Shown here piece after piece: positions 1 to 38,925 of a DNA stretch of 38,925 nucleotides; the stretch's first letter is position 1, and each line of letters starts with the position of its first letter. Origin of the DNA: Ottowia flava (GTDB lineage Bacteria > Pseudomonadota > Gammaproteobacteria > Burkholderiales > Burkholderiaceae_C). Under the pieces are notes generated by a model. That model was not told the origin of the DNA. It searched no databases and saw nothing but the letters and a program-made list of their open reading frames with translations. Position numbers and translations under genes: made by a program. Location of the stretch: the NCBI RefSeq assembly GCF_008017535.1, contig NZ_VRUA01000027.1, positions 1-38,925 of the forward strand, written 5' to 3'.

Positions 1-105
1 CTGGGCGTTTTGCTTTGGACTCTCGAAAATGACCTCCAATCAATCAAGCGAGCGTTCGGCGTTACCGCTATTTGGTCCGATGCAGCAGCCTTGCGTGCAG
101 ACCAC

Positions 106-111
106 TAAAAT
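106..111 (+). promoter_or_regulatory. Candidate -10 element of tldD
   Basis: TAAAAT lies only six bases before the tldD ATG, and no Shine-Dalgarno sequence is visible. If used, the transcript would begin at or inside the start codon region. No convincing -35 was found. The rest of the first 117 bases holds nothing I can name. Confidence 0.35.
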
Positions 112-117
112 CACCCC

Positions 118-1578
118 ATGATCTCTAGAGAACCCACAATTGAGCGCCTGCAAACCGCGAGCGACCTGCTGTTGACGCCGTTCGGCTTGAGCGAAGCCGA
201 TTTGGCCAAAACCTTGGGTGTTATCGCACAGCACCGTGTCGATGACGCCGACCTGTACTTTCAGTACACGCGTGCCGAAGGCTGGAGCCTGGAAGAAGGC
301 ATCGTCAAGACCGGTAGCTTCTCTATCGACCAGGGCGTGGGGGTGCGAGCAGTGGCCGGCGAGAAGACCGCTTTCGCCTATTCCGACGATATTTCCCTTG
401 CTTCGCTGACCGATGCCGCGCAAACCGTGCGCGCCATCAGCAGCGCCGCACAAGCCGGACGCGTCAAGGTGCCCAAGCGTCAGCTCGCGCGCGGGCGCAA
501 GCTCTATCCCGGTCTGGATCCTATCGGCACGCTCGACAGCACGGCCAAGGTGCAGCTGCTGGAGCGTGTGGAGAAGCTCGCGCGCGCCAAGGATCCGCGT
601 GTGGTGCAAGTCATGGCAGGCTTAGCGAGCGAATACGACGTGGTGTTGGTCGCCCGTCTGGACGGGACGCTGGCCGCCGACGTGCGCCCGCTGGTGCGCG
701 TGTCGGTCACCGTGATTGCCGAGCAGAACGGCCGGCGCGAGATCGGCTCCTACGGCGGCGGTGGCCGCTTCGGCTTGGCGTACTTCGATGATGCGCTGCT
801 CGGCCGCTATGTCGACGAAGCCGTGTCGGCCGCCCTCACCAATCTGGAATCCCGCCCTGCGCCCGCAGGCGAAATGACCGTGGTGCTTGGCCCAGGTTGG
901 CCGGGCGTGCTCTTGCACGAAGCCGTGGGCCACGGGCTGGAAGGCGACTTCAACCGGAAGGGCTCCAGCGCGTTCACCGGTCGCATTGGTCAGCGCGTGG
1001 CCGCCAAGGGCGTCACCGTGCTGGATGATGGCACCATCACCGACCGCCGCGGCAGCCTGAACGTGGACGACGAAGGCCACGCCACGCAAAAGAACGTGCT
1101 GATCGAAGACGGCATCCTGAAGGGCTACATTCAGGACGCCATGAACGCGCGCCTGATGGGCGTCAAACCGACCGGCAACGGCCGGCGCGAAAGCTACGCC
1201 CACATTCCCATGCCGCGCATGACCAACACTTATATGTTGGGCGGTGACCGCGACCCGCGCGAGATCGTGGCCAGCATCAAGAAGGGCTTGTACGCCACCA
1301 ACTTCGGTGGCGGCCAGGTCGACATCACCAGCGGCAAGTTCGTCTTCTCGGCCAGCGAAGCCTATTGGGTGGAAAACGGCAAGATCCAGTACCCCGTCAA
1401 GGGCGCGACCATCGTCGGCAGCGGCCCCGAATCGCTCAAGAAGATCAGCATGATCGGCAACGACATGGCGCTGGATTCGGGCGTGGGCACTTGCGGCAAG
1501 GAAGGCCAGAGTGTGCCCGTGGGCGTCGGCCAGCCGACCTTGCGCATCGATGGCCTGACGGTGGGCGGCACAGCCTGA
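118..1578 (+). CDS. tldD: Metalloprotease TldD
   Basis: The 486-residue product is full length for TldD, which with PmbA/TldE forms a cytoplasmic zinc protease that trims unfolded or modified peptides. The TldD hallmark HEAVGH, followed by GLEGD, begins at residue 267 and supplies metal-binding histidines and the catalytic glutamate. The C-terminal GTCGKEGQ segment contains Cys459, matching the cysteine ligand known in TldD. The N-terminal and C-terminal domains both read continuously. The start [11 protein letters not shown] fits what I recall of Comamonadaceae homologues, but no ribosome binding site precedes it and a -10-like TAAAAT sits six bases upstream, so initiation may be leaderless. 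No pmbA partner is in the window, which is normal because the two genes are usually unlinked. Confidence 0.96.
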
Positions 1579-1616
1579 CTGATAGGTATCGAGCGAGCGA
1601 TTGATGAAGAATGCAT

Positions 1617-1662
1617 CGCTGGCCCTACAACCACTTGCGCAGGCAGCTATGAACAATATAGC
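1617..1662 (+). repeat. Dispersed intergenic repeat, copy A
   Basis: This copy starts CGCTGGCCCTACAACCAC, continues through TTGCGCAGGCAGCTATGAA and ends near ATATAGC. It is the best-conserved copy of a roughly 45-bp element seen at least nine times in the window. It lies 38 bp after the tldD stop codon. Confidence 0.75.
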
Positions 1663-1722
1663 AAAAGCGACTTGGGCTGGTGCCGCGCTCGACCCGTCAC
1701 ACGCGGCCTATGCCGTGTGTGC

Positions 1723-1728
1723 TACAGT
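1723..1728 (+). promoter_or_regulatory. Candidate -10 element of the aroG leader
   Basis: TACAGT sits in GCTACAGTCACTG, with nine bases between it and the leader peptide ATG. That is the same spacing as at the DUF3426 and UbiH-family genes. A transcript starting 7-10 bases downstream would begin at or next to the AUG. No good -35 is visible. Confidence 0.45.
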
Positions 1729-1737
1729 CACTGGGTC

Positions 1738-1809
1738 ATGAACAAGCGCATCGCTTTCGGTTTTTACTTTTGGTTCTCGGTCCCAGGCGGACGAGAGGCC
1801 CAGGTGTAA
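1738..1809 (+). CDS. aroG leader peptide (aromatic amino acid attenuator)
   Basis: This is a 23-codon reading frame, MNKRIAFGFYFWFSVPGGR followed by EAQV and TAA. Residues 7-13 are FGFYFWF: four Phe, one Tyr and one Trp in seven codons, the three end products of the pathway that the downstream gene begins. A leader peptide of this kind senses charged tRNA: stalling at these codons would favour an antiterminator. The terminator hairpin starts 25 bases after the stop, and the DAHP synthase start is at 1923. No Shine-Dalgarno sequence is present, and a -10-like TACAGT is only nine bases upstream, so translation may start on a leaderless transcript. The frame happens to be open into aroG, but the leader stops by its own TAA. 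No expression evidence exists here. Confidence 0.8.
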   Translation: MNKRIAFGFYFWFSVPGGREAQV

Positions 1810-1834
1810 GCACAGCGAACAGCGACCTCCCGAC

Positions 1835-1868
1835 AAAACCGCCGCAGCGAAAGCCCGGCGGTTTTTTT
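1835..1868 (+). terminator. Attenuator terminator before aroG
   Basis: AAAACCGCCG at 1835-1844 pairs perfectly with CGGCGGTTTT at 1856-1865 around an 11-base loop. A run of seven T (1862-1868) completes a Rho-independent terminator. It lies between the leader peptide and aroG on the same strand, so it would end transcription before the gene. GGCGG at 1786-1790, inside the leader peptide frame, could pair with CCGCC at 1839-1843 and act as an antiterminator. Confidence 0.85.
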
Positions 1869-1922
1869 GTGCCCGACCCGCGCAAACCCGCGCCCAACCG
1901 AGTCAATGAAGGAAGACCCCCG

Positions 1923-3047
1923 ATGAACGCCAAAGCTGTGCAAGACATGGATATCCGCCCCTCGACACCCGAGCGCACCAGCCAGACCGACGACGAGCGC
2001 ATCAAGGACATCACCGTGCTTCCCCCGCCAGACCACCTGATCCGCTTCTTCCCCATCCGCGGAACACCCGTGGAATCGCTGATTTCCAGCACCCGCAAAT
2101 CGATCCGCAAGATCCTCAACGGCAAGGACGACCGCCTGCTGGTCATCATCGGCCCGTGCTCGATCCACGACCCCGAAGCCGCGCTGGACTACGCGCGCCG
2201 TCTGAAGCCCTTGCGCGACCAATACGCCGACACGCTGGAAGTGGTGATGCGCGTCTACTTCGAAAAGCCCCGCACCACCGTCGGCTGGAAGGGCCTGATC
2301 AACGATCCGTATCTAGACGAAAGCTACCGCATCGACGAAGGCCTGCGCATTGCGCGCCAGCTGCTGATCGACATCAACCGCATCGGTCTGCCGGCGGGCA
2401 GCGAATTCCTGGACGTGATCTCGCCGCAGTACATTGCCGATCTGATCAGCTGGGGCGCCATCGGCGCGCGCACCACCGAAAGCCAGGTCCACCGCGAACT
2501 GGCCAGCGGCCTGTCGGCACCGATCGGCTTCAAGAACGGCACCGACGGCAACATCCGCATCGCCACCGACGCGATCCAGGCGGCCGCGCGCGGGCACCAC
2601 TTCCTGTCGGTGCACAAGAACGGGCAGGTCTCCATCGTGCACACCGACGGCAACAAGGACTGCCACGTCATCCTGCGTGGCGGCAAGGCGCCCAATTACG
2701 ACGCCGAAAGCGTGGGCGCGGCCTGCAAGGACCTGAGCGCCGCCAAGCTGCCCGCCACGCTGATGGTCGATTGCAGCCACGCCAACAGCCTGAAACAGCA
2801 CGAAAAGCAGCTGGACGTGGCGCGCGACGTGGCCGCGCAGGTGGCCGGTGGCTCGCACCAGATCTTCGGCGTGATGGTGGAAAGCCACATCCACGCAGGC
2901 GCCCAGAAATTCACGCCAGGCAAGGACGACGTCGGCGCGCTGGAATACGGCAAGAGCATCACCGACGCCTGCCTGGGCTGGGACGGCTCGCTGGAGCTGT
3001 TGCAGGTGCTGGACGAGGCGGTGCGCACACGCCGTCAGCGCCGCTGA
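1923..3047 (+). CDS. aroG: 3-deoxy-7-phosphoheptulonate (DAHP) synthase, class I
   Basis: The 374-residue protein condenses phosphoenolpyruvate and erythrose 4-phosphate, the first step of the shikimate pathway. Class I (AroFGH-type) motifs are clear: LLVIIGPCSIHDP, MRVYFEKPRTTVGWKGL, GARTTESQVHRELASGLS, GFKNGTDGN, LMVDCSHANSLK and GVMVESHIHAG. The chosen ATG has AAGGAAG eight bases upstream. Longer in-frame upstream sequence is leader and terminator, not protein. The N-terminal extension before KDITVLPPP matches regulated members that bind aromatic amino acids, but which of Phe, Tyr or Trp inhibits it cannot be read from sequence. Transcription is probably controlled by the leader peptide and terminator directly upstream, whose sensor codons cover all three amino acids. 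Confidence 0.95.
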   Translation: MNAKAVQDMDIRPSTPERTSQTDDERIKDITVLPPPDHLIRFFPIRGTPVESLISSTRKSIRKILNGKDDRLLVIIGPCSIHDPEAALDYARRLKPLRDQYADTLEVVMRVYFEKPRTTVGWKGLINDPYLDESYRIDEGLRIARQLLIDINRIGLPAGSEFLDVISPQYIADLISWGAIGARTTESQVHRELASGLSAPIGFKNGTDGNIRIATDAIQAAARGHHFLSVHKNGQVSIVHTDGNKDCHVILRGGKAPNYDAESVGAACKDLSAAKLPATLMVDCSHANSLKQHEKQLDVARDVAAQVAGGSHQIFGVMVESHIHAGAQKFTPGKDDVGALEYGKSITDACLGWDGSLELLQVLDEAVRTRRQRR

Positions 3048-3158
3048 AGCCGCGGCGCCCGCGCTGTGCCAGGGGCGTCGTGGATACGCCCTTGCTGCGC
3101 CAAAGTGGACCTTCGCCACGCGCGCACCACCGACGGTGCGCTTTTCCTGCGCTCGAAT

Positions 3159-3200
3159 GCTATGAATAGAGAAGCTGGCAGCGCAGGTGGTTCTAGGGGC
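3159..3200 (-). repeat. Dispersed intergenic repeat, copy B
   Basis: Read on the minus strand this contains AGAACCACCTGCGC, CAGCT and CATAGC, matching copy A with several substitutions. It fills part of the 250-bp gap after aroG. The remainder of that gap has no other feature except the promoter-like TACAGT before the next gene. Confidence 0.6.
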
Positions 3201-3258
3201 GGAGGCCGATTCTTCTCATGTTTTCCTGCGCCGCCCCCACACGGTGGCGCGCATCGGC

Positions 3259-3264
3259 TACAGT
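3259..3264 (+). promoter_or_regulatory. Candidate -10 element of the small hypothetical gene
   Basis: TACAGT in GGCTACAGTCGCGGC resembles the CTACAATCRCCG elements elsewhere in the window. Here it lies 33 bases before the ATG, leaving room for a short leader with GAAGAGAG as ribosome binding site. Confidence 0.4.
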
Positions 3265-3297
3265 CGCGGCACCTCCGCCTCATGAAGAGAGATCACC

Positions 3298-3609
3298 ATG
3301 CAAAGTGAAGTGCGCGTTATCCAGGACGAACGCCAGGAATGGACTTTTGCGCTGGACCACCAGTCGCCCATGACCCAGGAACAAGCCCGCGATTGGCTCG
3401 ACGCCCAATTCGTCGCGCTGGGCAGCGAGCCGCTGCGCCCCACCGGCAAACTGCTGTTGGCCGACAAGGTGTTGGTGGTGGCGCGCGACGCGGGTGCCAC
3501 CAAGCTGAACGACACGGCTTGGGGCACCGACTTTGCCCGCGCCGCCAGCGCCGCACTGGCGCGTCCGGTGGTGTCGATCGACCTGCGGGCGATGACGGTG
3601 TCGTACTGA
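3298..3609 (+). CDS. Hypothetical protein, 103 residues
   Basis: I do not recognise a named family. The 103-residue product is soluble, without signal peptide or membrane segment, and reads like a small alpha/beta protein, with stretches such as KLLLADKVLVVARDAG and VVSIDLRAMTVSY. It is supported as a gene by a purine-rich GAAGAGAG ribosome binding site, a promoter-like TACAGT upstream, and coding-like composition. It stands alone between aroG and the convergent mpl. A repeat copy follows its stop codon. Confidence 0.7.
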   Translation: MQSEVRVIQDERQEWTFALDHQSPMTQEQARDWLDAQFVALGSEPLRPTGKLLLADKVLVVARDAGATKLNDTAWGTDFARAASAALARPVVSIDLRAMTVSY

Positions 3610-3631
3610 GCGATTTTTGAGGAAAAAGCGC

Positions 3632-3677
3632 CGCTGGCCATAGAGCAGATTGCGCGACCAGCTACTGAATTCATAGC
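3632..3677 (+). repeat. Dispersed intergenic repeat, copy C
   Basis: It begins CGCTGGCCATAGAG, continues TTGCGCGACCAGCTACTGAA and ends CATAGC. It shares the TGCGCGACCAGCTACTGAA variant with copy D. It lies in the convergent gap between the small hypothetical gene and mpl. Confidence 0.7.
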
Positions 3678-3727
3678 GATCAACCTGGGCCTAAGGGCTT
3701 GAAGGCGGCCCGTCGTGGCCGGCGGAT

Positions 3728-5227
3728 TCAGGCCGCCGCGGGCGACTTCAGCGCGTCCAGCAACTTGCCGTGAACGCCCCCAAAGCCGCCGTTGCTCATG
3801 CACAGCAGGTGGTCGCCCGGGCGCGCGGCGGCCAGCACCTGGCGCAGCAGCGTGTCGATGTCGGGTGCGACCTGGGCGCGTTCGCCCATCGGCGCCAGCG
3901 CGGTGGTGACGTCCCAGTCCAGGCCACCGCTGTGGCAGAAGGCCAGATCGGCCTGTTCCAGCGACCACGGCAGCTGGCTTTTCATGGTGCCCAGCTTCAT
4001 GGTGTTGCTGCGCGGCTCAAAGATGGCGAGGATGCGCTCACTTTGCTTGCCCGCTGCGTCCAGCTGGCGGCGCAGCCCATCGACCGTGGTGCGGATGGCC
4101 GTGGGGTGGTGCGCGAAATCGTCGTACACGGTGATGGCGCCGCCTGCACGCGCCACGCTGCCGCGCACTTCCATGCGGCGGCGCACGTTTTGGAAGCTGC
4201 CCAGCGCGGCGCAGGCCACAGCGGGCGGCACGCCGACGTGCTCGGCCGCGGCGATGGCGGCCAGCGCGTTCAACTGGTTGTGCGTGCCCGACAGCGACCA
4301 GCTCACGCGGCCCACGGGCACGTCGCGCAGGCGCACTTCAAAGTCGCTCGGTTCGCCATGCGCGCTGAAGTCGCTGACGGCGCTGCCAAAGCCGCGCCGC
4401 TCGCTCCAGCAACCTTGCGCCAGCACGCGCGTCAGGCTTTCTTCCAGGTCGTTGACGACCACGCGGCCGCTGGGGGGCACCGTGCGCACCAGGTGATGGA
4501 ACTGGCGCTCGATCGCGGCCAGGTCGTCAAAGATGTCGGCGTGGTCGAACTCCAGGTTGTTCAGCACCGCCGTGCGCGGGCGGTAGTGGACGAACTTGCT
4601 GCGCTTGTCGAAGAAGGCAGTGTCGTACTCGTCCGCTTCTATGACGAAACAGGCCCTCACGCTGCGCGGCTGCGCCTGCTGCGCTGCCCCCCGAGGGGTC
4701 TGCTCGCCGCCTTGGGAGCGGCCCGGCGGCGGCTCGGTGGCGGGCGAATCACCACCAATGCGCGCCGAAATCCCGAAGTTCAGCGGCACGCCTCCCACCA
4801 GAAAGCCTGGCTGGAGGCCGGCGCTTTCCAACACCCAGGCCAGCATCGATGTGGTGGTGGTCTTGCCGTGCGTGCCGGCCACGGCCAGCACGTGGCGGCC
4901 TTGCAGCAGGTGTTCGGCCAGCCATTGCGGGCCGCTGGTGTAGGGCGCGCCAGCGTCCAGGATCGCCTCCATCAACGGGTACTTGGGCGTGCCGTCCGGC
5001 AGGTGTGCGCGGCTGACCACGTTGCCGACCACGAACATGTCGGGCTTCAGCGCCAACTGGTCGGCGCCGTAGCCTTCGATCAGCTCAATGCCCAGTGCGC
5101 GCAGTTGGTCGCTCATCGGCGGGTACACGCCCGCGTCGCAGCCGGTCACGCGGTGGCCCGCTTCGCGCGCCAAGGCGGCCACGCCGCCCATGAAGGTGCC
5201 ACAAATGCCCAGAATGTGAATGTGCAT
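3728..5227 (-). CDS. mpl: UDP-N-acetylmuramate:L-alanyl-gamma-D-glutamyl-meso-diaminopimelate ligase
   Basis: Mpl attaches the recovered murein tripeptide to UDP-MurNAc in cytoplasmic peptidoglycan recycling. Mur ligase features appear in order: an N-terminal ILGICGTFMGGVAALA nucleotide-binding fold, the ATP-binding GTHGKTTTT near residues 118-126, VIEADEYDTAFFDKRSKF, LNNLEFDHADIFDD, and a C-terminal domain with DDFAHHPTAI. At 499 residues it is longer than usual. Residues of about 161-191 (SPATEPPPGRSQGGEQT onward) form a Pro/Gly/Gln-rich insertion between SARIGG and CFVIEADE, encoded by a GC-rich palindromic element. The start has no ribosome binding site, but TACAAT lies eight bases upstream, suggesting a leaderless transcript. 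Confidence 0.95.
   Translation of the reverse strand: MHIHILGICGTFMGGVAALAREAGHRVTGCDAGVYPPMSDQLRALGIELIEGYGADQLALKPDMFVVGNVVSRAHLPDGTPKYPLMEAILDAGAPYTSGPQWLAEHLLQGRHVLAVAGTHGKTTTTSMLAWVLESAGLQPGFLVGGVPLNFGISARIGGDSPATEPPPGRSQGGEQTPRGAAQQAQPRSVRACFVIEADEYDTAFFDKRSKFVHYRPRTAVLNNLEFDHADIFDDLAAIERQFHHLVRTVPPSGRVVVNDLEESLTRVLAQGCWSERRGFGSAVSDFSAHGEPSDFEVRLRDVPVGRVSWSLSGTHNQLNALAAIAAAEHVGVPPAVACAALGSFQNVRRRMEVRGSVARAGGAITVYDDFAHHPTAIRTTVDGLRRQLDAAGKQSERILAIFEPRSNTMKLGTMKSQLPWSLEQADLAFCHSGGLDWDVTTALAPMGERAQVAPDIDTLLRQVLAAARPGDHLLCMSNGGFGGVHGKLLDALKSPAAA
4655..4750 (+). repeat. GC-rich palindromic element inserted in frame in mpl
   Basis: This stretch encodes the about 30-residue insertion of Mpl. 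It contains CCCCCCGAGGGG (4687-4698) and an inverted pair GCCGC/GCGGC (4706-4710 and 4718-4722) around CTTGGGA. From memory, similar CCCGAGGGG...CTTGGG elements are frequent between genes in Comamonadaceae. The length keeps the reading frame. I found no second copy in this window. Confidence 0.55.
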
Positions 5228-5235
5228 AGGCGGTG

Positions 5236-5241
5236 ATTGTA
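5236..5241 (-). promoter_or_regulatory. Candidate -10 element of mpl
   Basis: On the minus strand GGCCTACAATCACCGCCT leads into the mpl ATG, with eight bases between TACAAT and the start codon. Transcription from it would begin at or next to the AUG. Confidence 0.55.
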
Positions 5242-5280
5242 GGCCCAGCGCAGCGTCAACTTTTCAAGCCTTTTCGGCCT

Positions 5281-5324
5281 GCAGCCTGCGCCGGGTCTGC
5301 GCAAGCAGCTTTCAATCCGATAGC
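5281..5324 (+). repeat. Dispersed intergenic repeat, degenerate copy
   Basis: GCAGCCTGCG at the left, CTGCGCAAGCAGCTTTCAA in the middle and GATAGC at the right align with copies A and E. It lies in the 187-bp gap between ndh and mpl. Confidence 0.5.
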
Positions 5325-5338
5325 GAAATCGGTGGCCG

Positions 5339-5356
5339 GTGACCACAGCCGGTCAC
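5339..5356 (-). repeat. Inverted repeat downstream of ndh
   Basis: GTGACC and GGTCAC form a perfect six-base inverted repeat with a six-base spacer, about 60 bases after the ndh stop codon. There is no T run, so it is not a classical intrinsic terminator. It could be an RNA 3' end hairpin or chance. Confidence 0.3.
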
Positions 5357-5414
5357 GCCTAGATCACGCGGTGGGCCGGGGCGCTTATGCAGGCGGCACC
5401 ACTCGGTGCGCCCC

Positions 5415-6824
5415 TCAATGCAGCTTGACGTGCGGCTCGGTGCGCCGCGTGATGGCGCGGGCGATGGTGTCAAGCGCAACCTTGGGCCAGCCGTGCAGGG
5501 CGAGCTCGTGCTGCTTGTACAAGGACTTGTACATGAGCTTGGCGAACAGGCCTTCGAACACCATGTTGCCGCCGACCAGCGCGCCCATCAGGCTGCCGAC
5601 GGTGCTGTAGTCGCCCAGTGAGACGAGCGAGCCGAAGTCGCGGTAGCGGAATTCGCGCAGCGGCTCGCCGGCCAGGCGGCGGCGCAGCTGGCCGAGCATG
5701 AAGCTGGCCTGCTGGTGCGCGGCCTGGGCGCGCGGCGGCACCAGTTTGTCGGTGCCCAGCCAGGGGCAGGCGGCGCAGTCGCCCAGGGCAAAAACGTGGT
5801 TGTCGCGCGTGGTTTGCAGCGTGGCGTTCACCACCAGCTGGTGGATGCGGTTGGTTTCCAGCCCGTCCAGCTCGGCCAGAAAGGCGGGCGCCTGCACGCC
5901 GGCGGCCCAGACAATCAGATCGGCATCGATCCGGCGGCCGTCGGCCAGCACGACGCTTTGCGGCTCCACGGCGGCCACGCGCGCGCTGGTGTGCACCTGC
6001 ACGCCCAGGTTGCGCAGCAGCTCTTCGGCCGCGGTGGACAGGCGCGGCGGCAGGCCGGGCAGGATGCGGTCGGCCGCTTCAATCAAATCGATGCGCAAAT
6101 CGCGGTCGACCTGGATGCGCTGCAGGCCGTAAGACACCAGTTCGCGCAGCGTGTGGTGCAGCTCGGCCGCCAGCTCGACCCCGGTGGCGCCGGCGCCGAT
6201 GATGGCCACGCGCAGGTGGCGCGGGGTGTCGGACACGCCGTCGCCGTCCGTATCGTGGTCGGCGCGGGAATGGGCACGCAGGGCGGCGTTGATCAGTCGC
6301 TGGTTGAAGCGCCGGGCGTCGGCAGCGGTTTCCAGCTTGATGGCGTGCTCGGCCACGCCGGGCGTGCCGAAGTCGTTGGTCAGGCTGCCCACGGCCATGA
6401 CCAGGGTGTCGTAGGGCACGCGGCGCGCGTCAATCACGCGCTGACCTTCGTCGTCCACCAGCGGCGCCAGCAGCACTTCGCGCCGGGTGCGGTCCAGCCC
6501 GACCATCTGGCCGGTGCGGTATTCAAAGTGGTGCCAGTGCGCCTGGGCCAGGTAGTCCAGCTCGTGCGCGTCCATGTTCATGCTGCCGGCGGCGATTTCG
6601 TGCAGCTTGGGCTTCCAGACGTGCGTGCGGGCGCGGTCGACCAGCGTGACAGCCACGCGCCCGCGTTGGCCCAGTGTGTCGCCCAGGCGCGTGGCCAGCT
6701 CCAAGCCGCCGGCGCCGCCGCCGACGATGACCACCTGGTGCGGCGCACCGGGCGGGCGTACCGGCACCGGCAGCCGTTCGCCCGAAGGCAGCGGTGGGGT
6801 CGTGGGGGCGGTGGAGTCGTTCAT
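5415..6824 (-). CDS. ndh: Type II NADH dehydrogenase (NDH-2)
   Basis: The 469-residue protein has the two dinucleotide folds of single-subunit, non-proton-pumping NADH:quinone oxidoreductases. VVIVGGGAGGLELA (residues 31-44) binds FAD, and VAIIGAGATGVELAAELHH (about 206-224) binds NADH. DLIVWAAGVQAP and ALGDCAACPW complete the FAD motifs, and the C-terminal region with GALVGGNMVFEG and an amphipathic tail would attach it to the inner membrane face. It feeds electrons into the quinone pool without energy conservation. Residues 191-199 (DTDGDGVSD), just before the second fold, match a calcium-binding DxDxDGxxD loop. It follows the acyl-CoA ligase on the same strand after 65 bp containing two hairpins. 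A nonspecific NAD(P)/FAD oxidoreductase is the alternative call. Confidence 0.88.
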   Translation of the reverse strand: MNDSTAPTTPPLPSGERLPVPVRPPGAPHQVVIVGGGAGGLELATRLGDTLGQRGRVAVTLVDRARTHVWKPKLHEIAAGSMNMDAHELDYLAQAHWHHFEYRTGQMVGLDRTRREVLLAPLVDDEGQRVIDARRVPYDTLVMAVGSLTNDFGTPGVAEHAIKLETAADARRFNQRLINAALRAHSRADHDTDGDGVSDTPRHLRVAIIGAGATGVELAAELHHTLRELVSYGLQRIQVDRDLRIDLIEAADRILPGLPPRLSTAAEELLRNLGVQVHTSARVAAVEPQSVVLADGRRIDADLIVWAAGVQAPAFLAELDGLETNRIHQLVVNATLQTTRDNHVFALGDCAACPWLGTDKLVPPRAQAAHQQASFMLGQLRRRLAGEPLREFRYRDFGSLVSLGDYSTVGSLMGALVGGNMVFEGLFAKLMYKSLYKQHELALHGWPKVALDTIARAITRRTEPHVKLH

Positions 6825-6827
6825 CGC

Positions 6828-6849
6828 GTGCTCGCCTGCGCGCGAGCAC
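6828..6849 (-). repeat. Perfect inverted repeat at the ndh translation start
   Basis: GTGCTCGC (6828-6835) and GCGAGCAC (6842-6849) form an eight-base perfect stem with a six-base loop, ending three bases before the ndh ATG. In mRNA it would cover the whole ribosome-binding region. As DNA it could be an operator. Confidence 0.6.
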
Positions 6850-6860
6850 CGCGTGTGTCC

Positions 6861-6882
6861 GACCGCCCGGGGTGGGCCGGTC
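6861..6882 (-). repeat. Hairpin after the acyl-CoA ligase gene
   Basis: On the minus strand GACCG, a bulged G and CCC pair with GGGCGGTC around an ACCCC loop, starting seven bases after the ligase stop codon. No T run follows. It may stabilise the upstream mRNA or partly separate ligase and ndh expression. Confidence 0.45.
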
Positions 6883-6889
6883 TGAGGCC

Positions 6890-8521
6890 TTACTGCGGAA
6901 ACTGCTCGCGCAGCTTCAGCTTATAGAACTTGCCGGTGGAAGTGCGTGGGACAGCGTCGATGGTTTCATAGCGCTCGGGCAGTTGCCATTTGGCAAAGCC
7001 CTTGTCAGTGAGCAGGGCGTTGAGCGCCTCGGTCTCGGCGCTTTCGCCGGGCTTGAAGGCCACGCAGGCCAGCGGGCGTTCGCCCCATTTGGCGTCGGGA
7101 ATGGCGATGACGGCGGCCTCGGCCACAGCCGGGTGCGCCATGAGGGCGTTTTCGAGGTCGACCGAGCTGATCCATTCGCCGCCCGACTTGATCAAGTCTT
7201 TGGTGCGGTCGCTGATGCGCACGAAGCCCAATTCATCTACGCTGGCCACGTCGCCGGTGCGCAGCCAGCCGTCGGCGGTGAACTTGTCTTCGGGCGAGCC
7301 CACGTTGAAATAGCCGCCGGTGATGAACGGCCCGCGCACCTGCACTTCGCCCACGCTGGTGCCGTCCCAGGGCTGGTCCTGCCCGTCGTCGCCGCGCGTG
7401 CGCAGATCGACCAGCGGCGCAGGCACGCCGGCCATGGCGGCACGGCGGTAGCGCTCGTCGTCGGACGCGCCCACCAGCTCTGATTTGGTGTACGACACGG
7501 TGGCCAGCGGCGAGGTTTCGGTCATGCCCCAGCCCTGCAAAATCCATACGCCGTGGCGGTCGAAGGCGCGGATCAGCGATTCGGGCACGGCTGCGCCCCC
7601 CACCAGCGAGCGCATGCCCTGCGGCAGCTTCCAGCGGCCGTGGTTGGGCGAATCGGGCTTGAGCGAGGCTTCGTAGGTCTGGATCAGGCTGAGCCAGATG
7701 GTGGGCACACCGAGCGCGAGCGTGGGCGGCTCCTGCTGCATCAAATCGAGCAGGTCGTCCGGGTGCAGGTGCGGGCCGGGAAACACCAGCTTGGCGCCCA
7801 TCATCACGGCGCCGTAGGGCATGCCCCAGCTGTTGGCGTGAAACATGGGCGTGACCGGCAGCACCACGTCGCGCCCGCGCAGGCACCAGAAATCGGCCAG
7901 GCTGGCCACCAGCGTGTGCAGCACGGTCGAGCGGTGCGAGTAAGCCACGCCCTTGGGCCGCCCGGTGGTGCCGGAGGTGTAGCACATGGCCACCGGGTCG
8001 TGCTCGTCGTGCGGGGCATAGCGGAAGCCGTCCGGATCGCCCGAGGCCAGCAGCGCCTCGTAGTCGGTGTAGCCCGCGGGCACCGGCGCGCCGGAGAAAG
8101 GCACGACGAACACTTCTTCAAAGGCGTGCAGGTGCTTGAACTTCTCGTACAGCGGCAGCAGCACGTCGTCAACGATCAGGAAGCGGTCGCTCGCGTCGGC
8201 GGCGATCCAGCCGATCTCGTCGGGCGAGAGGCGCAGGTTGAGCGTGTGCATCACGCCGCCTGCCGCGGGGATGCCGAAATACGCTTCCAGGTGGGCGTGG
8301 TGGTTCCAGCACAGGGTGGCGACGCGCTCGCCTTTTTGTAGCTGCTTGCGCTGAAAGGCACTGGCCAGAGACCGTGTTCGACGGTAAAAATCGCCGTAGC
8401 TGTGGCGCTTGAGCGATTTGTCCGGCAGGCGCGAGACGATCTCGCCGCGCTTGAAGAGTTGACCCGCGCGCTCCAGCAAATGGTTGAGCGAAAGCGGCAC
8501 GTCCATCATCGTCGTCTGCAT
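6890..8521 (-). CDS. Fatty acid-CoA ligase, AMP-forming
   Basis: This 543-residue ANL-superfamily enzyme activates a carboxylic acid with ATP to an acyl-CoA. The P-loop-like MCYTSGTTGRPKGVAYSHRS, the adenine-binding GWGMTETSP, the hinge region WLRTGDVASVDELGFVRISDR and the C-terminal catalytic lysine in RTSTGKFYKLKL are all present. The beginning (LSLNHLLERAGQLFKRGEIVSR) resembles medium- to long-chain ligases of the AlkK type, and no membrane segment is seen. AAGGAG lies ten bases before the first ATG; a second possible start (MMDVPLS) lies four codons in. The gene precedes ndh on the same strand, which would couple fatty acid activation with respiratory NADH oxidation if co-transcribed. Chain-length preference cannot be read. 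Confidence 0.9.
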   Translation of the reverse strand: MQTTMMDVPLSLNHLLERAGQLFKRGEIVSRLPDKSLKRHSYGDFYRRTRSLASAFQRKQLQKGERVATLCWNHHAHLEAYFGIPAAGGVMHTLNLRLSPDEIGWIAADASDRFLIVDDVLLPLYEKFKHLHAFEEVFVVPFSGAPVPAGYTDYEALLASGDPDGFRYAPHDEHDPVAMCYTSGTTGRPKGVAYSHRSTVLHTLVASLADFWCLRGRDVVLPVTPMFHANSWGMPYGAVMMGAKLVFPGPHLHPDDLLDLMQQEPPTLALGVPTIWLSLIQTYEASLKPDSPNHGRWKLPQGMRSLVGGAAVPESLIRAFDRHGVWILQGWGMTETSPLATVSYTKSELVGASDDERYRRAAMAGVPAPLVDLRTRGDDGQDQPWDGTSVGEVQVRGPFITGGYFNVGSPEDKFTADGWLRTGDVASVDELGFVRISDRTKDLIKSGGEWISSVDLENALMAHPAVAEAAVIAIPDAKWGERPLACVAFKPGESAETEALNALLTDKGFAKWQLPERYETIDAVPRTSTGKFYKLKLREQFPQ

Positions 8522-8591
8522 ACCTTCATGTCTCCTTGGCTAGCCCGTAGGGCTTTGGTTCACTGTACGGCAGGTCGTGGGGACGAGCGGG

Positions 8592-8597
8592 CACAAT
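8592..8597 (+). promoter_or_regulatory. Candidate -10 element before the 8605 gene
   Basis: CACAAT lies seven bases before the ATG at 8605 and overlaps a possible ATG at 8596. A leaderless or near-leaderless transcript would use the 8605 start. Confidence 0.3.
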
Positions 8598-8604
8598 GGC
8601 ATGC

Positions 8605-9207
8605 ATGGAAACCCTGACGCACGAGATCGCTGCGCACGCGGCGCGTCTGGTGGTGGAGGAAGGGCTGGACTACGGCGCTGCCAAGCGCCGCGCGCAGAAA
8701 AGCCTTGGCTTGCCGCCGCGCACCGCCCTTCCCGACAACGACCTGATGGAAACCGAGGTGCGCGCCTACCTGGCGCTGTTTCACGGCGACACCCAACCGG
8801 CCGAGCTGGCCGCGCTGCGCCGTCTGGCGCTGACCTGGATGGAGCGCCTGACCGAGTTCCGCCCGCACATCGCGGGTGCGGTCTGGAACGGCACGGCCAC
8901 GCGGCTGTCCGACATTTACCTGCAATTGTTCTGCGATGACCCCAAGTCGGCCGAGATTGCGCTGATCGACAACCGCGTGGACTACGAAGCGCGCTCGATC
9001 ACGGGCTTCAACGGCAACACGGTCGAGGCGCTCAGCTTTTCCAGCCAGAGCGCCGAACTGGGCGAAACCATCGGCGTGCACCTGATGATCCACGACCACG
9101 ACGAGCTGCGCGGCGCCCTCAAGCCCGGCAGCAACGGCCGCGCCCCGCGCGGCGACGCGCGCGCGCTGCAGCGTCGCATGGACCAAGAGGAGCCCTCCGC
9201 GCCATGA
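8605..9207 (+). CDS. Conserved hypothetical protein (about 200 residues)
   Basis: The 200-residue protein begins METLTHEIAAHAARLVVEE and contains LGLPPRTALPDND, HIAGAVWNGTATRLSDIYLQLFCDDPKSAEIALIDNRVDYEARS. I recall similar proteins of unknown function in betaproteobacteria, including a hydrophilic part that could suggest a nucleotidyltransferase-like fold (the run LFCDDPKSAE is suggestive only). It has no signal peptide or membrane segment. The ATG at 8605 is preferred over 8596 because the upstream ATG overlaps a -10-like element and METLTHE matches the conserved start I remember. Its stop codon overlaps the start of the thioredoxin-like gene (ATGA), so the two are translationally coupled. 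Confidence 0.8.
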   Translation: METLTHEIAAHAARLVVEEGLDYGAAKRRAQKSLGLPPRTALPDNDLMETEVRAYLALFHGDTQPAELAALRRLALTWMERLTEFRPHIAGAVWNGTATRLSDIYLQLFCDDPKSAEIALIDNRVDYEARSITGFNGNTVEALSFSSQSAELGETIGVHLMIHDHDELRGALKPGSNGRAPRGDARALQRRMDQEEPSAP

Positions 9208-9785
9208 CCGCCCCGAAGCTTTCGCCCGAATCAGCGGGCGCACCCGCCCCCCCACCGGCGACCGGCCCGAGCGCCAGGACGCGGCGCTGGGCGCTCGCCG
9301 CGGTCGGCGTGGCCGCGGCGGCCGCCGGAGCGGGCTTGGCGCTCAAGCGCTTCACGCCGGGCGAGATCGAGGGCGATCTGTCCGATTTCTGGGGCCGCAG
9401 CTTCCCCACGCCCGACGGCGGCACGCTGGCGCTCAGCAGCCTGCGCGGCCAGCGCTTGCTGGTGAATTTCTGGGCCACCTGGTGCCCGCCCTGCGTGGAA
9501 GAGTTGCCGCTGCTCAGCGCCTTCTACAACGAAAACAAGGCCAACGGCTGGCATCTGCTGGGATTGGCTGTGGACAAGGCCGCGCCGGTGACGCAGTTTC
9601 TGGCTCGCACACCGGTCAGCTTCCCGGTCGCCCTGGCCGGTCTCGAAGGCACGGAGTTGAGCCGAACGCTGGGCAATAACGTCGGTGCACTGCCGTTTTC
9701 AGTGCTGTTCGATGCCGATGGGCGCGTTCGGCAACGCAAGATCGGTCAACTGGACGCGGCAGAGCTGGCGCGCTGGAAGGGCTAG
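9204..9785 (+). CDS. TlpA-family thioredoxin-like disulfide reductase, membrane-anchored
   Basis: The 193-residue product has a hydrophobic anchor around residues 30-50 (WALAAVGVAAAAAGAGLAL) and a periplasmic thioredoxin fold. The active site WATWCPPCVEELPLL has cysteines at 94 and 97. TlpA/ResA-type proteins keep periplasmic or cytochrome c cysteines reduced. The later GVLPFSV-like region (GALPFSVLFDADGRV) holds the family cis-proline. It overlaps the preceding gene by four bases. In relatives I recall an aroQ gene between this gene and accB, but here only 153 bases of non-coding sequence intervene. Confidence 0.88.
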   Translation: MTAPKLSPESAGAPAPPPATGPSARTRRWALAAVGVAAAAAGAGLALKRFTPGEIEGDLSDFWGRSFPTPDGGTLALSSLRGQRLLVNFWATWCPPCVEELPLLSAFYNENKANGWHLLGLAVDKAAPVTQFLARTPVSFPVALAGLEGTELSRTLGNNVGALPFSVLFDADGRVRQRKIGQLDAAELARWKG

Positions 9786-9938
9786 ATTCAGTTGGGCGGT
9801 GTACGTGATGTGTGGCGCCGCCGTGCGGCCAGAATGCAGGTGGATTCCGACGCTCGATCGCCGAAATTGAAACCAAATTATCAGAAATAGGGCGAAATTG
9901 AGTTAAATTCGCACGATTTCCCAATTACAGGCAGTTGC
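9786..9938. other. AT-rich gap upstream of accB
   Basis: The 153-bp gap becomes conspicuously AT-rich from about 9860 to 9925, with GAAATTGAAACCAAATTATC and GAGTTAAATTCG. It probably carries the accBC promoter, but no single -35/-10 pair stands out. I see no aroQ remnant. Confidence 0.4.
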
Positions 9939-10409
9939 ATGGACCTGCGCAAACTCAAGACCCTGATTGACCTGGTCTCCGAATCGAATGTGTCGGAGCT
10001 CGAGATCACCGAAGCCGAAGGCAAGGTGCGTATTGTCAAGGCAGGGCAGGCACCGATTCAGGCGGTTTACGCCCCAGTGGCCGCACCGATGGCAGCCCCC
10101 GTGGCCGCTGCACCCGCCCCCGCAGCCGCGGCGCCGACAGACGCCGCCGCTGGCGCGGCGGCACCGACCGCGACCGGCTTCGTCGTCAAGTCGCCGATGG
10201 TCGGCACCTTCTACCGCTCGGCCAGCCCGGGGGCGAAGGCCTTCGTGGAAGTGGGCGCCCAGGTGAAGGAGGGCGACACGCTCTGCATTATCGAGGCGAT
10301 GAAGATCCTCAATGAGATCGAAGCCGAAAAGACCGGCACCGTGACCCAGATCCTGGGCGAGAACGGCCAGGCCGTGGAGTACGGCCAGCCGCTGTTCGTG
10401 ATCGAGTAA
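9939..10409 (+). CDS. accB: Acetyl-CoA carboxylase biotin carboxyl carrier protein
   Basis: This 156-residue BCCP has three parts: an N-terminal helical segment ([20 protein letters not shown]), an Ala/Pro-rich mobile linker (about residues 45-80), and a C-terminal biotinyl domain beginning [12 protein letters not shown]. The biotin attachment lysine is K122 in EAMKILNE. It carries carboxybiotin between AccC and the AccAD transferase in the first committed step of fatty acid synthesis. accC follows after an unusually long 192-bp gap. No ribosome binding site is obvious before the ATG. Confidence 0.97.
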
Positions 10410-10601
10410 GTGGACGGCGCGCGCACCATTCCGCCCGGCGTCCGGCTTTCCGGGCGCGCTCCGGCTTGCGGTGAGCGCGGCGCCTGTCCAGCTTCCATGT
10501 TCCATTCAGTCCTTGTCGCCGGTCGCTCAGGTGCGACCCGGTGCGGCGCGCCCTTGGCGTGCGAACTGCTCGTGGGCGGGCGATGAGGCGCGGGAGATCC
10601 C

Positions 10602-11960
10602 ATGTTTAAGAAAATCCTCGTGGCCAACCGCGGCGAGATCGCGCTGCGCGTGCAGCGCGCCTGCCGCGAGCTGGGCATCAAGGCCGTGATGGTCTATTCC
10701 GAGGCCGACAAGGACGCCAAGTACGTGCGCCTGGCCGATGAAGCCGTGTGCATCGGCCCAGCGCCGTCGGCGCAGAGCTACCTCAACATGCCGGCCATCA
10801 TCTCGGCCGCCGAGGTGACGGACGCCGAAGCGATCCACCCGGGCTACGGTTTCCTGAGCGAGAACGCGTCCTTTGCCGAACGGGTGGAGAAAAGCGGCTT
10901 CCAGTTCATCGGCCCCACGCCCGAGTCGATCCGCATCATGGGCGACAAGGTGTCGGCCAAGCAGGCGATGATCAAGGCCGGCGTGCCTTGCGTGCCCGGC
11001 TCGGACGGCGAACTGCCGGAAGACCCGGCCGCCATCCGCAAGATCGCCAAGTCGATCGGCTACCCCGTCATCATCAAGGCGGCGGGCGGCGGCGGCGGGC
11101 GCGGCATGCGCGTGGTGCACACCGAAGCCGCGCTGATCGGCGCCGTGCAGATGACCAAGGGCGAGGCCGCCGCGGCCTTCAACAACCCGGCGGTCTACAT
11201 GGAGAAGTTTCTCCAGAACCCGCGCCACATCGAGATTCAGGTGCTGGCCGACAAGTACCGGAACGCCGTCTACCTGGGAGAGCGCGACTGTTCCATGCAG
11301 CGGCGCCACCAGAAGGTGATTGAAGAAGCGCCGGCGCCCGGCATTCCGCGCCGGCTGATCGAGCGCATTGGCGACCGCTGCGTGGCCGCGTGCAAGAAGA
11401 TCGGCTACCGCGGCGCGGGCACGTTCGAGTTTCTGTACGAGAACGGCGAGTTCTACTTCATTGAGATGAACACCCGCGTGCAGGTGGAGCACCCGGTGAC
11501 CGAACTGATCACCGGCGTCGACATCGTGCGCACGCAGATCATGGTGGCCGCGGGCGAGAAGCTGCCCTTCACCCAGCGGCAGATCCAGATCAAGGGCCAC
11601 GCCATCGAATGCCGCATCAACGCGGAAGACCCGTTCAACTTCACGCCCTCGCCGGGGCGCATCACCACCTGGCACGCGCCGGGCGGCCCGGGCGTGCGTG
11701 TGGATTCGCACGTGTACGCCAACTACTTCGTGCCGCCTAACTACGACTCGATGATCGGCAAGATCATCGTCTACGGCGACACGCGCGAGCAGGCGCTGGC
11801 GCGCATGCAGACGGCGCTGTCCGAGACGGTGATCGAAGGCATCAAAAGCAACGTGCCCCTGCACCGTGAACTGATGATGGACGCGCGCTTCATGGAAGGC
11901 GGCACCAACATCCATTACCTGGAGCGCTGGCTGGAGGCGCGTCAACGCGCTTCGATGTAA
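10602..11960 (+). CDS. accC: Acetyl-CoA carboxylase biotin carboxylase subunit
   Basis: The 452-residue enzyme carboxylates the biotin of AccB using ATP and bicarbonate. The N-terminal [17 protein letters not shown], the [11 protein letters not shown] segment, the ATP-grasp glycine loop [11 protein letters not shown] and the catalytic [14 protein letters not shown] are all intact, and its length is typical. GGGAG lies six bases before the ATG. The 192 bp between accB and accC show no gene and no strong hairpin with a T run, so the pair is likely co-transcribed. A repeat copy separates accC from prmA. Confidence 0.97.
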
Positions 11961-11971
11961 GCCAAATCGGC

Positions 11972-12016
11972 CGCTGGCCCTACAGCCAATTGCGCGACCA
12001 GCTACTGAAAAGATAG
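11972..12016 (+). repeat. Dispersed intergenic repeat, copy D
   Basis: It starts CGCTGGCCCTACAGCC, continues TTGCGCGACCAGCTACTGAA and ends AGATAG. It begins 11 bases after the accC stop codon and ends 21 bases before the prmA start, so it must be transcribed if accC-prmA is an operon. Confidence 0.7.
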
Positions 12017-12037
12017 TGCAACCCTTGCGAGAGCGCC

Positions 12038-12928
12038 ATGTTTGAACTGCGCCTGACCTGCCCGGAAGACCGTGTCGAGCCGATCACCGACGCGCTGGAC
12101 GCGCTGGACGCGCTCAGCGTGTCGGTGGAAGACGCCGATGCCGACACCGACGCCGAGCGCGCGCTGTTCGGCGAGCCCGGCATGCCGCCGCCCGCGCAAA
12201 GCTGGGCACGCAGCCGCGTGGTGGCGCTGTTCGCCACGCAGGTCGCCGCCGAGGAGGCCGCGCGCCTGCTGGCGCTGCAGGACTTTTTTGAAGGCTGCGA
12301 CGTCGTCGCCATCGCCGCCGTGCCCGAGCAGGACTGGGTGCGCCTGACGCAGTCGCAGTTCGAGCCCGTGCCGGTCACCTCCTCGTTCTGGATCGTGCCG
12401 ACCTGGCACGAGGTGCCGGCCGCCGCCGAGACCGTGATCCGCCTGGACCCGGGCCTGGCCTTTGGCACCGGCACGCACCCCACCACGCGCATGTGTCTGC
12501 GCTGGATTGCTGGCCACCCACCCAAGAATCAGCGCGTGCTGGACTACGGCTGTGGCTCAGGCATCCTGGCGATCGGCGCGGCGCTGCACGGCGCGGCCGA
12601 GGTGGACGCGGTCGACATCGACGAAGCCGCTGTCGGCGCCACGCGCGACAACGCCGCCGCCAACGGCGTTGCACTGAACGCCATCGGCCTGCCCGACGCG
12701 GCCAAGGGCGCGTACAACACCGTGCTGGCCAACATCCTGGCCACGCCGCTGAAGGTGCTGGCGCCGCTGCTGTGCGCTCACGTCGCGCCCGGCGGCGCGC
12801 TGGTGCTGGCCGGCGTGCTGGAGCGCCAGACGGCCGAGCTGCAGCAGGCTTACGCCGATTACCTGGCGCTGGAGGTGGCCGACACCGAAGACGGCTGGGT
12901 ACTGCTGGTGGCACGCCGCCCCGCATGA
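12038..12928 (+). CDS. prmA: Ribosomal protein L11 methyltransferase
   Basis: PrmA uses S-adenosylmethionine to trimethylate ribosomal protein L11. The 296-residue product shows the family signature LDPGLAFGTGTHPTTRMCL followed by the SAM-binding VLDYGCGSGILAIGAALHGA. VDIDEAAVGATRDNA and TVLANILATPL are also present; in the latter, N-I-L is the substrate-site loop. The N-terminal L11-recognition domain (MFELRLTCPEDRVEPIT) is complete. A position after accC is common in beta- and gammaproteobacteria. GCGAGAG before the ATG is a weak ribosome binding site. Confidence 0.95.
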   Translation: MFELRLTCPEDRVEPITDALDALDALSVSVEDADADTDAERALFGEPGMPPPAQSWARSRVVALFATQVAAEEAARLLALQDFFEGCDVVAIAAVPEQDWVRLTQSQFEPVPVTSSFWIVPTWHEVPAAAETVIRLDPGLAFGTGTHPTTRMCLRWIAGHPPKNQRVLDYGCGSGILAIGAALHGAAEVDAVDIDEAAVGATRDNAAANGVALNAIGLPDAAKGAYNTVLANILATPLKVLAPLLCAHVAPGGALVLAGVLERQTAELQQAYADYLALEVADTEDGWVLLVARRPA

Positions 12929-12952
12929 TGGCCGGGCAGCCGCGCGGCTGCC

Positions 12953-12958
12953 TACAAT
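12953..12958 (+). promoter_or_regulatory. Candidate -10 element of the DUF3426 gene
   Basis: GCCTACAATCGCCGCAAC leads directly into the ATG, with nine bases between TACAAT and the start codon. This matches the arrangement before mpl and the UbiH-family gene and suggests a leaderless transcript. It lies in the 39-bp gap after prmA. Confidence 0.5.
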
Positions 12959-12967
12959 CGCCGCAAC

Positions 12968-14353
12968 ATGAGCCTGATCACGCGCTGCCCGACCTGCTCG
13001 ACGCTGTTTAAGGTCGTCGCGGACCAGTTGCGCATCTCCGGCGGCTGGGTGCGCTGCGGGCACTGCCAGGACGTCTTTGACGCCTCTGCGCATCTGATTC
13101 CGTACGAGGAAAGCCGCGCCCTGGCGCAGGCGCAGCAGGTGGAGGTGCCACCGCCTCCGCCACCACCGCCACCGCCGCCACCGCCGCCACCGCCACCGCC
13201 ACCGCCACCACCACCGCCACCACCACCACCACCACCACCACCACCACCACCACCACCACCACCACCACCGGCGGTCGAGCGGAATCAAGAGCAGGCGCCT
13301 GAGTTTGCGGCTGCGACGGCCCCTGCTGTCCTGTCGGGGCAGCAAGACCCCTTGGCGGCCGCGCTCGACATTCCGGATGCGGCGACGCTGCTGCGCCGTC
13401 CAGCGGCGGACGGTCGCGGCGCCGCGGAGCCGGTGCCAGCCGCTGCGCCAACGCTGCCGCAGGAACTCGAGGCTTGGCGCGAAGCGCGCGCGCAGGCGCG
13501 CGGCGGGATGCCGACCGAGGCTCCCCTTGCCCCGCCGCGGTCATGGCCGGCGCCGGTGGACGACACGACACGGCCGAGCCCGCTTTCGCCGAATGAGCGC
13601 ATGGCGGACGCTGACGCTCAGCTGTCTGCGGGCAACCCCGCGAAATACAGGCCTGCCGCAGTGGACGATGCCGCCGACGCACCGTTCGGGCCGACGGGCG
13701 CGCCCGTCGAGTCGCTGGTCGGCAGCCCAGTGGACTTCGTGCTGAGCGACATGGGCCGCTGGCCGGGTGGCCTGGACGACGGTGGCTCGGCGGACTCCCC
13801 GCCCTTGCGGCGCGATGGCGCCGCCACCGAACCCGCACCATCGTTCGTCGCTGCGGCAGAGCGGCGCGCGTTCTGGCGCTCACCGCCGATGCGGTTGACG
13901 CTGGGCCTGGGCGCACTGGTGCTGGTGCTGGCGCTGTTGCTGCAAGTCGGGCTCAGTCGGCGCAGCTGGCTGGCAGCCCATGTCCCCGCGCTGGCACCGG
14001 CGTTGGTCTCGCTGTGCCAGCCATTGGGCTGCTCGGTGCCGCCGTACCGTGATCTGGATGCGATCATCATCGACAACTCGGCTTTCAACCGCAGCGGCCC
14101 ATCGTCGTTCCGTTTCACCGTCACCCTGCGCAACCAGTCGGGGGTGCCGGTGGCGACGCCGGCCCTCGAATTGACCCTGACCGATGCGCTGGAGCAGCCC
14201 GTGGTGCGGCGCGTGGTCGCGCCCAGCGAGCTGAATGCGCCTGCGACGCTTGCAGCGCGTGGCGAATTCGCCGGCGCGAACGCGCTGGCGCTGGCCGGCG
14301 TTGACAACGCGAGTGCCATCACGGGTTACCGGTTGATGGCTTTTTATCCCTGA
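12968..14353 (+). CDS. Zinc-ribbon and DUF3426 membrane protein with polyproline tract
   Basis: The 461-residue protein starts with an MJ0042-type zinc ribbon, with cysteines at 7, 10, 30 and 33 (CPTC...RCGHC). Residues 61-101 are 41 consecutive prolines. A low-complexity Ala/Pro-rich cytoplasmic region follows, then one transmembrane helix at about 308-329 (MRLTLGLGALVLVLALLLQV) and a C-terminal DUF3426 domain (residues of about 350-461, with FRFTVTLRNQSGVPVATPALELTLTDA). Proteins of this architecture are common in betaproteobacteria and their role is not known to me. The proline run needs EF-P to be translated and would be a stiff rod between ribbon and membrane. It probably has its own leaderless promoter after prmA. 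Confidence 0.88.
   Translation: MSLITRCPTCSTLFKVVADQLRISGGWVRCGHCQDVFDASAHLIPYEESRALAQAQQVEVPPPPPPPPPPPPPPPPPPPPPPPPPPPPPPPPPPPPPPPPPAVERNQEQAPEFAAATAPAVLSGQQDPLAAALDIPDAATLLRRPAADGRGAAEPVPAAAPTLPQELEAWREARAQARGGMPTEAPLAPPRSWPAPVDDTTRPSPLSPNERMADADAQLSAGNPAKYRPAAVDDAADAPFGPTGAPVESLVGSPVDFVLSDMGRWPGGLDDGGSADSPPLRRDGAATEPAPSFVAAAERRAFWRSPPMRLTLGLGALVLVLALLLQVGLSRRSWLAAHVPALAPALVSLCQPLGCSVPPYRDLDAIIIDNSAFNRSGPSSFRFTVTLRNQSGVPVATPALELTLTDALEQPVVRRVVAPSELNAPATLAARGEFAGANALALAGVDNASAITGYRLMAFYP
13148..13270 (+). repeat. Proline-codon microsatellite, including (CCA)17
   Basis: The tract is 41 consecutive CCN codons: mixed CCA, CCG and CCT at first, then seventeen perfect CCA triplets from 13217 to 13267, and a final CCG. 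Slippage would change the number of prolines without shifting the frame. Sequencing or assembly error in length is also possible. Confidence 0.9.
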
Positions 14354-14359
14354 TTCTGC

Positions 14360-14405
14360 CTGCAGCCCAAGTCAGTCTTGCGCAGGCAGCTCCTGTTCAA
14401 ATAGC
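14360..14405 (+). repeat. Dispersed intergenic repeat, copy E
   Basis: CCTGCAGCCCAAGTC, then CTTGCGCAGGCAGCT and a final AAATAGC. It fills nearly the whole 58-bp gap between the DUF3426 gene and the PfkB gene, ending six bases before the ATG. Confidence 0.6.
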
Positions 14406-14411
14406 ATATTC

Positions 14412-15317
14412 ATGGCCACCCTGATCTGCGGCTCCCTGGCGTTCGACACCATCATGGGCTTTGAGGGGCAGTTTGCCCAGCAGATCCTGCCCGAGCAGTT
14501 GCACATCCTGAACGTGTCGTTCCTCGTGCCCAGCCTGCGGCGCGATTTCGGGGGCTGCGCCGGCAACATCGCCTACGCCATGCGTCAGTTGGGCGGCGTG
14601 CCACTGCCGATGGCGGCGGTAGGCAGCGATGGCGAGGACTATCTGGCGCGTCTGCGTGCACTGGGCATCAGCACCGAGTTCGTGCGCCAGGAGTCAGCGA
14701 CGTACACCGCGCAGGCGATGATCATGACCGACCGCGCCAACAACCAGATCACCGCTTTTCACCCCGGTGCCATGTCGCTGGCGCACCGCACGCAGATCGC
14801 CGCGCGGGGCGACATCCGCCTGGGCATTATTTCGCCAGATGGTCGCGATGCCATGCTGGAGCACGCCGAGCAGTTTCATGCTGCGGGCATCCCTTTCGTG
14901 TTCGACCCCGGCCAGGGCTTGCCCATGTTCAATGGCAACGAACTGGCGCACTTCGTCGAACTGGCCACGTGGGTCACGGTCAACGACTACGAGGGCCGCA
15001 TGCTGTGCGACCGCATGGGCGTGGGGCTGGACGCGCTGTCACGTCGCGTGGAAGGCCTGGTGGTCACTCTCGGAGGTGAAGGCTGTGAGGTGTGGCAGAA
15101 CGGGCAGCGGGAATTGATCGCACCAGTGACGCCTGCCGAGGTGGTCGACCCGACGGGTTGTGGTGATGCCTGGCGCGGAGCCCTGCTGTTCGGGCTGGAG
15201 CAGAGGTGGTCGCTGTCGCGCTGTGCGGCGCTGGGCAACCAACTGGGCGCGCTCAAGATCGCGTCGCGCGGACCGCAGAACTACGTGGTGGACAGTGCCG
15301 TGTTGGCCGCGGCCTGA
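14412..15317 (+). CDS. PfkB-family carbohydrate/nucleoside kinase
   Basis: This is a ribokinase-fold kinase of 301 residues. The first PfkB signature is seen as RRDFGGCAGNIAYAMRQLGG, and the second as VVDPTGCGDAWRGALLFG, whose GCGD holds the catalytic aspartate and anion hole. The start MATLICGSLAFDTIMGF resembles the adenosine kinase-like branch, but the substrate (adenosine, ribose or another sugar) cannot be fixed from sequence. No ribosome binding site is evident because repeat copy E occupies the upstream gap. A terminator lies beyond its stop codon but is oriented for the convergent histone-like gene. Confidence 0.88.
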   Translation: MATLICGSLAFDTIMGFEGQFAQQILPEQLHILNVSFLVPSLRRDFGGCAGNIAYAMRQLGGVPLPMAAVGSDGEDYLARLRALGISTEFVRQESATYTAQAMIMTDRANNQITAFHPGAMSLAHRTQIAARGDIRLGIISPDGRDAMLEHAEQFHAAGIPFVFDPGQGLPMFNGNELAHFVELATWVTVNDYEGRMLCDRMGVGLDALSRRVEGLVVTLGGEGCEVWQNGQRELIAPVTPAEVVDPTGCGDAWRGALLFGLEQRWSLSRCAALGNQLGALKIASRGPQNYVVDSAVLAAA

Positions 15318-15345
15318 ACAGAGGCTGCGGCGGCGGCGGGGGCAC

Positions 15346-15378
15346 AAAAAAACCCGCTCGGCGGTGTGCCGGGCGGGT
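15346..15378 (-). terminator. Rho-independent terminator of the histone H1-like gene
   Basis: On the minus strand ACCCGCCCGGC pairs with GCCGAGCGGGT around a five-base loop (11 pairs, one of them G-T), followed by seven T. It lies 37 bases beyond the stop codon of the minus-strand gene. On the plus strand it has no T run. Confidence 0.85.
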
Positions 15379-15415
15379 GGTCGAAAGCCGGGCTCGAAGA
15401 CCCGGCTCCAAGGTT

Positions 15416-15913
15416 TTAGGGCTTGCTGGCCGTAGGGAAAGGCCAAGCCGCCTGAGGATTCAGGGTCGTCTGGGCAGCGGCCTTTTTCACGGCAGGCTTC
15501 TTGGGAGCTGCAGCCTTCTTGGCCGCAGGCTTCTTGGCGGGAGCCGCCTTTTTTGCCGGTGCAGCTTTCTTGGCGGGAGCGGCCTTCTTGGCTACGACCT
15601 TTTTGGCCGGTGCGGCTTTCTTGGCGGGAGCGGCCTTCTTGGCTACGACCTTTTTGGCCGGCGCGGCTTTCTTGGCAGCAGCTTTCTTAGCCGGAGCGGC
15701 CTTCTTGGCTACGACCTTTTTGGCCGGCGCGGCTTTCTTGGCAGCAGCTTTCTTAGCCGGAGCGGCCTTCTTGGCTACGACCTTTTTGGCCGGTGCCGCT
15801 TTCTTGGCGACAGCCTTCTTGGCCGGAGCGGCCTTCTTCGCGACGGCTTTCTTCGCCGGTGCAGCTTTCTTTGCTACGGCCTTCTTGGCGGCCGGTTTCT
15901 TCGCAGTTGCCAT
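15416..15913 (-). CDS. Histone H1-like Lys/Ala/Pro-rich DNA-binding protein
   Basis: The 165-residue protein is almost entirely AKKAAPAKK-type repeats, resembling the C-terminal tail of eukaryotic H1 and bacterial H1-like proteins such as Bordetella BpH1, which bind DNA and condense chromatin. The short C-terminus TLNPQAAWPFPTASKP is non-repetitive and is conserved in relatives as I recall. ATG at 15913 (MATAKKPAAKK) is chosen because AAGGAG sits nine bases upstream. An earlier in-frame ATG at 15931 overlaps that ribosome binding site. The DNA repeats in 51- and 66-bp units. A strong terminator follows. The protein-level function is inferred from composition only. Confidence 0.92.
   Translation of the reverse strand: MATAKKPAAKKAVAKKAAPAKKAVAKKAAPAKKAVAKKAAPAKKVVAKKAAPAKKAAAKKAAPAKKVVAKKAAPAKKAAAKKAAPAKKVVAKKAAPAKKAAPAKKVVAKKAAPAKKAAPAKKAAPAKKPAAKKAAAPKKPAVKKAAAQTTLNPQAAWPFPTASKP
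15577..15891 (-). repeat. In-frame tandem repeats in the H1-like gene
   Basis: The marker GAGCGGCCTTCTT recurs at 15577, 15628, 15694, 15760 and 15826, giving spacings of 51, 66, 66 and 66 bases. All are multiples of three, so gain or loss of a unit (17 or 22 residues) keeps the frame. Confidence 0.8.
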
Positions 15914-16101
15914 TTTTCTCTCCTTGATCAAGTTGAACTCTCAACAGCAGGAAACGCTTCGTGCCTGTTGGGACACACAAAGCGATTCATGGCGCTGGCA
16001 CGTCGGCCAACGCCATGAACTTGGGCGCAAGCCCCTGCTGGAGTTCGTACTCCGCTCAAGGGGTGCAAATGAAAGGCGTACACGGCGGTGGGCAGTGGTG
16101 G
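15914..16101. other. Gap between nrdB and the H1-like gene
   Basis: This 188-bp segment should carry the promoter of the H1-like gene. TTGAGAGTTCAA and the palindrome CTTGATCAAG lie just upstream of its start, the second overlapping the ribosome binding site. No terminator for nrdB is visible. Confidence 0.35.
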
Positions 16102-17277
16102 TCAGTCCCAGGACAGGGCGCCTCCGGTCTGGTACTCGATGACGCGCGTTTCGAAGAAGTTGCGTTCCTTCTTCAAGTCGATCATCTCGCTCATCCAGGG
16201 GAAGGGGTTTTCCTCTTTGGGGTACAGCGCCTCCAGGCCGATCTGTGTGGCACGCCGGTTGGCGATGTAGCGCAGGTAGCCCTTGAACATGGAGGCATTG
16301 AGACCGAGCACGCCGCGCGGCATGGTGTCTTCGGCGTAGCGGTACTCCAGCTCGACGGCCTTTTCGAACAAGGCCTTGATCTCGGCCTTGAACGCCGGCG
16401 TCCAGAGGTGGGGGTTCTCCAGCTTGATCTGGTTGATCAGATCAATGCCGAAGTTGCAGTGCATCGACTCGTCGCGCAGGATGTACTGGTACTGCTCCGC
16501 CGCGCCCGTCATCTTGTTCTGTCGACCCAGCGCCAGGATCTGGGTGAAGCCGACGTAGAAGAACAGGCCTTCCATCAGGCAGGCGAAGACAATCAGGCTT
16601 TTAAGCAGCGTCTGGTCGGTCTCGGGCGTGCCGGTGGTGAAGGCCGGGTCCATGATCGCGTCAATGAATGGGATCAGGAATTCGTCCTTGGCGCGGATCG
16701 AATCGACCTCGTGGTAGGCGTTGAAGATTTCCGATTCGTCCAGGCCCAGCGATTCGACGATGTACTGGTAGGCGTGGGTGTGGATGGCCTCTTCAAAAGC
16801 CTGGCGCAGCAGGAATTGGCGGCACTCGGGCGCCGTGATGTGGCGGTAGGTGCCGAGCACGATGTTGTTGGCGGCCAGCGAATCGGCGGTGACGAAGAAG
16901 CCGAGGTTGCGCTTGATGATGCGGCGTTCGTCTTCGGACAAGCCGTTGGGGCTCTTCCACAGCGCGATGTCGCGGTTCATGTTCACTTCCTGCGGCATCC
17001 AGTGGTTGGCGCAGGTGGCCAGGTACTTTTCCCAGGCCCACTTGTATTTGAACGGCACCAGTTGATTCACGTCGGTCTGGCCGTTGATGATGCGCTTGTC
17101 GGCAGCGTTGACGCGACGCTGGCTCGCATCGGCTTGAGCCGTTGCAGCCTTTGGCGCAGCGACCGAAGCCGGCTTGGCCATGGCGACTTCCGCGATCGCC
17201 GACATCGGCATCGCGGTGGCTGGCTGCAAACGCGGTTGCAGTTCAGCGGTCGTTGGTTCGTCGTCCCAGGTCAGCAT
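16102..17277 (-). CDS. nrdB: Ribonucleoside-diphosphate reductase beta subunit (class Ia)
   Basis: NrdB houses the diiron-tyrosyl radical centre that starts ribonucleotide reduction by NrdA. The 391-residue product has the iron-ligand segments [17 protein letters not shown] and [18 protein letters not shown], and [18 protein letters not shown]. An N-terminal extension of about 70 residues rich in Ala and Pro precedes the core. Start: ATG at 17277 (MLTWDDEP) fits relatives as I recall; an in-frame TTG at 17295 would add six residues. GGAG lies 12 bases upstream of the ATG. The C-terminus ([10 protein letters not shown]) is the short tail that docks in NrdA. It follows nrdA after 131 bp holding a long palindrome. 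Confidence 0.95.
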
Positions 17278-17303
17278 GATGATTAAGTGCTCCAATTATG
17301 GGA

Positions 17304-17340
17304 GCAACGCGTTGAAATGCAAAGCATTCGAACGCGTTGC
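17304..17340 (-). repeat. Near-perfect palindrome between nrdA and nrdB
   Basis: GCAACGCGTT at 17304-17313 pairs with AACGCGTTGC at 17331-17340. Inside, AATGC at 17316-17320 pairs with GCATT at 17324-17328 around an AAA loop, with two mismatched positions between the stems. No T run follows on the minus strand. It lies 27 bases before the nrdB ATG. Confidence 0.8.
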
Positions 17341-17408
17341 CGATGGTTTGAGGTAGACGTTGTGTTGCGGCAAGACATCGAAACGCCTGCCGCACACACG
17401 CGAAACGA

Positions 17409-20339
17409 TCACTGGCAGGCTTCGCAGCCAGGGTCATCGATGGCGCAGAACTTGATGTCGGTAGCTGGCTCCGTCGCCATTTGCGCACGCGCTTGCGCGG
17501 CTGCGGCGTCGAGTGCGCTGGCTTGCGCGGCGCTGTTCGATTGGCTCGACACAGCATTCAAGTTGCTGGTGTGCACGGTCGATTTCTCGGCGTGCGTAGC
17601 GCTGGTGGTGCGCAGGTAGTAAGTCGTCTTCAAGCCGCGCAGCCAGGCCAGCTTGTAGGTGTCGTCCAGCTTCTTGCCCGATGCACCGGCCATGTAGATG
17701 TTCAGGCTCTGCGCCTGGTCGATCCACTTCTGGCGGCGCGCAGCGGCTTCGACCAGCCATTGCGGCTCGATCTCGAACGCGGTGGCGTACAGCGCCTTCA
17801 GCTCGGTCGGCACGCGGTCGATCGGGCGCAGCGAACCGTCGAAGTGCTTGAGGTCCATCACCATCACGTCGTCCCACAGGCCCAGGCGCTTGAGGTCTTT
17901 GACCAGATAGTGGTTGATGACGGTGAATTCGCCCGACAGGTTGCTCTTGACCGACAGGTTGCCGAAGCAGGGTTCGATTGAGGCGTCCACGCCGATGATG
18001 TTGCTGATGGTCGCCGTCGGGGCGATGGCCACGCAGTTGGAGTTGCGCATGCCGTCGCAGGCTATTTTTGAGCGCAGGGCGTCCCAATCCAGCGACGTGC
18101 TGCGGTCGATCTCGATGTAGCCACCGCGCGCATCGGCCAGACGGTCCAGCGTGTCCAGCGGCAGCACGCCCTGGTCCCACAGCGAGCCCTTGTAGGACGA
18201 GTAGCGCCCGCGCTCGGCGGCCAGCTCGGTCGACGCCCAGTAGGCGTGGAAGCAGATCGCTTCCATCGACTGATCGGCAAAAGCCACGGCTTGCTCCGAC
18301 CCATAGGCGATGCGCAACTGGTACAGCGCGTCCTGGAAGCCCATCAGGCCCAGGCCCACCGGGCGGTGGCGCAGGTTCGAGTCGCGCGCCTTCTTCACCG
18401 CGTAGTAGTTGATGTCGATGACGTTGTCCAGCATGCGCATGGCGGTGCTGACGGTCTTCTTGAGCTTGTCGTGGTCGACCGCCCCATCCTTCAAGTGCTG
18501 CAGCAGGTTGACGGAACCCAGGTTGCAGACCGCGGTTTCGGTGTCGCTGGTGTTCAGCGTGATCTCGGTGCACAGGTTGCTGGAATGCACCACGCCGACG
18601 TGCTGCTGCGGGCTGCGCACGTTGCAGGCGTCCTTGAAGGTGATCCACGGATGCCCGGTTTCGAACAGCATCGACAGCATCTTGCGCCACAGGTCGGTGG
18701 CGGGCAGCGTCTTGCTGGGCTGGATTTCGCCGCGCGCGGCGCGCTCTTCGTAGGCGACGTAGGCGCGCTCGAAGTCGGCGCCGAACTTGTCGTGCAGGTC
18801 GGGCACGTCGGAGGGTGAGAACAGCGTCCACGTGCCTTTTTCCATGACGCGGCGCATGAACAGGTCGGGGATCCAGTTGGCCGTGTTCATGTCGTGCGTG
18901 CGGCGGCGGTCATCGCCGGTGTTCTTGCGCAGCTCCAGGAACTCTTCGATGTCGAGGTGCCAAGTTTCCAGGTAGGTGCAGACCGCACCCTTGCGCTTGC
19001 CGCCCTGGTTGACGGCCACGGCGGTGTCGTTCACCACCTTCAAAAAGGGCACCACGCCCTGCGATTCGCCGTTGGTGCCCTTGATGTGGCTGCCCAGCGC
19101 GCGCACACGCGTCCAGTCGTTGCCCAGGCCGCCGGCAAATTTGGACAACAGGGCGTTTTCCTTGATCGATTCGTAGATGCCGTCCAGATCGTCCGGCACG
19201 GTGGTCAGGTAGCAGCTCGACAGCTGCGAGCGGCGCGTGCCGCTGTTGAATAGCGTGGGCGTGCTGCTCATGAAGTCGAAGCTGGAGAGCACTTCGTAGA
19301 ACTCGATGGCGCGCGCCTCGCGGTCGATCTCGTTCAGCGCCAGGCCCATGGCCACGCGCATGAAGAAGGACTGCGGCATCTCGATGCGCGTCTTCTTGAC
19401 GTGCAGAAAATAGCGGTCGTACAGCGTCTGCAGGCCCAGATAGTCGAACTGCAGGTCGCGCTCGGGCTTGAGCGCGGCGCCCAAACGCGCCAGGTCGAAC
19501 TGCTGCAGGCGCTCGTCCAGCAGCTCGTGCTTGACGCCGGCACGGATGCAGTCGCCGAAGTGGTCGGCGTAGCGCTCGGCCAGTTGCGGCAGGCTCAGCG
19601 TTTCGCCCAATACTTCCTTGGCGATGGTGTGCAGCAGCAGGCGTGCGGTGACGTAGCTGTAGTCGGGGTCTTTCTCGATCAGCGTGCGCGCGGCCAGGAT
19701 GGCGGCCTTGTAGACCTCGTCCACCGGCACGCCGTCGTACAGGTTGCGCAAGGTTTCTTCCAGGATCGGGGCGCTGCTGACGTCTGCCCCCAGATCCGTA
19801 CAGGCTTGATCAAAAAGTGCCTTCAGCCCAGGCAGATCCAGCGCGACCAGCTCTCCTTTTTCTAGCACGTGCAGCACCGTTGCAGGCGCGGCAGCGGCTT
19901 CGGTGGCGGCGTGCTGGGCGCGTTCCTGGGCGCGCTCCTGCGCGCGGCGCTCGCGGTACAGCACGTAGGCGCGCGCCACTTCGTGGTGGCCGCTGCGCAT
20001 CAGGCCCAGTTCGACCTGGTCCTGCACGTCTTCAATGTGGAAGGTGCCGCCGCCTGGGCGCGAACGCATCAGCGCACGCACGACGCCCTGCGTCAGCTCG
20101 TCGACCACCTCGCGCACGCTGGCCGAGGCGGCGCCCTGCGTGCCGTGCACGGCCAGGAAGGCTTTCATCATCGCGACGGCGATCTTGGTGGGCTCGAACG
20201 CGACCACGGCGCCGTTGCGGCGCATGATCTGGTACTGCGCCAGTGTGCCGGCGGTTGGCGGCGCCACGGTGTCTGTGAGGGTGGGAGGAACAGGGCGTGC
20301 GGAAGGGGTGGCAGGCGTGGCGCCGCGGGCAGTTTGCAT
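17409..20339 (-). CDS. nrdA: Ribonucleoside-diphosphate reductase alpha subunit (class Ia)
   Basis: NrdA reduces ribonucleoside diphosphates to deoxy forms. The 976-residue protein has an N-terminal ATP-cone (about residues 36-130, starting YQIMRRNGAVVAFEPTKI), which allows dATP feedback inhibition, and then the catalytic barrel. Visible catalytic residues are Cys376 (SSCYLTT), the Asn588-Cys590-Glu592 triad in NLCTEI, and Cys605 (AVCNLGS). The Cys376-Cys590 spacing of 214 equals that of Cys225 and Cys439 in E. coli. The C-terminal DPGCEACQ carries the thioredoxin-reducible cysteine pair. The first about 35 residues are Pro/Thr/Ala-rich. Two NrdR-like boxes 32 bp apart upstream indicate NrdR repression. 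It is co-oriented with nrdB. Confidence 0.97.
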   Translation of the reverse strand: MQTARGATPATPSARPVPPTLTDTVAPPTAGTLAQYQIMRRNGAVVAFEPTKIAVAMMKAFLAVHGTQGAASASVREVVDELTQGVVRALMRSRPGGGTFHIEDVQDQVELGLMRSGHHEVARAYVLYRERRAQERAQERAQHAATEAAAAPATVLHVLEKGELVALDLPGLKALFDQACTDLGADVSSAPILEETLRNLYDGVPVDEVYKAAILAARTLIEKDPDYSYVTARLLLHTIAKEVLGETLSLPQLAERYADHFGDCIRAGVKHELLDERLQQFDLARLGAALKPERDLQFDYLGLQTLYDRYFLHVKKTRIEMPQSFFMRVAMGLALNEIDREARAIEFYEVLSSFDFMSSTPTLFNSGTRRSQLSSCYLTTVPDDLDGIYESIKENALLSKFAGGLGNDWTRVRALGSHIKGTNGESQGVVPFLKVVNDTAVAVNQGGKRKGAVCTYLETWHLDIEEFLELRKNTGDDRRRTHDMNTANWIPDLFMRRVMEKGTWTLFSPSDVPDLHDKFGADFERAYVAYEERAARGEIQPSKTLPATDLWRKMLSMLFETGHPWITFKDACNVRSPQQHVGVVHSSNLCTEITLNTSDTETAVCNLGSVNLLQHLKDGAVDHDKLKKTVSTAMRMLDNVIDINYYAVKKARDSNLRHRPVGLGLMGFQDALYQLRIAYGSEQAVAFADQSMEAICFHAYWASTELAAERGRYSSYKGSLWDQGVLPLDTLDRLADARGGYIEIDRSTSLDWDALRSKIACDGMRNSNCVAIAPTATISNIIGVDASIEPCFGNLSVKSNLSGEFTVINHYLVKDLKRLGLWDDVMVMDLKHFDGSLRPIDRVPTELKALYATAFEIEPQWLVEAAARRQKWIDQAQSLNIYMAGASGKKLDDTYKLAWLRGLKTTYYLRTTSATHAEKSTVHTSNLNAVSSQSNSAAQASALDAAAAQARAQMATEPATDIKFCAIDDPGCEACQ

Positions 20340-20427
20340 GGGGTCCTCGGGTTGTTGGGTGAAGTCAGACAGGTGGGCCGGCGCCGTCCCTCGGTACGAG
20401 GCGACTCCCTGCGGGGAGTGGCGCTGG

Positions 20428-20443
20428 GCACTACATCTAGTGT
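20428..20443 (-). promoter_or_regulatory. NrdR box 1
   Basis: The 16-bp palindromic site reads GCACTACATCTAGTGT on the plus strand, close to the ACAC-TATATA-GTGT pattern of NrdR boxes. It lies 88 bases upstream of the nrdA start codon. Confidence 0.85.
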
Positions 20444-20459
20444 CCGGCGAGAGTTTAAG

Positions 20460-20475
20460 CCACTACAGGTAGTAG
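20460..20475 (-). promoter_or_regulatory. NrdR box 2
   Basis: CCACTACAGGTAGTAG begins exactly 32 bases from box 1, about three helical turns, the usual spacing of paired NrdR boxes. A -10-like TTAAAC (minus strand, 20453-20458) lies between the two boxes. Confidence 0.8.
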
Positions 20476-20728
20476 ATGGGCTTTTCGCTGTGATTTTTCA
20501 TGCGATGCGGGAATAGGCCGTGGCGATGCCTCGCGCACCCTCCGCGTCAAAGCCTTGCCGGGCGCGGCTTTGGCTGGTTGCAGTGCGGCAACAAGGCGTT
20601 TTTTCGCAGTGGCGGATCGGCATCGTTGGCGGGCGCTGGAGGCCCTTCGATCCCGACTTGGCGATAAGGGCATTGCCGACGAGCGGTGGGGCAGCCGGCG
20701 CCCACTGAACCGTTGCGCGCGCAGCGCG

Positions 20729-21970
20729 TCAGCGCTGGTCGATGGTGTCGACCATCAGGTCGACGAAAGTGTCCGCGCCTTGGGTGATGCGGATGCGCAC
20801 TGGCAGGTACTGCAGGCTGGGGGCGAACCAGATCTCCGCCATGATTGGCCCGCGCGGCTTGTTGAGCGGGCGCGGCTTCAGGTGCACCGCCTGCACCGGC
20901 CCGAGGCGCGGCAGGTGCAAGGTTTCCTCGCCGACCACGTCGTACGTCCATTCGTCCACGCCGCCGGGCCGTGCCAGCCAGAAGTTGACCTGGCCGCCCG
21001 GCGTCAGCTGCAGCTGGCCGGTGGCGAAGCGGTGGCCCAGCTCGACAAACTGGCTGGCGGCGTCTTGCACCTCATTGGGGCGTGGCACGCGCGTGCCGTT
21101 GTTCAGGCGCACGTCTTCGCCGATGCGCACGCCGCGCCGCTTCTTGCGCACCTGCTCCTCGTACACCTCGGGCTTCAGGCCCTGATCGGTGATCGCGCCC
21201 TGGCTGGTGAAGCGCGATGACAGCAGGATGCCGACGTCCATCTGCACCACGGTCTGGTAGCGCGTGCCTTCGCGCTGCCACAGTACCTGGGCGTCGCCGT
21301 GCAGCTCGCCGCGGTAGTTGCCGCTCAAGTGGTAGCGCAGGCGCGTGTCGCGTGGCCAGGTTTTGAGGAAGGCCGGCTCCGCATCCGCAGGCGCTGAGGC
21401 TTCCGAAGCGGGCGCCGATGCGGCGGAAGCCACCTGCGTGCCGGCGTCGCCCGGCGCGGCGTCGCTTGGCGGGACGTCAGGGGCAGACGCGGCGGCCTGA
21501 GCGGCGGAAGCGGGCGACTGCGGCTCGAGTGGCGCGTTCTGCTGCGCCGTGGCGGTGGCGGTGGCGGTGTCGGCGTCGGGCGGTGGCGCGTCACTGGGTG
21601 CGCTGACCGCGGGGCTGGCCGGGTCGGCCACGGCGTCATCGTCTGCCGATGCGCTGGCGGCACGCGCGGGGCGCTTCGCGGGCTTGGGTGTCGGCTTCGC
21701 TCTTGTTTTTGTAGCTGGTTGCGCAGATCGCACCACGGCCGTTGGCCGATTCGGTGTTGAAACCTTGACGGGCGCTGGTGCGACGGCCACCGGGCCGGGC
21801 GGCGCCTCGGCCTGCAGGGTGCGCGTGTACATCGGCTGCGCCAGCTCGCGCAGCAGCGTGGGCGGCTGCAGCAGGATGCGCAAGAAGCCCAAGACGGCCA
21901 CATGCCCCAGCAGCGCCAGCAGCAGGGCGGTCAACAGCGTGCGGCGTGCGGCGGGCCGCGGCGCTTTCAT
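20729..21970 (-). CDS. DUF3108 domain protein, membrane-anchored
   Basis: The 413-residue protein has a cytoplasmic basic start (MKAPRPAARR), one hydrophobic helix at about 11-32, a long Ala/Pro/Asp-rich linker to about residue 205, and a C-terminal DUF3108 domain (FLKTWPRDTRLRYHLSGNYR to the end). DUF3108 proteins are predicted periplasmic proteins of unknown role. The shape, short anchor plus proline-rich linker, resembles TonB-like periplasm-spanning proteins, but no TonB domain is seen. The start ATG overlaps the stop codon of the upstream M61 peptidase (ATGA), so translation is coupled. Residues around NRPTAVVRSAQPATKTRAKP are encoded by a copy of the dispersed repeat. Confidence 0.88.
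   Translation of the reverse strand: MKAPRPAARRTLLTALLLALLGHVAVLGFLRILLQPPTLLRELAQPMYTRTLQAEAPPGPVAVAPAPVKVSTPNRPTAVVRSAQPATKTRAKPTPKPAKRPARAASASADDDAVADPASPAVSAPSDAPPPDADTATATATAQQNAPLEPQSPASAAQAAASAPDVPPSDAAPGDAGTQVASAASAPASEASAPADAEPAFLKTWPRDTRLRYHLSGNYRGELHGDAQVLWQREGTRYQTVVQMDVGILLSSRFTSQGAITDQGLKPEVYEEQVRKKRRGVRIGEDVRLNNGTRVPRPNEVQDAASQFVELGHRFATGQLQLTPGGQVNFWLARPGGVDEWTYDVVGEETLHLPRLGPVQAVHLKPRPLNKPRGPIMAEIWFAPSLQYLPVRIRITQGADTFVDLMVDTIDQR
21699..21746 (-). repeat. Dispersed repeat copy inside the DUF3108 coding sequence
   Basis: On the minus strand it contains GGCCAACGGCCGTGGTGCG, then CTGCGCAACCAGCTACAAAAA, matching the core of the intergenic copies. It is translated in frame within the low-complexity linker. 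Confidence 0.6.
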
Positions 21971-23823
21971 CAGCCCTCCGGCCACCCCTGTGGCTGGGTG
22001 GTGGCCGCGCTGCGCGTCAGGCGCCAGGTGGTGCTGCCGGTGGGCAGCGTCAGGGGCAGGCGCAGCAAGCGCTTGTCGCGCGCCACCAGGGCGATGATCT
22101 GGCGCGCCGCGCCAGCGTACAGCGGCAGGTCTTCCAGGCGGGACAGGCGCCAGCCGGCGTCCTGCGCCGCGGGCAGTGTTGCCGGGCGGCGGCCTTTGGG
22201 GGCGTCGGGTAGAGGTTCGACGCCCAGCCATTCGTCGCCGGCAGCCAAGCCGGCCGCGGCGGCAGCACCGCCATCCAGCACGACTTTCACCGTCACCGTG
22301 CCTTGGCTCTCGCCAACGCGCAGCCCCAGGGTCTGCGCCCACTGCGACGGCTCTTCGAGTACCTGCACCCCTTCGGCCTGCAGCAGCGCCTTCAGCGGCA
22401 GCTCGCGCGTGCCGTGCACCCAGTCGGCCAACTCGGGCGCCAGGCTGCGGCCGGCTTGTTCGGCCAGCGCGGCGGCGATATCGGCCTCGCTGATCGGGCC
22501 GCCGCCGCTGCGCGCCCACAGGCTTCGCATGACGTCGTCCAGCGTGCCCGCGCCGGCCTGGCGCAGCGTCAAATCCAGGCACAGCGCGACCAGCGCGCCC
22601 TTGCTGTAGTAGCTGATGGTGCTGTTCGGTGTGTTCTCGTCGGGCCGGTAGTAGCGCACCCAGGCGTCAAAACTGGCTTGCGCCACCGACTGCACGTGCC
22701 GCCCGGGCGCCTGCAGCACCTGGTTGGCCGCCGTGGTCAGCAGCTTGAGGTAGGCCGCGTCGTCGATCAGGCCGGCGCGGCGCAGCAGCAGGTCGTCGTA
22801 GTAGCTGGTGAAGCCTTCAAAGAACCACAGCAGGCGCGTGTAATTCTCCTGCGTGTAGTCGTAGCGGGTGAACTCCGCCGGTCGCATGCGCTTGACGTTC
22901 CAGGTGTGGAAGTACTCGTGGCTGATCAAGCCCAACAGGGTGACGTAGCCGTCGCCTACGCGCGCGGCCTCGGCCGGGGCGCCGAGGCGTGGCAGGTCGC
23001 GCCGGCCGCAGATCAGCGCGGTGCTGGCGCGGTGTTCAAGCCCGCCGTAGCCGTCGTCTACCACGTTCAACATGAAGACGTACTGGCGGTGCGGCGGTTT
23101 GCCCGCGCCGTGCCAGAAGCGAATCGCCGCCTCGCAGATCTTCTGCGTGTCGCGCAGCAGGCGAGCGCCGTCAAAAGACGCGGGCGCGCCGGCCACCACG
23201 AAGCGGTGCGCTACACCGCCGGCCTTGAACTGGCCGCTCCAGAACGGGCCCAGCTCAAACGGGTGGTCGACCACCTCGTCGTAATCGGCCGAGCGGTAGC
23301 GGCCAAAGCCGCGCTGGTCCACCTGCACGGCGCGCATGGCGGTGGCCAACTGCCAGTCCGTCGCGCCGGCGGGCGCACGCACCACCACATCGTGTGCCGC
23401 GTCTTCCTGGCCGTGCACGCGCAGCAGCACACTGGTGCCGTTGAAGAACCCGCGCTGTGCGTCCAGCCAGGCGGCGCGCACGGACGGGTCGCGCGCATAC
23501 ACCGTGTAGTCGATTTGCAGCGGCTTGCCCGCCGTGCAGTCGATGTCCCAGCTGCATTTGTCGACCTGGCGCACGGCGCAGTCCGCCTTTGCCTGACGCG
23601 CTTGCAGGCCGCTCAGGTGGCGGGCGAATTCGCGCACCAGATAGCTGCCCGGGATCCACACCGGCAGCGACACGCGCTGCGTGGCCGCCGGTTGGCTCAG
23701 CCGCAGTTGAACCAGGTAACGGTGGCGCGCCCGGTCCAGGGAGATGGTGTACGTGACCGGGGCACCATCGGGCAGGCGCGAAACGGAGGTTTTTGTCGGT
23801 GTCGGGGTCAAGCGGGCGGGCAT
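21970..23823 (-). CDS. M61-family metallopeptidase (glycyl aminopeptidase-like) with PDZ domain
   Basis: The 617-residue protein has the M61 N-terminal beta domain (YTISLDRARHRYLVQLRL, PVWIPGSYLVREFARH), the zinc site HEYFH starting at residue 302 in SHEYFHTWNVKRMRPAEF, and a C-terminal PDZ-like region (LGLRVGESQGTVTVKVVLDGG). M61 enzymes include glycyl aminopeptidase of Sphingomonas. No signal peptide is visible, so location is uncertain. The start at 23823 (MPARLTPTPTK) may be a few codons early, and no strong ribosome binding site decides it. It lies 63 bp after the DUF3429 gene and overlaps the DUF3108 gene by one base, within a probable five-gene operon. Confidence 0.9.
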   Translation of the reverse strand: MPARLTPTPTKTSVSRLPDGAPVTYTISLDRARHRYLVQLRLSQPAATQRVSLPVWIPGSYLVREFARHLSGLQARQAKADCAVRQVDKCSWDIDCTAGKPLQIDYTVYARDPSVRAAWLDAQRGFFNGTSVLLRVHGQEDAAHDVVVRAPAGATDWQLATAMRAVQVDQRGFGRYRSADYDEVVDHPFELGPFWSGQFKAGGVAHRFVVAGAPASFDGARLLRDTQKICEAAIRFWHGAGKPPHRQYVFMLNVVDDGYGGLEHRASTALICGRRDLPRLGAPAEAARVGDGYVTLLGLISHEYFHTWNVKRMRPAEFTRYDYTQENYTRLLWFFEGFTSYYDDLLLRRAGLIDDAAYLKLLTTAANQVLQAPGRHVQSVAQASFDAWVRYYRPDENTPNSTISYYSKGALVALCLDLTLRQAGAGTLDDVMRSLWARSGGGPISEADIAAALAEQAGRSLAPELADWVHGTRELPLKALLQAEGVQVLEEPSQWAQTLGLRVGESQGTVTVKVVLDGGAAAAAGLAAGDEWLGVEPLPDAPKGRRPATLPAAQDAGWRLSRLEDLPLYAGAARQIIALVARDKRLLRLPLTLPTGSTTWRLTRSAATTQPQGWPEG

Positions 23824-23886
23824 GAAGGGGTGCGAAGGGGAGCGGGGGCGCCAGGTGAACGGCCAGTTCGGGCTTTCGGGCGGCCT

Positions 23887-24408
23887 CTACAGACTCAGGG
23901 CGGCCAGCGCAATGGTGCCGTAAAACACGGTGCCCAGCGTGAACGCGCGCCGCAACGGCATCCATGGCCCCAGGCCGCTGCCAGGCCAGGTGCGGTGGTC
24001 GACCCAGTGTGTCCACACCGTCAGGGCCATCATGCCCGCGAGGGCCACCCGTGGACTGGCCATCAGCAGAAACCACGCAGCGTAGCCCGGCACCGGGCCC
24101 CACAGAAAATGGAAGGCGGGCAGGCGTGCGTCAGTGGCCATGTAGCGCATCGCGATGCCCCAGTGCACGCCGCCCAGGAAGCTGACCACCAGCGCCATGT
24201 GGGTCAGCAGGCCGGCCAGCATGAACTCATGCCAGCGCGGGTCCTTCAACCACAATCCGGCGGCCAGCGCCGTGGGCAGAATCAGCGAGCCGTAGGCGAC
24301 CGTGTGGATCATCGACCACGAGGCGCTGACCGGCGCGCCGACCGGGCGCGGAGGCGAACGCCCGGCGCCGTCAGCCGTTTTGGGGTCAGGCGGAGGGCGC
24401 GATGGCAT
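23887..24408 (-). CDS. DUF3429 integral membrane protein
   Basis: The 173-residue protein has about five hydrophobic segments (for example AYGSLILPTALAAGLWL, LLTHMALVVSFLGGVHWG, FLWGPVPGYAAWFLLMA, LGTVFYGTIALAALSL) and the FLGGVHWGIAMR signature of DUF3429. Members are inner membrane proteins of unknown function. A reading frame continues upstream, but ATG at 24408 is chosen because upstream sequence belongs to the dsbC 3' end. It starts 20 bp after dsbC. Confidence 0.85.
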   Translation of the reverse strand: MPSRPPPDPKTADGAGRSPPRPVGAPVSASWSMIHTVAYGSLILPTALAAGLWLKDPRWHEFMLAGLLTHMALVVSFLGGVHWGIAMRYMATDARLPAFHFLWGPVPGYAAWFLLMASPRVALAGMMALTVWTHWVDHRTWPGSGLGPWMPLRRAFTLGTVFYGTIALAALSL

Positions 24409-24428
24409 GGTGATCGGCAGGGCGGCGC

Positions 24429-25148
24429 TCAGCGCCCCAGCTGCTGCTCGACTTGCTGGGCGTTGATGGCGCCCGGCACGCGGCTGCCGTCGGCAAACAC
24501 GATGGTCGGGGTGCCGGTGATGCGGTATTTCTTGGCGAAGTCGAGGTTGGCCGCCAGCGCATCGGTGTTGCAGGTGCTGGCGCCCTTGGGAGCGACGTCG
24601 CGCTGCATCCAGTCGTGCCAGGCCTTGGCCTTGTCGGCGCTGCACCAGATCTGCTTGGACTTTTCCACCGAATCCTGGCCCAGGATCGGGATCAGGAACA
24701 TGTGCACAGTCACGTTGTTGACCTTCTGCATATCTTTCTCGAAGCGCTTGCAGTAGCCGCAGTTGGGGTCTTCGAACACCGCCATCTTGCGCTTGCCGTT
24801 GCCGCGCACGATGGTGATGGCGTTCTTGGTGTCCAGCTCGTCCCATTTGATGGCCGTGAGCTTTTCGACGCGCTCTTCGGTCAGGTTCTTGCGCGAGCGC
24901 GTGTCCAGCAGGTTGCCATGCAGCAGGAAATTGCCTTCGGCGTCGGTGTAGAGGATGTCGTTGCCCACGCGCACCTCGAACAGACCCGCCATCGGCGTCT
25001 TGCGCACCTCGTCGATCTGGCTGAGGCCGGGGATGCGCTCGCCCAGGTTTTTCTTCAGGGTGGCGAAGTCCTTGTCCTGGGCGGTGGCCAACAGGGGCAG
25101 CGCAAGCAGGACGGTCAGGGCAGCGCGGCGAATGAGGTTCTTGGTCAT
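24429..25148 (-). CDS. dsbC: Periplasmic disulfide isomerase DsbC
   Basis: DsbC corrects wrong disulfide bonds in the periplasm. The 239-residue precursor starts with a signal peptide (MTKNLIRRAALTVLLALPLLATAQ). A dimerisation domain follows, then the thioredoxin domain with active site CGYC at residues 130-133 (EDPNCGYCKRFEKDM). The structural disulfide pair is suggested by IWCSADKAKAW and GASTCNTD, and the cis-proline by GTPTIVFADG. It sits between the UbiH-family hydroxylase (49-bp gap) and the DUF3429 gene (20 bp). Confidence 0.94.
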   Translation of the reverse strand: MTKNLIRRAALTVLLALPLLATAQDKDFATLKKNLGERIPGLSQIDEVRKTPMAGLFEVRVGNDILYTDAEGNFLLHGNLLDTRSRKNLTEERVEKLTAIKWDELDTKNAITIVRGNGKRKMAVFEDPNCGYCKRFEKDMQKVNNVTVHMFLIPILGQDSVEKSKQIWCSADKAKAWHDWMQRDVAPKGASTCNTDALAANLDFAKKYRITGTPTIVFADGSRVPGAINAQQVEQQLGR

Positions 25149-25197
25149 CGGTGGGGCAATCGCTTGGTCTACAAAAGAAGGTCAGAGTCGCAGCGGC

Positions 25198-26322
25198 TCA
25201 GGCGGTTCCCATCGCCAGGCGCGCCACGCCCGACTTGATCGGGCCACTCGCATCAAACAGGTTCATGCCCCAGTTGCGCAGCGCGATGGCCAGCGGCTCG
25301 GGGCGGTCGAACAGCAACTGCAGGCCATCGGTGGCCAGGCGCATGCGCAGCCATTCGCCCTGGCGCGCGCGTTCGTAGCGGCGCAGCAATTTCAGATCGC
25401 CCACGCCGCGCCAGCTTTCGCGCGCGGCCAGCACGCGCGCCAGCTCGGCCGCGTCGCCCAGGCCCACGTTCAGGCCTTGCCCGGCCAGCGGATGCATGGC
25501 GTGGGCGGCGTCGCCGGCCAGCACAAAACTGTCCTGCGGGCGGTCCGGCAGGTGGCCGACCCAGCGGCGCGCCTTGGCCAGCAGCAGCGGCCAGGTGGCG
25601 CGCGGCGCGCACAGCTCGACCGCGCCCAGCGCATGCCCGCAGGCGTCGGCCAGCGCGGCGGCGAACGCGCCGTCTTCCAGCGCCATCAGCTCGGCCACGC
25701 GCTCGGCGCGCACCGACCAGACCACGGCCACGCGGTGGCCTTGCGGCCCGTCCAGCGGCAGCAGCGCCAGAATTTCGCCCGATGCCGTGAACCACTGGCG
25801 CGCGACCTGGCCGTGCGGCAGCTCGCAGTCCAGCCGGGTGGCGATGGCGTGCTGCGGGTAGGGCGTGGTGTCGAATTCGACCCCCAGCTCTGCGCGCGTG
25901 CGGCTGGCGCGGCCTTCGCAGACCACGGTCAGCGGAGCGGCCACCGGCGCATCGACCAGATCGATGCCGCTCTGGTACTGGCAAGCCTGGGCCAGCTGGC
26001 CCTCCAGCGTCGGCACGTCCACGATCCAGTTGAGCGCGGGCACGCGCTGGGCGCTGGCGGTGAAGACCACCTGCGCATCGCGGTCGCCGCTGACCTGCAT
26101 GGCCAGCACGGGCGTGGCCGCGCGCTCGTCCGGCCAGCAGCGCAGGTCGGCCAGCAGCGCGCGGGCGCTGGGGCTGAGCGCGTAGGCGCGCACATCCGCC
26201 GCAGCCGGCGGGGTGGGCGAGGCGACCAGCGCCACGCGCAACCGCTCGCGCGCCAGCAGCAGCGCCAGCGTGCGCCCGACGATGCCGGCGCCGCGAATGC
26301 AGATGTCGTGAGGTGCAGCCAT
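25198..26322 (-). CDS. UbiH/UbiF/COQ6-family FAD-dependent hydroxylase
   Basis: The 374-residue flavoprotein has the FAD-binding ICIRGAGIVGRTLALLLARE at its start and the second FAD motif FVLAGDAAHAMHPLAGQGLNVGLGDAAEL, which is the ubiquinone hydroxylase signature. Such enzymes add a hydroxyl group to the ring of ubiquinone precursors at the inner membrane. Which ring position (UbiH, UbiI, UbiF or UbiM type) cannot be decided here. TACAAT lies nine bases before the ATG, pointing to a leaderless transcript. It is first of the probable operon continuing with dsbC, DUF3429, M61 and DUF3108. Confidence 0.9.
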   Translation of the reverse strand: MAAPHDICIRGAGIVGRTLALLLARERLRVALVASPTPPAAADVRAYALSPSARALLADLRCWPDERAATPVLAMQVSGDRDAQVVFTASAQRVPALNWIVDVPTLEGQLAQACQYQSGIDLVDAPVAAPLTVVCEGRASRTRAELGVEFDTTPYPQHAIATRLDCELPHGQVARQWFTASGEILALLPLDGPQGHRVAVVWSVRAERVAELMALEDGAFAAALADACGHALGAVELCAPRATWPLLLAKARRWVGHLPDRPQDSFVLAGDAAHAMHPLAGQGLNVGLGDAAELARVLAARESWRGVGDLKLLRRYERARQGEWLRMRLATDGLQLLFDRPEPLAIALRNWGMNLFDASGPIKSGVARLAMGTA

Positions 26323-26331
26323 GGTGCGGTG

Positions 26332-26337
26332 ATTGTA
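26332..26337 (-). promoter_or_regulatory. Candidate -10 element of the UbiH-family gene
   Basis: Minus-strand GGCCTACAATCACCGCACC runs into the ATG, nine bases after TACAAT. It is nearly identical to the mpl start region, where CCTACAATCACCGCC precedes ATG. Confidence 0.55.
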
Positions 26338-26390
26338 GGCCGGTGCGCGGCGCGCTGCGTGCCCGGATGTCTGTGGTCAAATTGGCGTCC

Positions 26391-26432
26391 CGCGCTACAA
26401 CCACCTGCGCAGCAAGCTATTTAATTCATAGT
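26391..26432 (+). repeat. Dispersed intergenic repeat, copy F
   Basis: CGCGCTACAACCACCTGCGC, then CAAGCTATTTAATTCATAG. It ends two bases before the ATG of the MOSC gene, so it forms the 5' leader of that gene. Confidence 0.65.
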
Positions 26433-26433
26433 A

Positions 26434-27318
26434 ATGACCGCTCCCGCCCAGGCCCCGAACGACGCCCGACTGCACGCCAGCGTGGCGCAGCTGTTCGTCT
26501 ACCCCGTCAAATCCTGCGCCGGCGTGGCTTTAGACCGGGCCGAACTGTTGGACACCGGCTTCGATCTCGACCGCGCTTGGATGGTGGTCGACGCGCACGG
26601 CGACTTCGTCACCCAGCGCGATCTGCCGCGCATGGCGCTGGTCAAGCCGCAGATCAAGCACCTGGAAGTCGTGCTGCGCGCGCCCGGCATGCTGGCGCTG
26701 CACCTGGGCATCAACGAAGTCGACAGCCCGGCGCGCGTGACGGTCTGGAAGGACACGGTGGACGCCTGGGACATGGGCGGCGTGGCCGCGCAGTGGTTCA
26801 GCGACTTTCTGGGCCGCCCCGGCCTGCGCCTGGTGCGCTTCGACCCCGAGGTGCGCCGTCTGGCCAGCGCCCAATGGACGGGCGAGGTGCAGGCGCCCAT
26901 CGAATTTGCCGATGGCTTTCCGTTGCTGGTGACCAGCACCGCATCGTTGGCCGAACTGAACACGCGCCTGGCCGCGGCTGGCCATGCACCGGTCGGCATC
27001 GAGCGCTTTCGCGCCAACATCGTTCTGGACGGCGTGCACGCGCACGACGAAGACCGCATCGACGAGCTGGTCGTTGCCAGCGCGGGCGGCGAGGTGAGGC
27101 TGAAGCTGGTCAAGCCTTGCGCGCGCTGCCCGATTCCGAACGTCGACCCCGCGACCGGCGACAGCACGCCCGCCGTGCTGGACGCGCTGCAGGGCTACCG
27201 CGCTGACCCGCGGCTGGATGGCGCGCTGACCTTCGGCATGAACGCCATCGTGCTGGCGGGTACCGGCCAAACCCTGCGCGTGGGCGACGTGGCGCAGGGT
27301 GAATGGCGTTTCGATTGA
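26434..27318 (+). CDS. MOSC domain protein (YcbX-like)
   Basis: The 294-residue protein pairs an N-terminal MOSC_N beta-barrel (ASVAQLFVYPVKSCAGVALD) with a C-terminal MOSC domain. RFRANIVLDG and the conserved cysteine in KLVKPCARCPIPNVDPATG are the signature elements. MOSC proteins handle molybdenum cofactor-bound sulfur; YcbX-type proteins reduce N-hydroxylated compounds. The E. coli YcbX ferredoxin domain at the C-terminus is absent here, so an outside electron donor would be needed. No ribosome binding site is seen because repeat copy F abuts the ATG. Confidence 0.9.
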   Translation: MTAPAQAPNDARLHASVAQLFVYPVKSCAGVALDRAELLDTGFDLDRAWMVVDAHGDFVTQRDLPRMALVKPQIKHLEVVLRAPGMLALHLGINEVDSPARVTVWKDTVDAWDMGGVAAQWFSDFLGRPGLRLVRFDPEVRRLASAQWTGEVQAPIEFADGFPLLVTSTASLAELNTRLAAAGHAPVGIERFRANIVLDGVHAHDEDRIDELVVASAGGEVRLKLVKPCARCPIPNVDPATGDSTPAVLDALQGYRADPRLDGALTFGMNAIVLAGTGQTLRVGDVAQGEWRFD

Positions 27319-27326
27319 GCTTGAGT

Positions 27327-27368
27327 GCTCCTGAATCAGTAGCTGTTTGCGCAGATGGTTGTAGGGCT
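27327..27368 (-). repeat. Dispersed intergenic repeat, copy G
   Basis: On the minus strand AGCCCTACAACCATCTGCGC leads to CAGCTACTGATTCAGGAGC. It lies in the convergent gap between the MOSC and DyP genes, nine bases after the MOSC stop codon. Confidence 0.65.
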
Positions 27369-27447
27369 GTAGGCTGAATTCATCTAAATTCTGTGCGGGC
27401 CAGCCGCGCCTGTTGGCCGAGGCCCGCGCAGCGTCACCGAGGCGCGT

Positions 27448-28437
27448 TCAGGCCTTCTTGGCCAACGCGGTTGCCAGCTGCGGCAGATTGCCCAGCATCG
27501 CGCGCGTCGGGACAAAGAAGGTGCAGCCCGTCTTGGCCGTGGAAAAGTCCAGCAGCCGGTCGTACTTGCCGACAGGCTCGCCGATGAACAGACGCTGCAG
27601 CATCTTTTCGGTCACCCACAGCCTGCGCGAATAGCCGATGAAGTAGGTGCCGAATTCCTGCTGGCCGGGGCGGCCAAACGGCATGTTGTCGCGCAGGATG
27701 TCGTGCTCCACACCCTTTTCGTCGACGATGGTGGCCAGCGTCTTGTGCGTTTTTTGCGCCCAGGCGTCGTCGTCCAGCTCGACGTTGTCCAGCTTGGTGC
27801 GGCCGATGATCTTTTCCTGCTGCTCCACCGGCACCTGGCCCCAGGCCGTCAGGTCGTGCAGGTACTTTTGCACCACCACGTAACTGCCACCGCAGAAAGC
27901 CGGGTCTTCGCTGCCGACCTGCGTCGCCGCCGGCAAGTCGCTGCCATCCGGATTGGCCGTGCCGTCAACAAAGCCCAACAGGTCGCGCGCGTCGAAGTAG
28001 CGAAAGCCTGAGACCTCGTCCTCGACCTGCACCGCGTCGCCCAACTTGTCGAGCAGGACGCGCTCGAATTCGAACACCAGATCGGCCCGATCGGCCCGGA
28101 TGTGGAACAGCACATCCCCCGCCGTGGCCGGCGCGTTGTGCTTGGCGCCCTGAATGGCGGCAAAGGGCTTCAGCTCGGCTGGGCGCTTGGCAATACCCAG
28201 GCGCTTCCACAGATCGCTGCCGATGCCGACCACGCAGGACAGGTGCGCCGTCAGGTCGCGAAACCCCACGTCCTTGAGCAGATCGCCCACGCTGGACAGC
28301 GCGTCGCACGCCTTGGCCAGCGCCGCCGGCGTGTCGTTCACCGTCACCACCAGAAACACCGCAGCGCGCGACAAGGGCGCGTTGATGCTTTGCGCGTCGA
28401 TCGGCACGCGGTCCCAGCTGCTTCCTTGGTCGCTCAT
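27448..28437 (-). CDS. DyP-type heme peroxidase, class B-like
   Basis: The 329-residue protein contains the DyP signature GFVDGTANP with distal Asp158, the likely proximal heme ligand His231 (AQKTHKTL), and Arg249/Asn251 in HDILRDNMPFG. These keep the same spacing as D153, H226, R244 and N246 of Rhodococcus DypB. FGTYFIGYSR closes the heme pocket. Such enzymes use hydrogen peroxide to oxidise dyes, Mn2+ or phenolics, and some are packed in encapsulin shells. No encapsulin gene or recognisable cargo tail is seen, and there is no signal peptide, so it is probably cytoplasmic. ATG at 28437 is the first start. The iclR gene ends 115 bp upstream on the same strand. Confidence 0.93.
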   Translation of the reverse strand: MSDQGSSWDRVPIDAQSINAPLSRAAVFLVVTVNDTPAALAKACDALSSVGDLLKDVGFRDLTAHLSCVVGIGSDLWKRLGIAKRPAELKPFAAIQGAKHNAPATAGDVLFHIRADRADLVFEFERVLLDKLGDAVQVEDEVSGFRYFDARDLLGFVDGTANPDGSDLPAATQVGSEDPAFCGGSYVVVQKYLHDLTAWGQVPVEQQEKIIGRTKLDNVELDDDAWAQKTHKTLATIVDEKGVEHDILRDNMPFGRPGQQEFGTYFIGYSRRLWVTEKMLQRLFIGEPVGKYDRLLDFSTAKTGCTFFVPTRAMLGNLPQLATALAKKA

Positions 28438-28552
28438 GGAGGGGTCCTGAAATTTAGGGGTGTTTGAAGAATACTCGGTATGGCAGAGAGTAGAAACTGC
28501 GTTGACCGACTTGGCGGCGACTGACGGCTGTTTGTTCGGCAGCGCGCAGCAA

Positions 28553-29317
28553 TCAGGACTGTTCCTTGAGCAGGCGCGACGCGGCCAATTTGAGCAACGG
28601 CAGAAATTGCTTCACAGCCTCTTCCTGCGTGAATTCCCCGGACAGCAGGCTAACGTTGATAGCGGCCGTTGTTTCACCCGAGACATTGCGGATCGGAACC
28701 GCCAGGCCGCAGATGGATTCGTCGTATTGCCCGTCGCTCCATACATAGCCTTGCGCGCGTGCTTGGGCGATCACTTCGCGCAGTTGCTTCTTGTCAGTGA
28801 CAGTGCGCGGGGTGAGTGACGTCAACTCGGCGCTGTCGAGGTAAGCGTCGAACAGTGTGTCTGAAAGTCCGGCCAGCAGGACCTTGCCCATGGCGACCGT
28901 GTGGGCAGGCAATCGGGTGCCCATGGAGGGGCTGAACGCAAGGATGTGTTTGGTGTGAAAGCGCTGGATGTACACGATATCTGGTGCGTCCAAAACCGAG
29001 ACGGCACAAGACTGCTTCATACGGGTTCCCAGCTCTTCCATTACCAGCTGCGACTGGCGCCAGAAGGGCAGCGTGTACAGGTAGGTCATGCCCAGACGTA
29101 GCACCTTGGGCGTGAGCCAGTAGTCCTTTTCGTCCGCGCCGACAAAACCCAGATCGATCAGTGTCAGCAGCAGGCGCCGAATGACTGTGCGTGGCAGATC
29201 TGCCGCCTCGCTGATTTGAGCGATCGACTGTCGCCCGGTGGACTGGCCCATGACCTCAATGACGCGCAGACCGCGCGCAAAGGTTCGAACAAAAGATTCA
29301 CTTTCTGGTGTTGCCAT
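28553..29317 (-). CDS. IclR-family transcriptional regulator (PcaR/PobR-like)
   Basis: The 254-residue protein has an N-terminal winged helix-turn-helix (about residues 14-75, with RQSIAQISEAADLPRTVIRRLL) and a C-terminal effector domain (GLAVPIRNVSGETTAAINVSLLSGEFT). The layout resembles PcaR/PobR regulators of aromatic acid catabolism, which often activate or repress a divergent operon. It diverges from the maoC-bug-caiB-bug-monooxygenase genes, with a 123-bp shared gap holding an operator-like palindrome at 29387-29401. It is therefore the likely regulator of that cluster; the effector is unknown. Confidence 0.92.
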   Translation of the reverse strand: MATPESESFVRTFARGLRVIEVMGQSTGRQSIAQISEAADLPRTVIRRLLLTLIDLGFVGADEKDYWLTPKVLRLGMTYLYTLPFWRQSQLVMEELGTRMKQSCAVSVLDAPDIVYIQRFHTKHILAFSPSMGTRLPAHTVAMGKVLLAGLSDTLFDAYLDSAELTSLTPRTVTDKKQLREVIAQARAQGYVWSDGQYDESICGLAVPIRNVSGETTAAINVSLLSGEFTQEEAVKQFLPLLKLAASRLLKEQS

Positions 29318-29372
29318 AGGGAATACCCGCGGAGTAGTTGACGCGTTTCTTGACTTTCTTAAAATGAACGTA

Positions 29373-29401
29373 GAGCGGACTTATATGACCGCTAAGCGGA
29401 C
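29373..29401. promoter_or_regulatory. Candidate IclR operator
   Basis: GACCGCTAAGCGGAC at 29387-29401 is a 15-bp palindrome with one mismatched pair besides the centre. A further half-site GAGCGGAC lies at 29373-29380, about one and a half turns away. CCGC-spacer-GCGG sites fit IclR-family binding as I know it. It lies about 40 bases before the first maoC-like gene. Confidence 0.6.
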
Positions 29402-29440
29402 ATTCTAGCAAAGTCCTTTTTTCTACACACGCCACGCACT

Positions 29441-29914
29441 ATGACCGAGACAAGTTTCGAAACGGATTTTTGGAAAGACGCGCAGCGGCGCCAAATTTGG
29501 GATGACATCATCCCTGGCCAGCCACGCAAGACCATTCCATACACGCTGACGCTGGAGGCCATCCAGAAATACTGCCGCGTGGTGGGTGACATGCATCCGC
29601 TGTACTTCGACGAGGACTACGCGAAGAAATCGCCCTATGGCGGCCTGATCGCCCCGCCTGCGATTCACATCCTGCTGATGTTCGCGTGCACACCGACCGA
29701 CGACTGGATGCGCAGCCCCGGCACCGTGAATGCCGGGCAGTCCTGGAGTTACAACCTGCCCGCCCGACCTGGTGACTTGGTACGGCTGGAGGCGCGCGCG
29801 CTGGACAAGTTCATCAAGAAAGACCGCCTGTTTGTGGTGCACGACAACGTCTTCTTCAACCAGCACAACCAGGTGATCTGCTCCGGCCGCGGCTGGACCA
29901 TCCGCCCGCAATAA
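29441..29914 (+). CDS. MaoC-like hot-dog dehydratase, N-terminal type
   Basis: The 157-residue protein resembles the FAS1 dehydratase/MaoC N-terminal domain (IQKYCRVVGDMHPLYFDEDYAKKSPYGGLIAPPAIHI). The family catalyses reversible hydration of enoyl-CoA esters, often as a pair of half-subunits in which one carries the catalytic Asp/His and the other the acyl pocket. The next gene, 24 bp away, encodes a second hot-dog protein, so the two probably form a heteromer. No ribosome binding site precedes the ATG. It is the first gene of the operon divergent from iclR. Confidence 0.85.
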   Translation: MTETSFETDFWKDAQRRQIWDDIIPGQPRKTIPYTLTLEAIQKYCRVVGDMHPLYFDEDYAKKSPYGGLIAPPAIHILLMFACTPTDDWMRSPGTVNAGQSWSYNLPARPGDLVRLEARALDKFIKKDRLFVVHDNVFFNQHNQVICSGRGWTIRPQ

Positions 29915-29938
29915 CCACAGCAAGTAGGAAATACCACC

Positions 29939-30367
29939 ATGAGCTATGAGCAACTGAGCGTGGGCCAGCAGATCGTCGGCGCAGCTTTCTCGCCCACCCG
30001 CGAAACGATCCGCGACTTTTGCGAGGCGTCGCTGGATTTCAATCCGCTGCACCTCGACGACAACTACATGAAGGGTGATTTCGGAAAGACCAATTTCGGC
30101 GGAATCATCATGCATGGCATGAACAATTTCGGCGTCATCACCCGGATGCTGACCGACTGGCTCTACGAGCAGAGCGCCGTTCAACGCCGCCTGGAAACGC
30201 GCTGGAAGGCGCCGGTCAAGCCCGGCGACACGATCACCCCGAGAGCGCGCATCACCGCGCTCAAACAAACCGAAAAAAGCCGGTGGGTGAACTTCGATGT
30301 CGAGGTTGTGAATCAGCGCAATGAAGTCGTGGCGGTGGGCGAAGCGATGGCGGAGTTCCCGGCCTAG
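29939..30367 (+). CDS. MaoC-family enoyl-CoA hydratase/dehydratase, small subunit
   Basis: The 142-residue hot-dog protein has the MaoC arrangement FCEASLDFNPLHLDDNYMKG (catalytic Asp and His region), then GGIIMHGMNNFGVITRMLTDW and KAPVKPGDTITPRARITAL. It is probably the catalytic partner of the preceding gene in an (R)-specific hydratase. AGGAAA lies nine bases before the ATG. Its substrate cannot be read from the sequence. Confidence 0.88.
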   Translation: MSYEQLSVGQQIVGAAFSPTRETIRDFCEASLDFNPLHLDDNYMKGDFGKTNFGGIIMHGMNNFGVITRMLTDWLYEQSAVQRRLETRWKAPVKPGDTITPRARITALKQTEKSRWVNFDVEVVNQRNEVVAVGEAMAEFPA

Positions 30368-30421
30368 GCCGGCGCCGAGATTACGCAGCCACTGAGCAAA
30401 CAACGCGTCAAGGATTAGCAA

Positions 30422-31399
30422 ATGAACCAGAGACAAGCCAAGTTCACCCGGTGGGCGGTGGGCATCGGGATGGCCCTTTCCGTCGGCGCCGCGATGGGCC
30501 AGGCCTATCCCTCGCAGGCCGTGAAAATCAACGTGCCGTTCCCACCGGGTGGCACTACCGACATCCTGGCGCGTCAGTTAGCGGTAGAGCTGGCGACGAA
30601 ATGGGCGCAACCTGTGGTTGTGGAGAACAAGTCGGGTGCCAGCGGGACGATCTATTCCGAGCAACTCGCCCGCTCGACACCGGATGGATACACGCTGATG
30701 CTGACAGCCACGCACCACGTGATCAACCCGGCCATCTACAAGACGCTTCGCTACGACACCAAGACCGCCTTCACTCCGTTGGCGGAGGTGGCTTCGGTGC
30801 CGAGTGTGTTGTTGGTCAACCCGGCTTTGCCGGTCAAAAACGTGCAGGAATTGCTGGCATATGGCAAGGCCCACCCTGGCAAGTTGAGCTTTGGGTCGGC
30901 CGGGACGGGTGGAGCGAACCACCTGTCTGGCGAACTGCTCAAGTCGATGACTGGCCTGGAAATGCTGCATGTGCCCTACAAGGGCGCTGCGCCCGCGCTG
31001 ACCGACCTGCTCGGCGGACAGATTCCGGTGATGGTCGATTCCATCACTGGCGTGCTGCAGCACATCAAGTCCGGCAAGGTCAGGGCACTGGCCGTGACCT
31101 CGCTCAAGCGATCGCCAGTCCTGCCCGATGTGCCGACGCTGGACGAATCGGGTGTCAAGGGATTTGAAGCAACCTCATGGTTCGGTCTGTATGGGCCGGC
31201 CCACATGAAGCCGGAGCTGGCCAACAAGATCAACACCGACGTGCGCGAAGTGTTGAGCACAGCAAAGCTCAGAGCCCTGTTCTTGGAGCAGGGCGCGGAG
31301 CCCGGCACGATGACCCAGCCGCAATTCGCGAAATTTGTGAACAGCGAGGTCGACAAGTGGGCCAAGGTCATTGCGACCGCGAACGTGAAACTGGAGTGA
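30422..31399 (+). CDS. Tripartite tricarboxylate transporter receptor (Bug/TctC family), first copy
   Basis: The 325-residue protein has a signal peptide (MNQRQAKFTRWAVGIGMALSVGAAMGQA) and a periplasmic Bug fold beginning YPSQAVKINVPFPPGGTTDIL. Typical segments are VVENKSGASG and GGQIPVMVDS. Bug proteins bind carboxylates or aromatic acids for a TctAB-type carrier. No tctA or tctB gene is in the window, so it must use a distant carrier or act as a sensor. AAGGA lies eight bases before the ATG. It sits between the maoC pair and the CoA-transferase gene, five bases from the latter. Confidence 0.93.
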   Translation: MNQRQAKFTRWAVGIGMALSVGAAMGQAYPSQAVKINVPFPPGGTTDILARQLAVELATKWAQPVVVENKSGASGTIYSEQLARSTPDGYTLMLTATHHVINPAIYKTLRYDTKTAFTPLAEVASVPSVLLVNPALPVKNVQELLAYGKAHPGKLSFGSAGTGGANHLSGELLKSMTGLEMLHVPYKGAAPALTDLLGGQIPVMVDSITGVLQHIKSGKVRALAVTSLKRSPVLPDVPTLDESGVKGFEATSWFGLYGPAHMKPELANKINTDVREVLSTAKLRALFLEQGAEPGTMTQPQFAKFVNSEVDKWAKVIATANVKLE

Positions 31400-31404
31400 G
31401 CGGC

Positions 31405-32652
31405 ATGGCAGATGTGAAAGGTTCGACGCCGGCGGGGGCGCTATCGCACTTACGCGTTCTGGATATGTCGCGCGTGTTGGCTGGTCCCTGGGCAACGCAG
31501 AACTTGGCGGACCTGGGCGCGGAGGTGATCAAAGTGGAACGTCCGCGTACCGGCGACGACACGCGTGGATGGGGACCTCCATGGATCCAGGACGAAAACG
31601 GACGGAACACCACAGACTCGACCTACTACGCCGCTGCGAATCGAGGAAAACAGTCGATCACTGTGGACATTGCGAGCGTCGAAGGTCAGCACATCGTTAA
31701 AGAGTTGGCGGCCATCTCCGATGTGGTGGTCGAAAACTACAAGATCGGGGACCTCAAGCGATATGGGCTCGACTATGAGAGTCTGAGCGCCATCAACCCG
31801 CGGCTGGTGTATTGCTCCATCACAGGCTACGGCCAGACAGGTCCGAGCGCACACAAGCCCGGATACGACTTCGTCTTTCAGGCGCAAGGCGGCCTGATGA
31901 GCATCACTGGCGAGCGTGATGACGTTCCGGGTGGCGGTGCGCAGAAGGTCGGAGTCGCGATCGCGGACGTGATCACGGGCATGTACGCCAGCATCGCCAT
32001 CCTTGCGGCGCTAAATCACCGCGATGTCTCGGGATGTGGGCAGTACATCGACATGGCGTTACTCGATTGCATCGTCGCTTTGGGGGGTAACCAGGTGACG
32101 GGCTATTTTTCGAGCGAAAAAGTGCCCCATCGCTACGGCAATGCGCACGCCAGTTTGGTGCCTTACCAAGTGTTTAAGACGGCGGGATCCGACATGGTGG
32201 TCGCTGTCGGCAACGACCAGCAATGGCAAAAGTACTGCCAAGCTATAGGGCGTCCAGACCTTGCCGCTGACACCCGCTGGAACAAGGTCACCGGACGCAT
32301 CGTGGGAAGGGAAACCCTGATTCCGGAATTGGCCAAGACCATGCTGACGCGCACGGCGGACGACTGGATCAAGCGCTTGGAGGCTCTTGGGGTCCCCTGT
32401 GGCCGCATCAATGACTACCAACAGGTGTTTGAAGACCCGCAGGTGACGCACCGCGGCTTGCGGGTCGACATGCCGACCGAAGACGGTGGTGTCTGCTCGA
32501 CGATTGCGAGCCCCTTGCGTCTGATGGGCACTCCGGCGCAGTACAAGCGTTCACCACCGAAGCTGGGTGGCAGCACCGAGCAGGTGCTCAAGAGTCTGCT
32601 CAACCGAAGCGATCAAGACCTAGCGGTGCTCAGCCAGGCCGGCGTGATCTGA
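31405..32652 (+). CDS. CaiB/BaiF-family CoA-transferase (class III)
   Basis: The 415-residue protein starts LSHLRVLDMSRVLAGPWATQNLADLGAEVIKVERP, the class III signature, and continues with NRGKQSITVDI, VVVENYKIGDLKRYGLDYE, the GYGQTGPSAHKPGYDFVFQAQGG segment containing the catalytic aspartate, and GVPCGRINDYQQVFEDP. It moves CoA between carboxylates, so it would activate the cluster's substrate. The longer open frame to the left overlaps the receptor gene and is rejected; ATG at 31405 has GGAG overlapping the receptor stop codon. Donor and acceptor acids are unknown. Confidence 0.93.
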   Translation: MADVKGSTPAGALSHLRVLDMSRVLAGPWATQNLADLGAEVIKVERPRTGDDTRGWGPPWIQDENGRNTTDSTYYAAANRGKQSITVDIASVEGQHIVKELAAISDVVVENYKIGDLKRYGLDYESLSAINPRLVYCSITGYGQTGPSAHKPGYDFVFQAQGGLMSITGERDDVPGGGAQKVGVAIADVITGMYASIAILAALNHRDVSGCGQYIDMALLDCIVALGGNQVTGYFSSEKVPHRYGNAHASLVPYQVFKTAGSDMVVAVGNDQQWQKYCQAIGRPDLAADTRWNKVTGRIVGRETLIPELAKTMLTRTADDWIKRLEALGVPCGRINDYQQVFEDPQVTHRGLRVDMPTEDGGVCSTIASPLRLMGTPAQYKRSPPKLGGSTEQVLKSLLNRSDQDLAVLSQAGVI

Positions 32653-32738
32653 TTCGACGGGTCTAGCGCCGGTGGTTGAATACGGACACCTTCATGGCAA
32701 AGCGTCAAAAGCTCAACCACCAGAACGAGGAGACAAGA

Positions 32739-33734
32739 ATGACGAAATGCATCATTGGACGGCGCCGCATCGGCCAAGCGTTGGCCGGACTCGTGGTGGT
32801 TTTCGTCGCGTTGCTCGGGACGTCAGCAGCGGCGGAAGAGGCGTACCCCAACCGACCGATTAGGCTGCTGGTGGGGTTCGGCGCAGGCGGACCAACGGAT
32901 ATCACATTTCGAAAGCTGGCAGAACTCGCGGGGAAACATCTGGGCCAGCCTATCGTGGTGGAGAACAAGCCGGGTGCGGGCGCGACGCTCGCACCGTCTA
33001 CCATGGCGCGAATGGACAAGCCGGATGGCTACACCATCGCCGCCGCCACCGCTGGTCTGCTCAGATTTCCTCATATTCAGAAAGTAGACTGGCACCCGAC
33101 TAAGGACTTTACGTGGATTGCAGGCCTCGGTGGGTACACATTCGTGTTGGCAGTCAGGTCGGACTCGCCGTTCAAGACGGTCGCAGATGTGGTTGCCTAC
33201 GCCAAGGCCAATCCTGGTAAGCTTTCGATTGGAACCGCAGGTGCCGGCACCACGATGCATCTCCTGGCTGAGGCCTTCGGGGGAATGGCGGGTATCGAGG
33301 TCACACACGTTGGCTTCAAGAGCAGCAGCGAGGCGGCGACGAACCTGATTGGCGGCCATACCGTGGCGGCTCTGGACGCTGTGGGAAGCGTCCTGCCTTT
33401 CGTCGAGTCAGGCAGCGTTCGTTTGCTAATGTCGTTCGATGCGCTGCCCGCCGATTGGATGCCGTCCGTGCCAACGGCCAAAAGCCTAGGCTATGAGCTC
33501 GTCTATCCGGCGCCCTATGGGGTGGTAGGGCCCAAAGGCATGAGCCCGCAAGTGGTAGCAAGGCTGAACGAAGCGTTCAAGGCCGCAATCGATAGCGCTG
33601 AATACGCCACGCTGCTCCGATCGCTGCGTCAAACCTACTGGTACAAGAACCCCGCTGACTACGAAGCCTGGGCCCGGGCGTTCTATGTGTCGGAGCGCTC
33701 GCTGGTGTCGCGCGCCAAGCTCGGGGTCCAATGA
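32739..33734 (+). CDS. Tripartite tricarboxylate transporter receptor (Bug/TctC family), second copy
   Basis: The 331-residue protein is a second Bug receptor, only distantly like the first: YPNRPIRLLVGFGAGGPTDI, VVENKPGAGATLAPS, FLPF-like VLPFVESGSVRLL. A signal-like segment (RRIGQALAGLVVVFVALLGTSAAAEEA) precedes it. ATG at 32739 is chosen because GAGGAGA lies nine bases upstream; upstream in-frame codons include a TTG at 32676 and an ATG at 32694. Its stop overlaps the start of the monooxygenase gene (ATGA), so they are translationally coupled. Base composition dips markedly (26 G/C of 60 at 33061-33120). Confidence 0.9.
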   Translation: MTKCIIGRRRIGQALAGLVVVFVALLGTSAAAEEAYPNRPIRLLVGFGAGGPTDITFRKLAELAGKHLGQPIVVENKPGAGATLAPSTMARMDKPDGYTIAAATAGLLRFPHIQKVDWHPTKDFTWIAGLGGYTFVLAVRSDSPFKTVADVVAYAKANPGKLSIGTAGAGTTMHLLAEAFGGMAGIEVTHVGFKSSSEAATNLIGGHTVAALDAVGSVLPFVESGSVRLLMSFDALPADWMPSVPTAKSLGYELVYPAPYGVVGPKGMSPQVVARLNEAFKAAIDSAEYATLLRSLRQTYWYKNPADYEAWARAFYVSERSLVSRAKLGVQ

Positions 33735-34981
33735 TGCGCGTAACGATTGGCGGCGCGGGGATTGGCGGCCTGACGGCGGCACTTAGCCTGCAAGCAGCGG
33801 GCGTGCGAGACGTGCAGGTACTAGAAGCAGCGCATGAAGTCCGCGAAATCGGCGTTGGCGTTAATTTGCCCCCTCATGCCGTTCGAGAGTTGACCGAACT
33901 GGGGCTAGGCGATGCGCTCGCCGAGATCGGCCTGATCACTTCCGAATTGAGCTACTACGACCCAAATGGTCACCTGATTTGGTCAGAGCCGCGTGGGAGG
34001 AACGCGGGGTACCACTGGCCCCAGTACTCGGTGCACAGGGGCCGTTTGCAGGGCATGTTGATGACAGCCGTCCTGCAGCGGTTGGGCAAAAGCGCCATCC
34101 ACACGGGCAAGCGGGTGATGAGGGTCGATTGCGCCCAATCGCAGAGCGTTGCTGTTGACGTCTGTGACGTCACAACGGGCGGCATGGAGCGCTGGGAGAG
34201 TAATGTCTACGTGGCGGCAGACGGGATCCGTTCAACGTCGCGCTCGTCCATCGTCGGCCCGAATGTGTCTCTGGCCTCGAATGGCTGGGTGATGTACCGC
34301 GGCGCGACGGCGCATGCACCATTTCTGAGTGGAAGCAGCATGGTCATCGTGGGTGACGAAAAGCTGCGCATCGTGGTGTACCCCTTGGACCACGGCACGC
34401 TGAACTGGCTTCTGGTTAGGCCCTTAAAAGAAGGCGAAACATTTGGTGAGTTGGGACACTGGAATCTACCGGTTGACGCAGCCAGCGCTGCAACGTACGT
34501 GGCGGATTGGCATTTCGACTGGTTAGACGTGCCTGAGATGGTTCGCCAAACGCCAAACGTCTACGTTTACCCCATGGCTGACCTTGACCCCCTGCCGCGC
34601 TGGCACCTCAACTGCGCAACTCTGCTGGGTGATGCTGCGCACGCCATGTACCCCTTCGGCTCCAACGGAGCGTCTCAGGCCATTCTGGATGCGCGTGTGT
34701 TGGCCTACTATTTGGCGCAGTCTCGCTCGGATCCGAGAGTTGGTTTGCGTCGTTACGAGGCCGAGAGACGCGAGACGGTGGCCGCCGTGCAACTGGCAAA
34801 CCGCCAGCAGGCGGGCGATGTGATGGCGAAGGTAAGTGCCCTGGCCCGATCAAACGCGTTCGATCAGGCTCAGGAGGCCCTCCATGCAGTCGAACAAAAA
34901 TACAAGCGATTAGCCGGGTTTGACGTCGAAGGCCTGAACCGGAGAGCATCTTGGTCAGTGACGTCGGCGAGCGCAGGCTGA
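33731..34981 (+). CDS. FAD-dependent aromatic monooxygenase (salicylate hydroxylase-like)
   Basis: The 416-residue flavoprotein has the GxGxxG FAD motif (TIGGAGIGGLTAALSLQAAG), the DG motif (VAADGIRSTSRSSIVG) and the GD motif (GDAAHAMYPFGSNGASQAILDA) of class A flavin monooxygenases. These hydroxylate activated aromatic rings with NAD(P)H and O2. It resembles salicylate or 3-hydroxybenzoate hydroxylases and 5-methylphenazine-1-carboxylate-type enzymes, but no ring substrate can be assigned. It is last in the cluster and overlaps the second receptor gene by four bases. 240 bp without a recognisable gene follow. Confidence 0.9.
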   Translation: MMRVTIGGAGIGGLTAALSLQAAGVRDVQVLEAAHEVREIGVGVNLPPHAVRELTELGLGDALAEIGLITSELSYYDPNGHLIWSEPRGRNAGYHWPQYSVHRGRLQGMLMTAVLQRLGKSAIHTGKRVMRVDCAQSQSVAVDVCDVTTGGMERWESNVYVAADGIRSTSRSSIVGPNVSLASNGWVMYRGATAHAPFLSGSSMVIVGDEKLRIVVYPLDHGTLNWLLVRPLKEGETFGELGHWNLPVDAASAATYVADWHFDWLDVPEMVRQTPNVYVYPMADLDPLPRWHLNCATLLGDAAHAMYPFGSNGASQAILDARVLAYYLAQSRSDPRVGLRRYEAERRETVAAVQLANRQQAGDVMAKVSALARSNAFDQAQEALHAVEQKYKRLAGFDVEGLNRRASWSVTSASAG

Positions 34982-35221
34982 ACTGTATCAGGCGCAACGC
35001 AAGCGTTGCCCGTGTTCCCGCGCTATGCGCCTTCCCAGTCAGTACAATTGGCTCCCATTTCTCCCCGGCAAAGCGCAGATCAAAGCGGTGGTTTGCCAGC
35101 ATCATTCAGCCCCTGACTACCCTGGCTTTATGTCACGGTCTGCTGCCGGTGGCGCGCGCTTTCGCTAAGCCTGTGTTCAGGTCGAAGGTGCACAAGAGGC
35201 TGATTTCAAAGGACTTTTTCC
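34982..35221. other. Gap between the catabolic cluster and ychF
   Basis: The 240-bp gap holds a small perfect palindrome, GCAACGC-AA-GCGTTGC at 34994-35009, just after the monooxygenase stop codon and without a T run. A -10-like TACAAT lies at 35043-35048, too far from a good -35 to call. No gene is supported. Confidence 0.45.
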
Positions 35222-36316
35222 ATGAGCCTGCAATGCGGCATCGTGGGCCTGCCCAACGTGGGCAAGTCCACGCTTTTCAACGCGCTGACCAAAGCCGGTA
35301 TCGCGGCTGAAAACTACCCCTTCTGCACCATCGACCCGAACACGGGCGTCGTGGAGGTGCCGGACCCGCGCCTTCAACAGCTGGCCGAGATCGTGAAGCC
35401 CGAGCGCATCCTGCCGGCCATCGTCGAATTCGTCGACATCGCCGGCCTGGTGGCGGGCGCCAGCAAGGGCGAGGGCCTGGGCAACCAGTTTCTGGCCCAC
35501 ATCCGCGAGACGGACGCCATCGTCAACGTGGTGCGCTGCTTTGAAGACCCGAACGTGATCCACGTGGCCGGCAAGGTGGACCCGATCGCCGACATCGAGG
35601 TGATCCAGACCGAGCTGTGCCTGGCCGACCTGGGCACCGTGGACAAGGCGCTGCAGCGCTACACCAAGGCCAGCAAGAGCGGCAACGACAAAGAAGCCAC
35701 GGCCATGGTCAAGCTGCTGGGCCCGGTGCAGGCGGCGCTGAACGAAGGCAGGCCGGTGCGCACGCTGGACTTGAGCAAGGAAGACCGCGCGCTGCTCAAG
35801 CAGCTCTTTTTGATCACCGCCAAGCCGGCGATGTTCGTGGGCAACGTCAGCGAAGACGGCTTTAACAACAACCCCATGCTCGACCGCCTGAAGGACTACG
35901 CGGCCAGCCAGAAGGCGCCGGTAGTGGCCATCTGCGCCAAGATGGAAGCCGATATGGCGGACATGGGCGACGAGGACAAGGCGCTGTTCCTGGAAGAAAT
36001 GGGCCAGGACGAGCCGGGCCTGAACCGCCTGATCCGCGCCGCCTTCGGTCTGCTGGGCTTGCAGACCTACTTCACGGCCGGCGTGAAGGAAGTGCGCGCC
36101 TGGACCATCCACATCGGCGACACCGCGCCGCAGGCCGCGGGCGTGATCCACGGCGACTTTGAGCGCGGCTTCATCCGCGCGCAGACGATTGCTTTTGACG
36201 ACTACATCCAGTTCAAGGGCGAGCAGGGCGCCAAGGACGCGGGCAAGATGCGCAGCGAAGGCAAAGAATACGTCGTCAAGGACGGCGACGTGATGAACTT
36301 CCTGTTCAACGTCTGA
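35222..36316 (+). CDS. ychF: Ribosome-associated GTPase/ATPase YchF (OLA1 family)
   Basis: The 364-residue protein has the P-loop [14 protein letters not shown] at the start, the [18 protein letters not shown]3-like region, and a C-terminal TGS domain ending [10 protein letters not shown]. YchF prefers ATP over GTP and influences translation and stress responses. AAGGA lies eight bases before the ATG. It marks the return to ordinary housekeeping sequence after the catabolic cluster. Confidence 0.97.
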
Positions 36317-36468
36317 CCCCTGTCACGGGGCGTTTCAGCACCGGCGTGCCTGGCGGACGGCTGCTCCGAGCTTGCGAATGGGTATCGGCGCCGAGCGGCC
36401 TGTGCGCGTTGCCGCTGGCTGCTATAAATTGCGTTTGTGACCATCACAGACCATCCAAAGAGGACCGT

Positions 36469-37371
36469 ATGTCGATCAAATCCGTTTTGAAAGCCACCGT
36501 GGTGGCCGTGGGCTTCGTGGCCAGCGGCGCGGTGTTGGCGCAGGGCACCCCCATCAACGCCGCGGCGTTTGACGCGCTGGTGGCGCAAGGCCCGGTGGCC
36601 GACGCGGCGACCATCGCGTCCAGCACCTGGGCCACCAAGATCAAGCAGGCCGGCTCGCTGCGTCTGGGCGGCACGCAAACGTCCAACCTGTTTTCGCTGC
36701 GCAATGAGAAAGACGGCAAGATCCGCGGCTTTGACGCCGGCCTCACCCAGATGCTCACGCGCTACATCCTGGGCGATGCCAGCAAGTTCCAGTTCACGCA
36801 GGTGACCTCGTCCACGCGCGAACAGGTGCTGATCAACGACCAGGTCGACATGGTGCTGGCCACCTATTCGATCACACCGGCGCGTGCCGAGAAGATCGCG
36901 TTTGCCGGCCCCTACTACACCTCGCAGGCCGGCGTGCTGGTCAAGGCGGGCAACAAGACCATCCGTTCGCACGAAGACCTGGGCGGCAAAAAGGTGGCCA
37001 CGCAGGCAGGCTCAACCGGGCCGGCGGTGCTGGCGCAGTACGCGCCCAAGGCCACGGTGCAGGAATTCCAGACGCACCAGGAAGCGCTGGACGCGCTGCG
37101 CCAGGGCCGCGTGGACGCGTACGTGACCGACTACACCCTGCTGCTCAACGCCCTGAGCCTGGGCACGGGCGACGCGCAACTGGCGGGCGCTCCCTTTGGC
37201 GCGCAAGACCCGTACGGCATCGGCCTGCCCAAGGGCTCCGACGGCGTGGCCTTCGTCAACGCCTTCCTGAAAAAGATCGAGGCCGACGGCACCTGGGCCA
37301 AGCTGTGGACCATTTCCATCGGCCAACGCACGGGCAGCACCGCCGTGCCGACGCCGCCCGCGCTGCCGTAA
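36469..37371 (+). CDS. Polar amino acid ABC transporter substrate-binding protein
   Basis: This is a family 3 extracellular solute-binding protein of 300 residues. The signal peptide is MSIKSVLKATVVAVGFVASG followed by AVLAQG, and the binding core includes SLRNEKDGKIRGFDAGLTQM, QVDMVLATYSITPARAEKIAFAGPYYTS and GVLVKAGNKTIRS. The ligand is an amino acid by family (glutamate/aspartate or glutamine type), but this is not certain. ATG at 36469 is chosen because GAGGA lies six bases upstream and it starts the signal peptide; an upstream in-frame extension to 36346 is rejected. The two permease genes follow directly. Confidence 0.92.
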   Translation: MSIKSVLKATVVAVGFVASGAVLAQGTPINAAAFDALVAQGPVADAATIASSTWATKIKQAGSLRLGGTQTSNLFSLRNEKDGKIRGFDAGLTQMLTRYILGDASKFQFTQVTSSTREQVLINDQVDMVLATYSITPARAEKIAFAGPYYTSQAGVLVKAGNKTIRSHEDLGGKKVATQAGSTGPAVLAQYAPKATVQEFQTHQEALDALRQGRVDAYVTDYTLLLNALSLGTGDAQLAGAPFGAQDPYGIGLPKGSDGVAFVNAFLKKIEADGTWAKLWTISIGQRTGSTAVPTPPALP

Positions 37372-37374
37372 GCG

Positions 37375-38037
37375 ATGGGCGATGTTTCCAGGCTTCTGGC
37401 CGAGCACGGGCCTGCCTTCGGGCAGGCCCTTTTGCTGACCTGGAAACTCACCCTGATGTCCTTCGTGCCCGGCTTTGTGCTGGGCCTGTTGGTGGCGGCC
37501 TTGCGGCTCTTGCCCCTGCCGCCTTTGCGTTTCGTGCTGACGGCCTACGTCGAGATCTTCCGCAACATCCCCAGCGTGGCCTTGCTGATCTTTATCGTGT
37601 TCGCGCTTCCGGATCTGCAGGTACTGATCGACTACGAACCTGCCGTCGTCCTGACCCTGGTGCTGGTCTGCTCCGCGTTCACCGCGGATTACCTGCGCGC
37701 GGGCATCAACACCATTCCCGGCGGTCAGATCGAGGCGGCGCTTAGCCTGGGCATGCGGCCGGCCACCATCATCACGGCGCTGGTACTGCCACAGGCGCTG
37801 CGCTCGGTGGTGCAGCCGATGACCTCGCTGTTGATCGCGTTGATGCTATCGACCTCGCTGGCCTCGCAGGTGCCGTTTCCGGGGCGTGAGCTGACCACGC
37901 TGGTGTCCAAGATCGCCAACGACTCGGCCATCGGCATCCCGGCGTTCGTGGTGGCCGCGGCGATGTACGTCGCGAGCGGCCTGCTGATCGCGTGGGCCGG
38001 CGCCACGCTTGAGAGAAGACTGCGGATCCTGCGATGA
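37375..38037 (+). CDS. Amino acid ABC transporter permease, first
   Basis: The 220-residue inner membrane protein belongs to the HisMQ/GltJK permease family, with about five helices. The EAA loop AALSLGMRPATIITALVLPQALRSVVQPM contacts the ATPase. It starts three bases after the binding protein stop codon and overlaps the next permease by four bases (ATGA), so the three genes form an operon. Confidence 0.92.
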   Translation: MGDVSRLLAEHGPAFGQALLLTWKLTLMSFVPGFVLGLLVAALRLLPLPPLRFVLTAYVEIFRNIPSVALLIFIVFALPDLQVLIDYEPAVVLTLVLVCSAFTADYLRAGINTIPGGQIEAALSLGMRPATIITALVLPQALRSVVQPMTSLLIALMLSTSLASQVPFPGRELTTLVSKIANDSAIGIPAFVVAAAMYVASGLLIAWAGATLERRLRILR

Positions 38038-38834
38038 GCCGCACGCTGGAAGACATCCTCTTTGGCGCGCCCAGCCTGCAGGCGCGGCGCACGCAACGCG
38101 TGGCCAGCGTGGTCGCTGCTGTCGCTCTGCTGTTGATGGCGGCCGGGGTCGTCTACCGTTTTCACGACGCAGGCCAGTTGCAGGCGCGCCTGTGGAATTT
38201 CTTCGCCTGGCCGACCACGTGGGCCTTTCTGGGCAAGGGCCTGCTGGGCACCATGGCCTCGGCCGCGATGGCCGGCGCCATCGCACTGGCGCTGGGGCTG
38301 GTGCTGCTGGTGGGGCGTCTGTCGCGCTGGCGCGTCGTGCGCTGGCCCAGCGTGGCGCTGATCGAATTTCTGCGCGGCACGCCCACGCTGCTGCTGATCT
38401 ATGTGTGCTTTCTGGTGCTGCCCTCGGCCGGCGTCAAGCTCAGCACCTACTGGATGCTAACGCTGCCGATCGCCCTGACCACGGCCGCCGTGGTGGCGGA
38501 GGTCTACCGTGCCGGCGTGCTGGCCGTGCCGCGCGGGCAGACCGAGGCGGCGCGCAGCCTGGGCATGACGGAATCGCAGGTGTTCTTCTCGATCGTCTTC
38601 CCGCAGGCGCTGCGCTACATCGTCCCGGCCCTGGTCGCGCAGCTGGTGATCGTGGTCAAGGACACGACCTTCGGCTACGTCGTGACCTATGGCGAGCTGA
38701 TGCAGAACGCCAAGGTGCTGATCGCCAACTACAGCGCGCTGGTGCCGGTGTACCTGGTGGTGGCGTTGCTGTACTGCGCCGTCAACTACGCCATCTCGGC
38801 CGCCAGCAAGCGCTTGCGCGGGCCAATGCACTGA
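38034..38834 (+). CDS. Amino acid ABC transporter permease, second
   Basis: The 266-residue permease pairs with the previous gene. Its EAA loop is EAARSLGMTESQVFFSIVFPQALRYIVPAL, and an N-terminal helix lies at about residues 26-42. No ATPase gene follows immediately; 62 bases after its stop codon another reading frame starts near the window edge. The ATP-binding subunit must be encoded elsewhere or beyond the edge. Confidence 0.92.
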   Translation: MSRTLEDILFGAPSLQARRTQRVASVVAAVALLLMAAGVVYRFHDAGQLQARLWNFFAWPTTWAFLGKGLLGTMASAAMAGAIALALGLVLLVGRLSRWRVVRWPSVALIEFLRGTPTLLLIYVCFLVLPSAGVKLSTYWMLTLPIALTTAAVVAEVYRAGVLAVPRGQTEAARSLGMTESQVFFSIVFPQALRYIVPALVAQLVIVVKDTTFGYVVTYGELMQNAKVLIANYSALVPVYLVVALLYCAVNYAISAASKRLRGPMH

Positions 38835-38896
38835 GGCGTGATCGGCTGTCTTTAGGTGTCGTTTCCCAAGAGGTTGTTCACCCGAGGTGAAGCAAG

Positions 38897-38925
38897 ATGG
38901 AGGTTCTCAAGCCAAACCAGCTGCT
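38897..38925 (+). CDS. Partial gene cut by the right edge
   Basis: ATG with GAGGTGA 6-12 bases upstream opens the frame MEVLKPNQL, which runs off the end. Too little is visible to name it. It does not look like the usual start of an ABC ATPase. Confidence 0.3.

What the first reader, a model, noticed from the sequence alone, without database searches (positions are those of the whole stretch)
1723..1925. Attenuator with an FGFYFWF leader peptide before DAHP synthase
Seen: a 23-codon frame with four Phe, one Tyr and one Trp in seven codons, its own stop, a perfect 10-bp stem with T7, and a candidate antiterminator pairing (GGCGG 1786-1790 with CCGCC 1839-1843), all before aroG. Known: amino acid operons use such leaders to sense tRNA charging, usually for one amino acid. 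Inferred: this leader senses all three aromatic amino acids at once, which would make the first shikimate step respond to shortage of any of them. I do not recall a description for betaproteobacterial aroG.
Basis: partly seen in the sequence, partly recalled or inferred. Interest (0 to 1): 0.82.

Follow-up and report, generated by a model that had tools for sequence, protein, structure and literature searches.

The report
Aromatic leader-peptide attenuator before aroG
Ahead of the gene for the first enzyme of aromatic amino acid synthesis, this bacterium carries a tiny gene rich in phenylalanine, tyrosine and tryptophan codons plus an RNA on/off switch; related bacteria carry it too, so it most likely lets the cell make more aromatic amino acids when they run short.

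Summary
Of 80 named relatives, 63 showed leader and terminator (2 more recovered later). A covariance model found 131 distinct matches above its score gap (window included; 2 contain a training row), in the order, elsewhere in the class and in at least one other class of the phylum; all 131 lie before a DAHP synthase. GGCGG is kept in different reading frames, and one terminator base covaries with both its antiterminator and its terminator partner: RNA, not peptide, is conserved there. Aromatic codons sit where a stalled ribosome would free the antiterminator. Best reading: ribosome-mediated transcription attenuation sensing aromatic tRNA charging. 89 of 156 distinct leaders hold Phe, Tyr and Trp, the rest lack one or two; in the tested Corynebacterium analogue Tyr had no effect, so sensing of all three is inferred. 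In 93 of 164 leaders (the window among them) a -10 element ends 6-10 nt before ATG, so the leader is probably leaderless there; this was not met in 22 leaders outside the order. Known mechanism, new widespread setting; not found in Rfam, NCBIfam or the papers searched.

The parts
118..1578 (+). tldD (upstream neighbour, not part of the switch)
   Evidence: Pfam PmbA_TldD domains
1720..1728 (+). extended -10 element TGC-TACAGT; 9 nt lie between it and the leader ATG, so transcription is predicted to start at or within a few nt of the ATG
   Evidence: sequence; motif TGTGCTACATT at this place in many relatives; start site not mapped
1738..1809 (+). leader ORF MNKRIAFGFYFWFSVPGGREAQV, no Shine-Dalgarno seen
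   Evidence: conserved
1756..1776 (+). regulatory codon run Phe-Gly-Phe-Tyr-Phe-Trp-Phe
   Evidence: ribosome-position model
1774..1783 (+). region 1: core of the 5' arm of the protector hairpin (TTCTC, G bulge, GTCC), masked by a ribosome stalled on the aromatic codons
1786..1790 (+). region 2: antiterminator 5' arm GGCGG, inside the leader ORF
1789..1797 (+). core of the 3' arm of the protector hairpin (GGAC + GAGAG)
1835..1844 (+). region 3: terminator 5' arm AAAACCGCCG; its CCGCC (1839-1843) is also the antiterminator 3' arm
1856..1868 (+). region 4: terminator 3' arm CGGCGG + T7 tract
1909..1915 (+). Shine-Dalgarno-like AAGGAAG of aroG
1923..3047 (+). DAHP synthase (AroFGH type), the controlled gene
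   Evidence: Pfam DAHP_synth_1, E 6.9e-95

Best explanation
A ribosome-mediated (trpL/pheL-type) transcription attenuator of DAHP synthase. A short, probably leaderless leader ORF is translated while it is transcribed. If Phe-, Tyr- or Trp-tRNA is poorly charged, the ribosome stalls on the aromatic codons and masks region 1 (1774-1783); GGCGG (1786-1790) is then free to pair with CCGCC (1839-1843) before the terminator 3' arm is made, and RNA polymerase reads on into aroG. If all are charged, the ribosome moves over GGCGG or releases and the protector hairpin re-forms, so 1835-1865 folds as a terminator and transcription stops near 1868. Shown here by comparison: leader, terminator and antiterminator are conserved and covary. 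Modelled: the ribosome geometry. Inferred: translation of the leader, stalling, termination, and that each of the three amino acids counts.
For: (1) Leader (at least 4 of 8 aromatic) + terminator in 64 of 81 loci (80 named relatives + window); 2 of the other 17 recovered later. (2) 131 distinct model matches, all upstream of a DAHP synthase: 104 in the order incl. the window (E<=7e-6), 4 elsewhere in the class, 18 new in the phylum draw (E<=1e-4), 5 in named genomes; only 2 contain a training row letter for letter. (3) GGCGG in 61 of 64 leaders: frame 0 only in 31, frame 2 only in 28, two copies in 2; outside the order 20 of 22, frame 2 in 19 and frame 1 in 1. RNA is conserved, not peptide. 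(4) The base after CCGCC covaries with both partners: antiterminator CG35 UA13 UG4 AU2 GC1 unpaired 9, terminator GC45 AU16 UA2 CG1; repeated on 101 further rows. (5) Outer protector stem 87.5% of cells paired, 4 of 5 pairs with two-sided changes. (6) With the ribosome's A site on an aromatic codon the antiterminator has P>=0.5 for 236/276 Phe, 100/107 Tyr, 51/51 Trp codons; with the ribosome at the stop in 0/64. (7) Phe codons before the last are TTT 157:TTC 55 in leaders, 79:418 in the aroG genes. (8) trpE and pheA of the same genome show no leader with more than 3 of 8 aromatics, and the model matches this genome once.
Against: No transcript, termination or translation data. Covariation rests mainly on one variable flank pair per stem; the GGCGG/CCGCC core hardly varies. 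The flank pair is unpaired in 9/64 and 29/99; in the second set the next pair is unpaired in 25/99 and the pair on the other side of GGCGG in 76/97. With everything transcribed the terminator wins nearly always, so antitermination must be kinetic (five loci printed). The stop-codon result assumes that GGCGG behind the ribosome is unavailable. At the last aromatic codon the antiterminator is favoured in 41/64 only; without a ribosome in 33/64, so the untranslated state is unclear. Protector hairpins are only modestly better than shuffles (mean z -0.98; 15/64 in the best 5%; positive z in 10 of 11 Burkholderia-type leaders), and a register slid by 2 does nearly as well on covariation (0.152 against 0.170). 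Exceptions: L039 (no antiterminator by model), L001/L021/L039 without exact GGCGG, L133/L134/L205 with 3, 1 and 1 aromatics in 8 codons. 296 of 399 order genomes gave no strong match. Three weak matches with the same layout stand before another gene. Tyr codons were without effect in the C. glutamicum analogue.
Confidence: 0.92

Rival explanations
1. The attenuator is real but in effect a Phe sensor (as reported for C. glutamicum aroR-aroF); Tyr and Trp codons are passengers.
For: Phe is in all 156 distinct leaders, Tyr in 143, Trp in 93. The C. glutamicum Phe-Tyr-Phe leader responds to Phe limitation, not Tyr (PMC11802643 passage).
Against: Trp is kept in 93 of 156 leaders although TGG is two or more changes from a Phe codon, and all 51 modelled Trp codons lie in the permissive window; all 22 leaders outside the order contain F, Y and W. 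In this genome trpE and pheA have no such leader of their own.
Confidence: 0.35
2. Nascent-peptide arrest (TnaC/SecM-like): the peptide itself senses free aromatic amino acids in the ribosome tunnel.
For: Aromatic-rich nascent chain; C-terminal residues look conserved within Comamonadaceae (SVPGGREA).
Against: The C-terminal conservation is GGCGG RNA read in different frames (PGGREA, PLADREG, PKAVE); order and number of aromatics vary; the stop codon lies 1 to 32 nt after GGCGG.
Confidence: 0.04
3. An ordinary terminator of tldD with a chance ORF; no regulation of aroG.
For: It lies between tldD and aroG; a terminator alone could end tldD transcripts.
Against: Conserved leader, its own -10 element and a covarying antiterminator; the gene downstream is a DAHP synthase in all 131 matches, down to 55% identity.
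Confidence: 0.02
4. A T-box or metabolite riboswitch.
For: Amino acid genes are controlled so in other phyla (general knowledge).
Against: No Rfam match at gathering thresholds in the window; no conserved aptamer beyond the hairpins in the alignment.
Confidence: 0.02

Closest known systems
Corynebacterium glutamicum aroR-aroF attenuator (Neshat et al. 2014, not read; seen through passages of PMC11802643 and PMC4046766)
   Same: Leader peptide with Phe-Tyr-Phe before a DAHP synthase gene; read-through rises when Phe is limiting.
   Different: Actinobacterium; no Trp in the quoted run; Tyr without effect; no sequence relation tested here. The family here lies in Proteobacteria and holds Trp in 93 of 156 distinct leaders.
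Enterobacterial trpL and pheL (pheA, pheST) leaders (passage in PMC11802643) and ilv leaders (recalled)
   Same: Terminator/antiterminator with regulatory codons; ilv leaders sense three amino acids at once (recalled).
   Different: Target here is the common first step, not a branch; GGCGG lies inside the leader ORF in the window; leader probably leaderless.
Sinorhizobium meliloti trpL / rnTrpL (passages of PMC7298713 and PMC10117765)
   Same: Attenuator transcript that starts with the leader ATG.
   Different: Before trpE(G); also acts in trans, which is untested here.
uORFC-13-1 motif of Acholeplasma (PMC8632094 passage)
   Same: Candidate Phe-coding uORF with an apparent terminator before aroF (DAHP synthase).
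   Different: Other phylum, has an RBS, a U run coding at least one Phe; 24 sequences.

Membership tests
Ribosome-mediated amino-acid attenuators (trpL/pheL class) | Short leader ORF with a run of codons for the end product(s) | tested here: met
Ribosome-mediated amino-acid attenuators (trpL/pheL class) | Intrinsic terminator between leader and first gene | tested here: met
Ribosome-mediated amino-acid attenuators (trpL/pheL class) | Mutually exclusive antiterminator using the terminator 5' arm | tested here: met
   one base covaries with both partners
Ribosome-mediated amino-acid attenuators (trpL/pheL class) | Protector (1:2) hairpin whose 5' arm is masked by the stalled ribosome | tested here: inconclusive
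   outer stem 87.5% paired with two-sided changes, but mean z only -0.98 and weak in Burkholderia-type leaders
Ribosome-mediated amino-acid attenuators (trpL/pheL class) | Stall position frees the antiterminator; completed translation does not | tested here: inconclusive
   holds in a thermodynamic model with assumptions about masking; no experiment
Ribosome-mediated amino-acid attenuators (trpL/pheL class) | Read-through responds to charging of the cognate tRNAs | not testable with these tools
   needs bench work
Rfam leader families and T-box | Match at gathering score | tested here: not met
   0 matches in the window
Leaderless attenuator (rnTrpL-like) | Transcript starts at the leader ATG | tested here: inconclusive
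   -10 ends 6-10 nt before ATG in 93 of 164 leaders (mononucleotide shuffles: mean 6.4, max 11), 9 nt in the window; 0 of 22 leaders outside the order by the same rule; no start site mapped
Leaderless attenuator (rnTrpL-like) | Terminated RNA or peptide acts in trans | not testable with these tools
   needs bench work
Nascent-peptide arrest leaders (TnaC/SecM/Erm) | Conserved arrest residues of the peptide | tested here: not met
   C-terminal part conserved as RNA in different frames
C. glutamicum aroR-type attenuator | Common ancestry with aroR | not tested
   no Corynebacterium sequence compared

The most novel reading that the evidence does not exclude
An old, re-programmable three-input gate: one leader ORF, inherited with DAHP synthase across at least two proteobacterial classes, makes the entry step of the shikimate pathway respond to whichever of Phe-, Tyr- or Trp-tRNA is least charged; evolution swaps codons (FYW, FY, FW, F) to change the inputs while the RNA switch (GGCGG/CCGCC) stays fixed, even in shifted reading frames. 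Where the leader is leaderless, the terminated product would be a tiny mRNA that might, like rnTrpL, also act in trans.
Probability: 0.45. Interest if true: 0.7.

Novelty: new variant of a known kind. Interest (0 to 1): 0.58.

Why it matters
It describes a widespread cis-regulatory RNA without an Rfam match in the window or an NCBIfam match for three leaders, and offers a way in which bacteria of this group could tune the first shikimate step at RNA level. The natural set of leaders with different aromatic inputs on one conserved switch is a ready test bed for how many codons, and which, an attenuator needs. For strain engineering of aromatic compounds in Burkholderiales it marks a control point that acts on synthesis of the first enzyme.

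Tried and rejected
Rfam at gathering thresholds: no match. NCBIfam with three leader peptides (window, L058, L062): no family up to E 1. Simple scans listed neither the -10 nor the terminator. The global fold z-score (-1.80) and local protector z-scores (mean -0.98) are weak and I do not lean on them. The second DAHP synthase of the own genome (L082 read by eye) has no model match (one match in the genome). trpE and pheA there: no small ORF above 3 of 8 aromatics near the start (two of 3 of 8 near trpE). The idea that the C-terminus (GGREA) is a peptide motif was dropped after the frame comparison. Weak order matches: of 17 fetched (L135-L151, E 1.2e-4 to 0.0027), 1 (L147) lies before DAHP synthase and 16 do not.

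Rows dropped before counts: of 81 loci, L024 had 34 nt upstream, 12 had no leader (L031, L034, L036, L038, L042, L050, L051, L052, L053, L065, L074, L075) and 4 no terminator by my script (L054, L060, L068, L071); L060 and L071 were later matched by the model. In one search, L191 and L203 were missed by the leader script and read by eye; the GGCGG offsets printed there are wrong (slice error) and unused. L129 and L131 duplicate L100 and L088. A2 was made from 100 chosen loci, and holds one chance row (L116:265-394). The tree used 85 rows that I chose.

Full report
Observation. The window carries tldD (118-1578) and a DAHP synthase gene (1923-3047; Pfam DAHP_synth_1). Between them lies a 23-codon ORF at 1738-1809 whose codons 7-13 read FGFYFWF, and a hairpin AAAACCGCCG/CGGCGGTTTT at 1835-1865 that runs into T7 at 1862-1868. 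Such an aromatic run is rare by chance: the only other open stretch with 6 of 8 aromatics in six frames is a CCA repeat read as poly-Trp, and 40 simulated windows gave 0.025 on average.

Conservation. I fetched 80 named relatives of the DAHP synthase (capped at the best 80 of 591). With the window, 64 of 81 loci have an aromatic leader ORF (at least 4 of 8 residues) and a terminator that begins 14-48 nt after its stop; the 17 others are listed in Tried and rejected. Leaders include FYFWFSVPGGREA types (Comamonadaceae), FYFYFFWHLKPLADREG (Burkholderiaceae) and FFTGYFYFSNSNPKAVE (Oxalobacteraceae).

RNA, not peptide. GGCGG follows the aromatic codons in 61 of 64 leaders: frame 0 only (GGC GGA) in 31, frame 2 only (G GCG G) in 28, two copies in 2. 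In 61 of 64 the element begins 9-17 nt after the last aromatic codon. In four leaders (L009, L023, L025, L029) the stop codon follows GGCGGA at once and GAGG is still there after the stop. These columns are thus kept as RNA.

Covariation. In alignment A1 (64 rows) the antiterminator pairs in 97.1% of cells; the one freely varying pair is CG 35, UA 13, UG 4, AU 2, GC 1, unpaired 9, giving 16 two-sided changes against 4.6 in shuffles. Its 3' base pairs in the terminator as GC 45, AU 16, UA 2, CG 1, 19 two-sided changes against 4.0. One base changes together with two alternative partners, as expected for mutually exclusive stems; the core pairs hardly vary and say little. On 101 further model-aligned rows (one a chance match) the antiterminator, which the model does not contain, is 83.1% paired with 32 two-sided changes against 17.6; the flank pair is UA 40, CG 26, UG 4, unpaired 29; the next pair out is unpaired in 25 of 99, and the pair on the other side of GGCGG in 76 of 97. 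The terminator there is 98.4% paired, 52 two-sided changes against 15.3. The protector stem TTCTC/GAGAG is 87.5% paired, but a register slid by 2 does nearly as well on covariation and its folding energy is only modestly below shuffles.

Distribution. Covariance model R1 was run on 399 genomes drawn from the order: 136 had a match at E<=0.01, 103 a strong one (E<=7e-6; 104 hits, one genome with two), with a gap up to 1.2e-4. All 104, fetched as 106 loci with two duplicates, lie upstream of a DAHP synthase. A draw of 369 genomes from the class gave 4 strong hits outside the order, all before DAHP synthase; of the ten weaker ones only L210 was looked at and had none. A draw of 299 from the phylum gave 35 genomes with E<=1e-4: 17 already seen and 18 new (17 of another class or classes, 1 of this class); all 18 precede DAHP synthases of 55-61% identity, with leaders such as MITVATNYFWYFSYDSSLAAGGSRSI. 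For 14 of the 17 named loci without a detected element I searched the whole genome: 5 had a strong match; two were the L060/L071 loci that my script had missed, three (an Ideonella, two Cupriavidus) stand before another DAHP synthase paralog. The Polynucleobacter, Thauera, Azoarcus, Rhodocyclus and Methylotenera genomes tested had none. Of the 131 distinct hits in all, 2 contain a training row letter for letter, the window and L104. On a quick tree of 85 DAHP synthases the leader occurs on both sides of the midpoint root and the label needs 7 changes, 3 of them forced by well supported branches: this fits an old trait with losses but does not prove it.

Mechanism model. Masking RNA up to 13 nt beyond the first base of the A-site codon, the antiterminator has P>=0.5 before the 3' arm is made for 236/276 Phe, 100/107 Tyr and 51/51 Trp codons. 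Fifty leaders have all three amino acids before GGCGG; all three are permissive in 49 of these 50, or 48 with 11 or 15 nt. At the last aromatic codon alone it is 41 of 64, at the best aromatic codon 63 of 64, at the stop codon 0 of 64, the last by treating GGCGG behind the ribosome as unavailable. In the window codons 3-12 are permissive; the last Phe (codon 13) is borderline. With the full terminator made the terminator wins almost everywhere in the five loci printed, so the switch must be kinetic; without a ribosome the model is undecided (33/64).

Which amino acids. Of 156 distinct leaders, 89 have Phe, Tyr and Trp, 54 Phe+Tyr, 4 Phe+Trp, 9 Phe only. The 22 leaders outside the order or from the last new genome of the class all have the three; 20 of them have GGCGG, and the other two (L234, L235) have AGCGG opposite CCGCT (read by eye). 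A few leaders of one family group are nearly bare of aromatics (L133, L134, L205). Phe codons before the last one are TTT in 157 of 212, against 79 of 497 in the aroG genes; the last Phe codon is TTC in 39 of 64. In this genome trpE and pheA have no such leader and the model matches once, so the entry step seems the only place with this device. That each amino acid is sensed remains inference.

Leaderless start. In the window an extended -10 (TGC-TACAGT) ends 9 nt before the ATG. In 93 of 164 distinct leaders of the order a TAnnnT with at least 4 of 6 matches ends 6-10 nt before ATG (mononucleotide shuffles: mean 6.4, max 11); 32 have no such element and 39 have the best one further upstream, as in Burkholderiaceae and Oxalobacteraceae. 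Of the 93, 76 have the TGn extension and 72 a C just before the ATG. A Shine-Dalgarno-like match of 5 or more was found in 0 of 164 leaders, and before 16 of 64 aroG starts, whose positions are approximate. By the same rule 0 of 22 leaders outside the order have a near -10; boxes such as CTATATG 9-12 nt before ATG are seen there by eye only. No start site was mapped.

Known work, all from passages unless said otherwise. C. glutamicum aroR-aroF, Phe-Tyr-Phe leader, responds to Phe and not Tyr (PMC11802643, PMC4046766; the original paper was not read). A Phe uORF candidate before aroF in Acholeplasma, and an old hypothesis for E. coli aroF (PMC8632094; PMC2659441). Leaderless rnTrpL (PMC7298713, PMC10117765). 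Putative tyrA attenuators taken from a database, among them Bordetella (PMC1173090). The passages shown of PMC2965389, PMC5343134 and PMC3890552 name no proteobacterial aroG leader. Ten searches of the held library listed no description of this family; the proteobacterial attenuator survey of Vitreschak et al. 2004 (recalled) was not seen, so earlier mention cannot be excluded.

Verdict. A real, conserved attenuator of a known mechanistic kind in a new and widespread setting; the three-input claim is the part worth testing.

Noticed in passing
Only the L149 protein was scanned (Pfam: nothing above cut-off).
   Followed up: partly
L138 (G308, f22), about 230-430 of the oriented locus: Leader-like ORF with four Tyr in a row (a Leu-rich ORF in another frame) and a strong hairpin with T tract before a gene that looks like a GNAT acetyltransferase (by eye).
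   Followed up: no
L133, L134, L194, L205 (family f44): Leaders that have lost aromatic codons (3, 1, 4 and 1 of 8) while the terminator remains: natural loss of input, or another signal.
   Followed up: partly
L038, L042 (Cupriavidus) with L214, L213: Two DAHP synthases in one genome: the copy closer to the window's has no leader, the other has the attenuator.
   Followed up: partly
window 13201-13269: A CCA/CCG repeat of about 65 bases, read as poly-Trp on the other strand.
   Followed up: no
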